A stretch of 51,995 nt of DNA from Nitrospirota bacterium (GTDB lineage: Bacteria; Nitrospirota; Thermodesulfovibrionia; Thermodesulfovibrionales; UBA6898), in NCBI GenBank assembly GCA_016235245.1, contig JACRLO010000041.1, forward strand, positions 1 through 51,995, given 5' to 3'. The number at the start of each line of letters is the position of its first letter. Within the stretch, counting starts at the first letter, position 1. Shown one piece after another: positions 1-51,995 of the stretch. A program made the position numbers and the translations under genes. Below the pieces are notes generated by a model. That model saw nothing but the letters and a program-made list of their open reading frames with translations. It did not search any database and was not told where the DNA came from.

Positions 1-1
1 C

Positions 2-1018
2 TGGTGGTCGCGCCGCAACTATTATAACGGCCAGACCGGCATCGATACCTTCGGCACCATGCATATCACCACAGATTTTCAGGAGAAGAATATCGTGTAT
101 GGCGGCGACAAAGGGCTTGATGCAGCACTCCATGAGTTAAAGGGGCTTTTCCCGCTTGCAAAAGGCATCGGCATACTCTCTGAATGCCCGGTCGGCCTGA
201 TCGGTGACGATATCGAAGCAGTGTCCAAGCGGGTGGCCAAGGAATTCAACTATCCGATCGTCCCTGTCCGGTGCGAAGGATTTCGTGGCGTGAGCCAGTC
301 CCTCGGCCATCATATTGCCAACGACACGATCAAGGATTACGTGCTTGGCAAAGGGCAGCTTGATACTTCGACTCCCTACGATGTTGCCCTGATCGGTGAC
401 TACAATATCGGCGGCGACGCCTGGGCCTCGCGGAAGATCCTTGAAGAGATGGGCCTTCGCGTCATCTCACAGTATACCGGTGATGCGACGCTCAACGAGA
501 TCGCGATCGCGACCAAGGCAAAACTGAACCTGATCCACTGTTACCGGTCGATGAACTACATATGCCGGCATATGGAAGAGGAATACGGCATTCCCTGGAT
601 GGAGTTCAATTTCTTCGGGCCGACAAAGACGTATGACAGCATCAGGAAGATAGCAGCCCGGTTCGACGAGAAAATCCAGAAGAATGCGGAAGACGTGATA
701 GCAAAGTACAAGCCGATGATGGATGAGATCGTGGAGCAGTACCGTCCGAAGCTCGAAGGAAAAAAGGTGATGCTCTATGTCGGCGGTCTTCGTCCTCGCC
801 ACACCATCGGGGCATATGAGGATCTTGGCATGGAAGTGGTTGCTTCCGGGTACGAGTTCGGCCACAGTGATGATTATAAGCGCACATACCCGGAGCTGAA
901 GGAAGGCGCGGTGATCATGGACGACGCTACCTTATACGAGCTTGAGGAATTCACCCGCAGGCTGAAGCCGGACATGGTCGGCTCGGGTATCAAGGAGAAA
1001 AATGAACCCGCAGGCTGA
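2..1018 (+). CDS. nifD: Nitrogenase MoFe protein alpha chain NifD, 5'-truncated by the window and frameshifted
   Basis: NifD carries the FeMo-cofactor and half of the P-cluster ligands of dinitrogenase. The reading frame is open from base 2, before the first ATG at 59, with the NifD sequence [13 protein letters not shown], so the true start lies outside the window. Visible family landmarks are [11 protein letters not shown] (P-cluster Cys equivalent to Cys154), [14 protein letters not shown] (Gln191/His195 region) and [12 protein letters not shown] (FeMo-co ligand Cys275). The frame then runs into a 53-bp tandem duplication and ends early at 1018 after [12 protein letters not shown]. The missing C-terminus, with the second FeMo-co ligand His442 in [12 protein letters not shown], continues in another frame from about 1027. 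Either a real knock-out mutation or an assembly error; since the other nif genes look intact, I favour an artefact or a very recent event. Confidence 0.95.
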
Positions 1019-1053
1019 AGCCGGACATGGTCGGCTCGGGTATCAAGGAGAAA
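953..1053. repeat. 53-bp tandem duplication inside nifD
   Basis: The 48 bases at 953-1000 recur exactly at 1006-1053, separated by five bases (aatga), a period of 53 bp. Because 53 is not a multiple of three, the second copy shifts the NifD frame. Removing one 53-bp unit restores a single NifD frame running from KEK into [12 protein letters not shown], as the family requires. Confidence 0.95.
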
Positions 1054-1209
1054 TACTCGTACCACAAACTCGGCGTGCCGTTCCGTCAGATGCACTCCTG
1101 GGATTACTCAGGCCCATACCACGGATTTGACGGGTTCCCGGTCTTTGCGCGGGACATGGACATGACGGTCAACAGCCCCACCTGGGACCTGATAAGGAGG
1201 AAGAAATGA
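1027..1209 (+). pseudogene. nifD: NifD C-terminal fragment, out of frame after the duplication
   Basis: This frame restarts at an internal Met inside the duplicated segment and encodes the last ~60 residues of Nif[19 protein letters not shown], then [18 protein letters not shown] and a basic tail. It contains the His that ligates FeMo-co (His442 in Azotobacter numbering). There is no independent ribosome site, so it is not a gene of its own. Its TGA stop at 1207-1209 overlaps the nifK ATG at 1206, the usual translational coupling of nifD to nifK. Confidence 0.85.
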
Positions 1210-2714
1210 TACGGATAAAAGACCATAATGAGCTGTTCTGTCAGCCGGATTACCAGGAGCAGTTCGAGCGCAAGAAAGAGTTCGAAAGGCCCTGGCCTGC
1301 GGAAAAGATCAAGGAAATCTCTGACTGGACCAGGACCGAAGAATATAAGGAACTGAACTTTAAGCGGGAGAATATCAAGATCAACCCTGCAAAGGCCTGC
1401 CAGCCTCTTGGCGCAGTCTTCTGCGCGTCAGGCTTTGACGGCTCCATGCCTTTTGTGCAGGGCGCGCAGGGCTGTGTTGCGTATTTCAGAAGTCATCTGA
1501 GCAGACATTTCAAGGAGCCCTTTGCAGCGATCTCGACATCCATGACCGAGGACGCAGCAGTATTCGGCGGCCTCAATAACATGCTCGAAGGTCTGGAGAA
1601 CACCTATACCCTGTACAAACCGAAGATGATCACGGTATCTACGACCTGTATGGCAGAGGTGATCGGCGACGACCTGAACGCGTACATCAAAACAGCGCGT
1701 GAAAAGGGCTCGATCCCCGAGGACCTGCCGGTGCCCTTTGCGCATACACCGAGCTTTGTCGGTTCCCATATTGTCGGATATGACAATATGCTGAGGGGCA
1801 TTCTGAAGGCCCTTTCTGAGGGCAAGAAAGGCGAATCAAACGGAAAGGTGAATATTATTCCGGGGTTCGATACCTATACAGGCAACTACCATGAGATCAA
1901 ACGGCTCTTGTCATTGATGGGGATCGAATACACCCTGCTTGCGGATGTGAGTGAGACCTTTGATTCGCCAAACACCGGAGAATACAAGCTCTATCCGGGC
2001 GGCACTCCGCTTCCGGACACAATGGATGCGGTGAATGCGATCGGGACGATAGCGCTCCAGAAATACTCAACCGCCAAGACCCTGGATTTTATTCAGAAGG
2101 AATGGGGCCAGAAGACTCTGACCCTTTCACCGATCGGCATCAAAAACACCGATGCCTTCTTTGCTGAGCTGAGCAAGCTCACCGGCAAGCCGGTCCCGGC
2201 TGCGATCGAAGCAGAGCGCGGAAGAGTAGTGGACGCCATGGTGGACTCGCACCCGTATGTTCACGGCAAACGTTTTGCCCTGGTCGGTGATCCCGATCAA
2301 CTGTTGGGCATGATCAGTCTTATCATGGAGATGGGAGGCGAGCCGGTGCATGTCGTCTGCACCAATGGTGACAAACATTTCGAGGCAGAGGCGAACGAGC
2401 TGCTTGCATCAAGCCCCTTTGGTGTTAACGGCAAGGTATATATTGGCAAGGACATGTGGCATATGCGGTCGCTTCTGTTTACCGAGCCGGTGGATGTCCT
2501 GATCGGCAACTCGTATGCGAAGTTTCTGACGCGTGACACAGGGACACCGCTCATAAGAATCGGGTTCCCGCTCTTTGACCGGCATCATCTGCACCGGTAT
2601 CCGATCATCGGGTATCAGGGAGCACTCAATCTGGTGACCATGCTGGTTAATACCATTCTGGACGAGCTCGACAGGAATACGATCGATACAACGAGTTTTG
2701 ATGTAATACGGTAG
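1206..2714 (+). CDS. nifK: Nitrogenase MoFe protein beta chain NifK
   Basis: NifK forms the alpha2beta2 MoFe protein with NifD and supplies the other P-cluster ligands. The 502-residue product is near the usual ~510. P-cluster cysteines are visible in [38 protein letters not shown] and [12 protein letters not shown], and TPSFVGSH holds the Ser188 equivalent. The ATG overlaps the nifD stop (ATGA) and follows a strong AGGAGG. The gene is full length, unlike its broken neighbour nifD. A 96-bp gap with a palindromic repeat separates it from nifEN. Confidence 0.97.
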
Positions 2715-2719
2715 CTAAC

Positions 2720-2795
2720 AAATCTCCCCTTACCCCTCTTTAACAAAGAGGGGCTATTTCTTCCCACTTTGGCAAAGGGGGAATGAGGGGGATTT
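2720..2795. repeat. Palindromic intergenic repeat between nifK and nifEN
   Basis: About 76 bp with imperfect inverted outer arms (AAATCTCCCCTTACCCC against GGGGGAATGAGGGGGATTT) and a perfect inner hairpin at 2733-2753 (CCCTCTTT-AAC-AAAGAGGG core). There is no T-run, so it resembles a dispersed palindromic (REP/MITE-like) element more than a terminator. In the transcript it could shield nifDK mRNA or lower nifEN expression. Confidence 0.6.
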
Positions 2796-2810
2796 AAAGA
2801 AGGTACTCTC

Positions 2811-5450
2811 ATGATTACTAATATAGACAAACTGACAGAGCATGGCTGCAAAACCGAAAAGAGCGGCAAGATCTGCCGCTCACGCGGCGGCGAGTCCTGC
2901 GCTTTTGACGGTGCCATGATCGTGCTTCAGCCCATTGCAGATACGGCCCATCTTGTCCACGGCCCCATCGCCTGCTGCGGAAATTCCTGGGAAGGCAGGG
3001 GCACCCGCTCTTCGCAGGGGACCCTGCACCGTATGGGGTTTACTACAGACATGAGTGAACTGGACATTGTGTATGGTTCAGAGAAGAAGCTCAGTGCCGC
3101 AATCAGGTCTACCTATGAAAAGGTGAAGCCAAAGGCAATCTTTGTTTATGCAACCTGCGTGAGTGGACTGATTGGCGAAGACATTGCAGCGGTCTGTAAA
3201 CAGACTGAACAGGAACTCGGCATCAGGGTGCTACCGGTCAGTGCGCCCGGTTTTGTAGGCCCTAAGAATCTCGGCAACCGCATTGCAGGTGAAGTGCTGC
3301 TTGAGCATGTTATCGGAACGGGGAGACCGGCCAAAACAACGGAGCATGATATCAACCTGATCGGAGAATATAACATTGCCGGGGACCTCTATCTGATCGA
3401 GCCTGTTCTAAAACGGGCAGGAATCAATATATTGTCCAGCATGACAGGGAATGCGACCTTTGAAGAGATCACCTGGGCGCATCGGGCAAAGCTGAATGTG
3501 GTCGTATGCAGCAGGGCGCTGATCAATATTGCCAAAGGCATGGAGCAGAAATATGGCATTCCCTACGTTGAGGTCTCGTTCTTCGGCAAAACCGAAATGG
3601 CGAAGGCGCTAAGGGCTATCAGCTGTCAGCTGTCAGCCGACAGCCTCCAACTACCAGACAGGATTGAAGAAGTCATTGCAGTTGAGGAGCAGAAGCTGCA
3701 TGACAGGCTCAGAGCATACGAGCATCTGAGAGGGAAAAAGGCGGTGCTCTATACTGGCGGGGTAAAGAGCTGGTCGTTCATATCAGCACTTATGGACCTC
3801 GGCATAGAGATCGTTGCGGTTGGAACCAAGAAGAGCACTGCCGAAGACGAAGAGAAGATGAAGGAGATCCTCGGCAATGATGCTTTGCTCGTTGAAGATG
3901 TAACACCGAACAATCTGAAAAAGCTTCTTAAAGAGCGCAGCGCAGATATTCTTGTTGCAGGGGGAAGAAACCAGTATCTTGCGATCAAGGAAGGGTATCC
4001 CTTTATCGATGTCAACCAGGAGCGGCATGTGGCCTACGCAGGATATGACGGGCTGGTCAATATTGCAGAGCAGATCAGCAACAGCATCAGGTTTTATAGC
4101 AGGCATACAGCATTCAGCGATCAGCGATCAGCTTGCAGACAAGAAAATATATTAAATACAGATGACGGAGAAAAAGCTGAAAGCTTAAAGCTGTCGGCTG
4201 AAAACTGTCTTATCAATCCGCTGAAGCATTCGGCGTCGATCGGTGCTGCCATGGCACTTCAGGGCATACATAATGCACTGCCGATCATCCACGGAGCGCA
4301 GGGCTGCACCTTCCTTGGCAAGGTGCTTTTGACAAAGCATTTCAGGGAACCGATAGCCCTTGCAGGGACTAAGCTCTTTGCCGAGGATGTAGTGATGGGA
4401 AGCGATGAGGCCCTGCTGAAGACGGTCAGAGGCTTCATCGCGAAAAACAGTCCTGATCTGATCGGCGTACTGACATCAGGGCTGACAGAGGTGAAGGGCG
4501 ATGACATCGCAGCCCTCATAAGGTCCTTTAATGTTGAACGTTCAACGGCAGCTGTCCTGCATATACCGACACCGGACTATGAGGGAGGACTTGAAACAGG
4601 GTATGCAAAAGCGGTAGAAGCGCTGACAGGCATTGCTGCTGCTCCCCTCCGTCGTCAGGCTGGCATAAAAGGCCAGGTAAATATTCTTGTTGGATCTCAC
4701 CTGACCCCTGCTGATTTTCTTGAGCTGCGGGAGATAGTAGAGTCCTTTGGCCTTAGACCTATCATTCTGCCTGACCTCTCCTGTCTTGACGGAAGCAGGC
4801 AGGGCATATCGCCGCTTGCATCAGGAGGCACCGGGATACAGGAGATTTCAGCCATGGGCAGTTCTGAGTTTACGTTGGTGATTGGCAAGAGCCTGAAGCC
4901 TGCAGCGCAGATCATGAAAGAACGGTTTGAGATCGAGTACAGGATATTCGACAGCCTTGCAGGCCTGAAAGATACAGGCCTGTTCATGGAGACGCTCAGC
5001 ATGCTCGCGGGAAGATTGGTTCCGCCGAGGTATGAGAGGCAGCGTCGGGTGCTTGCTGACAGCATGAGGGATGCTCATGCCTTTTTCGGCAGTAAGCGGA
5101 TATGCATTGCTCTTGAACCTGATCATGCGCTTCAGGCATCCCGCTGGGCCAAAGAAATGGGAGCAGACATTCCCCTTGCGGTTGTACCCCAGACCTCTGC
5201 TGCGGCAGAACTGATACAGGCAGACAGCATTGTCGTCGGAGACCTTTCCTGCATCGAAGGGGAGTTCGATCTGATCATAGCGAACTCCCATGCCGCAGAT
5301 ACGGCAGCGCGGGTTGGAGCGCCGTTGCTCCAGACAGGCTTCCCTGTGTATAAGGTCTTTGGCAATACCAACAGGGTCACGATCGGATACCGGGGGACAC
5401 AGTCCCTCATACACGAAGCAGCAACACTATTTGCAAAGGAGGTGCACTGA
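2811..5450 (+). CDS. nifEN: Fused FeMo-cofactor scaffold protein NifE-NifN
   Basis: NifEN is the alpha2beta2 scaffold on which the NifB-co precursor matures to FeMo-co; NifE and NifN are normally separate polypeptides. Here one 879-residue frame holds NifE (about residues 1-430; GGESCAFDGA, HGPIACCGNSWEGRGT, ATCVSGLIGEDIAAVC, CSRALINIAKGME) and NifN (about 455-879; HGAQGCTFLGKVLLTKHFRE, VLTSGLTEVKGDDIAAL). A ~30-residue non-conserved linker joins them, and it lies in low-complexity gctga-type repeat DNA. A second such insertion is in the NifE half near residue 270. The last ATGA overlaps nifX. The start ATG follows aaagaaggtactctc. No stop or shift interrupts the fusion. Confidence 0.95.
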   Translation: MITNIDKLTEHGCKTEKSGKICRSRGGESCAFDGAMIVLQPIADTAHLVHGPIACCGNSWEGRGTRSSQGTLHRMGFTTDMSELDIVYGSEKKLSAAIRSTYEKVKPKAIFVYATCVSGLIGEDIAAVCKQTEQELGIRVLPVSAPGFVGPKNLGNRIAGEVLLEHVIGTGRPAKTTEHDINLIGEYNIAGDLYLIEPVLKRAGINILSSMTGNATFEEITWAHRAKLNVVVCSRALINIAKGMEQKYGIPYVEVSFFGKTEMAKALRAISCQLSADSLQLPDRIEEVIAVEEQKLHDRLRAYEHLRGKKAVLYTGGVKSWSFISALMDLGIEIVAVGTKKSTAEDEEKMKEILGNDALLVEDVTPNNLKKLLKERSADILVAGGRNQYLAIKEGYPFIDVNQERHVAYAGYDGLVNIAEQISNSIRFYSRHTAFSDQRSACRQENILNTDDGEKAESLKLSAENCLINPLKHSASIGAAMALQGIHNALPIIHGAQGCTFLGKVLLTKHFREPIALAGTKLFAEDVVMGSDEALLKTVRGFIAKNSPDLIGVLTSGLTEVKGDDIAALIRSFNVERSTAAVLHIPTPDYEGGLETGYAKAVEALTGIAAAPLRRQAGIKGQVNILVGSHLTPADFLELREIVESFGLRPIILPDLSCLDGSRQGISPLASGGTGIQEISAMGSSEFTLVIGKSLKPAAQIMKERFEIEYRIFDSLAGLKDTGLFMETLSMLAGRLVPPRYERQRRVLADSMRDAHAFFGSKRICIALEPDHALQASRWAKEMGADIPLAVVPQTSAAAELIQADSIVVGDLSCIEGEFDLIIANSHAADTAARVGAPLLQTGFPVYKVFGNTNRVTIGYRGTQSLIHEAATLFAKEVH
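3612..3650. repeat. Degenerate gctgtca-type short repeat inserted in the NifE half
   Basis: Tandem degenerate 7-8-mers (ctatcagctgtcagctgtcagccgacag) encode RAISCQLSADSLQLPD, a stretch not expected in NifE. The same repeat type recurs at 4107-4205 and 5836-5926, so it is a mobile or expanding low-complexity sequence that stays in frame here. Confidence 0.55.
4107..4205. repeat. Degenerate gctgat/gctgaa short repeats at the NifE-NifN junction
   Basis: The junction between the two domains consists of irregular copies of cagcattcagcgatcagc and gctgaaagcttaaagctg, separated by an AT-rich stretch. It codes for the non-conserved linker. The former intergenic spacer may have been filled by this repeat, fusing nifE to nifN. 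Confidence 0.55.
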
Positions 5451-5845
5451 TGAAAGTTGCATTTGCTACAACAGACGGGATAAGCGTAAACGAGCATTTC
5501 GGAAGGGCCGGCATGTTTGTCATTTATGAACTCAATAGCAGCGGGCATTCCCTGGTCGAGATACGGAGGTTTTCTGAAGGTATAGATACTGCCGTTGAAG
5601 AGACAAAGGGCATGGGCAAGATCCATGACGAACGGGTCGAAAACAAGGTGGACAGGATATCGGATTGTCGTATTATCTACCTGACCGAGATCGGAGGACC
5701 TTCCGCAGCGCGTCTTGCCCGGAAGGGCATCATGCCGGTGAAGGTGAAGGAGCCGGTAAGCATCGAGGAGTCCGTGCAGAAACTTTCCGAGACCTTAAAA
5801 AATTCACCGCCGCCGTGGCTGAGGAAAGCGATGAACAGCGATTAG
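5450..5845 (+). CDS. nifX: NifX-type FeMo-cofactor carrier/biosynthesis protein
   Basis: Small NifX/NafY/NifB-C-terminal-like domain (131 aa) that binds and shuttles NifB-co or VK-cluster between NifB and NifEN. It opens with MKVAFATTDGISVNEHFGRA, the typical family start with the conserved NEHFG. It ends with a proline/basic tail (SPPPWLRKAMNSD) common in NifX. The ATG overlaps the nifEN stop (ATGA) and follows AAAGGAGG, so translation is coupled. The assignment within the NifX/NafY group rests on context. Confidence 0.88.
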   Translation: MKVAFATTDGISVNEHFGRAGMFVIYELNSSGHSLVEIRRFSEGIDTAVEETKGMGKIHDERVENKVDRISDCRIIYLTEIGGPSAARLARKGIMPVKVKEPVSIEESVQKLSETLKNSPPPWLRKAMNSD

Positions 5846-5926
5846 CCATCAGCTGTCAGGATTCAGCAAAAACAGACTCACAATTATTGATCTATTTTAA
5901 CAAACGGCTATCGGCTGAATGCTGAT
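5836..5926. repeat. Degenerate gctgat-type repeats after nifX
   Basis: The spacer before nifI1 contains agcgattagccatcagct and, further on, cggctatcggctgaatgctg. This is the same sequence type found inside nifEN at 3612-3650 and 4107-4205. No promoter or terminator is evident in it. Confidence 0.45.
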
Positions 5927-5950
5927 ACCAAATAAAAGGAGGAAGTAACC

Positions 5951-6268
5951 ATGAAGATGATCAGAGCATTTATAAGGCCGGAAAAAGAGCAGGAAGTAGT
6001 CCAGGCATTAGAGGGGGCAGGCTTTCCGTCACTCACCAAAATGCCGGTCTTCGGCAGGGGAAAACAGAAGGGTTTGCAGGTAGGTCCTATACATTATGAC
6101 GAACTGCCCAAAATGCTGGTCATGATGGTCGTCAATGACGGAGATGTGGAGAAGGTGGTCAAACTCATGATGGATAAATCCAGAACCGGCTTTGTCGGAG
6201 ACGGCAAGATATTCATAAGCCCTGTTGAGTCAGCCTACACGGTCCGGACAGGGGAGGCCGTGTTATGA
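5951..6268 (+). CDS. nifI1: Nif-specific PII regulator NifI1
   Basis: PII-family protein of 105 aa. NifI1/NifI2 bind the MoFe protein and switch nitrogenase off post-translationally in response to ammonium (2-oxoglutarate/ATP sensing) in archaea and many anaerobic bacteria. The sequence begins MKMIRAFIRPEKEQEV, has the PII B-loop TGFVGDGKIFI and a short T-loop without the Tyr51 uridylylation context, typical of NifI1. RBS aaaggaggaagtaacc precedes ATG 5951. It overlaps nifI2 by 4 bp. In methanogens the pair lies between nifH and nifD; here it follows nifEN-nifX. Confidence 0.93.
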   Translation: MKMIRAFIRPEKEQEVVQALEGAGFPSLTKMPVFGRGKQKGLQVGPIHYDELPKMLVMMVVNDGDVEKVVKLMMDKSRTGFVGDGKIFISPVESAYTVRTGEAVL

Positions 6269-6684
6269 AAGAGATCACCGCAATCATACGAAGGGACAAG
6301 CTCCCTGAGACCAAAAAGGTGTTAGAGGAACTCGGTTTCCCCTCGCTTACCATCCAGAGTGTTGACGGCAGGGGGAAGCAGAAGGGAATCGTCTGCAATA
6401 ATGATCTTGACCCGGACATGCCGGACAGCTTCTGCACATCCGCAAAACTGAAACCGACGCCCGCGACCTATGCCCTTGAGCATGCGCTTCCTACGGTGGC
6501 ACTTTTTGTTCCCAAAAGGATGCTTACCATGGTGGTGCCGGATGACCTGGTCGGTAAGATCGTGAAGTCACTGATAAAGGTGAGTCAAACCGGTAAGACA
6601 GGCGACGGCAAAATCTTTGTTTCACCAATCGAAGAAGCAATTAGAGTCAGGACATCAGAGACCGGCGGAGAGGCAATAGCGTAG
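6265..6684 (+). CDS. nifI2: Nif-specific PII regulator NifI2
   Basis: Partner of NifI1 (139 aa). The PII fold is recognisable by EELGFPSLTIQSVDGRGKQK and [20 protein letters not shown]. The T-loop region is expanded by ~30 residues (CNNDLDPDMPDSFCTSAK and following), a mark of NifI2, which inserts into the nitrogenase active-site cleft. ATGA overlap with nifI1 indicates coupling. Presence of the pair implies rapid ammonium switch-off by protein binding, without needing DraT/DraG. Confidence 0.93.
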   Translation: MKEITAIIRRDKLPETKKVLEELGFPSLTIQSVDGRGKQKGIVCNNDLDPDMPDSFCTSAKLKPTPATYALEHALPTVALFVPKRMLTMVVPDDLVGKIVKSLIKVSQTGKTGDGKIFVSPIEEAIRVRTSETGGEAIA

Positions 6685-6693
6685 CAATTGTAG

Positions 6694-6714
6694 GGGCAGG
6701 TCTCGCGCCTGCCC
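6694..6714. terminator. GC-rich hairpin after nifI2
   Basis: GGGCAGG-TCTCGCG-CCTGCCC is a perfect 7-bp stem within the spacer to the ferredoxin gene. The following bases (TTATCG) are only weakly T-rich, so it may be a partial terminator, an mRNA-stabilising hairpin or a dispersed palindrome. Confidence 0.45.
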
Positions 6715-6735
6715 TTATCGCAAAGGAGGAATACC

Positions 6736-7011
6736 ATGGCAATCATAGGATATACACGGGGCGCCCAGACATGGGTCCCTAAATTCATTGAATCGATAGA
6801 CGTTAATAAATGCATCGGTTGCGGAAGATGCTACAAGGTATGCGGCAGAGAGGTGCTTGAACTGATCGAAAAGCCCTTTGAGGGTGAGGACGAGTTTGGA
6901 GATGACATGGGCAATAAGGTGATGTCTGTCGCAAATCCTCATAACTGCATCGGCTGCGAGGCCTGCGCGCGGACTTGTACAAAACGGTGCCAGTCCCATG
7001 TCGAGATTTGA
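6736..7011 (+). CDS. fdxB: Nif-associated 2[4Fe-4S] ferredoxin (ferredoxin III, FdxB type)
   Basis: 91-residue ferredoxin with two clusters. The first is CIGCGRCYKVC (C-x2-C-x2-C-x3-C) near residues 27-37. The second is CIGCEACARTC near residues 74-84, followed by one extra Cys. The lead IDVNKCIGCGRCYKVCGREV matches nif-specific ferredoxin III, which gives electrons for nitrogenase or for FeMo-co assembly. RBS aaaggaggaatacc sits just before ATG 6736. It is the last gene of the nifD-K-EN-X-I1-I2 run; the next genes are on the other strand. Confidence 0.92.
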   Translation: MAIIGYTRGAQTWVPKFIESIDVNKCIGCGRCYKVCGREVLELIEKPFEGEDEFGDDMGNKVMSVANPHNCIGCEACARTCTKRCQSHVEI

Positions 7012-7054
7012 TTGTGAAATTGCCCCTTGGCAGAAATCTCAGAATTCGAAGTGA

Positions 7055-7525
7055 TTATAGCCATCGTCTGACCCGTTTGGAATAAGCCTCGAACTCACTG
7101 CCGAACAATGAAACAAGTGCACGCTCCTCAGGTTTGATCTGGAACCTGTTCAGGTAAGACACGAAAAGGGGAAGCAAAAGAGCAGCAGCAACGTTTGCCA
7201 GATAGATCGCCCATCCGATGAGAACGAAGAGAAGCGACAGATACATGGGATTGCGGGTTATCGAATATACACCGGTAACTACAAGCGTTGTCGTTTTTAT
7301 CGGTTTATCAGGATGCAGCGTTGTCCTGGCAAGAAGAAAAGAACCTATGCTTATACCGGCAAGCAGGCAGCCCACTGCCGCAATTGCCAATGCAAACGGC
7401 ATCTTTGCCGGCAGGGAAACCGTGGCCCAGGGGATATAGACCGACGTCAGCCACATGAGTCCCGCAAACGCAAGAAACACGACCGGCGGCGGAAATCTTA
7501 GTTCAAGAAAATTGTTTTTATCCAT
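7055..7525 (-). CDS. ICMT/PEMT-family membrane methyltransferase-like protein
   Basis: 156 aa with about four membrane helices. The C-terminal GVYSITRNPMYLSLL and later EERALVSLFGSEFEAYSKRVRRW are the signature of the isoprenylcysteine carboxyl methyltransferase / phospholipid methyltransferase fold: a SAM-binding R-N/H-P-x-Y motif and a glutamate-rich end. The bacterial substrate is unknown. It is transcribed towards the nif operon end and is not obviously part of nitrogen fixation. Confidence 0.8.
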   Translation of the reverse strand: MDKNNFLELRFPPPVVFLAFAGLMWLTSVYIPWATVSLPAKMPFALAIAAVGCLLAGISIGSFLLARTTLHPDKPIKTTTLVVTGVYSITRNPMYLSLLFVLIGWAIYLANVAAALLLPLFVSYLNRFQIKPEERALVSLFGSEFEAYSKRVRRWL

Positions 7526-7630
7526 ATAACGAAAAACATAATCCTACGGGCAGCAATGTGGTGGGACTTAAAAACAAACAGCGGCCATGCCCGGTCGGTG
7601 TTGATGTGCTTGTTCTGCTCTGAATCTTTT

Positions 7631-8173
7631 TCATTCAGTATTTAATGGTTTGGCATCTGTTTCAATTCTGCGAATTTCGGTGACGTATGGATATCCTAAA
7701 TAGCCATTTTTCAAGATAAGCTGTTCTTTCACACTGTTTTTTTCTTTAATTATTATCTTTGGCTGAGTCTGATCGAAGCCCTGGTTTATAACCAGCAGGC
7801 AAAAGACAATTGGCGTTGAAATAAAAAAAGCAGTAACGACAATCAGGGCGAAGCGCAGCATGAATTTATTTGCCGTCAACCGTAGTTTTTTTGGAAGCCA
7901 AAAGGTAAATATCTCATTTCTGGAGCCTGATGCATCCGTATCTGATATGTACAATTTCCTGCTCTTAATATAAAGGATTGTGCCAACAACAATAATTGAT
8001 AGAGAATAGAAGTCTTTTTCTAATCTGTAAGTTAGAGTCGTCTTCCAAGGCATGAAATAAAGAACCGGCGAAAGGAATGCAAATGGGAATAGTAATTTTA
8101 AAATGAATCTCGCAAAAGTATCTTTTCGAGTAGTAGAATTGTTTGCGAAATCATTCAATTTTTCTTTAATCAT
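7631..8173 (-). CDS. Hypothetical membrane protein
   Basis: 180 residues that I do not recognise. Hydrophobic stretches around residues 22-42, 53-70 and 106-128 suggest three membrane helices, followed by a ~50-residue polar tail (IIIKEKNSVKEQLILKNGYL) probably outside the membrane. The sequence is clearly more AT-rich than the nif genes on either side, which suggests a later insertion. A palindromic repeat lies just upstream of it. Confidence 0.6.
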   Translation of the reverse strand: MIKEKLNDFANNSTTRKDTFARFILKLLFPFAFLSPVLYFMPWKTTLTYRLEKDFYSLSIIVVGTILYIKSRKLYISDTDASGSRNEIFTFWLPKKLRLTANKFMLRFALIVVTAFFISTPIVFCLLVINQGFDQTQPKIIIKEKNSVKEQLILKNGYLGYPYVTEIRRIETDAKPLNTE

Positions 8174-8285
8174 TTGTTTTATATGTGCAGGACAACTAAT
8201 ATGCCCCGAGGGCTTTTTCTGGTCTCATAAGCGAGATGATAGCATAGCACTCCCTGCTTTTGAAGAAAAAATTTAACTATTAACC

Positions 8286-8398
8286 CGGCAACTAAATACT
8301 GTCATTCACGCAAGCAAAGCGCGTCGGGAATCCTTCTGAAAACAAAGAAAGATTCCGGACAAGCCGGAATGACAAAAGTTGCGGTATTTAAGTGCCGA
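8286..8398. repeat. Palindromic REP/MITE-like repeat upstream of nifB
   Basis: The segment is bounded by CGGCAACTAAATACT and its imperfect reverse complement AGTTGCGGTATTTAAGTGCCG. Inside lie GTCATTC (8301-8307) and GAATGAC (8367-8373), around gtcgggaatcctt and aagattccggacaagcc. This long imperfect palindrome resembles the common attccggcttgtccggaat dispersed element. It sits ~250 bp upstream of the nifB enhancer and seems unrelated to it. Confidence 0.6.
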
Positions 8399-8566
8399 TT
8401 TAATAAATCAATGGGGAAATTGTTTGCCTAATGGTATTTCCTGGTATCACGGACTAAAAGCCATGATGGTATAACATGGCAATTGTGTCACTGATGATTT
8501 ACAAGAGTAAGTATTAGAGGCCGCGCAGGTCGTTATCTTACTTCTGCCCTGTTTGTGCAATAGTAA

Positions 8567-8591
8567 CTACAAATTTGTCGGAATAGCTACA
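8567..8591 (+). promoter_or_regulatory. Probable activator (NifA-like) upstream sites for nifB
   Basis: Two overlapping motifs: the palindrome CTACAAATTTGT at 8567-8578 and TGT-N10-ACA at 8576-8591 (TGTCGGAATAGCTACA), the classical NifA enhancer. They lie 64-88 bp upstream of the -24 box at 8655, the normal position for an enhancer of a sigma-54 promoter. Confidence 0.65.
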
Positions 8592-8654
8592 TCACTGGCG
8601 CAATTTGCTTTTTTAAATAAACGCAATCTCTTAATTTATCAAGGCCTTACAATC

Positions 8655-8670
8655 TGGCACCTCTATTGCA
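8655..8670 (+). promoter_or_regulatory. Sigma-54 promoter of the nifB-modABC-nifV operon
   Basis: TGGCACCTCTATTGCA matches the consensus TGGCACG-N4-TTGCA in all but one fixed base and has the exact GG-N10-GC spacing. Transcription would start near 8681, so the ATG at 8680 cannot be the nifB start; the ATG at 8710, after agagaggtgg, fits. Confidence 0.85.
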
Positions 8671-8709
8671 AATGCATATATGAAATCAAGGAAAGAGAGG
8701 TGGATGATC

Positions 8710-9600
8710 ATGGCAGGGATACCGTTATACAAAGGCAGGGACATAAAGAAGACCCATCCGTGCTTTTCGAAGGAGGCCCATCACAAGTTTGGCAGAATCC
8801 ATCTGCCGGTTGCACCTGCCTGTAATATCCAGTGCCGGTACTGCATCAGGAAATACGACTGTGCTAACGAATCGCGGCCCGGTATCACCAGCCGGGTTTT
8901 AAAGTCCTATGAGGCCCTTGAAAGAGTGGAAGCCGTACTCGAACGGAACGATAACCTTACCGTTGTCGGCATAGCAGGACCGGGAGATCCGCTTGCCAAT
9001 GACGCGACCTTTGAGACCATGGCTGCTATTCACCGTGCGTTTCCTGATCTGACACTCTGCGTCTCTACAAACGGACTCTGCCTGCCTGACAGGATAGAAG
9101 ACCTTATGCGCGTGGGCGTCAAAAGCATTACCATTACGATCAATGCCCTTACCCATATCGTTGCTGAAAAGGTCTATTCCCGGGCCAGCTACCGGGGCAA
9201 AACTCTCCGGGGCAGAGAGGCTGCTGAACAGCTTGTCATTAACCAGCAGAGAGGACTTATCAATGCAATCGACGCCGGGTTTATGGTGAAGGTGAATACG
9301 GTCTATATACCGGGGATAAACGATGCCGAAATACCGATGATCGCCTGGTTTGCAGGAATGAAGGGAGCGGACATCCATAACATTATGCCGCTTATTCCGC
9401 AGGCAGAGTTTGAGCATCTGCAGAGGCCGTCCAATGATATGATCGCAAAAATGCGGAGTGGGTGTGCCCCCCATATCGAGCAGATGTCCCATTGCAAGCA
9501 GTGCCGCGCTGATGCCTGCGGTGTGCTGGGTGAAGACAAAGACATGGAGCTTGAGGTGCTGAATGCACGGATTGGAGAGGAATACTGTGAAATGGTTTGA
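8710..9600 (+). CDS. nifB: Radical SAM FeMo-cofactor synthase NifB
   Basis: NifB makes NifB-co, the [8Fe-9S-C] precursor of FeMo-co, by radical SAM chemistry. The radical SAM motif CNIQCRYC (C-x3-C-x2-C) follows HLPVAPA, and PGDPLAN and STNGLCLPD are typical. At 296 aa it has no C-terminal NifX domain, so it is the short form that works with separate NifX. The start was chosen at 8710 (MAGIPLYKG), preceded by agagaggtgg and consistent with the sigma-54 start point; ATGs at 8680 and 8704 are less likely. Its 3' end overlaps the modA start by 14 bp, so it leads an operon with molybdate uptake genes. Confidence 0.96.
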   Translation: MAGIPLYKGRDIKKTHPCFSKEAHHKFGRIHLPVAPACNIQCRYCIRKYDCANESRPGITSRVLKSYEALERVEAVLERNDNLTVVGIAGPGDPLANDATFETMAAIHRAFPDLTLCVSTNGLCLPDRIEDLMRVGVKSITITINALTHIVAEKVYSRASYRGKTLRGREAAEQLVINQQRGLINAIDAGFMVKVNTVYIPGINDAEIPMIAWFAGMKGADIHNIMPLIPQAEFEHLQRPSNDMIAKMRSGCAPHIEQMSHCKQCRADACGVLGEDKDMELEVLNARIGEEYCEMV

Positions 9601-10360
9601 GCGTTTTATTCTTCTGCTCCTCTTAGGTTTTTTTGCAGTCCTGTTTGTGGAAGAAGCGTCTGCAGGGACAGAGCTCACAGTCTCTGCAGCGCTCAGCCTG
9701 AAGGCCCCTTTTGAGGAGATCGGCAGGCTTTATGAAAAGAAGAGCGGTGTCAGGGTCGCTTATAATTTTGGCCCCTCCGGCATGCTGCAGAAGCAGATCG
9801 AGAACAGCGCGCCTGTTGATGTATTTGCCTCGGCCTCGCCTAAAGAGATGGACAGCCTTGAGGGCAGCGGCTTTATCATGCCGGCAACACGCTCGAATTT
9901 CGCCGGCAATGCCATGGTGCTCATAACAACATCAGATGCGCCGAGACAGCTGTTTTCATTTGCGGACCTCAGAAAAAGGGAGATAACAAGGATCGCCATA
10001 GGCAATCCGGCATCGGTACCTGCAGGAAAATACAGCGAGGAGACCCTGAGAAGTCTCGGCCTCTGGGACGCAGTGCAGCCAAAACTGGTCTACGGGGAAC
10101 AGGTGAAGCAGGTGATGGACTATGTGTCACGCAGGGAGGTAGATGCTGGCATGGTCTTTCTGACCGATGCCATGGGAAGAAGCAAAGAACTGCGTGTTGC
10201 TGCCGAGGCCCCTGCTTCAAGTCACAGGCCTGTTGTCTATACCATTGCGGTAATCAGGGGGACAAAAAACAACATGGCAGCGCGGAACTTTATTGCCATG
10301 GTCATTTCAAAAGAGGGCAGCGACATCCTGAGAAAATACGGATTTATTGTAAAACCCTGA
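9587..10360 (+). CDS. modA: Periplasmic molybdate-binding protein ModA
   Basis: Substrate-binding protein of the molybdate ABC transporter. The start is probably GTG 9587, nine bases after ggagagg, giving a signal peptide (KWFERFILLLLLGFF...EEASAG) and a mature N-terminus TELTVSAALSLKAPFEEI, the ModA hallmark. Later NFGPSGMLQKQIENSAPVDV, SASPKEMD and GNPASVPAGKYSEETL are typical oxyanion-binding segments. 257 aa, normal for the family. It overlaps nifB by 14 bp and is followed by modB. Mo supply in a nif operon is functionally logical. Confidence 0.94.
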   Translation: MKWFERFILLLLLGFFAVLFVEEASAGTELTVSAALSLKAPFEEIGRLYEKKSGVRVAYNFGPSGMLQKQIENSAPVDVFASASPKEMDSLEGSGFIMPATRSNFAGNAMVLITTSDAPRQLFSFADLRKREITRIAIGNPASVPAGKYSEETLRSLGLWDAVQPKLVYGEQVKQVMDYVSRREVDAGMVFLTDAMGRSKELRVAAEAPASSHRPVVYTIAVIRGTKNNMAARNFIAMVISKEGSDILRKYGFIVKP

Positions 10361-10375
10361 GAAAGGAGAACGATC

Positions 10376-11041
10376 ATGGACAGCGCAGCGCTATTTTCGC
10401 TCAGGCTCTCACTGCAGGTCGCTTTTCTGGCGACAATGCTGATAGTCCTTGTCGGCGTGGCGCTTGCATACCTCCTTGCCATGAAGGACTTCAGGGGCAA
10501 AGAACTACTCGACATGCTCTGCACCCTGCCGCTCGTGCTGCCACCGACTGTGACCGGATTTTTTCTCGTGGTCATCTTCGGCAGGAACGGCTTCCTCGGC
10601 AGGCAGCTCTATGAACTGACCGGATGGTCGATTATATTTACCTGGCAGGCGGCGGTGCTGGCATCCTTTGTGGTTGCCCTCCCCCTTATGGTCAAGACGG
10701 CACGCGCTGCACTCGAATCGGTTGACCGGAACCTGATCAATGCCTCGTACACGCTCGGCCATTCGAAACTCGAAACCGCCCTCCGTGTAATACTGCCGCT
10801 CGCAAAGAAAGGCCTCATAGCAGGAGCGGTGCTCTCATTTGCGCGTGCCATGGGAGAGTTCGGAGCGACCCTGATGCTGGCCGGCAACATCCCGGGAAGG
10901 ACCGACACCATGCCGATAGCGATCTATTCTATGGCAAGCAGCGGGGAATGGTCCCGTTCCGCGGCCATGGTCGCCTTCTTTACCCTGATTTCAGGGTCAT
11001 TCCTCTATGTCGCGAACCTGTACAGCCGGAGGACGATCTGA
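10376..11041 (+). CDS. modB: Molybdate ABC transporter permease ModB
   Basis: Inner-membrane permease, 221 aa, about five helices. The ABC-coupling EAA loop is seen in RVILPLAKKGLIAGAVLSFA followed by RAMGEFGATLMLAGNIPG, diagnostic for ModB/CysT-type permeases. PLVLPPTVTGFFLV is also typical. RBS gaaaggagaacgatc precedes ATG 10376. Its TGA overlaps the ATG of modC. Confidence 0.95.
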   Translation: MDSAALFSLRLSLQVAFLATMLIVLVGVALAYLLAMKDFRGKELLDMLCTLPLVLPPTVTGFFLVVIFGRNGFLGRQLYELTGWSIIFTWQAAVLASFVVALPLMVKTARAALESVDRNLINASYTLGHSKLETALRVILPLAKKGLIAGAVLSFARAMGEFGATLMLAGNIPGRTDTMPIAIYSMASSGEWSRSAAMVAFFTLISGSFLYVANLYSRRTI

Positions 11042-11805
11042 TGGGCATCTCCTTCACTGCACGCAAAACGTTCAACGGTTTCACCCTTGATGCGTTCTGG
11101 GAGATCAACAACGAACTTGCTGTGATCTTCGGATACTCAGGCGCAGGAAAATCGATGACCCTCCAGATGATCGCCGGACTGCTGGAGCCTGACGAAGGGA
11201 AAATAGTCCTGGGCGAGACGGTCCTGTTCGATGCAGTGCAAGGTGTGAACACCAGCCCGCAGAAGCGTTCCATAGGGTACGTATTTCAGGACCTGGCGCT
11301 CTTTCCGCATATGACCGTGTCAGAGAACATCTGCTATGGAGCGCATGGCATCGATAAAACCGAACAGAAACAGCGCTGCTGCGACCTGCTCCGCATGTTC
11401 CGCATAACAGACCTCGAGGACCGCCTGCCTTCGCAGATCTCTGGCGGCCAGAAACAGCGTGTGGCCCTTGCACGCGCATTGATCAGGCGGCCGGACGCAC
11501 TCCTTCTTGATGAGCCGTTCTCTGCACTCGATATGCCGATACGCTTTGAGCTGCAGGCCATCCTGAAGGAGATCCAGCAGACGTACAAGATACCGGTCCT
11601 GCTCATAACGCACGATGCGAATGAGGCCCTTGCCCTGGCAGACCGGATGATCGTCTATGCAGAAGGCCGGGTCATGCAGGCCGGTCCGCCGGAAGAGATA
11701 GTTATTTCACCATCATGCGAAGAAGTGTCGACACTCTCACGCTTCAGCGGGAGATCCCGGCCGACAATACCCTGCCTGAGCAGCGAATTCTGTGCAAGCA
11801 GATGA
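11041..11805 (+). CDS. modC: Molybdate ABC transporter ATPase ModC (short form)
   Basis: ATP-binding subunit energising ModB. Walker A is GYSGAGKS (about residue 31), the signature is SGGQKQRVALARAL and Walker B is ALLLDEPFSALD, with the switch His in LLITHD. The start at 11041 overlaps the modB stop (ATGA). The protein is only 254 aa and ends shortly after the ABC core (CLSSEFCASR), so it lacks the C-terminal TOBE/Mop regulatory domain of E. coli ModC (~350 aa). Uptake may not be feedback-inhibited by bound molybdate. Tungstate may be a substrate too, since an AOR lies nearby. Confidence 0.93.
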   Translation: MGISFTARKTFNGFTLDAFWEINNELAVIFGYSGAGKSMTLQMIAGLLEPDEGKIVLGETVLFDAVQGVNTSPQKRSIGYVFQDLALFPHMTVSENICYGAHGIDKTEQKQRCCDLLRMFRITDLEDRLPSQISGGQKQRVALARALIRRPDALLLDEPFSALDMPIRFELQAILKEIQQTYKIPVLLITHDANEALALADRMIVYAEGRVMQAGPPEEIVISPSCEEVSTLSRFSGRSRPTIPCLSSEFCASR

Positions 11806-11815
11806 AAGGAAGACC

Positions 11816-13051
11816 ATGACCAGGGAGATCTATTTTATTGATGTGACAAACCGCGATGGGGTGCAGACCTCGCGCATTCTGCTGCCCAAACTTGCCAAGA
11901 CCATGATCAACCTCTATCTTGACGAGATGGGTGTGTTCCAGAGCGAGATCGGCTTTCCTACGCTCAAGCACGAGAGAAACTATATCAATGCCAATCTCGC
12001 ACTTGCAAAGGCAGGGGCTTTCAAACGCATCAGGCTTCAGGGCTGGTGCAGGGCAATAACGAGCGATGTTGAACTTGCCTTTCAGAACTGTCCTGACCTG
12101 CGGCACCTGAACCTCTCGGTCTCGACGTCGGAGATCATGATCAACGGTAAATTCCAGGGCAAGACGACCTGGGAAGATATTGTCGAGTCGATGACCAGTG
12201 CTGTCAGACTGGCAAGAGAGCTTGGAGCCGAGACCGTCGGCATCAATGCCGAGGATGCCTCAAGGACCGAACTGCAGAGGCTGATCGATTTCGCGCTTGC
12301 CGGCAAAGAGGCAGGCGCAGACCGTATTCGCTATTGCGATACCCTCGGCGCAGACGACCCCATAACCATCCATGAGCGCATCAGGGCTCTGGGTAGTGCA
12401 GCGCAATTTCCGATCGAGATGCATTGCCATAACGACCTCGGCATGGCAGAAGCGGTCTCCGTAGCAGGCGCACTCGGGGCTGCAGAGGCAGGTATAGACT
12501 GTTATATCAATACGACACTTAACGGATATGGTGAACGCTGCGGCAACTGCGATCTTGTATCTTCAATGCTCGCACTCCAATTTTCCCATGGGCTCAGCAG
12601 GAAGTTGCGGTGCGACCGGCATATGGACCTCAAAAAATCCTGGAAGATCGCGAAATACGCCTCGTACGCCTTTGGTCTGCCGATCCCGATCAACCAGCCG
12701 GGTGTGGGTGCCAACGCCTTTGCGCACGAGTCAGGGATCCATGCGGACGGAGCCCTGAAAGACCGGCGGAATTATGAGCTGTATGATCCCGAAGATGTCG
12801 GCAGGGGCGAGCCTGAGCTGCTCGAGACCGGCCGTGTCATTACGACCGGGGAATACGGCGGCATCAAGGGTTTCAGGCATGTGTATGATAAGCTCGGTAT
12901 TCACTTTCAGAACGACAGGGAGGCGCGTGCTATCCTCGACCTTGTTCAGTATGCAAACCTTCATAACCAGAAGCAGCTGACTGATGACGAACTGCGTATG
13001 GTGGCACGGTACCCTGATGCCGTGCGCATGATACTTACGGTTACTCCCTGA
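11816..13051 (+). CDS. nifV: Homocitrate synthase NifV-type
   Basis: Condenses acetyl-CoA with 2-oxoglutarate to homocitrate, the organic ligand of FeMo-co. DRE-TIM metallolyase fold, 411 aa: DVTNRDGVQTS is a variant of the D-x-T-L-R-D-G-x-Q motif. EMHCHNDLGMAEA has the metal-binding HxH-type residues, and NTTLNGYGERCGN and NAFAHESGIHADG are conserved in homocitrate/isopropylmalate synthases. Start ATG 11816 follows gaaaggaag; an in-frame ATG at 11792 overlaps modC. The exact substrate is inferred from the nif/mod operon; 2-isopropylmalate synthase is the alternative. Confidence 0.85.
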   Translation: MTREIYFIDVTNRDGVQTSRILLPKLAKTMINLYLDEMGVFQSEIGFPTLKHERNYINANLALAKAGAFKRIRLQGWCRAITSDVELAFQNCPDLRHLNLSVSTSEIMINGKFQGKTTWEDIVESMTSAVRLARELGAETVGINAEDASRTELQRLIDFALAGKEAGADRIRYCDTLGADDPITIHERIRALGSAAQFPIEMHCHNDLGMAEAVSVAGALGAAEAGIDCYINTTLNGYGERCGNCDLVSSMLALQFSHGLSRKLRCDRHMDLKKSWKIAKYASYAFGLPIPINQPGVGANAFAHESGIHADGALKDRRNYELYDPEDVGRGEPELLETGRVITTGEYGGIKGFRHVYDKLGIHFQNDREARAILDLVQYANLHNQKQLTDDELRMVARYPDAVRMILTVTP

Positions 13052-13118
13052 GTCTGTCCCCGGTTTCCCACAGGTTCTTTTCCCCGTGATTTGTCGTCAG
13101 TAGTAATAAATAAAGCAG

Positions 13119-13151
13119 ACAATTTTGTAGTAAAGCACAATTTTGTAGTAA
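13119..13151 (+). promoter_or_regulatory. Two direct copies of ACAATTTTGTAGTAA upstream of a sigma-54 promoter
   Basis: ACAATTTTGTAGTAA occurs exactly at 13119-13133 and 13137-13151, 18 bp apart. On the opposite strand each reads CTACAAAATTGT, the same type as the sites before nifB (8567) and before the second amtB (16492, 16559). They lie 43-75 bp upstream of the -24 box at 13194, so they are good activator-site candidates. Confidence 0.6.
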
Positions 13152-13193
13152 GGCTTATTCTAAATTATCGTGAAAAATCAGACAGTTTTAACA

Positions 13194-13209
13194 TGGCATG
13201 GTTCTGGCA
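13194..13209 (+). promoter_or_regulatory. Sigma-54 promoter before the HTH-porin-amtB-glnK group
   Basis: TGGCATGGTTCTGGCA matches TGGCACG-N4-TTGCA except at two fixed positions, with exact GG-N10-GC spacing. Predicted start of transcription is near 13220, directly at the ATG 13223 of the small HTH gene, whose message would then be almost leaderless. The likely main purpose is to drive the porin, amtB and glnK downstream. Confidence 0.7.
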
Positions 13210-13222
13210 TTATCTCCCTGAT

Positions 13223-13462
13223 ATGAATAACGAAGGGACTTCTCTTAAATGCCGGATTGAAGAGCTCGAAAAGGAAGAGATCCTTAAGGCTTTGAAGGAA
13301 TGCGGATGGGTGATGGCACGGGCGGCCAAGAAGCTGGGCATTACGGAGAGGATGATCGGATATAAAATCAATAAATACAGCCTCAGAACAAAGGAGGTGC
13401 GCTGGAGCGAGGGAGCAGCTGAAGAACATGAAGACAATCAGGAGCAGAAAGAACCGCATTAG
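13223..13462 (+). CDS. Small stand-alone Fis/NifA-type helix-turn-helix protein
   Basis: The only recognisable domain is a C-terminal Fis-type HTH: LEKEEILKALKECGWVMARA followed by AKKLGITERMIGYKINKYSL, very like the DNA-binding end of NifA. The AAA+ and GAF domains of NifA are absent and nothing upstream in any frame supplies them. ATG 13223 gives 79 aa; longer in-frame starts at 13193 and 13091 exist, but no Shine-Dalgarno supports any of them. The tail (EEHEDNQEQKEPH) is acidic. It might compete with or assist NifA at its sites, or be a domain relic. Confidence 0.65.
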   Translation: MNNEGTSLKCRIEELEKEEILKALKECGWVMARAAKKLGITERMIGYKINKYSLRTKEVRWSEGAAEEHEDNQEQKEPH

Positions 13463-13492
13463 GCGGTAAATAATAATATTTAGGAGGAGATT

Positions 13493-14629
13493 ATGAAAAA
13501 GGTTATTTTCAGTATGTGGGTTACATTGGTTTTTGTATTTGCAATCGTATTCAGCAGTTTCGCAGAGGAGGCCAAGCCTGCTGGTCTGAATGCCGACGAG
13601 ATCAAGAAGGCTTTGGGCCTCAGCGTCTATCTGCAGGGCGGGTACACGTATAACTTCAGGAACCCTGATTCAGGAGAAAACAGGCTCCGCGTTTTTGATC
13701 ATGAGGCAAACAGCATTAATCTTGATCTTGCTCAGATCGTCTTTACCAAGGACGCACCCATGAACGGCGTCGGATTCAAACTGAAGCTTTCGGCCGGCGA
13801 GACCGCAAAGTGGATACATTCAAGAGGTCTGGGGATCAATGACGGCGATGATCCGTCAAAGAGCGACGCCTTTGACCTGACCGAGGCCTATATTGAGTAT
13901 CTTGCTCCTGTCGGCAAGGGACTCAAGCTTCGCCTTGGAAAGTATGCCACCTATTTTGGCGCTGAGGTGATCGAGGCAAAGGACAACCCGAACTATTCCC
14001 GTTCTCTTCTGTTTAATTATGCCATTCCGTTTACCCATACCGGTCTGATGGCAGGCTATAGTTTTACTGATCAATTGAGCGCAAACCTTCATGTCGTAAA
14101 CGGCTGGGACAATACCAGCGACAACAACAAGGGCAAGAGTGTAGGTCTTAGCATCGGTTATGCGCCGATGGAGCAGCTCTCGATGTATTTCAATACCATG
14201 TATGGGCCTGAGCAGCTTGATAACAACTCCAACAACCGGTTCCTCTTTGACTGGGTGGCGACCATCAAGCCAATGAAGAACCTCAGTCTGATCCTGAATG
14301 TTGACTATGCAAAGGAAGATATGGGCCCTCACGTCGATGATGCAAAGTGGTATGGCTATGCAGCGATCGCCAAGTATGACTTCAATGACCGATACAGCAT
14401 TGCGGTCAGGGGCGAATACTTTAAAGACAGTGACGGCGTAAGGACCGGCATAAAACAGGCCATGAAGGAGATCACGATTACTCCCGAGATACGGTTTGCA
14501 AACGGCATCATACTGCGGCCTGAGTACAGACATGACTGGGCTGGAGCGAATACCTTTGACAGTCATCGTGATATCATGAACAAAAAGAGCCAGGATACGA
14601 TCGCTTTAGCGGTTATGTACTCCTGGTAA
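13493..14629 (+). CDS. Outer-membrane beta-barrel porin (BBP2/OmpL-like)
   Basis: 378 aa with a signal peptide (MKKVIFSMWVTLVFVFAIVF, cleavage near SSFAEEAKP) and alternating amphipathic strands ending in a terminal aromatic residue (ALAVMYSW), as outer-membrane barrels do. SVYLQGGYTYNFRNPDSGEN and LRLGKYATYFGAEVIEAKDN fit the putative beta-barrel porin-2 family. RBS taggaggagatt is strong. It lies 24 bp before amtB, so it may let ammonium or other small nitrogen sources across the outer membrane; that function is inferred from context. Confidence 0.8.
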   Translation: MKKVIFSMWVTLVFVFAIVFSSFAEEAKPAGLNADEIKKALGLSVYLQGGYTYNFRNPDSGENRLRVFDHEANSINLDLAQIVFTKDAPMNGVGFKLKLSAGETAKWIHSRGLGINDGDDPSKSDAFDLTEAYIEYLAPVGKGLKLRLGKYATYFGAEVIEAKDNPNYSRSLLFNYAIPFTHTGLMAGYSFTDQLSANLHVVNGWDNTSDNNKGKSVGLSIGYAPMEQLSMYFNTMYGPEQLDNNSNNRFLFDWVATIKPMKNLSLILNVDYAKEDMGPHVDDAKWYGYAAIAKYDFNDRYSIAVRGEYFKDSDGVRTGIKQAMKEITITPEIRFANGIILRPEYRHDWAGANTFDSHRDIMNKKSQDTIALAVMYSW

Positions 14630-14652
14630 CATAGAAATAAAGGAGGTTTATC

Positions 14653-16032
14653 ATGAAAAGGTTTATCAGCATTACCATTTTGCTCAGTTACTTACTCTTT
14701 GCGGGGTTCGTCTTTGCTGAAGAAGCGAAGCCTGTTGATGCCCCTGCCCCGGCTGCAGTAGCAGCAACGGAGCCGGCATCAGCAACCCCTGCGGCAGCGG
14801 CAGTGCCTGCCCCGCCCAAGATCGACACCGGCGACACTGCCTGGATGATCGTGGCAACAGCCTTGGTAATGCTTATGACCATTCCGGGGCTGGCCCTCTT
14901 TTACGGAGGTCTTGCAAAACGGAAGGACTCCCTTAATACCATGGCCATGTCCTTTGTAGCGTTCTGCATCGTGAGCGTACTCTGGGTGATCTTTGGTTTC
15001 AGTTTCTCTTTTAACGGAGATCTGGGAGGGTTCATCGGCGATGGTGCAAAGGCCTTCCTCAATGGTGTCGGTCCAAACAGCATCAATGATCTGGCAAAGA
15101 CCATACCGGAATATATCTTTATTGTGTATCAAATGACCTTTGCAGCCATTACCGTCGCTCTTGCAAGCGGTGCGTATATCGAGAGGATGAAGTTCTCGGC
15201 CTGGATTCTTTTTTCGGTTTTGTGGTTTGCCCTGGTCTATATCCCGGTTGCGCACTGGGTATGGGGCGGCGGCTTCCTCAGCAAAATGGGAGCTCTTGAT
15301 TTTGCCGGTGGGACCGTTGTCCATATCAATGCCGGAGCAGCCGCGCTCGTAGGCGCTCTCATCCTTGGGAAGCGTAAGGAGAAGGCACTCCTGCCGGGCA
15401 ACCTGACACTTGTTGTTACCGGAGCCGGCCTGCTCTGGTTCGGATGGTTCGGGTTCAATGCCGGTTCTGCCCTTGCCGCAAACGGTCTTGCAGGCGCTGC
15501 CTTCATCAACACCAACACCGCAGCCGCTGTTGCAGCCCTGGCCTGGATGGTAGTGGAATGGATGCACTCAAAAAAGGCGACCGTGCTCGGTCTGGCCTCT
15601 GGAGCGGTAGGCGGACTGGTTGCGATCACGCCTGCAGCAGGCTTTGTGAATATCAGCGGTGCGATCTGTATCGGCCTTGCAGCAGGTATCATTCCTTTCT
15701 TTGCAGTGGCATATCTGAAGCCCAAGTTAGGCTATGACGATACACTTGACGCCTTCGGCATTCATGGCATTGGCGGAACCATCGGAGCCATACTGACCGG
15801 AGTCTTTGCAGACCCGGCAATCAATGAGGCTGGTAAAGGCCTGTTATACGGCAATCCCGGCCAGCTCTGGACGCAGATCCTGGCTTCTCTGATAACGTTT
15901 GCCTATAGCGCAGTTGCGACAGCGATTATCTTCATGGTCATTAAATATACGGTTGGCCTGAGGGTTGATCACGAAGATGAGTTTATCGGTCTTGATGAAA
16001 GCCAGCACGGCGAGAAGGCATACAACTTATAA
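14653..16032 (+). CDS. amtB: Ammonium transporter AmtB (first copy)
   Basis: 459 aa Amt family channel. A signal peptide and an Ala/Pro-rich periplasmic lead (about residues 22-55) precede eleven membrane helices. Diagnostic segments are TAWMIVATALVMLMTIPGLA, LFYGGLAKRKDSLNT, AHWVWGGGFLSKMGALDFAG (first pore His region) and FGIHGIGGTIGAILTGVFA (second pore His). RBS aaggaggtttatc precedes the ATG. Followed by glnK 97 bp downstream, the classic amtB-glnK pairing in which GlnK plugs the channel when ammonium rises. Confidence 0.96.
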   Translation: MKRFISITILLSYLLFAGFVFAEEAKPVDAPAPAAVAATEPASATPAAAAVPAPPKIDTGDTAWMIVATALVMLMTIPGLALFYGGLAKRKDSLNTMAMSFVAFCIVSVLWVIFGFSFSFNGDLGGFIGDGAKAFLNGVGPNSINDLAKTIPEYIFIVYQMTFAAITVALASGAYIERMKFSAWILFSVLWFALVYIPVAHWVWGGGFLSKMGALDFAGGTVVHINAGAAALVGALILGKRKEKALLPGNLTLVVTGAGLLWFGWFGFNAGSALAANGLAGAAFINTNTAAAVAALAWMVVEWMHSKKATVLGLASGAVGGLVAITPAAGFVNISGAICIGLAAGIIPFFAVAYLKPKLGYDDTLDAFGIHGIGGTIGAILTGVFADPAINEAGKGLLYGNPGQLWTQILASLITFAYSAVATAIIFMVIKYTVGLRVDHEDEFIGLDESQHGEKAYNL

Positions 16033-16111
16033 GAAGGGGACTCGGGTTTGGGGGGTAGGAGTTGGTTTTTCGGAAACTGCTGATCCCCAATCCCTGAACC
16101 CCAACGACTAA

Positions 16112-16468
<357 letters not shown>

Positions 16469-16491
16469 AAAGCAACAAAAGTGTATAGTAG

Positions 16492-16503
16492 ACAAAAATG
16501 TAG
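16492..16503. promoter_or_regulatory. ACAAAAATGTAG site downstream of glnK
   Basis: The same sequence recurs in the terminator loop at 16559-16572 and resembles the palindromes before nifB and the HTH gene. It is 124 bp upstream of the -24 box at 16627, within enhancer range. Confidence 0.45.
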
Positions 16504-16546
16504 CTTGGCTATAACACTTTGAAAAAATAGAAAAATCTGGAGATTG

Positions 16547-16592
16547 CCCTGAGACTTGCTACAAAAATGTAGGAAGTCTCAGGGTTTCTTTG
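16547..16592 (+). terminator. Rho-independent terminator after glnK, with an operator-like palindrome in its loop
   Basis: CCCTGAGACTT (16547-16557) pairs perfectly with AAGTCTCAGGG (16574-16584) and is followed by TTTCTTTG. The loop itself contains CTACAAAAATGTAG at 16559-16572, a perfect 5-bp palindrome with an AAAA centre that matches the putative activator sites. One element may thus end glnK transcription and also activate the next promoter. Confidence 0.85.
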
Positions 16593-16626
16593 TTAATTTT
16601 TCCTTTAAAATCAAGAAGGTCATATC

Positions 16627-16642
16627 TGGCATACTTTTCGCC
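16627..16642 (+). promoter_or_regulatory. Sigma-54 promoter of the second amtB
   Basis: TGGCATACTTTTCGCC has the essential GG-N10-GC spacing and the TGGCA -24 element; the -12 element (TTCGC) is weaker than consensus. Predicted start is near 16653, giving a ~36-nt leader to the GTG of amtB at 16689. Confidence 0.6.
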
Positions 16643-16688
16643 TCCTTCCTGTGAACAGTAGTGCACTCATTATTCAGGGAGGTTTTCT

Positions 16689-17993
16689 GTGAAAAAACAA
16701 ACACTTATACTACTTGGCATGATAGTAATGATGCTCGTGCCACTGTCCGCTTCTGCAGAAGGCGTCGGCAAGGTCGATTCAGGAGATACCGCATTTGTTC
16801 TTCTTTCTGCAGCACTGGTCATGTTGATGACCCCCGGGTTGGCCATGTTTTATGGCGGTATGGTCAGAAAAAAGAACGTTCTCGGCACGCTTATGCACAG
16901 TTTTGTGGCCATAGCGCTGGTGAGCGTGCAGTGGATACTTGTAGGCTATAGTCTGTCCTTTGGCCCTGATATCAACGGCCTGATCGGCAGTCTGGATTGG
17001 ATAGGGCTGAGGGGCGTCGGCGTCGAGCCGAATCCTGATTATGCGGCGACCATACCGCATATGGCATTTATGATCTATCAGGCGATGTTTGCGGTCATTA
17101 CCCCTGCCCTGATTGCCGGGGCCTTTGCCGAGAGGATGAAGTTCTCGGCGTTTCTGGTTTTTACCCTGCTGTGGTCGACGTTGGTCTACGACCCGGTTGC
17201 CCACTGGGTATGGGGAACGGGCGGGTGGCTCAGGAATCTGGGCGCCCTTGATTTCGCAGGCGGTATTGTCGTGCATATCACCTCAGGCATTTCAGCCCTG
17301 GCTGCGGCGCTTGTCATAGGGAAAAGAAGAGGCTACTTGAGGGAGGCCATGCCGCCCCATAACCTGCCGATGACAGTTCTCGGTGCAGGCCTGCTCTGGT
17401 TTGGCTGGTTCGGATTCAATGCCGGGAGCGCGCTGTCAGCAGGCGGCCTCAGCACCATGGCTTTTGTTGTAACGCATATCGCTGCAGTAACGGCAACGCT
17501 GGTATGGGTGGTCATTGAATGGCTCCATAGAGGCAAGCCGACCATGTTCGGTGCCGCAACCGGCTCCATTGCAGGACTTGCGACCATTACCCCTGCATCA
17601 GGGTTTGTGGGCCCCATGGGGGCGCTGATGATCGGCGTTGCAGCCGGTTCGATATGCTACCTCTCGCTTTCTCTGAAACCGAAACTCAAATTCGATGATT
17701 CTCTTGATGCGTTTGGTGTACATGGTGTTGGCGGCATACTCGGCACTATCGGTGCCGGCCTCTTTGCGCAGAAGGCGATCAATGCAGCAGGCGCTGACGG
17801 ACTCTTCTTTGGCAATCCACACCAGCTTCTGGTCCAGCTTATGTCGATAGTGGTGGTGGCAGTATTTTCCTTTGTGGCAAGCCTGGTAATACTTAAGGTA
17901 ATAGACTGGACGATCGGCCTCAGACTCTCTGATGAAGAAGAACTGATGGGTCTTGACCTCAGCCAGCATGAGGAGAATGGCTATCAGATGTAA
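16689..17993 (+). CDS. amtB: Ammonium transporter AmtB (second copy)
   Basis: 434 aa Amt paralogue of the 14653 gene, starting at GTG 16689 after cagggagg. A signal peptide (KKQTLILLGMIVMMLVPLSA) leads to GDTAFVLLSAALVMLMTPGL and MFYGGMVRKKNVLGT. AHWVWGTGGWLRNLGALDFA and FGVHGVGGILGTIGAGLFA carry the pore histidine regions. It lacks the long Ala/Pro lead of copy 1. It has its own sigma-54 promoter and terminator, and no second glnK follows, so GlnK at 16130 probably serves both channels. Confidence 0.95.
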   Translation: MKKQTLILLGMIVMMLVPLSASAEGVGKVDSGDTAFVLLSAALVMLMTPGLAMFYGGMVRKKNVLGTLMHSFVAIALVSVQWILVGYSLSFGPDINGLIGSLDWIGLRGVGVEPNPDYAATIPHMAFMIYQAMFAVITPALIAGAFAERMKFSAFLVFTLLWSTLVYDPVAHWVWGTGGWLRNLGALDFAGGIVVHITSGISALAAALVIGKRRGYLREAMPPHNLPMTVLGAGLLWFGWFGFNAGSALSAGGLSTMAFVVTHIAAVTATLVWVVIEWLHRGKPTMFGAATGSIAGLATITPASGFVGPMGALMIGVAAGSICYLSLSLKPKLKFDDSLDAFGVHGVGGILGTIGAGLFAQKAINAAGADGLFFGNPHQLLVQLMSIVVVAVFSFVASLVILKVIDWTIGLRLSDEEELMGLDLSQHEENGYQM

Positions 17994-18031
17994 CGACAGT
18001 GAAGAGCTTCACGCAGAGAAGAAGATGCTGC

Positions 18032-18066
18032 AAAAAAGGGGAACGGTAAGTTCCCCTTTTTTTGCG
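18032..18066 (+). terminator. Rho-independent terminator after the second amtB
   Basis: AAAAAAGGGGAAC-GGTAA-GTTCCCCTTTTTTT is a perfect stem with a T-run. Confidence 0.95.
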
Positions 18067-18205
18067 AATACACCTCGTTTCAAACGTTGCCGGCATCAAG
18101 CCTGCGCTTTTCCTGCTACCGCATCGCACTGCTGATTATGGCGAAAAATTGAAACATGATATAATCTGCTCCGTAGAATAAATATGAGTATGTGGAGTGT
18201 AGAGG

Positions 18206-18577
18206 ATGAGTGTATGTCCATTTTGTGCAATACCGGCGGAAGACGTGCTTGGCGAAAACGAGCATGCTCTTGCCGTCCACGATCGACGGCCTGTGAGCGA
18301 GGGGCATACGCTTATCATCACCAAACGCCATGTGGATGACTATTTCAAGCTTTCGATAGAAGAAAAAAATGAAACGCTCTCACTCCTTGAGCGAATGAAG
18401 GGTCTTATCGACATGGAACTGAATCCTGATGGATATAATATCGGCATGAATATTGGAGAGGCCGCCGGCCAGCGAATTTTTCATGTACATATCCATCTCA
18501 TCCCGAGAATGAAGGGAGAAACCGTCAATGGCGAACGCGCTGTAAAGGGAGTCATACGCCACAAAATGAGCTATTGA
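18206..18577 (+). CDS. HIT-family nucleotide-binding hydrolase/transferase
   Basis: 123 aa. An N-terminal CPFC zinc-binding pair leads to the histidine-triad motif HVHIHLIPR (H-x-H-x-H), which hydrolyses or transfers nucleoside monophosphates. AVHDRRPVSEGHTLIITKRH is the usual nucleotide-binding strand. ATG 18206 follows gtagagg. It stands alone between two terminators/promoters and appears to be housekeeping. Confidence 0.92.
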   Translation: MSVCPFCAIPAEDVLGENEHALAVHDRRPVSEGHTLIITKRHVDDYFKLSIEEKNETLSLLERMKGLIDMELNPDGYNIGMNIGEAAGQRIFHVHIHLIPRMKGETVNGERAVKGVIRHKMSY

Positions 18578-18684
18578 GGAGCGTCATAACGGCTATGATC
18601 AGTCGAAAAATCTGCCGATAGTGAGCAAAGTTCTTTAAAATTCCCTTTTGCCTGCAACAGTTATGAATACGCTGCAGTTTTGAT

Positions 18685-18713
18685 TTGACAAACCGTCGGT
18701 ATTACCCTATATT
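18685..18713 (+). promoter_or_regulatory. Sigma-70 promoter of the aldehyde oxidoreductase gene
   Basis: TTGACA at 18685-18690 and TATATT at 18708-18713, spaced by exactly 17 bp. The AOR start codon is ~100 bp downstream. Confidence 0.7.
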
Positions 18714-18822
18714 CTGAGTATAGTCGCGTATAACCCTTGTCATGAATGATAACGACGGTTGCCGTCCTGATACGCTGAATTTAATCAGGCAGAGAAACGC
18801 TGGAAAGAATAAGGAGGAAGGT

Positions 18823-20559
18823 ATGGATAAGATCCTGAGAGTCGATGTGGGAGCAGAAGGTGGTCCAAAGGCAACAACAGTTCCGGTTGGCGACTATGCT
18901 GGTCTTGGCGGCAGGGCGATGACCTCTGCGATCGTATCGAAGGAGGTCCCTCCGTTATGCCACCCTCTGGGCGCAGAGAATAAGCTGGTCATAGCCCCCG
19001 GTCTCCTGAGCGGTACCGCGAGTGCCATGTCAGGCAGGATCTCTGTCGGCTGCAAGAGCCCGCTTACCGGCGGCATCAAGGAGGCGAACTCCGGTGGACA
19101 GGCTGCGCAGGTAATGGCGCGGCTTGGGTATGGCGCGATTGTGCTTGAAGGGAAGCCAAAGGGAGATGATCTGTACAAGGTCTTCATAAATAAGGACGGG
19201 GTCAGGATCTCGGCTGACAACAGCCTGAAGATGCTCACCAATTACGACCTTATCGCGAAGATGAAGGCGGAATACGGCGATAAGATATGCTGCATCTCGA
19301 TCGGGCCTGCCGGTGAGATGAAGATGGGCGCAGCGACTGTTGCGTTTACGGACATGGAATTGAGGCCTACCCGTCATGCGGGCCGTGGTGGCGTCGGCGC
19401 TGTTATGGGCGCCAAGAATATCAAGGTCATTGTGCTTGACGATACCGGCATGTCGATGCGGCCGCCGAAGGACCCCGAGAAGTTCAAGGACGCCAACAAG
19501 AGGTTCGTCGATGGTCTTAAGAAGCACCCGGTCACCGGGCAGGGCCTTCCTGCGTATGGCACGAACGTGCTTACGAACATCCTGAATGAGGTTGGAGGGT
19601 ACCCGACATACAACTTTAAACAGGGCCGTTTTGACGGAGCTGCTGCGATCAGCGGCGAGACCCTGGCTGAGACCGAAAAGAAGCGCGGGGCGAACCCGAC
19701 CCACGGCTGCCACCGCGGCTGTGTTATTCAGTGCTCGGGTACCTATAATGACAAGGACGGTCATTTTCTGACCAAACAGCCGGAGTATGAGACGGTCTGG
19801 GCCCACGGCGGCAACTGCGGCATCAACGACATGGACAAGATCGCCATGCTCGACTTCCTTGATGACACCTACGGCATTGATACGATCGAGATGGGCGCGA
19901 CGATTGCGGTTGCAATGGAAGCAGGGCTTGCGAAGTTCGGCGATGCGGACGCTGCGATCAAGATGGTGCACGAGGTCGGCAAGGGAACAGACCTCGGCAG
20001 GATACTCGGCAACGGAGCTGCCCTGACCGGCAAGGCCTTTGGCGTAGAGCGTGTTCCGGTGGTCAAGGGCCAGGCTATGCCGGCGTACGATCCCCGTGCA
20101 GTGCAGGGCATCGGCGTCACGTACGCCACGAGCCCTATGGGCGCGGACCACACTGCAGGGTATGCTGTTACTGCAAACGTCCTGAAGGTCGGCGGCGATG
20201 TGAACGCACTCAAACCTGAAGGCCAGATCGAGCTCTCCCGGAACCTGCAGATCGCGACCGCGGCGATCGACTCTACGGGCATGTGCCTTTTCATTGCCTT
20301 TGCGGTGCTCGATCAGCCCGATACCTTCCAGGCACTGCTCGATCTGCTCAATGCCTTCTACGGACTGAACCTGACCGGCGACGGTGTGACTGATCTGGGC
20401 AAAATGGTGCTCAAGATGGAACGGGACTTTAACAAGGCCGCCGGTTTCACCCCGCAGCATGACCGGTTGCCGAGCTATTTCAAAACAGAGAAATTTGCGC
20501 CGCATAATGTTACCTTCGAAGTCAAGGACGAGGATCTGGACAAGGTTTTTAACTGGTAG
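18823..20559 (+). CDS. aor: Tungsten-containing aldehyde:ferredoxin oxidoreductase
   Basis: 578 aa W-bis-tungstopterin enzyme that oxidises aldehydes to acids with ferredoxin. N-terminal GLGGRAMTSAIVSKEVPP and PGLLSGTASAMSGRISVG are AOR domain-1 sequences; AGRGGVGAVMGAKNIKVIV is typical of the pterin-binding part. The [4Fe-4S] cysteines appear as THGCHRGCVIQCSG (C-x3-C-x3-C, spacing slightly unlike C-x2-C-x3-C) with a distal Cys in STGMCLFIAF. The start was set at ATG 18823 after aataaggaggaaggt; an upstream in-frame ATG at 18742 has no RBS. The next genes include its likely maturase and a MoaD-like protein, and a strong terminator follows. Confidence 0.93.
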   Translation: MDKILRVDVGAEGGPKATTVPVGDYAGLGGRAMTSAIVSKEVPPLCHPLGAENKLVIAPGLLSGTASAMSGRISVGCKSPLTGGIKEANSGGQAAQVMARLGYGAIVLEGKPKGDDLYKVFINKDGVRISADNSLKMLTNYDLIAKMKAEYGDKICCISIGPAGEMKMGAATVAFTDMELRPTRHAGRGGVGAVMGAKNIKVIVLDDTGMSMRPPKDPEKFKDANKRFVDGLKKHPVTGQGLPAYGTNVLTNILNEVGGYPTYNFKQGRFDGAAAISGETLAETEKKRGANPTHGCHRGCVIQCSGTYNDKDGHFLTKQPEYETVWAHGGNCGINDMDKIAMLDFLDDTYGIDTIEMGATIAVAMEAGLAKFGDADAAIKMVHEVGKGTDLGRILGNGAALTGKAFGVERVPVVKGQAMPAYDPRAVQGIGVTYATSPMGADHTAGYAVTANVLKVGGDVNALKPEGQIELSRNLQIATAAIDSTGMCLFIAFAVLDQPDTFQALLDLLNAFYGLNLTGDGVTDLGKMVLKMERDFNKAAGFTPQHDRLPSYFKTEKFAPHNVTFEVKDEDLDKVFNW

Positions 20560-20577
20560 GCTAATCGTGCATTTCAG

Positions 20578-20611
20578 AGGAGGAGAGGCGTAAGTCTCTC
20601 CTCCTTTTTTT
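20578..20611 (+). terminator. Rho-independent terminator after aor
   Basis: AGGAGGAGAG pairs with CTCTCCTCCT around an 8-nt loop (GCGTAAGT) and is followed by a T-run. Confidence 0.95.
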
Positions 20612-20717
20612 GTGGCCCTGCATTGCAGCAGGCAGAAACACTGCAAACCCTTCTGACAGGATTACAGCGTGAGGCGAAAAAATGGTATGAACCCGATTTT
20701 TAATCCATATCACTGAA

Positions 20718-21311
20718 ATGCAGACACTTCCCCATCTTGATTTTATTGTGGATAGACCGTTCCTTACGGAATTTTTCCTGCTGCTCCAGCAGGGCGTGGT
20801 GATCAGGTGCCGTGCCAACTGCAGCGTAGCCGTGTTTTTGAGGGAAGAGCTGAGGGCAGACGAGGAAACTATAGCAAAGATACAGTCGATCATCCTTGAC
20901 GGCAAAGCGGTTGATGATATCGAAGCAGCAGTTGTAAAGGACGGTTCAGTCCTCGCCCTTTCGGCTGCCATGCCCGGTCTCGTTGGCGCTACACTGAGGA
21001 GGGGCGGTGCCTATTCCTCGTTTCGGAATGCGATTACCTACCATGAAAAAGCTGACGCATGCAGCCTGAAAGAGGGTTGTGTGAGAATAAAGATCTTCAA
21101 TCTTCTTATGGCAGAAATGGATCCCGGTCTGCTGCAGAGGGGCGTTTTCCTAAAGGCAGAAGATCTTCTGATCTTCATGGCCGGCCTGTCTCAGGATTTC
21201 TGGAAGGGCTGCAGACGGACCGAGCTTGACAACACGCCTGTTGATCTCAGAAAACTGAAGGACAGTCTGACAGCAGGCTGCGAGATATTGCTTTCGGTAT
21301 CTTCGGCTTAG
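20718..21311 (+). CDS. Uncharacterised AOR-neighbourhood protein
   Basis: 197 aa, not recognised from sequence alone. It has a ubiquitin-like feel in its middle (CSVAVFLREELRADEETIAK, IILDGKAVDDIEAAVVKDGS) and cysteines at several points, including EKADACSLKEGCVRIKIFN. It lies between aor and a MoaD-like gene, so a part in tungstopterin enzyme assembly or substrate-level regulation is plausible but only contextual. There is no good RBS before ATG 20718. The frame is open throughout and codon use is like that of aor. Confidence 0.6.
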   Translation: MQTLPHLDFIVDRPFLTEFFLLLQQGVVIRCRANCSVAVFLREELRADEETIAKIQSIILDGKAVDDIEAAVVKDGSVLALSAAMPGLVGATLRRGGAYSSFRNAITYHEKADACSLKEGCVRIKIFNLLMAEMDPGLLQRGVFLKAEDLLIFMAGLSQDFWKGCRRTELDNTPVDLRKLKDSLTAGCEILLSVSSA

Positions 21312-21332
21312 GAAGAAGTTGGTCTGCGGAGC

Positions 21333-21554
21333 CTATCCGCCCGCTATGGGCGGGAAGAGTGCCAGTTCATCCCCGTCCTTCAGCTGGTGTACTGCAGGTC
21401 TGTGCTCCCCATTGACGATCCTGAGCAGGGCGGTCTTCGGAATATTCAGTGAGTCTATTGCATCGTCGATCGTAGCTTTGTCAGGCAATTCAATGATCTG
21501 CTCATCAGGGCCGAACTTGCGCAACGATGCGAAAAGCTTGATCTTCACATGCAT
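21333..21554 (-). CDS. MoaD/ThiS-family sulfur-carrier protein
   Basis: 73 aa with the beta-grasp pattern MHVKIKLFASLRKFGPDEQI, DGDELALFPPIAGG and the obligatory C-terminal Gly-Gly that becomes thiocarboxylated. MoaD supplies sulfur for the molybdopterin/tungstopterin dithiolene. It is encoded opposite to aor but beside it, as is common for AOR clusters. Its start at 21554 is followed by a divergent radical SAM gene. Confidence 0.85.
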   Translation of the reverse strand: MHVKIKLFASLRKFGPDEQIIELPDKATIDDAIDSLNIPKTALLRIVNGEHRPAVHQLKDGDELALFPPIAGG

Positions 21555-21702
21555 GTCTTATTATAGCAGACGTGCCCTCATGATTTGAGTTCCCCTGACC
21601 TATCCTCTGGCCACTGCAGACAGGCATGCAGCCTGAAAATAGGGCAGGATCGAACATGATCAGCGTCATGGCAGTTTGTGACGGCAATGATAAAATAGAG
21701 TC

Positions 21703-22992
21703 ATGACAGCCAACACCTATCCCTCCCGACTTTTTGTCGAGCTTACGACCAGGTGTAATCTGAAATGCGACATGTGCGTGAAGCAGAACGGCGTTGGTGG
21801 TATACCTGAAGGCAGCATGACACCGGAGACCTTTGAGGCCCTTGCCCCGGCATTTCCTCATCTTGAGGCCCTTGTGCTGAATGGGATAGGGGAGTCTCTT
21901 CTTAATCCGCATCTTGAGACATTTATCCGCAAGGCAAAGGCCCTCATGCCTGAACAGGCGTGGGTCGGGTTTCAGTCGAACGGCATGGCGCTGACCGACC
22001 AGCGGGCTGCCTCACTTCTTGACGCAGGGCTCGACCGCATCTGCCTCTCTGTCGATACGATTTCAGATGACAGTTTCCGCACGATCCGGAGCGGCGGGCA
22101 GATGAGCGGTATTGTGGCGGCATTTTCGAGTCTGAACAAGGCCAGGGCGCGGGGCAGAGGACGTGACCTCCGCATAGGCATCGAGTTCGTGCTGATGCGC
22201 AGCAACCTTACCGAGCTGCCTGAAGTCGTGCGCTGGGCGGGCAGAAACGGTGCCAGCTTTGCCATTGTGACTCACCTCCTCCCGTATCAGAAAGACCTTG
22301 TCGCACAGACTGTATACGATACAAATACTGCCGGCGCCATTGCCCTGTTCAAGCACTGGAAAACAGAAGCGCTGCAGGAAGGTCTTGACCTCCGGCACTA
22401 TTCCGATACGCTTACGAAGGTGGCAAGAACGCCGGAAGAAGAGCGGATCGTTGATCTTGTTGCAAAGATGCGGGGCGACGCAGAGGCGCAGGGCATTACC
22501 CTTCACCTGGACCGTCTGCTCAGGCGGGACGAGCAGTGGCTGTCGTCGGTTGAACGGGTCTTTGATGAGGCAAGGCTTGCTGCGCGAGAGACGGGAGTGG
22601 AACTGACGCTCCCTGGCATGGCGCCGCGTAATACAAGGAAGTGCGAGTTTGTTGAAGGAAACGGTGCCTTTATCTCCTGGGATGGGGACATCCATCCCTG
22701 CTATTTTCTCTGGCACCGGTATGCCTGTTATGTGGGCGGCCTTGCCAAGAAGGTGAAGCCCTGGGTTTTTGGCAATGTCCATGAGCGGGACATCCTTGCG
22801 ATCTGGAGCGATGCAGCCTCCTGTTCCTTTCGAAAGAACGTGCTTGATTACAAATTCCCCTTCTGCTTTGATTGCGGTTTCGCTCTTTGTGACTATGTGA
22901 GCGAGGAGGAATTTGAACAGGACTGCTATCTTGAGTCTGTGCCCTGCGGCGCCTGTCTCTGGTGCACCGGGCTCTTTCATTGTCTCCAATAA
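21703..22992 (+). CDS. Radical SAM/SPASM protein, probable tungsten-oxidoreductase maturase
   Basis: 429 aa. The radical SAM motif CNLKCDMC (C-x3-C-x2-C) at residues ~17-24 follows LFVELTTR. A SPASM-like C-terminus contains GDIHPCYFLWHRYACYVGG, KFPFCFDCGFALCDY and PCGACLWCTGLFHC, enough Cys for two auxiliary Fe-S clusters. Radical SAM proteins of this kind regularly sit beside AOR genes and are annotated as W-cofactor oxidoreductase maturases. The start ATG 21703 (MTANTYPSRLFVEL) has no clear SD. The function is from family and context. Confidence 0.85.
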   Translation: MTANTYPSRLFVELTTRCNLKCDMCVKQNGVGGIPEGSMTPETFEALAPAFPHLEALVLNGIGESLLNPHLETFIRKAKALMPEQAWVGFQSNGMALTDQRAASLLDAGLDRICLSVDTISDDSFRTIRSGGQMSGIVAAFSSLNKARARGRGRDLRIGIEFVLMRSNLTELPEVVRWAGRNGASFAIVTHLLPYQKDLVAQTVYDTNTAGAIALFKHWKTEALQEGLDLRHYSDTLTKVARTPEEERIVDLVAKMRGDAEAQGITLHLDRLLRRDEQWLSSVERVFDEARLAARETGVELTLPGMAPRNTRKCEFVEGNGAFISWDGDIHPCYFLWHRYACYVGGLAKKVKPWVFGNVHERDILAIWSDAASCSFRKNVLDYKFPFCFDCGFALCDYVSEEEFEQDCYLESVPCGACLWCTGLFHCLQ

Positions 22993-23061
22993 CCTGCTTG
23001 GTCCTTGGGCCAGACCGTGATATGCTGAAGGCAGAAGGCCGGTGTTAAGGAGGTATTCTTC

Positions 23062-23574
23062 ATGACGAACAGCGGAGAGGGAAGAGCAGAACAGGATGGC
23101 CACGAGCGTTCCCTTGTAATCTCATTGGAGCCCGAGGCATCGCAAATGACGGCGAGCGGCAACAGGGAGGTCCATTTTGAAAGAGCTATTCTGACGTTCC
23201 GCAATGTTTCCGATGCTGAACTGGTAAACGTTGTCCCCCATGCCACTCTCGGCCAGGAAGGCGGCACAATCCAGGATATCTCGGGCGCTCTCCTTCCGTC
23301 TGTTCCCGTATCAATCCCTCCGCTGGGGACCGTCAGATGGGACCTGTATGATCTTCTGCTCACTGCCCACCCCGGCGCAGCCAGCAAGTTACATATGTTT
23401 GGGTACCGGGCGGCCCTGAACTGGAGGTTCGATCTCGTCTGCCGGGCTGAATACCGCTGTGCGGACTCTGCTGCGTCTGAACAGACATTGGAATCACGAT
23501 GGACATTGCAATGGACCGTTCCCGATGCTTCCCGCGGAGATGTCACGCTTGCTATCGAAGAGGTGATCATCTGA
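23062..23574 (+). CDS. Conserved-looking hypothetical protein after the maturase
   Basis: 170 aa, not recognised. It appears mostly beta-strand: LVISLEPEASQMTASGNREV, FERAILTFRNVSDAELVN, RWDLYDLLLTAHPGAAS. No signal peptide or membrane segment is seen. RBS aaggaggtattcttc precedes ATG 23062. It follows the radical SAM gene by 69 bp on the same strand, so it may belong to the AOR group. Confidence 0.6.
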   Translation: MTNSGEGRAEQDGHERSLVISLEPEASQMTASGNREVHFERAILTFRNVSDAELVNVVPHATLGQEGGTIQDISGALLPSVPVSIPPLGTVRWDLYDLLLTAHPGAASKLHMFGYRAALNWRFDLVCRAEYRCADSAASEQTLESRWTLQWTVPDASRGDVTLAIEEVII

Positions 23575-23756
23575 GCGACTCCCCTGTTTTCCGGTCTGAT
23601 TAAGCCTTGTGATTATGAATCATTGTGAAGTTCACAATGCATTCATAAAATACTGCTGAAATAGGGGCAAAGGGATATTCTTTGAAAGAAGCAAAGTGAA
23701 ACGTAACAGATCAAGTGATGTTTAACGAGCAGAAACAAAAAAAGGAGGAACATGGT

Positions 23757-25841
23757 ATGAAGCATCTGAAAATCATAGGCCTGGTAATAGTGATCATATC
23801 GATGATAATTCCAGTATCAGCCAGGGCAGAAGGCCTCGGAAACGCCCGTCTCAGTCTTGTGGACGGCGATGTGCAGATCAGGGCTGCGGATTCATCTGAG
23901 TGGTTTCCTGCATCCATGAATATGCCCCTGCAGGAAGGTGACAGCCTCTGGGTGCCTGAGGGTGCAAGGGCTGAAGTGCAACTTACAGGCGGCACGCAGG
24001 TAAGACTTGATCAGCGGTCTTCACTTGATCTTCTGAACATCCGCAGCGATTCATCTCAATTCTATCTTGCAGAGGGCAGTGCATACGTGAACTTCAGGGG
24101 CGGAAGAAGCGGCGGCCTTGTGCAGGTCGACACGCCGGCATCTTCCGTAAGGACGTATGACCGGGCAACGTTTAATATTGATGTGGCAGGCAGCGGCGAG
24201 ACCAATGTATCGGTATACTCGGGCCTGGTCTATGCGGAGGGCAGAAGCGGCAGCACACGGGTGGCTGCCGGAAACTCCCTTGTGATCAGTGATGATTATG
24301 CCGATCTTGCTCCTTTGGGCCGCGCTGATGCGTGGGAACGCTGGAACGCAGAGAGGGACCGCAGGCTCGGGGAGAGAAGACAAAGCTTGCGGTATCTGCC
24401 TGGTGAACTCGAAACCTATGCAAGCGACTTTGACGAAAACGGAAGATGGGTCTCGGTGAGGGAATACGGATATGTCTGGACACCAACGGTCCAGGTCTCG
24501 GTGGGCTGGTCGCCCTACCGTAACGGGCGCTGGAGCTGGATCGGCAGTGACTATGTCTGGATAGGGTATGAGCCCTGGGGATGGGCACCATATCATTACG
24601 GCAGGTGGGATTACGCTGCATCGGTGGGCTGGTTCTGGGTCCCTCCTGCCAGAGGGGATGTATATTGGGGGCCAGGGTATGTCGGCTGGGTAAGCACGCC
24701 AACCCTTGTCGCATGGGTGCCTCTTGCTCCCCGTGAGACCTATTATGGATACGGCAACTACGGGCCGCACAGCGTAAACCTTGTTAAGGTGAACATCAAT
24801 TCCGTTGTAGTGAAAAACAGGTATCGCAATATTCAGGTTAATAATGCTGTGACCGCTCTGCACCGCGACGCCTTTATAAGGGGACGACAGCTCGACAACA
24901 AGGTCAGTGGAAACCCGTTTCTGAGCGAGAAGATCCATATCGGGAGGCCTGATATAAAACCCGAGAGGGAATCGAGAATGGCCGTTATCAGGGATATCCC
25001 AAGGGCCATGGAACCTCCGATGAAGATAAGGGAAATCAAAGCCAGGGAAATCAGGGAGTCAAGACCGATCATCAGGGAAAAAGATAAATCCCTATTCTCA
25101 CCTGAGCGGCCGCATAAACAGATGGGAGTGAAGGCGGTCGAGACGCCGAGGGAACGCAACAGAGACGGATCTGCCGAAAGGTCAATTGAAAGGAATAGAA
25201 CGCTCAAGCCGCTGGACAGACAACCGATCGAGGAGAGAGGAAAGGTCATAACGCCTGCTCAAAAGAGGGGAGCTGACGAAACAGGTGGACGTCAGCCGGA
25301 AAGCCTGGGAGTGCCGCGGAAAGAAAAAGAGAGAGCCCCGGTTAATACTGCGCCTGTTGTGCAGCCTTCTCAGAAACTGAAACCGCGTCCGGTCGAACAA
25401 CCGGAGAAGCCTGCAGAACCGAAACAGCAAATTTTGCCGCCTGATCGTACAAAACAGAGAGATATCAGGAGAACTGACGAAGGCTCCCCTGCACAGCAGC
25501 CGTTAAAGCAGAAGGAGAGTGCACCTGTTCAGAACAGGCAGATAAAGCCTGCAGAACCGAAACAGCAAATTTTGCCGCCTGATCGTGCAAAACAGAGAGA
25601 TATCAGGAGAACTGACGAAGGCTCCCCTGCACAGCAGCCGTTAAAGCAGAAGGAGAGTGCACCTGTTCAGAACAGACAGATAAAGCCTGAGGAACGTCAG
25701 AAGAAACTGCAGGAAATACCGTTGAACAGACCGGATAAGCAGCAGGAAAAAAGGGTGCGACAGGATAAGGAAGAGCAGAAGGCCCCTGGAGAAGGCAGCC
25801 AGCAGAAGCCTGTTTCGGGTGGAGCTCCGGTCCCCCGGTAG
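23757..25841 (+). CDS. Secreted FecR-domain protein with W-rich repeats and a basic/Pro tail
   Basis: About 694 aa. Signal peptide MKHLKIIGLVIVIISMIIPV followed by SARAEG. Residues ~30-170 are a FecR-like domain (LQEGDSLWVPEGARAEVQL, GGTQVRLDQRSSLDLL). Residues ~220-340 are Trp/Tyr-rich (GYVWTPTVQVSVGWSPYRNG, YEPWGWAPYHYGRWDY), as in DUF6600 proteins. The C-terminal ~300 residues are Arg/Lys/Pro/Gln-rich, probably disordered, with two identical-length 46-residue tandem repeats. The ATG at 23757 is preferred because aaaggaggaacat lies just before it. It is an envelope protein of unknown role, possibly a surface or matrix-binding component. Confidence 0.82.
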   Translation: MKHLKIIGLVIVIISMIIPVSARAEGLGNARLSLVDGDVQIRAADSSEWFPASMNMPLQEGDSLWVPEGARAEVQLTGGTQVRLDQRSSLDLLNIRSDSSQFYLAEGSAYVNFRGGRSGGLVQVDTPASSVRTYDRATFNIDVAGSGETNVSVYSGLVYAEGRSGSTRVAAGNSLVISDDYADLAPLGRADAWERWNAERDRRLGERRQSLRYLPGELETYASDFDENGRWVSVREYGYVWTPTVQVSVGWSPYRNGRWSWIGSDYVWIGYEPWGWAPYHYGRWDYAASVGWFWVPPARGDVYWGPGYVGWVSTPTLVAWVPLAPRETYYGYGNYGPHSVNLVKVNINSVVVKNRYRNIQVNNAVTALHRDAFIRGRQLDNKVSGNPFLSEKIHIGRPDIKPERESRMAVIRDIPRAMEPPMKIREIKAREIRESRPIIREKDKSLFSPERPHKQMGVKAVETPRERNRDGSAERSIERNRTLKPLDRQPIEERGKVITPAQKRGADETGGRQPESLGVPRKEKERAPVNTAPVVQPSQKLKPRPVEQPEKPAEPKQQILPPDRTKQRDIRRTDEGSPAQQPLKQKESAPVQNRQIKPAEPKQQILPPDRAKQRDIRRTDEGSPAQQPLKQKESAPVQNRQIKPEERQKKLQEIPLNRPDKQQEKRVRQDKEEQKAPGEGSQQKPVSGGAPVPR
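25407..25682. repeat. Two near-identical 138-bp in-frame tandem repeats
   Basis: 25407-25544 and 25545-25682 differ at only a few bases and encode 46-residue units beginning KPAEPKQQILPPDR. A third, degraded start follows at 25683. The period is a multiple of three, so repeat number can change without frame loss. Confidence 0.9.
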
Positions 25842-25854
25842 ACAACGCTTCAGT

Positions 25855-25905
25855 GGCATCGGCCTGGGTGACGAAATGGCATATGCTGTCACCCTGGCCG
25901 ATGCC
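25855..25905. terminator. Long hairpin after the FecR-domain gene
   Basis: GGCATCGGCCTGGGTGAC (25855-25872) and GTCACCCTGGCCGATGCC (25888-25905) pair over 18 bp with one mismatch around a 15-nt loop. No T-run follows, so it may be a processing/stability hairpin or bidirectional terminator. Confidence 0.6.
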
Positions 25906-26054
25906 GTCAAGTTGAAAATGAAGGACTTGTCATTGGTGAGATCGCAGAGAAGGAACGTTATTTAAAGGTAGAGATAAAAAAGGATCCGAACAATACGGTC
26001 ATCGACAAGGTGATCATCGGCAAACGCACTGGCAGAATCCGGTCGATCTATTAA
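25872..26054 (+). pseudogene. Possible gene remnant without a start codon
   Basis: The 340-bp gap after the FecR gene holds one open stretch ending at TAA 26052-26054, whose last 45 residues look protein-like (EGLVIGEIAEKERYLKVEI, IDKVIIGKRTGRIRSIY). No in-frame ATG exists, and the upstream half reads better in another frame (DEMAYAVTLADAVKL), so a frameshifted small protein is likely. The rest of the gap to 26181 shows nothing else. Confidence 0.3.
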
Positions 26055-26181
26055 GATCTATTCATGCAGAAGAAAGTCATAATTCCCCAAGTGACTGTCG
26101 TGTGACTCACGTGTTGCGGGAGCCGTTAATCCGGAGAAAAACCATATTTAAATAAACCGTATATGATAAAATCGGTCTGAA

Positions 26182-28623
26182 ATGCAAAGAAGGCGATCCG
26201 AGAGAATTCCTCTGAACCTGCCGGCGCAGATTCTCCTGGGAGGAAAAATCTATGACGGTTTTATTATCAATGTCTCTAAAGACGGCATTGGCTCTGCGGT
26301 TACATCAGTTGTCGAGGCCCCGGCAGGATTTGTCCCGGTCAACCATGTTGAGCTGCATTTCCAGGATCCATTCGGCAAGAACATCGACCTGGCCTGTGAA
26401 CTGGCATGGTTTTCCCGCAGTGATTCAGATTCCCGAAAAATAACGATCGGCATGAGGATTATTAATCCACCGCTTATGTACAAGGTGTTCATCAGGACCC
26501 TGTTAGATGCCAATCTGCAGAAAAAATCAAAAGAGCAGCTCATCGCCGAACTGTTAGAGGCGCGCAGGAAAATCGGGCTGATGAAAGCGGCAGGACCTAA
26601 AGAAAATAGGCCAGATGATATTCTGGTAAAGCGTGAAGATGTTTATCATTCACTGGTCGAATCTACCGAAGATTCCATATACATTGTGGACAGGGAATGC
26701 CGGTACCAGTTCATGAACCAGATGCACCTGTCCAGGCTTGGCCTTTCTTCCGATGAATGTCTCGGTCTGCCCTATCGCGATCTTCATTCTGCTGAAGAGT
26801 CGGATGAATTTCTCAGGAATATCGAAGCCGTTTTTGCTACCGGCACATCCCTCCGCTATGAGCAGCAGAGCAGCAAGGACGGAAAGTATTTCCTGCGCTC
26901 GCTCAGCCCTATCAGGGGGGCGGATAACAGCATAAAAGCGGTGACCGTCATATCGAAGAACATTACTGACCGCAAGCTGGCAGAAGAGCTGTTAATGAAT
27001 TCCAATCAGGAGCTTGAAAGGCAGGTCAGGGACAGGACCTCAGCTCTTGTCGATCTGAATGAAAGCCTCAACAGGGAGATAGCCGAACGCAGGCAGACGG
27101 AAGATGCTCTCAAGAAGTCGTCGGAAGAATGGCGTATTACGTTTGACTCGACAAAAGACATGATGCTTATGCTGGATGAAGCATTCAACGTAATACGGCT
27201 GAACAGGGCGACCGCCACATTTCTCGATAGACCCTACCGTAAAATTATTGGCCTCAGTATCTTCGAACTCTTCCCGAATATGGACATAAAGCCTGAACGG
27301 CACCCTCTGAGGAAAATGGCGCGGTCAAAAAGGCACGAAGAATCGGAGATCTATTCCAAGGATAAAGGCATATGGGTATTGGCCTCAGCCGACCCAATTG
27401 TGGGCAACGATGGAACGATGACGGGCGCGGTCCATATCATACGTGATATTACGGAACAAAAAAATCTGCAGTTGCAGCTGCTCCAGGCGCAGAAGATGGA
27501 ATCCATCGGTCGCCTTGCCGGCGGCATTGCGCATGATTTCAATAATCTCCTGTCCGCTATTATCGGGTACACAGAATTGACCCTGCTCAAACTCCCTGCA
27601 GAAAGTCCGCTGAAGGACCATCTCGTGACCGTAAAGGATGCGGGAGAAAAGGCCGCCGAGCTTACCCATCGGCTGCTTGCCTTCAGCCGTAAGCAGGTGC
27701 TTCAGATGCAGGCCGTCAACCTCAGTGCGAGTCTCGAAAGCATGGTGAAGATGATGTCCCGTATGGTCAGGGAGGACATATCTCTTGAACTGCATACGGG
27801 ACCATCCCTCAACACGATCATGGCTGATCCGGTTCAGATAGAACAGATTGTGATGAACCTGATCGTCAATGCCCGCGATTCCATGCCCAACGGCGGCAAA
27901 TTGATCATAGAGACCTCAAATGCGTATCTGGACGACGATTTTGTTGTGCGACATGAGAATGTGGAACGCGGCAACTACGTGCTGCTTTCGGTGAGTGACA
28001 CCGGAATAGGGATGAGCAAAAAGGTGCAGGAGAGGATCTTCGAACCCTTCTTCACTACCAAGGGGATGAGTGAAGGGACAGGACTTGGACTTGCAACGGT
28101 CTATGGCATCGTTAAGCAGCACAACGGATATATCTATGTTTACAGCGAGATCGGGAAGGGAACAACGTTCAAGATTTACCTCCCTGTCTCCGGCGAAGAA
28201 AGGGCGGCCTTGCCTGAAAAGGCATATGAAGTGCTGGCCGGGGGAAGTGAGGTTGTGCTTGTTGTTGACGATGATCCTTCGATCCGCAAATTGATCAAAG
28301 ACGTGCTTGAGCCGCTGGGCTACAGGCTTCTGTTTGCCAATGACGGCGATGAGGCACTGCATACGGCGCAACAGGCAACTGAACCGATTGAGGTGCTGCT
28401 GACCGATGTTATTATGCCGAACATGAACGGCAGTCAGCTTGCCGATATTTTTCGAAGGGACTATCCTGGCGTTAAGGTCATATTCATGTCCGGATACACG
28501 GACGAAACGATTACCCGGCAAGGCGTCCTGACCGAGGGCGATATACTTATCCAGAAGCCTCTGTCACCGACTAAATTAACCAACAGATTGCGCGAGATAT
28601 TGGATAAAAGAAGTAATTCCTGA
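26182..28623 (+). CDS. PilZ-PAS-PAS hybrid sensor histidine kinase with receiver domain
   Basis: 813 aa. An N-terminal PilZ domain (RRRSERIPLNLPAQILLGGK, residues 1-110; RxxxR c-di-GMP motif) is followed by two PAS domains (~150-270 and ~310-435), joined by a coiled coil (NSNQELERQVRDRTSALVDL). A HisKA H-box GGIAHDFNNLL (~residue 450), an ATPase with NARDSMPNGG and TGLGLATVYG, and a C-terminal receiver (VVDDDPSIRKL, phospho-Asp in LLTDVIMPN near 742, Lys in IQKPLSP) complete it. No membrane segment, so it is probably a cytosolic c-di-GMP- and PAS-ligand-responsive kinase. No separate output gene is adjacent. Confidence 0.92.
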   Translation: MQRRRSERIPLNLPAQILLGGKIYDGFIINVSKDGIGSAVTSVVEAPAGFVPVNHVELHFQDPFGKNIDLACELAWFSRSDSDSRKITIGMRIINPPLMYKVFIRTLLDANLQKKSKEQLIAELLEARRKIGLMKAAGPKENRPDDILVKREDVYHSLVESTEDSIYIVDRECRYQFMNQMHLSRLGLSSDECLGLPYRDLHSAEESDEFLRNIEAVFATGTSLRYEQQSSKDGKYFLRSLSPIRGADNSIKAVTVISKNITDRKLAEELLMNSNQELERQVRDRTSALVDLNESLNREIAERRQTEDALKKSSEEWRITFDSTKDMMLMLDEAFNVIRLNRATATFLDRPYRKIIGLSIFELFPNMDIKPERHPLRKMARSKRHEESEIYSKDKGIWVLASADPIVGNDGTMTGAVHIIRDITEQKNLQLQLLQAQKMESIGRLAGGIAHDFNNLLSAIIGYTELTLLKLPAESPLKDHLVTVKDAGEKAAELTHRLLAFSRKQVLQMQAVNLSASLESMVKMMSRMVREDISLELHTGPSLNTIMADPVQIEQIVMNLIVNARDSMPNGGKLIIETSNAYLDDDFVVRHENVERGNYVLLSVSDTGIGMSKKVQERIFEPFFTTKGMSEGTGLGLATVYGIVKQHNGYIYVYSEIGKGTTFKIYLPVSGEERAALPEKAYEVLAGGSEVVLVVDDDPSIRKLIKDVLEPLGYRLLFANDGDEALHTAQQATEPIEVLLTDVIMPNMNGSQLADIFRRDYPGVKVIFMSGYTDETITRQGVLTEGDILIQKPLSPTKLTNRLREILDKRSNS

Positions 28624-28684
28624 TTCAGGGAACGTGTTGCTTTGCGTATAAGCAAGAAACGTGATTAGTGCAAGGAGGAGTTTT

Positions 28685-28888
28685 ATGCCATTTGTGAATA
28701 TCAAGATCACCAAAGACGGTGCAACTCCTGAGAAGAAGGCTGAACTTATCAGAGGCGTTACGAATCTGCTTCGGGACGTCCTGGGGAAGAACCCGGCAAC
28801 AACAGTTGTGATCATCGATGAACTGGATACGGACAACTGGGGTATTGGCGGGGAGACGGTAAGCATGAGAAGAAAACAGGGAGGATAA
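28685..28888 (+). CDS. 4-oxalocrotonate tautomerase-family protein
   Basis: 67 aa. Begins MPFVNIKITKDG: after Met removal Pro1 is the catalytic base, which decides the start at 28685 over an ATG at 28661; a good RBS (caaggaggagtttt) agrees. VVIIDELDTDNWGIGGE is the family's C-terminal signature. Hexameric tautomerase fold; substrate unknown. It may be cotranscribed with the following SYLF gene, 5 bp away. Confidence 0.9.
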   Translation: MPFVNIKITKDGATPEKKAELIRGVTNLLRDVLGKNPATTVVIIDELDTDNWGIGGETVSMRRKQGG

Positions 28889-28893
28889 TTAGG

Positions 28894-29457
28894 ATGGCTG
28901 TAAATAATGTTCTGAAAATTATTTTTTGGATTGGCTGTATCACCATGATCTTTTCCCTGACGGCCAGTGCTTCTTATGCCGTGACAACAGGAGAGATAGA
29001 TGCCGGTGTAAATGCAGCCCTTCACCGATTCAGTCAGCAGGTCAAAGGAGGCCGGGCATTTCAGGAGATAGCAAAAGGAGTGCTTGTGATACCCCATATC
29101 ACAAAGGCAGCATTCATCCTTGGCGGCCAATACGGAGAGGGTGCGCTGAGGGAGGACGGCAAGACCACTGCATACTACAGCATGGCTGCCGGGTCTTTCG
29201 GATTTCAGATAGGGGCAGAAAAATATGACCTCATCATTATTTTTGCCACTGAAGAGGCGCTCAGGAAATTCCGGTTGGGCAAAGGCTGGGAAGCCGGCGT
29301 TGACGCAGAAGTAACATTGATTGATACCGGTATCGATCTGCCTGCCAGCACCCTGGTGAGCCAACATCCTGTACTTGGATTTATCATTGACCAGAAGGGG
29401 TTCATGGCCGGAGCATCAATAAAAGGTGCAAAGTTCAATATCATAAAACCGGATTAG
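28894..29457 (+). CDS. SYLF/Ysc84-domain lipid-binding protein, secreted
   Basis: 187 aa with a signal peptide (MAVNNVLKIIFWIGCITMIF...ASASYA). The mature SYLF domain shows FQEIAKGVLVIPHITKAAFI, GGQYGEGALRED, YYSMAAGSFGFQIGAEKYDL and GIDLPASTLVSQHPVLGF. Family members bind lipids/phosphoinositides; bacterial roles are poorly known. It starts 5 bp after the tautomerase gene. Confidence 0.88.
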   Translation: MAVNNVLKIIFWIGCITMIFSLTASASYAVTTGEIDAGVNAALHRFSQQVKGGRAFQEIAKGVLVIPHITKAAFILGGQYGEGALREDGKTTAYYSMAAGSFGFQIGAEKYDLIIIFATEEALRKFRLGKGWEAGVDAEVTLIDTGIDLPASTLVSQHPVLGFIIDQKGFMAGASIKGAKFNIIKPD

Positions 29458-29524
29458 CGGCAACTGTTTATCATTTTGATCCGGATCCGGCACGCATTGC
29501 CGCATTCGATAATCGTGAAGCTGT

Positions 29525-29815
29525 TCAGGATAAAGCGGCTTCGTCAACAAGCGATGCACCGGCAATATAACGGTCTCCGAGGTCTTTGATCCACATTATA
29601 ACGCCGTGGCCGTAGCGGCCCATGTTTTTCCTGAATTTAATAACATGTCCCGATCTTAGAGGATAGCGCGTGATAAAGCAGATGCCGTTTTTCGACCTGT
29701 TTATCGCCAGCCCCGAAAGATCGACGAACCGCAGTCTGTTGTTGTTGAAGACTGCCACTGTAAATTCCAGTATCTCAGAGCATCCCTTTCTGACATCTCT
29801 CTGTTCCAGTCCCAT
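29525..29815 (-). CDS. Small PilZ-like domain protein
   Basis: 96 aa. RKGCSEILEFTVAVFNNNRL, DLSGLAINRSKNGICFITRY and DRYIAGASLVDEAA follow the PilZ beta-barrel pattern (DxSxxG-like DLSGLAINRSKNG). The N-terminal RxxxR motif is poorly conserved (QRDVRKGC), so c-di-GMP binding is uncertain. It lies between the SYLF gene and tRNA-Leu, on the opposite strand. Confidence 0.65.
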   Translation of the reverse strand: MGLEQRDVRKGCSEILEFTVAVFNNNRLRFVDLSGLAINRSKNGICFITRYPLRSGHVIKFRKNMGRYGHGVIMWIKDLGDRYIAGASLVDEAALS

Positions 29816-29957
29816 GGAGCCTCCCTATTACCATAGAATAAATTCCGCATCCAGTATACCGGCATCGCCGCAGGACATCCAGTTAAGTTTTTTTCACAAA
29901 TGACAACGGTTTGAACAGAAGAATATGATGAGACGGGAAAGCCTTTTGAGGGGAATA

Positions 29958-30042
29958 TGGTGCGGGGGAGGGGATTTGAACCCCTACAGGTTGCCCCACT
30001 GGATCCTAAGTCCAGCGCGTCTGCCAGTTCCGCCACTCCCGC
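29958..30042 (-). tRNA. tRNA-Leu (anticodon UAG), CCA encoded
   Basis: On the minus strand the gene runs from GCGGGAG at 30042 to the encoded CCA at 29958. The anticodon loop CTTAGGA gives UAG. A long variable arm, the GGTTCAAAT-type T-arm and the length of 85 nt are as for type II tRNA-Leu. One A-C mismatch is present in the acceptor stem (position 6:67). Confidence 0.95.
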
Positions 30043-30171
30043 ACTGTTTATTATTCAATAAGTTAGGCATATCCGTAAAGTGAATCAGCGGGTTGAATTT
30101 GGCTTGCTGTAACCAAATTGTAACTGTTAGACGCTCTTTGGAGCTTTTCCCCAACAATCGAATTTGTCTTT

Positions 30172-30459
30172 TTAGGCCTTCCTGTGATGAAGTTTTATTT
30201 CAAGCTGCATATCAAGAGCATCTGCCACTTTTTTGATCGTCTCAAGCGTGGCCTTGCTGAATGCGCCGCGTTCGAGTCTTGAAATTACACTCTGCTTAGT
30301 CCCGCACCGTCTGGCAAGTTCAGCCTGAGAAACCCCCGACTTTTCGCGGGCCTTTATCATGGCCTTCAATACCTGAAATTCAGGGTCAAGATCATCCCAT
30401 GCCTTTTTGAAGTCCGGGCTTTTCATCTGATTTGCTATATACTCTTTTAATGTTCTCAT
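30172..30459 (-). CDS. XRE-family antitoxin (HigA/HipB-like)
   Basis: 95 aa with a clear HTH: SGVSQAELARRCGTKQSVIS then RLERGAFSKATLETIKKVA. The C-terminal LDMQLEIKL is typical of HigA-type antitoxins paired with RelE/HigB toxins. Its ATG overlaps the toxin stop (ATGA) and it lies downstream of the toxin gene, the HigBA order. It is intact while its partner is frameshifted. RBS ggaggtaaatc on the minus strand. Confidence 0.88.
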   Translation of the reverse strand: MRTLKEYIANQMKSPDFKKAWDDLDPEFQVLKAMIKAREKSGVSQAELARRCGTKQSVISRLERGAFSKATLETIKKVADALDMQLEIKLHHRKA

Positions 30460-30778
30460 GATTTACCTCCGTACCGTTCTATAAAATCTTTCATCCTTTT
30501 TTCTGCTTTTTTCAAAAAGCCATGTAAAAGAACAAAGCGCTTCCCGGTAAACGTAAAATATAGAACCCGAATATGTCCAAGGTTGTCCTTTACCCTCAAC
30601 TCCCTGATCTTGTTCCTGATCTGCCGAGTATAGGGCTCTTCACAAGAACGCACTGTTCGGCAAGAAGAGCTAACAGCCTCACAACTTTCGCCCTGGCAGC
30701 TGCGGGAAGATCGTCCAAAAACTCTTTCAGAGGCTCATGGCTGTTTTTGTCTTTATAGAATTCAACTTCCCACTGCAT
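30456..30778 (-). pseudogene. RelE/HigB-type toxin, split by a single-base frameshift
   Basis: Frame 1 (from 30778) gives MQWEVEFYKDKNSHEPLKEF and LLAEQCVLVKS, the start of a phage-derived Gp49-like/HigB toxin. Near 30640 the conserved continuation EPYTRQIRNKIRELRVKDN and VLYFTFTGKRFVLLHGFLKK lies in another frame, ending at 30456. Reading AAGAG as AAGGAG would restore one ~105-aa toxin, so a single G was lost (or missed in sequencing). Loss of the toxin with an intact antitoxin is the harmless direction of decay. Confidence 0.8.
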
Positions 30779-31451
30779 AGGCCATTATAGCATTTAAGTG
30801 ATCATAATAAAAGGGCAATTCCTGAAAGGTCGGGATCTTGTGAATCAAGCCATCATACCCATGATCATATTGATCAAGAAAAGGAATTTAAATTGCAATT
30901 GAGACCTGCAAATAAAAAATCCTTGTTAAGGTATCATGCGTATAATGTCTGACCCTCAGGGCTTCGATCCCTATCATATGAAACAACACACACACTATTG
31001 ATATCGCACTGTCCTCACTTTTGTTGCGGAAGGGCTAAGGGCTTCCGGGCTAAAGCTCCCGCCTCGTCTCTATTCATAAGTTATTGAAATCACACTTTCG
31101 GCCACAGCTCAAGAGTGCAAGGTCAAATGATAAAGAAACCAAACTTGAAATTTAAGAATGGAAAAATAGAAATTACCGCATATGGTAAATAGTTTGTGTC
31201 TGCTTGCCTCACTCGTTGATGCCCGTTTAATTCCCTTCCAAGTCAGCAAATTTGAGATATCTCGGTCGATGCACGATACCCCATATAGCAGACAAGTGTG
31301 ACATTAACAATGCCGGTGTAACTTTGGACTACTGATAACACGCAAGAGGAATCCTGCTAAGGTTATAGTCAGCGTGGAACACGCATAGATAACACAAAAG
31401 AACTATAATTTCTACTTCAGCCAACTGCATAGTGATACAATATAAATATCC
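30779..31451. other. Gene-free accessory spacer
   Basis: No coding sequence is credible here. It contains a repeat copy (31023-31121, listed separately) and AT-rich sequence with no clear promoter for the flavoprotein gene at 31452. It marks the beginning of the accessory region. Confidence 0.6.
31023..31121 (+). repeat. Dispersed repeat, copy 1 (B part)
   Basis: gttgcggaagggctaaggg to ggccacagctcaagagtgca is closely similar to 35624-35708. A hairpin GGAAG-GGCTAAGGG-CTTCC lies at its start. The upstream A part, seen in copies 2 and 4, is missing. It bounds the first accessory module on the left. Confidence 0.7.
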
Positions 31452-33317
31452 ATGAATCCTAAGATTACTCGTCGGGATTTTCTCAATGGTGCGCTTCTTG
31501 GAGCGGGGGTTCTCCTGCTTGAGTTGCCTGCTCCACTGAAACTGTTTGCTCAATCTCTGCCGACCTACGGCTTCGGGGGCATAGGCGATTATGCATATTC
31601 CAATGGGAACACTGCTGCTGTAATTAAAGCGTTCATGGCTATAGAAAATGGGGACTACACATCCCTAACCACTGAAGCTATAAATACTGGCGAAACATAT
31701 GATCTTGTCATTGTCGGTGGAGGTCTGAGCGGTCTGGGGGCTGCGTATGAGTTTAATAAGTTTTCTTCAAAGCAGGCAAAATGCCTTATCCTCGACAACC
31801 ATCCTATCTTTGGCGGCGCAGCAAAAAGAAATGAATTCATGGTGCAGGGAGAGCGGCTTATTGGACCACAGGCGTCTAACGCCTTTGGCGTTATAGACCG
31901 CCCGGGTATTCCAGGTTACGATATTTACCATGAATTGGGCATACCAACAGATTTTACCTATGCTGAGCTACCTTCCGAGTTAAAACCTATGGACTTTGAT
32001 ACCACAAATTTTGGCTACCGGCTCTGGTTCGATTCAAAAAGCATTGGGTACTATTATGCCGGTCAGGAACAGGGCACACCCGGCAAGTGGGTGTCAGACT
32101 TCTGGGAGAACAAGCTTGCAGGAACTCCGTATTCGGAAAAGGCCCGGAAAGATTTTCTTCGCTGGCGAAATATATCAGATCGCCAATATGAAGGTGATGA
32201 CTACGGCCGCTGGCTTGATTCGATGACATACAAGGATTATCTGGAAAAGATTCTGACGCTCGATCCGGAAATAACACGCTATGCTGATCCTGTTCTCGCC
32301 AGTGTGGTTGGGCTTGGCTGTGATGTAATCAGCGCCTATACTGCACGTCAGGTATCAATGCCGGGTTTCCCTGAGTTCCGGGGACATGGCTCATTAAAGA
32401 ACAGCCACTGGCATTCCTTCCCCGGCGGCAATGACGGCTTCTCCCGCTATTTCATTAAAGCCCTCATTCCCGATGCCATTGAAGGCGGCAAAAGCTTTGC
32501 AGCTATTCACAACGGACAAGTGCGCTTCCCCGCTCTGGATCGTGAAAGTAACAAGGTGCGTTTAAGGCTTGGCTCCTCTGTAATCCGTGTTGAACAGGAA
32601 CGCAGCTCTACTCAGGAGAAGAACGTAACTGTTATCTATCAGCGTGATGGAAAGATTTTTCGCCTCAAGACCCGAAGTGTTGTAATGGCATGCGGCAGTC
32701 GCCTCTCGCGAAAGGTTGTATCCGGCCTGCCTCTCAGCCATGCTGAAGCCTTCAATCAATTCCACGTCTCTCCCATACTTGTAGCAAATGTAGCCCTTAC
32801 TAACTGGCGTTTTCTTTACCGATTAGATCTTACTGCCTGTAAATGGCAAGGCGGTTTCGGCTTCGGTTGCAATATTCGTAAGCCGATGTATATAGGAGAT
32901 TACCACCCGCCGCTGCATCCTGATAAGCCCACAGTGCTTACTTTTTACATTTCCTTTCATCAGCCGGGCCTGCCTATTGAAGAACAGGGAGAAAATGGCA
33001 GAAAAAAGCTTTTGGGAACAAGCTTTGCCGAGTTCCAGTCCCTACTAATTGGTCAGATGAAACAGCTTTTTTCAGCAAATGGATTTAATGCGGAAAAAGA
33101 TATTGCCGGCCTTATTCTGAACCGGTGGACATACAGCTATGTGAATCCGCAGCCCGGCTTTTACTTCGGCAAAGACGGCAAGCCTGCAGCGCGGGATGTC
33201 ATTCGCAAGGCCTTTGGAAGTATTGCCTTTGCCCATGCTGAACTCAATGGGCATCAGCACTGGGTTGCGGCTGTGGATGAAGGCAGAAGAGCCGCAAGAC
33301 AGGCCATGGAAGCATAG
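31452..33317 (+). CDS. TAT-exported FAD-dependent oxidoreductase, spermidine dehydrogenase-like
   Basis: 621 aa. Twin-arginine signal KITRRDFLNGALLGAGVLLL (residues 4-23). FAD Rossmann motif VIVGGGLSGLGAAYEFNK (GxGxxG at 89-94), then LDNHPIFGGAAKRNEFMVQG, a stretch characteristic of SpdH-type spermidine dehydrogenases. SFPGGNDGFSRYFIKALIPD and the C-terminal AHAELNGHQHWVAAVDEGRR complete the FAD fold. Length agrees with P. aeruginosa SpdH (~620 aa). It acts in the periplasm and is predicted to oxidise polyamines; spermidine-synthase-like genes follow. The start has no good SD. Confidence 0.8.
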   Translation: MNPKITRRDFLNGALLGAGVLLLELPAPLKLFAQSLPTYGFGGIGDYAYSNGNTAAVIKAFMAIENGDYTSLTTEAINTGETYDLVIVGGGLSGLGAAYEFNKFSSKQAKCLILDNHPIFGGAAKRNEFMVQGERLIGPQASNAFGVIDRPGIPGYDIYHELGIPTDFTYAELPSELKPMDFDTTNFGYRLWFDSKSIGYYYAGQEQGTPGKWVSDFWENKLAGTPYSEKARKDFLRWRNISDRQYEGDDYGRWLDSMTYKDYLEKILTLDPEITRYADPVLASVVGLGCDVISAYTARQVSMPGFPEFRGHGSLKNSHWHSFPGGNDGFSRYFIKALIPDAIEGGKSFAAIHNGQVRFPALDRESNKVRLRLGSSVIRVEQERSSTQEKNVTVIYQRDGKIFRLKTRSVVMACGSRLSRKVVSGLPLSHAEAFNQFHVSPILVANVALTNWRFLYRLDLTACKWQGGFGFGCNIRKPMYIGDYHPPLHPDKPTVLTFYISFHQPGLPIEEQGENGRKKLLGTSFAEFQSLLIGQMKQLFSANGFNAEKDIAGLILNRWTYSYVNPQPGFYFGKDGKPAARDVIRKAFGSIAFAHAELNGHQHWVAAVDEGRRAARQAMEA

Positions 33318-33364
33318 TTAAAAATATGTTTCTTAACTTTGAGAGTTTTTTGTAAACTAAAGAT

Positions 33365-33778
33365 ATGCCGCTTAAGAGATCACTTAGATCAAGATCACCT
33401 TTAACTCTCTGTCTTGTATTCGTCCTCAGTATTGTTTTTCTTTCACCGCTTTATCACAGCCACGACCACGACGCCGACTATCATCCGGAAAACGGCGATG
33501 ATCACGTTTCAATCCATGATGGAGCCAGCCATGAAGAACTATCCGTCGATCCGCTACATAACGACTCACACCTGCATATCAAAAAGGACATCGGCAGAAC
33601 CGATGATCACCAGCGTTTCACAAGCAGGTCGCTAAAGCCTGATTTATGCACCATAACTGAATTCCTTGTGCTGACTGAAGATCGATCATGCACGTTTAAT
33701 AAAAAAAACGCACAAACGTTCATATCCCGAAGAAACACTTACGACTGCCTTTCCGGTCTTTCCCCGCCAGTTGCCTGA
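33365..33778 (+). CDS. His/Asp-rich secreted small protein
   Basis: 137 aa of no recognised family. A hydrophobic signal-like segment (SPLTLCLVFVLSIVFLSPLY) is followed by a metal-binding-looking region YHSHDHDADYHPENGDDHVS. The C-terminus RNTYDCLSGLSPPVA resembles the ends of other small exported metal-associated proteins. It starts 48 bp after the flavoprotein gene. A periplasmic metal-binding or sensing role is a guess from composition. Confidence 0.6.
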   Translation: MPLKRSLRSRSPLTLCLVFVLSIVFLSPLYHSHDHDADYHPENGDDHVSIHDGASHEELSVDPLHNDSHLHIKKDIGRTDDHQRFTSRSLKPDLCTITEFLVLTEDRSCTFNKKNAQTFISRRNTYDCLSGLSPPVA

Positions 33779-33842
33779 AGATCAGTAGCGCCTATGTGAC
33801 CGGCATTACTTGGACCGGCAGAACTGCAACTAAGGAGTCATC

Positions 33843-34763
33843 ATGACAAGAATATTTATGGTATTAAGCTTATGTCTTGTGCTGTTTCCCCTGCAGGGGT
33901 TTGCTCTCGAACCTTCGGAGAAATTGCTGTTCGAAAAGAATTCCCTGTACCAATATATTTCCGTCATCGAGGATATTGCCAAGAAAGAGCGGTATGTCCG
34001 TAACCAAAAGAGAGAATTTACACAGGGAGGCATTTACGTAAATGCGCCAGATAAACTCCTTCTTGAATTCACACAGATGAGCTTTATCTCTCTTGCCTTT
34101 CTGGACAGAGACCCTAAGGACGTCCTTTTTATCGGTCTCGGCGCTGGCGCCATGCCCAAGTATTTCACTATGCACTATCCGGATGTCGTTATCGATATCG
34201 CAGAGATTGACCCCGACATGCTGTCTGTGGCTCAGAAGTATTTTTATTTCAAAGAAAACGAGAGGATGAAAGTATATGTAGATGACGGCAGGCTTTTTGC
34301 CAAAAGGACAAAGAAGAAATTCGACTGGATCGTTCTCGATGCCTATCAGAATGACTACATTCCTTTTCATCTTACGACACTTGAGTTTCTTAAGGAAGTG
34401 AAAAGCAGGTTAAAGGATAACGGCGTAGTCGTTGCCAATATAACCTCTCCTTTCAGAAATAAGTTTTTCGATTCCATGGTTATGACCTATAAGAAGGCAT
34501 TTCCTCACCTTTACGTTTTCAAAGGAAAGAAGTCGGGCAATTTTATTTTCGTTGCAACATTGAGCAACAACATTAAAAACAAGGACGTAGTCGAAACAAG
34601 AGCCCATAAAATTCAATCTGATCGAAAATTTGATATCGACCTTGAGGAGTTAGCATCACGATATGAGACTTCATCTGCCTATGAGTGGGACGGCGCCAAG
34701 ATCCTTACCGACGACTTTGCGCCGGTAAATCTCTATCAACACCAGAAATCAGCGGCACCGTAA
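33843..34763 (+). CDS. Exported spermidine synthase-like (SpeE-fold) protein
   Basis: 306 aa. A signal peptide-like start (MTRIFMVLSLCLVLFPLQGF) precedes a SpeE-type methyltransferase fold: SAM/dcSAM loop LFIGLGAGAMPKYF, acidic DIAEIDPDMLSVAQKYF, and VYVDDGRLFAKR then FDWIVLDAYQNDYIPFHL with the catalytic-position Asp. It matches the soluble half of fused MFS/spermidine synthase proteins; the membrane half is the next gene. RBS aaggagtcatc. A periplasmic location would be odd for a dcSAM enzyme, so the leader may instead be a membrane anchor. Confidence 0.75.
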   Translation: MTRIFMVLSLCLVLFPLQGFALEPSEKLLFEKNSLYQYISVIEDIAKKERYVRNQKREFTQGGIYVNAPDKLLLEFTQMSFISLAFLDRDPKDVLFIGLGAGAMPKYFTMHYPDVVIDIAEIDPDMLSVAQKYFYFKENERMKVYVDDGRLFAKRTKKKFDWIVLDAYQNDYIPFHLTTLEFLKEVKSRLKDNGVVVANITSPFRNKFFDSMVMTYKKAFPHLYVFKGKKSGNFIFVATLSNNIKNKDVVETRAHKIQSDRKFDIDLEELASRYETSSAYEWDGAKILTDDFAPVNLYQHQKSAAP

Positions 34764-34774
34764 GGAGGCGAGGC

Positions 34775-35374
34775 ATGATTAAATTCGTAGTTTTTATGTG
34801 CGGCGCAATCGTAATGTCATTTGAAATTCTGGGCAGCAGGGTGCTTGCCCCGAACTTCGGCAGTTCTGTCTTTGTCTGGGGAAGCCTGATCAGTGTCTTC
34901 CTTGCAGGACTCTCTGTCGGTTACTATTTAGGAGGACGACTCGCTGATATCAATCCGTCCTCCCGAAAACTCAGTCTTATACTTATCTCACCGGGCCTGC
35001 TCTTGCTGACGTTTCCTCTATACAGCAGTTTAATATCAGACTGGATATTCATGAAAGATCTGGGTGTGAGGATGAGCCCTCTGATAGCCTCTTCTGTCCT
35101 CTTTCTGATCCCGTCAGTATTCCTCGGCATCGTGAGCCCGTACTCGACAAAACTGATGATCTGCAGCCTGCATACTTCAGGCAAAACCATCGGAACGCTC
35201 TATGCCCTTTCCACGTTCGGAAGTATTATCGGTACTATCATCACTTCTTTTTATCTAATCACTCTGGCTGGCGTCAACGCTCTCATCATAGGGCAGGGAG
35301 TTCTGCTTATCTTTTTGGCGATTCCGCTTTACTTCATGAACTTGAGTTGCAATATGGCGCAGGCTGACCGATAA
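34775..35374 (+). CDS. Integral membrane partner of the spermidine synthase-like protein
   Basis: 199 aa, about six membrane helices: MIKFVVFMCGAIVMSFEILG, SRVLAPNFGSSVFVWGSLIS, YYLGGRLADINPS and GTLYALSTFGSIIGTIITSF. This is the N-terminal membrane domain typical of fused spermidine-synthase-like transporters, here encoded separately and downstream of the catalytic half. ATG 34775 follows taaggaggcgaggc, 11 bp after the preceding stop, so the two are an operon. Confidence 0.8.
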   Translation: MIKFVVFMCGAIVMSFEILGSRVLAPNFGSSVFVWGSLISVFLAGLSVGYYLGGRLADINPSSRKLSLILISPGLLLLTFPLYSSLISDWIFMKDLGVRMSPLIASSVLFLIPSVFLGIVSPYSTKLMICSLHTSGKTIGTLYALSTFGSIIGTIITSFYLITLAGVNALIIGQGVLLIFLAIPLYFMNLSCNMAQADR

Positions 35375-35521
35375 GGGATACCAATCCCAGCAGTGGAAAT
35401 TAATATTTATCATTAATGGGTGCGACTTTGTGGCCGAAACACGCACCATCAGGTTGTTTGCGAGGTCTCTCATCCCATTCGTAATGTTCATATGGTTTAG
35501 TCCGTCTGAAACTGAGGGATG

Positions 35522-35751
35522 GTAGGTGTAACAAACTAATAATTATGGTGCGTTTTAACTCCGGTAAGATGGTATCTACCGATATCGCTTTTGGGGCAGG
35601 TTTCGATATCAACTACAACTTTCGTTGCGGGAGGGCTAAGGGCTTCCGCCTTGTCTCCATTCATAAATTAATGAAATCACACTTTCGGCCACAGCTCAAG
35701 AGTGCAAGAATCGTCTTTACAACATTTGCAAACGCTTTTCTTACTTCTTCC
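35522..35751 (+). repeat. Dispersed repeat, copy 2 (complete: A plus B)
   Basis: A part 35522-35618 (ggtgtaacaaactaataatt, then gatggtatctaccgatatcg) and B part 35624-35751 (gttgcgggagggctaaggg through aacatttgcaaacgctttt). The A part holds inverted GATATCG/CGATATC arms. Copy 4 matches A, copies 1 and 3 match parts of B, all in the same orientation. No ORF lies in it; the rest of the 35375-35941 gap shows nothing else recognisable. Confidence 0.75.
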
Positions 35752-35941
35752 ATTTGTCAATGTAGCTGCTAAATCTTGTTAAAAAGGGAGGACTTATCTT
35801 CATGTTCGATGACTTGATTTCATGGCTTCCTTGTTACAAACTGCCCCGCGATAGGGGAAGTGCGCTTTTCAAATAAAGTATCTTTACTGAATAGGTCGGC
35901 TTGTATAAAATACCATCACAAAGTTTGGATATTTAAAATCG

Positions 35942-36502
35942 ATGGATAAAGCCGAATCTAAAATAATGGCCGAAGTTGCCGCCGGAAATCTTTCGGCGTT
36001 CCGCGAGATTGTCGAATGCTACCAGAATAGCTTGCTTAATTATGCCTATAGATATACCGGTGACAAGGGTGCAGCAGAGGACATTGCTCAAGAGGTTTTT
36101 CTGAGGGTTTTCAAAACAGCAAAGGATTACCAGCCTCTTGCGTCTTTCAAAACGTGGCTTTTTAAGATTGCGACCAATCTCTGCCTCAATGAACTGAGGG
36201 ATAACAGGTTACATAGAAATACCATAGACATCTTTGAGCTGAATGAAGCTGGCTTTGTTGCTCTTGCTTCGGACCGCTTCTCACTGGAAAAGCAAACTGA
36301 AGACCGCCAGTTAAGCACGATCCTGATGAAAGCGCTCAATAGTCTTCCGGAAAAACAGAAAGTCGCCCTGCTTCTGCACAAGTACGATGGCTTTAGCTAT
36401 GTCGAAATAAGCCGCATGATGATCTGTTCAGTTTCCGCCGTCGAATCCCTCATACACAGGGCACGGAAGGGGCTCAAAAAGCAAATGTCCCCCTATCTCT
36501 GA
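35942..36502 (+). CDS. ECF-family RNA polymerase sigma factor
   Basis: 186 aa. Region 2: LNYAYRYTGDKGAAEDIAQE, VFLRVFKTAKDYQ, FKTWLFKIATNLCLNELRD. Region 4: LNSLPEKQKVALLLHKYDGF then SYVEISRMMICSVSAVESLI, HRARKGLKKQM. Followed immediately by a zinc-finger anti-sigma gene and a Spy-like periplasmic gene, a pattern of envelope or metal-stress ECF systems. No SD is evident before ATG 35942. Confidence 0.93.
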   Translation: MDKAESKIMAEVAAGNLSAFREIVECYQNSLLNYAYRYTGDKGAAEDIAQEVFLRVFKTAKDYQPLASFKTWLFKIATNLCLNELRDNRLHRNTIDIFELNEAGFVALASDRFSLEKQTEDRQLSTILMKALNSLPEKQKVALLLHKYDGFSYVEISRMMICSVSAVESLIHRARKGLKKQMSPYL

Positions 36503-36553
36503 TTTTTTTGTTTCGTCCCGCAAGTTTTTCCCCTTATTAGTGTTTAAGTAGTT

Positions 36554-36970
36554 ATGAGGGCCTGCAAGGAAGTTCAGGAAAAGTTGTCTGCATTCATAGA
36601 TAATGAACTGCCGCCCCCGGAGCACAGCCTGATCGAAAGGCATCTGACGCAGTGTCAATTCTGCACTCAGGAGGAAAAGTCACTTCGGAAAATCAATGAC
36701 TTATTGGATTCAATACCCGACGAGAGCCCGGTTCCGACATTCGCTTCAACGGCTGTCCAGCGGGCTGCGGCATGGAAACGGTGTGATTATGTAAAAGAAT
36801 ATCTTTACATGTATGCTGTTGCTTTCGTATCTCTTTTATTCAAGGCGGAATACTACGCAACTACAAAGGGACGCTATCCAGCTTACCGCCATCTGCGCAA
36901 CTTCGATGATTTTCCGCCCGAGTCGCTTTCAGGTATCTACATTGGCCTTATTCGGGAAGTGTCCAATTGA
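36554..36970 (+). CDS. Zinc-finger (ZAS) anti-sigma factor
   Basis: 138 aa. The N-terminal CKEVQEKLSAFIDNELPPPE then ERHLTQCQFCTQEE contains H-x3-C-x2-C, the ZAS metal site that controls the cognate sigma. The middle has one weakly hydrophobic stretch (YAVAFVSLLFKAEYY), perhaps a membrane anchor. It lies 51 bp after the ECF gene; its TGA overlaps the TTG start of the next gene. Confidence 0.85.
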   Translation: MRACKEVQEKLSAFIDNELPPPEHSLIERHLTQCQFCTQEEKSLRKINDLLDSIPDESPVPTFASTAVQRAAAWKRCDYVKEYLYMYAVAFVSLLFKAEYYATTKGRYPAYRHLRNFDDFPPESLSGIYIGLIREVSN

Positions 36971-37407
36971 AGGACCTTCTTATATTATTCCTTTCAGTTA
37001 TTATCATTGTCTTTCTTGTAAATAAAGTGAGGACAACCCGCCGTAAACCGATCAGGGGTTATCTTGACCTGATTGAGCTCACCGAGGATCAAAAACAGAA
37101 GGTAGAAGAGATAAGAAAGAGCTTCCTGCCTGAGGTTGCAGGAGTCAGGCAAGCTCTTCGTCAAAAAAGGCTCGAACTGAGTGATCTGCTCTTTGCTGAA
37201 CATCCCGCCATGCAGGAAATCGATTCCAAAAGCAGGGAGATATCAAGTCTTCAGACTGAACTGGAAAGAAAAGTCATTGACCACATACTTGAAGAAAAGG
37301 AACTCCTTTCCTCTAAACAGAAAGAACAGTTCTATAAAGTAATACGGAGCGAATTTGAAGGAGGTGGATTAGGAGTTCACGGAGAAAAAGCCCCCAGGGG
37401 AAAATAA
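36967..37407 (+). CDS. Spy/CpxP-like periplasmic sensor or chaperone
   Basis: 146 aa starting at TTG 36967, overlapping the anti-sigma stop (TTGA). An N-terminal membrane segment (DLLILFLSVIIIVFLVNK) is followed by a long helical region with LDLIELTEDQKQKVEEIRKS and VRQALRQKRLELSDLLF, the pattern of the Spy/CnrX/ZraP "heavy-metal resistance" family. It probably feeds an envelope signal to the sigma/anti-sigma pair, as CnrX does, but no metal-binding His cluster is seen. Confidence 0.75.
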   Translation: MKDLLILFLSVIIIVFLVNKVRTTRRKPIRGYLDLIELTEDQKQKVEEIRKSFLPEVAGVRQALRQKRLELSDLLFAEHPAMQEIDSKSREISSLQTELERKVIDHILEEKELLSSKQKEQFYKVIRSEFEGGGLGVHGEKAPRGK

Positions 37408-37429
37408 CTATTTCACAAAGGAGGAAACG

Positions 37430-38590
37430 ATGAGAAAGACAGCAGTGTTATTCGCAGCGCTTCTATTGGCGTTGTTTATCAGCAACATAGTTCACGCATC
37501 AGAGAGGGTGGCCTTTGTGTCCAGTGAGGGCGAGAATAGTGTCACCGTGATAGATCTGAACACAGAAAAGGTGATAAAAACCCTGCCTGTCGGATTAGTG
37601 CCCCATGCGATGGCAGCAACTCCAGACGGCCGTATTTATGTAAACAATCGGGGCAGTAAGAACGTCACGGTAATTAAGGCTGACGATTGGACTGTGGTTA
37701 AGACTATCGACCTGCCCGCGACTTCTTTCCAACTCGCCATATCACCCGACGGAAAGACACTGGCTGTTGCCTACAAAGACGCGCTGAAGTTGTCACTTAT
37801 CGACACGGCAAGCGATACGATCACCAAGACGGTTGATCTCGGCGAAGTGAAGGGCGAGTTTAAGGCCCCGATGGTGAAGCATCCGTATTGGAGTCCTGAC
37901 GGAAAGTTCATTTATGCTCCTGATTCGGTGAACGGCAACATCGTCAAGGTCAATGTTGCCAAGGGCAGCATCGACAAATTGATCACGCTTCCGGGTGGCA
38001 GCCATTACCTGCATTCTTCACCTGACGGTAAGGTGCTCTATTCTGTAAACGAGAAGACCAAGACCGGTACCAGCCTGACCCTTATCGATGTCGGGACAGA
38101 TACTATTATCAAGGACATTCCTTTCCCGTTAGCTGAAGGCGAAAAAGGTCCTGGACACCATGGTGCTTTCAGCCCTGATAACCGTTATTTCTTCTTCTGT
38201 AATGAGGGCGGGTCTCATATCGCAGTCCTTGATACGGCAAAGAGGGAGTGGATCAAGACGATCAAGTCCGGCAATGGTCCAGGGCATCCGTCGATCTCCC
38301 GCGATGGGAAGTATTTCTTTATTGTGCACCACAATGACGGTGTAATTTCCGTGGTGGATATCGCAAAGCAGGAGAACATCAAGGATATCCGAATCGGCAA
38401 TGGAACCAAGCAGGCGCATGCCTCCTATTTCACGCCTGACGGCAAGTTCTTCTACGCGGTGGCTTCAGATGATAAGACAATGGCAAAGATCGATGTTGCC
38501 AAGATGGAGGTTGTCTCAACAATTGCTGTGCCCGCAAAGGTTATGTTCTTCGGTATCAAAGAGGGCAAGGAGTTTCCGAGCACCGAATAG
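37430..38590 (+). CDS. Periplasmic YVTN-family beta-propeller protein
   Basis: 386 aa with signal peptide MRKTAVLFAALLLALFISNI...VHAS. Repeating blades such as ENSVTVIDLNTEKVIKTLPV, SKNVTVIKADDWTVVKTID and VISVVDIAKQENIKDIRIGN form a seven-bladed YncE/NirF-like propeller. No haem-binding CxxCH is present. RBS acaaaggaggaaacg. It follows the Spy-like gene by 22 bp and may be the main target of the ECF system; binding partner unknown. Confidence 0.85.
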   Translation: MRKTAVLFAALLLALFISNIVHASERVAFVSSEGENSVTVIDLNTEKVIKTLPVGLVPHAMAATPDGRIYVNNRGSKNVTVIKADDWTVVKTIDLPATSFQLAISPDGKTLAVAYKDALKLSLIDTASDTITKTVDLGEVKGEFKAPMVKHPYWSPDGKFIYAPDSVNGNIVKVNVAKGSIDKLITLPGGSHYLHSSPDGKVLYSVNEKTKTGTSLTLIDVGTDTIIKDIPFPLAEGEKGPGHHGAFSPDNRYFFFCNEGGSHIAVLDTAKREWIKTIKSGNGPGHPSISRDGKYFFIVHHNDGVISVVDIAKQENIKDIRIGNGTKQAHASYFTPDGKFFYAVASDDKTMAKIDVAKMEVVSTIAVPAKVMFFGIKEGKEFPSTE

Positions 38591-38642
38591 CTCATAACCA
38601 ATTATAGTTTGAACAAAATATGTCTTCAGGAAGGGGGCTTTT

Positions 38643-39836
38643 ATGGATAAAAGCGAAGGATCTCATATACTTCGATTCGACCGGGTAGAGTTAGCCGGTT
38701 CACTCGGTGATCTTGGAACGCTGCTGCCAATTGTAGTGGCAATGATCCTGATCAATAAGCTAAGTCCTTCTGCGGTGTTTCTTTCCTTTGGCGTGTTTTA
38801 TCTCATCGCGGGAGTTTACTACCGACTTCCGGTGCCGGTTCAGCCTCTGAAAGCTGTGGGTGCCATCGCTATTGCCTCTCCCGCGTTGATTACAGAGTCT
38901 GTAATAGGCGCATCGGGCATTATATTCGGCGTTATTCTGCTGCTGCTGGCGTTTTCCGGCACTGTAGATAAGATTGCAAAACTGTTTACTCAGCCCGTTG
39001 TCAGAGGAATTCAGCTTGCGCTTGGCCTCGTCTTCCTGAGAAAAGGGGTGGAGTTGATCGTTGGAAAGAATCTGTTTCTTAGCGGTGTGGCTGGCACATA
39101 TGCTGAATACAACATAAACCTCATTATTGGGATAGCTGTCTTTCTTCTGGTGCTGGCCCTTCTCGACAACAAGAAACTGCCTGCCGCCATCGCTGCCGTT
39201 GTTGCCGGCATTGTCGCCGGGCTATTACTTGGTGGATTTGATAGCCTTAGGTTTTCGATAGGTCCTACCGAAATGCATTTCATTTCCCCATCTCTGAAGG
39301 ATTATTGGACAGCCTTCATAATGCTCATATTGCCTCAGATGCCGTTGACTATAGGCAATGCCTGTGTGGGCACCGCCGATACGTGCTACTCTCTCTTCCC
39401 GAAGAGTCACATGCTTTCCAAAACAAAGGCTGGCAAGTTCGCCTTGACCATGGGCATAGTCAACTTCCCTACCGGTTTCTTGGGCGCTGTACCGATGTGC
39501 CACGGAACTGGGGGGCTTGCTGCTCATTACCGTTTTGGGGCAAGAACAGGCGGGGCTCCCATTATGATTGGCGCTCTTCTTGTCGTCATGGCACTGGCCT
39601 TCGGGGAGTTCGGGTTTACCCTGCTCGCTATGATCCCTAACTCGGTGCTCGGGGTACTGCTCATCTTTGCTGGTCTGGAACTCTGCCCATTGATACGCAG
39701 CCTCAAGGAAAATGAGGAGTTCTTCGTAGCCCTTCTCATCGCCGGTATTGCACTTTCAGTGACCAATATGTCATGGGCCTTTGTAATAGGAATAGCCGCT
39801 GATCTGTTTATCCGGAAAATGAAAATCAAGATCTAG
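38643..39836 (+). CDS. MOT1-type molybdate/sulfate transporter
   Basis: 397 aa, ten or so membrane helices. VELAGSLGDLGTLLPIVVAM, RLPVPVQPLKAVGAIAIASP, PQMPLTIGNACVGTADTC and GAVPMCHGTGGLAAHYRFGA are the conserved motifs of the MOT1 family (high-affinity molybdate uptake). RBS aggaagggggctttt. With ModABC in the nif operon this would be a second oxyanion route, here in the accessory module. Specificity (molybdate or sulfate) cannot be read from sequence. Confidence 0.85.
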   Translation: MDKSEGSHILRFDRVELAGSLGDLGTLLPIVVAMILINKLSPSAVFLSFGVFYLIAGVYYRLPVPVQPLKAVGAIAIASPALITESVIGASGIIFGVILLLLAFSGTVDKIAKLFTQPVVRGIQLALGLVFLRKGVELIVGKNLFLSGVAGTYAEYNINLIIGIAVFLLVLALLDNKKLPAAIAAVVAGIVAGLLLGGFDSLRFSIGPTEMHFISPSLKDYWTAFIMLILPQMPLTIGNACVGTADTCYSLFPKSHMLSKTKAGKFALTMGIVNFPTGFLGAVPMCHGTGGLAAHYRFGARTGGAPIMIGALLVVMALAFGEFGFTLLAMIPNSVLGVLLIFAGLELCPLIRSLKENEEFFVALLIAGIALSVTNMSWAFVIGIAADLFIRKMKIKI

Positions 39837-39969
39837 CTCCAGCATTAATAACAAAGACTGAAGCCAAAACAGATGGATTCAATATTACATAGTTTTAAAA
39901 AATCGCTTTTGCTTATCTTAAATCTATGGTCATTCATATTTTATTCACATGTATAGGTAAAATACTTAT

Positions 39970-40317
39970 ATGTTGATACGTGTTTTGATTCTTGTACTCT
40001 CAATCGCAATTGGCATACAAAATACCTGTCCCCAGGGCTGGGCCGCAAAAACAGCTTTTGTTACTTGTGGCTCGGCCAAACAGTCAGCCCACTGCCCTAT
40101 GCATGAGCAGAAAGAGTCGAAACAGGATGGGCAGGATGATGGCAAAAAAGGCATTTCGATTGTGAAGCAGGCATTTGTGATTCATATAGGCAGCCAGGAC
40201 AATGCCTTTCAGATGCTTGAATATGAGACTGATACCCAGCCTATTGCTTCATTGTCTCTGACGGAAATATTTTCAGAGCCTCTATTTAAACCTCCTATTC
40301 CCTCCAATTTCGCGTAA
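39970..40317 (+). CDS. Small secreted Cys/His-containing protein
   Basis: 115 aa, unrecognised. Signal peptide MLIRVLILVLSIAIGIQNTC; then AFVTCGSAKQSAHCPMHEQK with Cys, His and Met residues that could bind soft metals. The C-terminal EPLFKPPIPSNFA resembles the ends of other small exported metal-linked proteins (compare SGLSPPVA of the gene at 33365). No RBS is evident, so translation is uncertain. Confidence 0.5.
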   Translation: MLIRVLILVLSIAIGIQNTCPQGWAAKTAFVTCGSAKQSAHCPMHEQKESKQDGQDDGKKGISIVKQAFVIHIGSQDNAFQMLEYETDTQPIASLSLTEIFSEPLFKPPIPSNFA

Positions 40318-40433
40318 AGGACTGCTTTTCTCCCGTTGCCGTGATATGATCGGGCCAGGGGGCGTTACGCTCACCTGAATCTGTCTGCATCACGAGCAAC
40401 AAACAACTTATGCGTTAATCAAATGGAGGTTTT

Positions 40434-41615
40434 ATGAATAAGACAAAGGCGCTCGGAAATAGCGCAATAGTGTTGTATTTTATTATCGGACTTGAGATCA
40501 TGATTATGATAAGCCCTTTTGCCGGATTCTTTTACTCGGTATTCAACCCGTTTCTTTTGGCAATCGCTAAATACCCTTCAACAAAATGGCTCAGTTCTTT
40601 CTTTCTGCCCCATATGGTGGTACCACCCGACGACTTTCTGAAGTTCGTTCGAGTTATGGGATCTGTATTGTTTGTGCTCGGCATGGGTATCTTCTTTATC
40701 TGCGCATTTCAGGTCTATGCAAATAAGTTCCTGAAAAGAGGCACAGCCTTAAAGGGACTTTACTCGGTTATCAGGCATCCGCAGTATGTTGGCCTCGGCA
40801 TTGCCGGTATCGGGCTTTCGATTCTCTGGCCGAGGTTTCTTGTGCCAATGCTCTGGCTTGTAATGATACTACTTTACTACTTCCTTTCGAAGGATGAAGA
40901 AAGAAGAATGCTGAAGCAGTATCCCGACACCTACAGGGCATACATGGATAAGACCGGTATGTTCCTGCCTAAGCAGATTGAAAAGATATTACTGCCGAAC
41001 AGTGCGGCTGGCAAATTTGCAGTCTTCGTGCTGATAGTCGTCTTCACCGTAGGCGGGGCCTTTTTCTTAAGGGACTACACGGTAAAACATCTTCCAATCT
41101 GGTCAGGTTCCAATGTTGCAGTGCTCGGGATTTCCGATACTGACATGCCGATGATGAATCACAGAATGCCGGATATTCTCAACATGGATGAGGTCAAGAA
41201 CAGACTGAAAGATGATGATCATTATCTGGTCTATTTTCTGCCTGCCAACTACATCATGCAAGGCCTTATTGCCGATACAGGCGGGGACTGGAAGCTATAT
41301 AAGCAGCATCATACTGTCAGCATGATTACTGACTGGATATTTCATCCTTTCAGACATCTTACAGAGGGCCACCATGCCATGCACGGAGCCTCAGACCATG
41401 CCGGCCATGACATGGGTTCTGGTATTGCGCGAAGACTTGTTTTCCTGAAGATCGAGGCCGTGACTGTGGATCAGCCCTATGACCTGCTGTCAATCAATGC
41501 GAAGAGGACTCCGCTGTTCATGGTAGATGTCGAGATCCACGGGCTAAGTCTACTTGAGTTGAAGGACCTCCCGAGAGATACAGGATGGGGAACTGTTCCG
41601 ACACCTGTGTTTTAA
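40434..41615 (+). CDS. ICMT-like membrane methyltransferase with a soluble C-terminal extension
   Basis: 393 aa. Residues ~1-185 contain four to five helices and the ICMT/PEMT motif LKGLYSVIRHPQYVGLGIAG with KDEERRMLKQYPDTYRAYMD. After another helix (AVFVLIVVFTVGGAFFL, ~200) a ~180-residue domain follows, probably external, with a His/Met-rich stretch (HHAMHGASDHAGHDMG). Family role: SAM-dependent methylation of an unknown substrate; the extension is not one I recognise. RBS aatggaggtttt. A hairpin follows. Confidence 0.75.
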   Translation: MNKTKALGNSAIVLYFIIGLEIMIMISPFAGFFYSVFNPFLLAIAKYPSTKWLSSFFLPHMVVPPDDFLKFVRVMGSVLFVLGMGIFFICAFQVYANKFLKRGTALKGLYSVIRHPQYVGLGIAGIGLSILWPRFLVPMLWLVMILLYYFLSKDEERRMLKQYPDTYRAYMDKTGMFLPKQIEKILLPNSAAGKFAVFVLIVVFTVGGAFFLRDYTVKHLPIWSGSNVAVLGISDTDMPMMNHRMPDILNMDEVKNRLKDDDHYLVYFLPANYIMQGLIADTGGDWKLYKQHHTVSMITDWIFHPFRHLTEGHHAMHGASDHAGHDMGSGIARRLVFLKIEAVTVDQPYDLLSINAKRTPLFMVDVEIHGLSLLELKDLPRDTGWGTVPTPVF

Positions 41616-41637
41616 GAATAAAAAGTAAAGTATGCAA

Positions 41638-41667
41638 GGCTCCTGCCCCAACTTTGGTGCAGGAGCC
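41638..41667. terminator. Hairpin after the ICMT-like gene
   Basis: GGCTCCTGC-(12 nt)-GCAGGAGCC, perfect 9-bp stem, followed by ATAAAATTA instead of a clean T-run. The rest of the gap to 42073 holds a perfect GTTTACA-AAAAC-TGTAAAC palindrome (41804-41822) and repeat copy 3. Confidence 0.65.
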
Positions 41668-41838
41668 ATAAAATTAACTATCCTCTTGCGGAGCAAGAAA
41701 ACTTACTATTGAGCTTAGATTTCTCAGACACGGCGTTTGTTTCTGCTTCAAGTGTGGAGAGAGTTTCGGTTTCTTGAGGTTGAGCAGAGAAGTGAAGAGT
41801 ATCGTTTACAAAAACTGTAAACACAATTAGTGTTCAGG

Positions 41839-41889
41839 ACAGCTCAAGAGTGCAAGAATTGTCTCTACAACATTTGTAAACGCTTTTCT
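41839..41889 (+). repeat. Dispersed repeat, copy 3 (end of B part)
   Basis: acagctcaagagtgcaagaa followed by ctctacaacatttgtaaacg matches the last ~50 bp of copy 2. It lies on the left of the selenoprotein operon, copy 4 on the right. Confidence 0.7.
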
Positions 41890-42037
41890 CAGCTACTCCC
41901 TGTACTCAACGCTAAGACCTTCTCTTAGAAACTGCTCAATTCTCCTGCAATTAAACGCGTTTTAGAAAACCGCTCCGCCTATTTTCAGCTCAATTCAAAT
42001 AGAGTCTTCTACAAGCACGATCATTCCAAGATCGTTT

Positions 42038-42048
42038 TATAATATAAT
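42038..42048 (+). promoter_or_regulatory. -10 region of the selenoprotein operon
   Basis: Two overlapping TATAAT hexamers (42038-42043 and 42043-42048) precede the first start codon by ~30 bp. No good -35 box is visible, so an activator or weak promoter is possible. Confidence 0.45.
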
Positions 42049-42073
42049 TATGCAAGAAACAAGAAATGGGGAA

Positions 42074-42553
42074 ATGATGATAAAGATAAAGCTGGGCTAT
42101 GTGATAGTCATCATCTTCATGGTGGCTTTTGCCAGCAGGCTCGATGCGGCTGATGCAATAAATGGATTCACTCAGCAGACCCTTGATGGAAAGACTATCA
42201 GATCCGAAGTGTTGAAGGGATTGCCAATGGTGATTAACATCGGCTCACACTGGTGACCACAGTGCAAGCTGGAGGCTCCAGCTCTTCAGAAGGCTTATCT
42301 GACCTACGGGAAAAAAGGCGTGTTTTTTCTGGGCATCTTTGCAATGAGCAGCGATGATGAAATCAGGACTTTTACGGAAACCTATAAAATGACTTTCCCC
42401 GTTGGGAGAGAAAACGGAATAGCTGAAAAGCTAAAAGTCAGGGGAATACCAGCGACAATATTTGTTGCTAAAGATGGGAGTATTATCAAACGGCATATTG
42501 GGAGTATCACCTATGAGGAACTATCCACCAATATTGAGGCTATATTGAAATGA
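42074..42553 (+). CDS. Selenoprotein: periplasmic TlpA/thioredoxin-like redoxin with UPQC
   Basis: One frame from 42074 to TAA/TGA region end 42553 is broken only by TGA at 42254. Read as Sec (U61) the protein is 159 aa with signal peptide MMIKIKLGYVIVIIFMVAFA. The redox motif is VINIGSHWUPQCKLEAPALQ: the usual W-C-x-x-C of TlpA/ResA with U in place of the first, attacking Cys. The thioredoxin fold continues with the conserved cis-Pro in KVRGIPATIFVAKDGSII. A perfect hairpin follows the UGA at SECIS distance. ATG 42074 is preferred to 42050 because of the GGGGA just before it. The next gene starts 25 bp after. A single random nonsense mutation exactly at the catalytic Cys is far less likely. 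Confidence 0.88.
42267..42283 (+). promoter_or_regulatory. bSECIS-like hairpin for Sec61 of the redoxin
   Basis: AGCTGGA-GGC-TCCAGCT, perfect 7-bp stem, begins 10 nt after the UGA; the GGC loop starts 18 nt after it. Bacterial SECIS elements lie just downstream of UGA inside the coding region and often have G in the apical loop. Confidence 0.7.
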
Positions 42554-42578
42554 TAAGACGCTTTATGAAGGAATTAAG

Positions 42579-42869
42579 ATGAAAGAAGCATTGTTTAAGG
42601 GCGGTGCGATAACATCAGCTTTAGCTTATTTGTTCTGTTGACAGCTTCCACTGGTACTGGCCAGTTTCGGTCTAGGCAGCTTTACTTTTGCAGTATGGAT
42701 GTTGAAGTACAGATGGATATTTATGGTGATAACTTTTATTTTTCTTGGTTTCGCCTTTTACATGACCTATAGAGGCAAAAAGAAAGCAAGTACATTGCAT
42801 ATAAGTATGCTCTTTGGAACAACTGCACTGTGCATGGGAATGGTAATATTTACGCTGTTTTACAGGTAG
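42579..42869 (+). CDS. Selenoprotein: MerT-like small membrane protein with a Cys-Sec pair
   Basis: Missed by normal ORF calling because of TGA 42639. Read as Sec (U21), the product is 96 aa: MKEALFKGGAITSALAYLFC, then UQLPLVLASFGLGS, with about three helices (residues ~8-35, 43-60, 68-92). This is the layout of MerT mercuric transporters, where the first helix has vicinal Cys-Cys-x-x-Pro; here it is Cys20-Sec21-Gln-Leu-Pro. The stop is TAG 42867-42869. RBS gaaggaatta precedes ATG 42579. The next gene's RBS overlaps the stop. It probably binds or passes a soft metal ion or thiol/selenol across the membrane; the substrate is inferred only from the MerT likeness. Confidence 0.8.
42650..42665 (+). 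promoter_or_regulatory. bSECIS-like hairpin for Sec21 of the MerT-like protein
   Basis: ACTGG-TACTGG-CCAGT, a 5-bp stem with a 6-nt loop holding GG, its loop starting 14 nt after the UGA. Weaker than the other three, but similarly placed. Confidence 0.55.
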
Positions 42870-42879
42870 GAGGTTTAGC

Positions 42880-44016
42880 ATGACTGACAAGATGAAAGAA
42901 AATCACAACTCCCCTTGTTGACCATCTGCCTTAGATGCTGGCAAGCATCATACTGATTCAATAACTCAGAAACAGTCTGGAGAGACAGAGCACTGCATGG
43001 TCTGTGGCTCGACTCTGGAATATCTTGAACAAGCCCAAAGTCTCTCCTGCACTTACTGTAAAAAAACAGAACTTGGGCATGTCAGATGCCCCAATGGTCA
43101 TTATATCTGTGACACGTGCCATAACAAAGGGGCTATGAAGACCATTGAAGATATAGCCTACAGCACAACGTCAAAAGACCCCATTGAGATATCAGAGCTA
43201 ATGATGAGCTATCCAGAATTAACCATGCTCGGTTGTCAACATGCCTATATTGCGGGTGGGGCATTAATGGCAGCACTGAAGAATGAAGGCTCAAAAGGAG
43301 TATCCAATACTGAGATTACTGAGGTTTTTAGTCGAACGGGGAAACAGGCTCATGGTGGCTACTGCGGTCTTACAGGTGTTTGCGGAATTGCTCCCGCAAT
43401 AGGTGCCTGCTTTGCAGTGCTGACAGGCTCAAAATGTGGCAAGGATGAAGAGCAGAGAATTACTATGGAGGCGGTAACAAAGGTTACAAAGGCAATCACT
43501 GACCTGACAGGTCCAAGTTGTTGTAAGGCTTATGTCAGGACATCCCTGCTAACCGCAGTAGAGATTCTAAAGGAAAGATTTGCTGTTGCTATCCCCATTA
43601 AGGATATTGCCATTAAGTGTAAACACAGTGAGAAACATCCTCATGGGTGTCGAGAAACTAAATGTCCTTTTTTTGAAATACAGGAGGGAGTGAAAACCAT
43701 GTCATCAAAATCGATGGACAAATATGATGAGTTCTTTTCCATGACATACCAGCAAGGCGCCATGGATGTAAAGACAAAGCATCTTGTAGCACTTGGAGCT
43801 TCATTGGGGGGTGGATGTCAGCCCTGAACTGAATACTGTCTTGCCGTGGCAAGACAACAGGGGGCAACCGATTCGGAAATAGATGAGGTAATAACAATAG
43901 CTATGACCATTGGAGCACATAAAATCCGACTTATGGCTGAAAAAGGGCAGTTACCTATCGGCAAAACTGATGAGTCAAATTCACCCAAAGCTGAAGAAAG
44001 CACGGGCTCTACCTGA
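42880..44016 (+). CDS. Selenoprotein: DUF5714-AhpD-like fusion with two Sec
   Basis: A 378-residue frame is interrupted by two TGAs: U14 (42919) in NSPCUPSALDAG and U316 (43825) in LGGGCQPUTEYCLAVARQQ. The centre (about 30-265) is a Cys-rich DUF5714-like domain: HCMVCGSTLEYLE, CTYCKKTELGHVRCPNGHY, GCQHAYIAGGALMAALKNEG, GGYCGLTGVCGIAPAIGACF. The C-terminus is an AhpD/carboxymuconolactone-decarboxylase-like all-alpha domain, where CQPU stands in the place of the C-x-x-C disulfide reductase motif. It ends at TGA 44014-44016, which lacks any Cys or hairpin context. ATG 42880 follows taggaggtttagc. Conventional annotation would call only 42997-43827. Confidence 0.85.
42934..42949 (+). promoter_or_regulatory. 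bSECIS-like hairpin for Sec14 of the DUF5714 protein
   Basis: GATGC-TGGCAA-GCATC: 5-bp stem, loop with GG starting 18 nt after the UGA. Confidence 0.65.
43837..43856 (+). promoter_or_regulatory. bSECIS-like hairpin for Sec316 of the AhpD-like domain
   Basis: TGTCTTGC-CGTG-GCAAGACA: perfect 8-bp stem, loop starting 18 nt after the UGA. The strongest of the four. Confidence 0.75.
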
Positions 44017-44102
44017 ACACCTAAGTAATGTCCAGTTAGGACGACAAGTGAGGAATATAATCGGTAATCTTGCTCGTGGTGAAAGTTCTACTCTGCTGAG
44101 TT

Positions 44103-44215
44103 GTAGGTGTAACAGACCAATAATTATGGTGCGTTAAACTCCGGTAAGATGGTATCAACCGATATCGCCTTCGGGGCGGTTTTCGATATCAGCTACAAAG
44201 GGGGCTAACAGCCCT
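44103..44215 (+). repeat. Dispersed repeat, copy 4 (A part and start of B)
   Basis: gtaggtgtaacagaccaata through ttttcgatatcagctacaaa matches 35522-35618 with few differences. GATATCG/CGATATC arms are conserved. It ends in GGGCT-AAC-AGCCC-TTTT, which may act as a terminator of the selenoprotein operon. The remainder of the gap to 44344 shows no further feature. Confidence 0.75.
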
Positions 44216-44344
44216 TTTCCTTTTGGTGGTCAGTGTGATCCTACTGAAGGCAATTTGAGTTTATAACGATAATATAGCGGTATCGGCATAAAAGATTTGC
44301 TCCGCTATGCCAATAAGATAATATAAATTTTCGTTACTTTTTCC

Positions 44345-44578
44345 TCATTTCTTTGCTATCTCGTTGTCACAAGCAAGAACAGAATTATTGAGAGCAAAGT
44401 CATCTATTCGGTTGATGTTGTCTTCGATTTTGATGGATTTGTAAGCTCCGAAATAAAGCTCGCCGAGAGCAATGGAAGGCACAAATATTTCTTCAGCTTT
44501 TACGATACGTGCATGAATTTGAGGGTCTTTCGCAAAAAGAGCGATAATAATATTTGTATCAAGCAGATATCTACCTTC
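44345..44578 (-). pseudogene. PIN-domain (VapC-like) toxin remnant
   Basis: Reading from 44578 down: GRYLLDTNIIIALFAKDPQI, VKAEEIFVPSIALGELYFGA, YKSIKIEDNINRIDDFAL and ACDNEIAKK, then a stop at 44345-44347. The first acidic PIN residue (LLDTN) and Glu (GELYFG) are present, but there is no start codon and the C-terminal ~50 residues with the remaining acidic site are gone. An inactive relic fused by deletion to the end of the antitoxin gene. Confidence 0.75.
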
Positions 44579-44775
44579 TCACAACCTTCTTCTATTGCGG
44601 CAGACATTAATTTCAGGTCTTCAGCGGGTATTGCCCCTTCAAATTTCACAAGAGACTTTCCAGTAATTCCTTTTGGCATTAAAGCTGAGGCAAAATCAAG
44701 GACGCGAAGCTGAAGGTCGTAAGGAAGCTTATCAAGCCGGGCAATCAGATTGTCTCTTATTGCTGCATTTGTCAT
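44500..44775 (-). CDS. Antitoxin of the decayed PIN module, 3' end altered
   Basis: 91 aa. MTNAAIRDNLIARLDKLPYD, LQLRVLDFASALMPKGITG and AEDLKLMSAAIEEGCEKVD resemble the short antitoxins (DUF2281-like) that precede PIN toxins. From about residue 70 the frame runs over the toxin's coding sequence in a different phase (ICLIQILLSLFLRK), because a small deletion has merged the genes. The authentic part is about 44590-44775. RBS aggaggtgg on the minus strand. Confidence 0.65.
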   Translation of the reverse strand: MTNAAIRDNLIARLDKLPYDLQLRVLDFASALMPKGITGKSLVKFEGAIPAEDLKLMSAAIEEGCEKVDICLIQILLSLFLRKTLKFMHVS

Positions 44776-44989
44776 AATCCACCTCCTTTGGACATTTCTA
44801 TTTTACCACGTTGTTTCTTTCTCTGCCCACGCTGGGCTCATACCTGATTGTGTCCGAACTCAGGTTCGTCTATACCAGCTATCGATCACTATTTGAAATC
44901 TACAAGTTAGTGCAATTTCTGTCAACAAGAAAAAGGTGAAACCGCTTATAGTTGCTTCAGGGACGAGAAAAGACTACATTAGAAAGAAC

Positions 44990-45952
44990 ATGAGCAACAA
45001 GACTATTTATGAACGGTTTCTCTGGTTTGATGAAAGAGCGCGGTCACGGAAGTTCCCTAATGCCACGGGTCTTGCCGGCAAGTTTGAGGTCTCGGTAAAG
45101 ACTGCACAGCGCGATATTGAGTTCATGAGAGACCGATTGAACTGTCCGCTTGTTTATGACCAAAGCGAAAGGGGCTATTACTACGGAGACAATACCTTCA
45201 GCCTTCCTTCAATGTACATCTCTTCCGAGGAACTTTCAGCCCTTCTCATAACGCGAAAGATGCTTCAGGGAATCAGCGCAGCCCACATCGGCGCTGAGCT
45301 GTCCCTTTTGATAGACAAGATTACTGCCATTCTCAGAAAGCATGTTGTTGACGAGGAGGTCATTGATAATGCCGTCTCGATTCAGCATATTGAGTATGTG
45401 CCGCCTCCTGAGGGGACTTTTAAGGCAGTCTTTGAGGGCTGCCTTACGCGGAAATGTCTTGAATTTTCCTATTACTCTCCCATGAGCGACCAGAGGACCC
45501 GCAGGAAAGTTGAGCCTTACCATCTTTTTAACTATATGGGGACCTGGCATCTTGTAGGGCATTGCCGGCTGCGCAGGGGAATTCGTGATTTCAATCTTGC
45601 ACGCATAACCGATGTAATGGTCCTTGATGAAACGTTCAGGCCGAAAAACCGCTTTAATTTTCAACGCTACTTCGACTCGGCCTTTGGCCTGTTCAAGGGC
45701 AGCAGCAAGAGCGAGGTGACGCTCAGATTTACGCCTGAGAAGGCGAAGTGGGTCGGGGAACAGATTTGGCATCTCGATCAAAAGAAGAAGGCCCTTGCCG
45801 ACGGGTCTCTTGAACTGAGCTTTCCGGTAGCCGACTTCGCTGAGATCACGATGGAGATCCTGAAGCACGGCTCAGGGGTAGAAGTTGTTAGCCCGGCTTC
45901 CCTTCGTTTGCGTATCCGTGAAGAGGCTGCGAAAATCTGTACATTGTACTGA
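44990..45952 (+). CDS. WYL-domain transcriptional regulator (HTH-DeoR/YafY type)
   Basis: About 320 aa. N-terminal winged HTH: NATGLAGKFEVSVKTAQRDI and EFMRDRLNCPLVYDQSERGY. WYL domain: KCLEFSYYSPMSDQRTRRKV, EPYHLFNYMGTWHLVGHCRL, and the C-terminal WCX-like GSLELSFPVADFAEITMEIL. WYL proteins sense nucleic-acid-derived or other ligands and often regulate defence or stress genes. ATG 44990 is favoured over 44936 because homology starts there, with agaaag upstream. Neighbours give no clear target. Confidence 0.88.
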   Translation: MSNKTIYERFLWFDERARSRKFPNATGLAGKFEVSVKTAQRDIEFMRDRLNCPLVYDQSERGYYYGDNTFSLPSMYISSEELSALLITRKMLQGISAAHIGAELSLLIDKITAILRKHVVDEEVIDNAVSIQHIEYVPPPEGTFKAVFEGCLTRKCLEFSYYSPMSDQRTRRKVEPYHLFNYMGTWHLVGHCRLRRGIRDFNLARITDVMVLDETFRPKNRFNFQRYFDSAFGLFKGSSKSEVTLRFTPEKAKWVGEQIWHLDQKKKALADGSLELSFPVADFAEITMEILKHGSGVEVVSPASLRLRIREEAAKICTLY

Positions 45953-46080
45953 CCTGATGTCTTGCCAATAAAACGCCAGCGCATTTTGCACATGGCCGCT
46001 TTAGGTATGCCCCTCTATCCGTAGTCTTCATAGCTTCCTATACGATCCACGCTTTCTTGCAGCTGCGCATACATTGCCCC

Positions 46081-46109
46081 GGACCTAGGACATCTCCTGG
46101 GGGAGGTCC
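46081..46109. promoter_or_regulatory. Hairpin in the leader of the small membrane protein gene
   Basis: GGACCT (46081-46086) and AGGTCC (46104-46109) enclose an inner AGGA-CATC-TCCT stem, ~45 bp before the start codon at 46156. It could be a leader structure; no known riboswitch is recognised. Confidence 0.4.
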
Positions 46110-46155
46110 CCCTGTATACTGGGAAGCAGGAAAACGAAAAAAAAGGAGAATAATC

Positions 46156-46353
46156 ATGCTTAACAGTATTGCAATGGGAATTTTATTGGTGTTGTCCTCG
46201 ATTTTGCTGTCAGTAAATCTGGTGCAGGGTATCAGGACTGCACAAAAATGGTATAGAAGGAGCATGAGAGCAGCCGATCAGGCAAATATGACTGCATCAG
46301 AAATTCAGAGGTTGCTTGCAGTCAGATCCTTACGCTCAGGGGGCTGGCAGTAA
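46156..46353 (+). CDS. Small single-helix membrane protein
   Basis: 65 aa: MLNSIAMGILLVLSSILLSV forms one helix, followed by a basic amphipathic tail (QGIRTAQKWYRRSMRAADQA). ATG 46156 has an excellent RBS (aaaaaggagaataatc); a longer frame from 46057 has none. Function unknown. Confidence 0.6.
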   Translation: MLNSIAMGILLVLSSILLSVNLVQGIRTAQKWYRRSMRAADQANMTASEIQRLLAVRSLRSGGWQ

Positions 46354-46443
46354 AAAACAAACGTCGTCCATGGTCGGTCCGACGAGAGGCAATCGTGCAG
46401 AACGACATGCAGATTCAGTCAAACTGCCAAGAGCGTTCCGTTA

Positions 46444-48054
46444 TCATTTGCTGTAGACAATATCTTTCATGGCCCTTCTCAGTTCATCGAGCTTGTAGGG
46501 TTTTGGCAGAAAACCGCTGAAGCCATAGTCTCTGAAATTGGCCATGATGGGGTCATTGGAATAGCCGCTTGAGACTATTACCCTCGCCGCAGGATCGTAC
46601 TGGAGCAGATTTTTCATTGCTTCACGGCCGCCCATGCCGTTTTGTATAACCAGATCGAGAATCACGGCCTCAAACGGTCTGCCCGCTTCCTTTGCTTTCC
46701 GATAGAGCCTGAGCATCTCAACGCCGTCTTTTGTCAGTTCTGCTTCGAATCCGCACTGCAGAAGAAGCCTCTCAACCACGACGCGGACGATTTCCTCGTC
46801 GTCCATAACCAGGACTTTTCCTTTTCGGCCCGGATGGGCAGCGAATGGTTCGGTCATGAACCGCTGTTCTTCCAGCATGGCGGGCAGAAACAGACGAAAG
46901 GTTGTGCCGATGCCAAAATGAGACTCTGCTGCAATATGACCATGGTGTTTCTGTACCGCGGCATAGGCACTGGCAAGTTCCAGCCCGCTTCCTTTTTTGT
47001 TCCCAATACAGAAGGGATCAAAAAGAGTCAGGAGTTCCACTTCAGAGATTCCGCTGCCCTGGTCCTGAATTGTGATCACGACGTATCTGCCTTCTCTGAG
47101 TGGCAGTGCGGATGACGTGCTTATGTTCAGATTTTCGGCCGAAATCAGTATGCTACCGTCCAGGGGAGTCGCCTGCCGGGCGTATCTGATCAACGTATCG
47201 ATCGCCTGTCCAATCTGGCCTTCATCAATTTCAACATTCCAAATGTTGTCCGGGAGGGTGAGCTCGCAGGAGGCATTTCTTGAATCAGCGGAGAGTCTCA
47301 CAAGGTCCCGCAGCAGTTCCTGCAGGACCACGACTTTCTTGAGCTGAATCCCGCCGGTAGCAAAAGAGAGGAGCTGAGAGGTCAAATCTTTTGCCCGCAA
47401 TGAGGCCTTTTCCGCCTCGATCAGGACATCATGCACCTCATACCCGGGTTTGGCGTACATTTTTGCGAGGGCCAGATTTCCGATGATTGCGGTAAGGATG
47501 TTGTTGTATTCATGAGCTATGTCCCCTGCAAAGGCGCTCAAAGACTCAAGCTTCTGGATATTTCGAATCTCTGCTTCCATGCTTCCCCGCATGGTAATAT
47601 CCAGAAACGTGCCGATGATGGCAGGTTTCCCCTCGATCTCCGTTTTTGTCCCTTCAATCTCAAGCTCGATAATGACACCATCTTTCCGCCTGCCCTTGAG
47701 GAAGGAGTGGATCATCGCCGCTTCGCCGGAAAGGAGAGTCTCAATATTTTGTTCTGCAGTTCCGAGGTCTTCTTCAACAATAAGAGCCGACAGCGGTCTC
47801 ACCGCAATTTCCTCCTGGGTATATCCAAAAACATCTGCCGCTTTCGGATTTACATAGAGGAACGTTCCATCCTGGAAAATATAGATACCCACAAGGGAAT
47901 GTTCAACGAGGCTTCTGAATTTTTCTTCTGCCTTCTGCCTGGCAGCCTGGATGCGCTCATCATTTAGAAGGGTGGCCTCCAGCTCGGCAACGCGGCCCCT
48001 GAGTTTGAGGATTTCATCGGCCGATTCCGATTCTTTTTTAGGGCGGCGGTTCAT
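46444..48054 (-). CDS. PAS hybrid sensor histidine kinase with receiver domain
   Basis: 536 aa, soluble. N-terminal coiled coil (~15-45), PAS domain (FRSLVEHSLVGIYIFQDGTF, ~46-165), HisKA H-box FAGDIAHEYNNILTAIIGNL (~180), an ATPase domain with DQGSGISEVELLTLFDPFCI and GSGLELASAYAAVQKHHGHI, and a receiver (VLVMDDEEIVRVVVERLL, phospho-Asp in AVILDLVIQNGMGG). The N-box is weakened (TLIRYARQATP where N-x2-D-A is usual), so kinase activity may be low. Resembles the kinase at 26182 but lacks PilZ and the second PAS. Confidence 0.9.
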   Translation of the reverse strand: MNRRPKKESESADEILKLRGRVAELEATLLNDERIQAARQKAEEKFRSLVEHSLVGIYIFQDGTFLYVNPKAADVFGYTQEEIAVRPLSALIVEEDLGTAEQNIETLLSGEAAMIHSFLKGRRKDGVIIELEIEGTKTEIEGKPAIIGTFLDITMRGSMEAEIRNIQKLESLSAFAGDIAHEYNNILTAIIGNLALAKMYAKPGYEVHDVLIEAEKASLRAKDLTSQLLSFATGGIQLKKVVVLQELLRDLVRLSADSRNASCELTLPDNIWNVEIDEGQIGQAIDTLIRYARQATPLDGSILISAENLNISTSSALPLREGRYVVITIQDQGSGISEVELLTLFDPFCIGNKKGSGLELASAYAAVQKHHGHIAAESHFGIGTTFRLFLPAMLEEQRFMTEPFAAHPGRKGKVLVMDDEEIVRVVVERLLLQCGFEAELTKDGVEMLRLYRKAKEAGRPFEAVILDLVIQNGMGGREAMKNLLQYDPAARVIVSSGYSNDPIMANFRDYGFSGFLPKPYKLDELRRAMKDIVYSK

Positions 48055-48195
48055 CTGGAATTACCGGCAAACAAGGGATTGTGATATGACTCTCATAATA
48101 AATTAAGCTTACCACTTGCCCCGTTTTCTTTGCAATGGAGAGAACGCTGCCGGCAGAAAAGCTTGTCGCATGCATAGACCGGTGCAGGATGAGAT

Positions 48196-48218
48196 TGGTC
48201 GGGGCGAGAGGATTCGAA
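48196..48218 (-). other. attachment site: 3' end of a tRNA-Pro-like gene
   Basis: On the minus strand TTCGAATCCTCTCGCCCCG then ACCA is exactly a tRNA T-loop to CCA end, with the CGCCCCG-A-CCA acceptor strand of tRNA-Pro. Upstream of the T-loop the sequence no longer folds as a tRNA, so only the 3' end is here. With a tyrosine recombinase 78 bp away this is the expected attL/attR of an integrated element. Confidence 0.75.
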
Positions 48219-48296
48219 GCTCTCACCCAATTTTCAAACCCTTTATTTAAGCCATTATACAGACTCCTTCCCCCGTCATGCAACTGCCATGCAACT

Positions 48297-49604
48297 TCAC
48301 TTGATAACATAATGCTTCAAGCCTGTCTCAGGGAGGTCTCCAAGTGTCTCTGCTATTTCTTCTTTTGCCCTGTTCTGATGTTTCTCCCATATATCAGAAG
48401 CCTTTGTGGTTCTTGATGCGTTCCGCAATGCTATGTGTCTTTGTCCTGCCTTCTTACACGCCTTTGTCCATACCTTGTAAAGTCTGCCTGTAGTTAAATT
48501 TTTGCCACCAACAGTAAAGACAAAATCCTCATCATTAATAGTATTGATATGAGCAAGGGCAAGTTGCCAAAGATGGTCAGTTAGGCGGTAGGGTACATGC
48601 CCACCATTCTTTCTTCTAAGCTTCAACCTCTTATCGCTGATAACTTTTTCTACATGGATGATTCCATCTATAAAATCCTTTTTCTTGACCGCAACCACCT
48701 CATTAAGCCTCATTCCAGTCCTTAACAGTATCAGTATCGCCAATCTATATCCATTGCGGTCAGGCACGTGTTCTAAAATTGCTAACTCACGTGCAAGCCC
48801 AAGTCTCTGCTTCTCTTTTACGGGAATAACAGTAAATGTTGGAAAAATCGGAATATTGTTGGGTCTGTATTTTCTGGTTATTGTTTTAAGAGTTTTGAGT
48901 ATAGTGTCTATGTAGTCGCTTGAATAATTCTTATCCAATAGCCAGTGATAGAACTTTTCAATATCATCATCTATGTTATCAACATGCTTGCCCTTAAAAA
49001 ACGGGATAATGAAAGAATTACATATAGTGTTAAGACTATCCACATAATCCTTGGATTTAACCCCTTTTGCTACTTCTGGCTCATAATTTTTAAGCCACCT
49101 TTTACAGAGGTTTTCAAGAAGTTTTTCGGCATACTCAGAAGGCAACCACTTAGAGGTATCAAATTTCTTACCCTGAGACAATGCCTCCTCAAAGCTATGA
49201 TTGATAGCCATTAGGGTCTTTAATGCCTGACTATATGTCTCGAAAGGCTCCTTAGTAACAGGTGCTGAGTAAAGGAACGGGATGCCGATTTTCTTAGCCG
49301 TGATGTAATATCTTGTTGGTCTTGTCTTGCATTTGGGGCAATATAGACCTGAATTATCCAGTTCAGAAAAATTGCCATTGCAAGAAGGGCATTTCTGTTT
49401 TGTATTAATCGCCCCTGTCACCTTATCTCCCAGCAACAGGGAAACAAACTGTTTCCTTTTCTGAGTCTGTTCATTAAACAGACCTCTTGTAGATGTAGAA
49501 GAGCCTGAACCCTGCACATCCTGCTTTTGTTTAATATCCTCATCCAGGTCCAGATGCCAGATTGAGGACATGTTTGTCAAGTCATACTCTACATTGGACT
49601 CCAT
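48297..49604 (-). CDS. Tyrosine recombinase/integrase with N-terminal zinc ribbon
   Basis: 435 aa. CPSCNGNFSELDNSGLYCPKC (21-residue region, ~75-95) is a zinc ribbon, unusual for an integrase. A SAM-like core-binding domain (~130-265) precedes the catalytic domain: Arg in LRTGMRLNEVVAVKKKDF, H-x-x-R as RHIALRNASRTTKAS (variant), and the Tyr nucleophile in KHYVIK five residues from the end. It lies beside the tRNA-Pro-like att site and is more AT-rich than the chromosome to its left, so it marks the mobile element's edge. Confidence 0.85.
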   Translation of the reverse strand: MESNVEYDLTNMSSIWHLDLDEDIKQKQDVQGSGSSTSTRGLFNEQTQKRKQFVSLLLGDKVTGAINTKQKCPSCNGNFSELDNSGLYCPKCKTRPTRYYITAKKIGIPFLYSAPVTKEPFETYSQALKTLMAINHSFEEALSQGKKFDTSKWLPSEYAEKLLENLCKRWLKNYEPEVAKGVKSKDYVDSLNTICNSFIIPFFKGKHVDNIDDDIEKFYHWLLDKNYSSDYIDTILKTLKTITRKYRPNNIPIFPTFTVIPVKEKQRLGLARELAILEHVPDRNGYRLAILILLRTGMRLNEVVAVKKKDFIDGIIHVEKVISDKRLKLRRKNGGHVPYRLTDHLWQLALAHINTINDEDFVFTVGGKNLTTGRLYKVWTKACKKAGQRHIALRNASRTTKASDIWEKHQNRAKEEIAETLGDLPETGLKHYVIK

Positions 49605-49822
49605 GTTTCAGCTTTTCTCTCGAAAAGTCTGAACACCTGAAGCTACTTGCCCAGTGCCACGATGACACACGGGGGTAGGAGTGCGGTATTAGCACTTTAC
49701 GTTACCTCCTGCTATAGATTTTTCCACCAAGGGTGGATTGTTGTGTCGGTTACGCCTGAGTTAAACATTTCATACTCATTCCGCAACAGATATAACCGAC
49801 AGTAAAGTTCATTCGTTTTTGA

Positions 49823-50812
49823 TTATGGAATTGGCACGATTGTCTCTCCCTCCTTACCACTATGCAGGTGCCGATGGTAATTTAACGAAGCAGTTTCTTT
49901 TGAGCTATTTGCGTAACAGTAAGCACAAAGATGCATACAGGTGCTGTATTGCCCTATGTCTTTACTCGGAGCACATCCGCAAGCTTTTCTTTGATTCGAG
50001 TCTTTCTTTGCTTTCCTTTGCTTGTCAGGCTGCTTGCAGGGATAGCCTAAGAAATCCATCAGCTTTATATCGTGACTAAAGAGCCGTATGAGCAAATCAC
50101 CATCAATGCACTTGTTGTGTTGTATGCCATAATTGGATAAATCTATGGTTTCTGCACAGGTGCCTATGGATATGCCCCACTCCTTATTCATTGCCTGTAG
50201 CCCTTCAGCAAGTGTGACCATATCATCGGGTGAAAATTCACGGCAGTCATGAAAGCCTGAAGCTGCTAAATTTCTTTGGACTTTTTTGTAACCGTCAATA
50301 TCAATAAAACTTATCACCAATTTCTCAGTATGCCTGTGTATCAGGCTGCCAATCCGATAGATTTTATCTAACAGTTTTTCTGTGCTTATGGTCTTGCTGA
50401 GAAGTAACGGGTCGAACCTCCATATGACTTTTCCCTTGCCGATGGTATCGGAAAGTCTTTTGAAGGTTTCTATCCTTTGCGTTAGTGGAGGCACCCCTGG
50501 CTCCAAATGCTCTTCTTCATAATCATTTATCGTGTGAGTGAAGTAATAATTAATCCCCCTATCATCAAGGTCAGGCAGGTGCTTAAGCATAGGTGCTGCG
50601 TTTTTTGTCCAAAAGACAATAGCCCTTGTATTCTCAAAGGATATTGGCAGGTGCAGGTTATTGAAGGGATTGACCCAAATGAGATACCCTGCCTGTAGCC
50701 TGTGCATAAACCATTCAGCGTAAAAAGCAGGAATATCCGTTGCCCTGCTTGCGGAAATTATCACAGGGGCTTTTACTTGCATCTTATCTTTATTCGTAAT
50801 ACTTATTTGCAT
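49823..50812 (-). CDS. DUF1848-family protein (Cys-rich, radical SAM-like)
   Basis: 329 aa. VIISASRATDIPAFYAEWFM, VFWTKNAAPMLKHLPDLDD and KVIWRFDPLLLSKTISTEKL are diagnostic of DUF1848. C-terminal STCMHLCAYCYAN (C-x3-C-x2-C), with CGCAPSKDIGQYSTC before it, can bind a [4Fe-4S] cluster. The molecular role is unknown. The family usually starts near MxxxAPVIISASR, so ATG 50782 is an alternative start. Located inside the integrated element. Confidence 0.85.
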   Translation of the reverse strand: MQISITNKDKMQVKAPVIISASRATDIPAFYAEWFMHRLQAGYLIWVNPFNNLHLPISFENTRAIVFWTKNAAPMLKHLPDLDDRGINYYFTHTINDYEEEHLEPGVPPLTQRIETFKRLSDTIGKGKVIWRFDPLLLSKTISTEKLLDKIYRIGSLIHRHTEKLVISFIDIDGYKKVQRNLAASGFHDCREFSPDDMVTLAEGLQAMNKEWGISIGTCAETIDLSNYGIQHNKCIDGDLLIRLFSHDIKLMDFLGYPCKQPDKQRKAKKDSNQRKACGCAPSKDIGQYSTCMHLCAYCYANSSKETASLNYHRHLHSGKEGETIVPIP

Positions 50813-50843
50813 TGTGCTTTCCTTCTGAAACAGTGTTGATTAG

Positions 50844-51036
50844 CCCGTTAATAACGGGTTTTGCGGGGGCTCATTTCAGCCCCCAGTACTTCATGACTTC
50901 AGTGTCTTTTTATTTATCTTTTCATAGAACTTACGGCTACAAGAAATAATCACATAATGTTGCATTGGCGTGGGTAGCTGAAGCTACCCCACCGCCTACA
51001 AACTCCTAAAGAGTTCTAAGGGTCTGAAAAACCCTT
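50844..51036. other. Cluster of five short perfect hairpins
   Basis: CCCGTTA-A-TAACGGG (50844-50858), GGGGGCT-CATTTC-AGCCCCC (50865-50884), GGGTAGC-TGAA-GCTACCC (50972-50989), AACTC-CTAAA-GAGTT (51001-51015) and AAGGGT-CTGAAAA-ACCCTT (51018-51036). The 300-bp space has no gene. It borders the iterons and the end of the Rep-like gene, so these may be terminators or origin structures of the element. Confidence 0.6.
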
Positions 51037-51063
51037 AACTGACAAGGACTTGCAAGGCAAAAA

Positions 51064-51144
51064 AACCGAATATTTCTGGTTTTTCACCGAATATTTCTGG
51101 AAATCCACCGAATATTTCATCGAGTACTTCCCCAAATATTTCTG
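51064..51144. repeat. Iteron-like direct repeats ACCGAATATTTCTGG
   Basis: Copies start at 51064 and 51085 (exact 15-mers), 51106 (first 12 bases) and 51131 (CCAAATATTTCTGG). The 21-bp period is two helical turns. They overlap the 3' end of the Rep-like gene, a normal place for iterons bound by a plasmid initiator. Confidence 0.75.
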
Positions 51145-51860
51145 GTCGGTGCTCTTGATACCTGCCGTGCATACCACACCTTGCCATGCTTTTCTATCTC
51201 ATAGTCCTTTAAGAAACGGAGACCCTTCAGCTTCTTCAACTCTTCTATAAGCACACTCTTAAAATGGTCTTTCCGCTTCTTGCAGGGGGCGACTGCGTTA
51301 TGGATAGTATCAATATAAAACTCCTTTTCTATAGGATGACAGGATAAGAACCTGTGCAGAGCCTTGCCTGTTGGAGTAAGCTGTTTCCTTATATTTAAAT
51401 CAATCCTGCGGGACTGACCTAACAGCCCCGCAATCTTGGAATCAAGCACAACCTCAACCGCCCCATTTACGACCTGCATATCGGAAAATACCGTGCCCTT
51501 GAAGTTGAACCCGCAAGCATCTATTAATTCCACCTGCAAGCACCGTAACGCCTTCAGAGACTCCATAATGAGCTTGGTAGTTACATTGCTTGGGGTCTTT
51601 CTCATATGCCGTGCAAGAGCATTCAGGCTCTTCTCTTTATATATAATTGTCCCGTACACGTCATCCCACTTCCCACAGTTCATGACCGCAATCAGGACAT
51701 CCTCATCATAGACAGCAAGCGGTAAGTCGGGAAACACCACCGTACCCCATGAGCAGACAAGCGGTTCCTTTATAGGAGACCGCTTCCGTTTCTGTGGCAG
51801 AAACAGTGGTATGCGACCCAGTACTGATGGGTAGCCAACCCATATACGCTGCTTCATCAT
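51117..51860 (-). CDS. Probable replication initiator (Rep/TrfA-like)
   Basis: 247 aa, two winged-helix-like halves: VGYPSVLGRIPLFLPQKRKR, TIIYKEKSLNALARHMRKTP then SNVTTKLIMESLKALRCLQV, and RIDLNIRKQLTPTGKALHRF. The order (short N-terminus, LFxPxK, then two HTH segments and a basic tail) resembles iteron plasmid initiators such as TrfA/RepA. The assignment leans on the iterons at its 3' end. Start ATG 51860 overlaps the upstream stop. Confidence 0.6.
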   Translation of the reverse strand: MMKQRIWVGYPSVLGRIPLFLPQKRKRSPIKEPLVCSWGTVVFPDLPLAVYDEDVLIAVMNCGKWDDVYGTIIYKEKSLNALARHMRKTPSNVTTKLIMESLKALRCLQVELIDACGFNFKGTVFSDMQVVNGAVEVVLDSKIAGLLGQSRRIDLNIRKQLTPTGKALHRFLSCHPIEKEFYIDTIHNAVAPCKKRKDHFKSVLIEELKKLKGLRFLKDYEIEKHGKVWYARQVSRAPTRNIWGSTR

Positions 51861-51995
51861 TTCTGCTTTGCCATGAACTTATTGAAATCATCCATCAGGT
51901 CAGTCTTTCCTGACGTTCTATATTCATCCGAAACAAAGGAGGCAAAGTTCTGATAGTTCCTGTAGAAGTTAAGAAGGCAGGTGCCTTCCTTATAG
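51857..51995 (-). CDS. C-terminus of an unidentified protein, cut by the window end
   Basis: About 45 residues, CLLNFYRNYQNFASFVSDEY then RTSGKTDLMDDFNKFMAKQK, ending at TGA 51857-51859, which overlaps the start of the Rep-like gene. Same strand and coupled, so it belongs to the same operon of the integrated element. Too short to identify. Confidence 0.55.
   Translation of the reverse strand, partial: YKEGTCLLNFYRNYQNFASFVSDEYRTSGKTDLMDDFNKFMAKQK

Follow-up and report, generated by a model that had tools for sequence, protein, structure and literature searches.

The locus analysed here raises two questions: are the TGA codons lying within three adjoining genes of a Nitrospirota bacterium read as selenocysteine (Sec, U), and what might an operon made up of such genes do for the cell? 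The window, i.e. the whole stretch of DNA that was analysed, is 51,995 nt long and belongs to a 3.25 Mb assembly that is 96% complete. The main reading, to which we assign a probability of about 0.8, is that the locus is a three-gene selenoprotein operon with four, probably five, Sec residues, that it represents an abridged form of a multi-selenoprotein cluster, and that its products may act on a soft metal by the mechanism proposed below.

Organisation of the locus

With TGA translated as Sec, three successive frames are obtained on the plus strand of the window (42074-42553, 42579-42869 and from 42880). They contain in-frame TGAs at 42254, 42639, 42919 and 43825 and are otherwise open, in agreement with the initial annotation in both coordinates and frames. 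The intergenic gaps are 25 nt (ORF1/ORF2) and 10 nt (ORF2/ORF3), and plausible ribosome-binding sites precede the starts, the clearest being those of ORF3 (AGGAGG) and ORF2 (AAGGAA). The motifs around the TGAs are HWUPQC, FCUQLP, PCUPS and CQPUTEYC, as had been described, and profile matches bear out the earlier assignment of the products as a periplasmic redoxin, a MerT-like protein and a DUF5714-AhpD-like protein. The features of the locus are listed below.

42074-42553, plus strand: ORF1, thioredoxin of ResA/TlpA-like type, signal-like segment at the N-terminus, active site WUPQC (AhpC-TSA 1.3e-15; ResA model 1.9e-22; 11 homologues with Sec there)
42254-42256, plus strand: UGA, Sec61 of ORF1, first (nucleophilic) position of a CxxC-type motif (ResA alignment; hairpin)
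42579-42869, plus strand: ORF2, MerT-like membrane protein of 96 aa, CU within transmembrane helix 1 (NF033560 MerT, 2e-14)
42639-42641, plus strand: UGA, Sec21 of ORF2 (alignment with the CC of Exiguobacterium MerT; hairpin kept in homologues)
42880-44028, plus strand: ORF3, MbdU-type protein, DUF5714 and CMD/AhpD (domain matches; AF2 model)
42919-42921, plus strand: UGA, Sec14 of ORF3, PCUPS (CU kept in 47 homologue loci; hairpin)
43825-43827, plus strand: UGA, Sec316 of ORF3, CQPU in the CMD/AhpD domain (C[QE]PU in homologues; hairpin)
44014-44016, plus strand: UGA, probable fifth Sec codon, GSTU-TPK (homologue tails; hairpins)
44029-44043, plus strand: putative SECIS hairpin TGTCC[AGTTA]GGACG, past the ORF3 frame (geometry; homologues)
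44198-44218, plus strand: terminator-like hairpin closing the operon (consensus match only)

ORF1 ends in TGA TAA and ORF2 in TAG. The TGA at 42551 was considered as a further Sec codon and rejected, since it has no hairpin and TAA follows directly. A search of Rfam found no RNA family within the operon. Upstream of ORF1, an inverted repeat (ACGATC-N7-GATCGT, 42017-42035) lies before a TATAAT-like box and could serve as terminator or operator. The operon is closely followed, on the minus strand (44264-44775), by a PIN-domain toxin-like frame broken by in-frame TGAs; beside it stands a DUF2281-like frame, and the two look like a decayed toxin-antitoxin pair.

Selenocysteine decoding of the UGA codons

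The initial annotation had proposed that selA, selB, selC and selD be sought in the same genome. A tRNA-Sec gene (selC) with the anticodon UCA and a selD gene, itself Sec-containing (active site CAGUAAK), are both present in the assembly; models of selA and selB gave no match over cut-off there, and 32 kb of its contig C25 (C25:8001-40000) read N. Among related genomes, selA was found in 39 of 41, including all seven congeners, and in the three congeners examined it is adjoined by selB, beside queC. In two of these three (G001 and G005) the selA/selB block continues with plsY, pgsA and kdsC (gene names here and for queC were read from translations), and the block of G005 matches contig C25 of the source genome up to base 8000. 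By synteny, selA and selB are thus expected on C25 beside kdsC/kdsA, inside the stretch reading N, so that their absence is a property of the data and not evidence against Sec. Elsewhere in the source genome (L020, G000:C35:98000-108000), a Sec-containing selD is clustered with genes of an ArsR-like regulator, a TauE/SafE-like permease and a pyridine-nucleotide oxidoreductase; the MerT/MbdU operon of one relative (L092) has selD and a gene of TauE-like type nearby.

Scanning a single genome of each species and searching relatives gave about 80 relatives of MbdU. The Sec site was readable in 12 loci for MerT, 11 for the thioredoxin and 25 for a TsoA-like protein encoded in relatives (window included), and every one of these sites carries TGA. 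Whether homologues have Cys at the U columns, another check suggested at the outset, was answered positively for three of them: Sec21 of ORF2 falls on the second of the two adjacent Cys (CC) of Exiguobacterium MerT, Sec61 of ORF1 on the first Cys of the ResA WCxxC motif, and Cys replaces Sec at the N-terminal column of MbdU in L131 and L117 (Cys-Cys). In homologues of other phyla TGA is kept at every Sec column; no Cys homologue occurs at the Sec column of the TsoA-like protein among the 25 loci. Downstream of each UGA, pN/pS is about 0.2-0.4, with synonymous sites near saturation; the frames 3' of each UGA are under purifying selection. The decoding of UGA as Sec at the four sites, as originally claimed, is thus very well supported by the tRNA-Sec and selD genes, the cross-phylum TGAs, the Cys columns and the purifying selection. 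Two variants were also seen among the MbdU-AhpD relatives. One of them (L063, 5781-6947) has RR in place of the N-terminal CU while keeping CQPU and the C-terminal CU, i.e. it has lost one Sec site only; another (L066, 5905-6999, and also L152) has, besides CU and CQPU, one more in-frame TGA, which is situated in the linker (CPYFEKPKETPUANDY).

Bacterial SECIS elements (bSECIS) are described, in a 2026 review (PMC13188914), as having a stem of 4-16 bp and a loop of 3-9 nt with G at position 1-2, lying 16-37 nt after the UGA, with a minimum free energy (MFE) of <= -7.5. This geometry is found at all five UGA sites, with a region MFE of <= -7.5. A hairpin does follow each of the four TGAs, as had been noted, but its loop, placed earlier at 14-18 nt downstream, starts at nt 21, 25, 22 and 21 from the U, which is 17-21 nt after the UGA. 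The hairpins (loop in square brackets) are AGCTGGA[GGC]TCCAGCT for Sec61 of ORF1 (loop at nt 21), GGCC[AGTTTC]GGTC for Sec21 of ORF2 (conserved in homologues), GATGCT[GGCA]AGCATC for Sec14 of ORF3 and, with a stem of 8 bp, TGTCTTGC[CGTG]GCAAGACA for Sec316. When scored against all 2101 TGAs of the window, 2.1% of which reach 15 or more, those of the ORF1, N-terminal ORF3 and AhpD sites (18, 15 and 20) rank among roughly the best 2% or higher. The hairpin at the MerT site differs from the MFE structure and is weak alone, about 16% of window TGAs scoring as well; in homologues it is conserved, strong and more stable than after synonymous shuffling (mean z of -2.6, negative in 12 of 12). Folding energies at single sites are non-significant taken alone, and the case for SECIS is carried by geometry together with cross-species conservation.

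The TGA at 44014, previously taken as the stop codon of ORF3, is followed by ACA CCT AAG TAA, and the frame runs to the TAA at 44026-44028. The tails of homologues and their hairpins suggest that this codon is probably a fifth Sec, positioned in a C-terminal CxxU-like tail that the homologues have in common. These tails read SDC-U-TP (L063), GEC-U-TP (L071), ECST-U-AS (L151), CKP-U-ALS (L064), CEP-U-AIS (L091), CSF-U-T (L067) and GSS-U-A (L103 and L106). Hairpins of bSECIS geometry are present at eight of ten homologous C-terminal UGAs, several of the eight sequences being related to one another, compared with 9% of 14,317 background TGAs; L067 and L088 have no good hairpin. At several of these UGAs, including that of the window, the hairpin is located 3' of the TAA or TAG, and so conservation of the protein cannot account for it. 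The window hairpin has its loop at nt 21; the loop sequence, AGTTA, fits the AGTT(T/A) pattern that relatives show at their MerT, AhpD and thioredoxin sites.

Alternatively, the TGA at 44014 might be a true stop, leaving ORF3 with two Sec only. This would agree with the Gly of the window where relatives have Cys (GSTU vs CSTU), with a hairpin score that is reached by 7-9% of TGAs, and with the two relatives without a good hairpin, but it would not account for the eight bSECIS hairpins, some of which lie beyond the frame, or for the conserved UTP or UA(S) residues after the UGA, and we consider it possible without favouring it. Because of this Gly, of a lone hairpin that is within chance and of the relatedness among the sequences, the fifth Sec is held as probable and not as firmly as the other four. 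The finding suggests that gene callers may cut off further C-terminal Sec in MbdU-like proteins, since such a UGA resembles a proper stop and its SECIS is partly outside the frame. As for the TGAs as a whole, the idea that they are sequencing errors, pseudogene stops or Trp codons of a changed code, which the draft state of the assembly and the in-frame TGAs of the PIN fragment might recommend, is effectively refuted by the recurrence of the same TGAs at Sec columns in independent genomes of several phyla, and is further opposed by the fact that relatives have Cys and not Trp at the MerT column and at the N-terminal column of MbdU, by the TGA (TGA TAA) that terminates ORF1 and by the tRNA-Sec.

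The encoded proteins and the larger operon in relatives

The first-helix CC pair of MerT binds Hg(II). The ORF2 homologues of L069, L079, L080, L091 and other loci share the motif FCU/MCU-QLPL, and the MerT score of ORF2 is under the equivalog cut-offs. In the source genome, no true merA was recognised: its best match (338 bits, cut-off 454) is a MerA-like protein that ends in GRACG without the terminal CC. Classic mercury resistance via merA therefore has no support, and simple mercury reduction is unlikely. A plasmid collection yielded only distant matches to DUF5714 and MerT.

ORF3, which would be 382 aa long with Sec at 44014, consists of an N-terminal CU, zinc-ribbon-like Cys pairs, a DUF5714 domain (9.8e-48) and a CMD/AhpD domain (6.7e-12) with CQPU, followed by the probable C-terminal Sec. 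The MbdU model NF045648 matches residues 8-307 with 414.5 bits, below its cut-off of 600. Invariant Cys residues occur all along the zinc-ribbon-like and DUF5714 parts of ORF3. Fold comparison of the AF2 model revealed a CMD fold at the C-terminus; for the DUF5714 domain, no PDB match was found by sequence or fold. AhpD works through a CxxC pair, and C[QE]PU occupies the AhpD site in seven homologous loci (L063, L064, L066, L067, L071, L090 and L091). In three of these (L064, L090 and L091), AhpD is encoded by a separate downstream gene, and in a tree of DUF5714 the AhpD label is scattered, at least four changes being forced, with the exact position of the window left loose. The separate genes and the number of changes point to partner swapping and not to a single event. 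The models ArsM_AhpD_UU and ArsM_DUF2284_UU match the C-terminal domains.

Haft and Tolstoy reportedly named MbdU and Tso in 2025. In eight loci (L069, L079, L091, L092, L094, L113, L114 and L142; the sequence of L095 equals that of L094), the gene order is thioredoxin, TsoA-like, MerT, MbdU, and all of these genes have an in-frame TGA. An ArsR-type gene precedes the operon in five of them (L069, L092, L113, L114 and L142); the two such genes that were scanned match TsoR below cut-off (80 bits, TsoR-like), and the TsoA-like gene matches NF045695, also below cut-off (99 bits). The TsoA-like protein, encoded between the thioredoxin and MerT, is about 160 aa long and has a conserved TGA (MVE[YH]UIKEC) and a FeoC/winged-helix-like C-terminal half; its structure model is of low confidence (pLDDT 67) and was set aside. 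In Desulfobulbaceae, the end of TsoA overlaps the start of merT (ATGA), and an apparent second UGA at the TsoA end of relatives (UKKKSPAA) was rejected as being this overlapping start, read in another frame. In-frame deletions have apparently joined TsoA with the MerT end (L065, 154-504), or the MerT start with MbdU (L090, 4364-5685), which indicates that the core of MerT was lost repeatedly.

The window contains neither TsoA nor TsoR genes, and no ArsR/TsoR gene accompanies its copy of the operon. A search of the source genome for TsoA gave no match, and the control likewise gave no match anywhere; full-length TsoB above cut-off was absent from the genomes tested. None of the seven congeners has the MbdU gene of the operon. 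Judging from gene content and order, the trio of the window is apparently an abridged, domain-swapped form of the TsoR-like/thioredoxin/TsoA-like/MerT/MbdU operon of Desulfobulbaceae and Nitrospirota.

Possible function and comparison with known systems

The locus brings together, in one operon whose order is conserved across phyla, three selenoprotein families with at most a loosely assigned function, and it indicates a testable role with soft metals or metalloids. It is proposed that SelB and tRNA-Sec(UCA) decode UGA as Sec at four, probably five, sites via a bSECIS just downstream of each. The periplasmic Sec-thioredoxin would reduce or hand over a soft-metal or metalloid adduct, which the CU ligands of the MerT-like protein might carry across the inner membrane. 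In the cytosol, MbdU may capture the metal via its CU and zinc-ribbon Cys, and its AhpD redox pair would turn the adduct over, possibly with resolution by the C-terminal Sec. That the gene set handles a soft metal or metalloid is probable from its composition; for this particular route from thioredoxin through MerT to MbdU, with its presumed substrate, direction of transport and chemistry, the odds seem slightly better than even. With more reserve, and at somewhat less than even odds, the operon may be viewed as an import-and-neutralise pathway for soft metals built almost wholly of selenoproteins across periplasm, membrane and cytosol, in which the cytosolic protein contains three Sec, the last of them in a CxxU-like tail at the C-terminus, past the annotated stop and directed by a SECIS within the 3' untranslated region. 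If so, such a C-terminal Sec would be systematically missed in the current annotation of the MbdU-type family.

The same genes might instead form a general thiol or peroxide redox operon, in which the thioredoxin, AhpD and MbdU are a reductant chain acting on peroxides or disulfides, and what the MerT-like protein relays is electrons or thiols instead of metals. ResA/TlpA and AhpD are indeed redox folds, and in both WUxxC and CQPU Sec takes the place of a redox Cys. This explanation is unlikely in view of the homology to MerT, in which CU falls precisely on the CC pair that binds Hg, the many invariant Cys and zinc-ribbon positions of DUF5714, and the ArsR/SmtB-type TsoR-like gene upstream in relatives; in Eubacterium eligens, moreover, a Cys-only DUF5714 gene is flanked by an ArsR gene on one side and a gene for a low-molecular-weight phosphatase on the other. 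The combination of a periplasmic Sec redoxin, a membrane ligand pair, a cytosolic protein rich in Cys and Sec, and the ArsR/SmtB regulator of relatives suits the handling of a thiophilic metal or metalloid more than it does a defence against peroxide. An arsenic-specific variant, in which the operon handles arsenite or methylarsenicals, draws on the use of AhpD and DUF2284 as fusion partners of ArsM also, on the matches of the two ArsM models mentioned above and on the ArsR-type regulator, but no arsenic-specific gene was recognised in the operon or the neighbours examined and the MerT homology points to Hg-like cations, so that it appears less likely still.

The closest known systems differ from the operon in several respects. 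ORF1 is a periplasmic-type thioredoxin with WUxxC, like the Sec TlpA/ResA-like thioredoxins, but scores below the curated cut-offs of the ResA models and belongs to a set tied to the MerT/MbdU operon. ORF2 shares the MerT fold family and a Sec in the region of the metal-ligand pair with Sec MerT (PF02411) and MerT_CopZ_Se (NF045683), while being 96 aa long with a CU pair, lacking the CopZ fusion and falling below both cut-offs. Compared with a mer operon, the pair in the first transmembrane helix is present as CU, without merA, merP or merR. ORF3 has the DUF5714 core, the N-terminal CU and two Sec in the recognised part in common with MbdU (NF045648); the model and its typical members end in DUF2284 with UPSGE, whereas ORF3 ends in CMD/AhpD with CQPU and a probable third Sec. 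The ArsM/AhpD and ArsM/DUF2284 proteins (NF041537 and NF041536) use the same interchangeable Sec-bearing partners (AhpD with CxxU, DUF2284 with U), although there the partner is an arsenite methyltransferase and in ORF3 it is DUF5714.

The initial annotation knew of no described operon of such composition. This does not extend to the families: MbdU (listed as from Haft & Tolstoy 2025), the Sec mercuric transport protein and Sec redoxins, those with UxxC included, are known selenoprotein families according to the review (PMC13188914), where SAO and Tso also figure as larger operons of selenoproteins, and TsoA and TsoR, matched beside the operon in relatives, are named NCBIfam families. The combination of thioredoxin, MerT and MbdU receives no mention in the passages of the review that were consulted. 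Relatives of the operon carry TsoR-like and TsoA-like genes upstream, as in the Tso operon (TsoR, TsoA, TsoB, TsoC), whereas the operon of the window has thioredoxin, MerT and MbdU instead. What appears to be new is an AhpD-fused MbdU, with a likely C-terminal Sec, beside a Sec-MerT and a Sec-thioredoxin.
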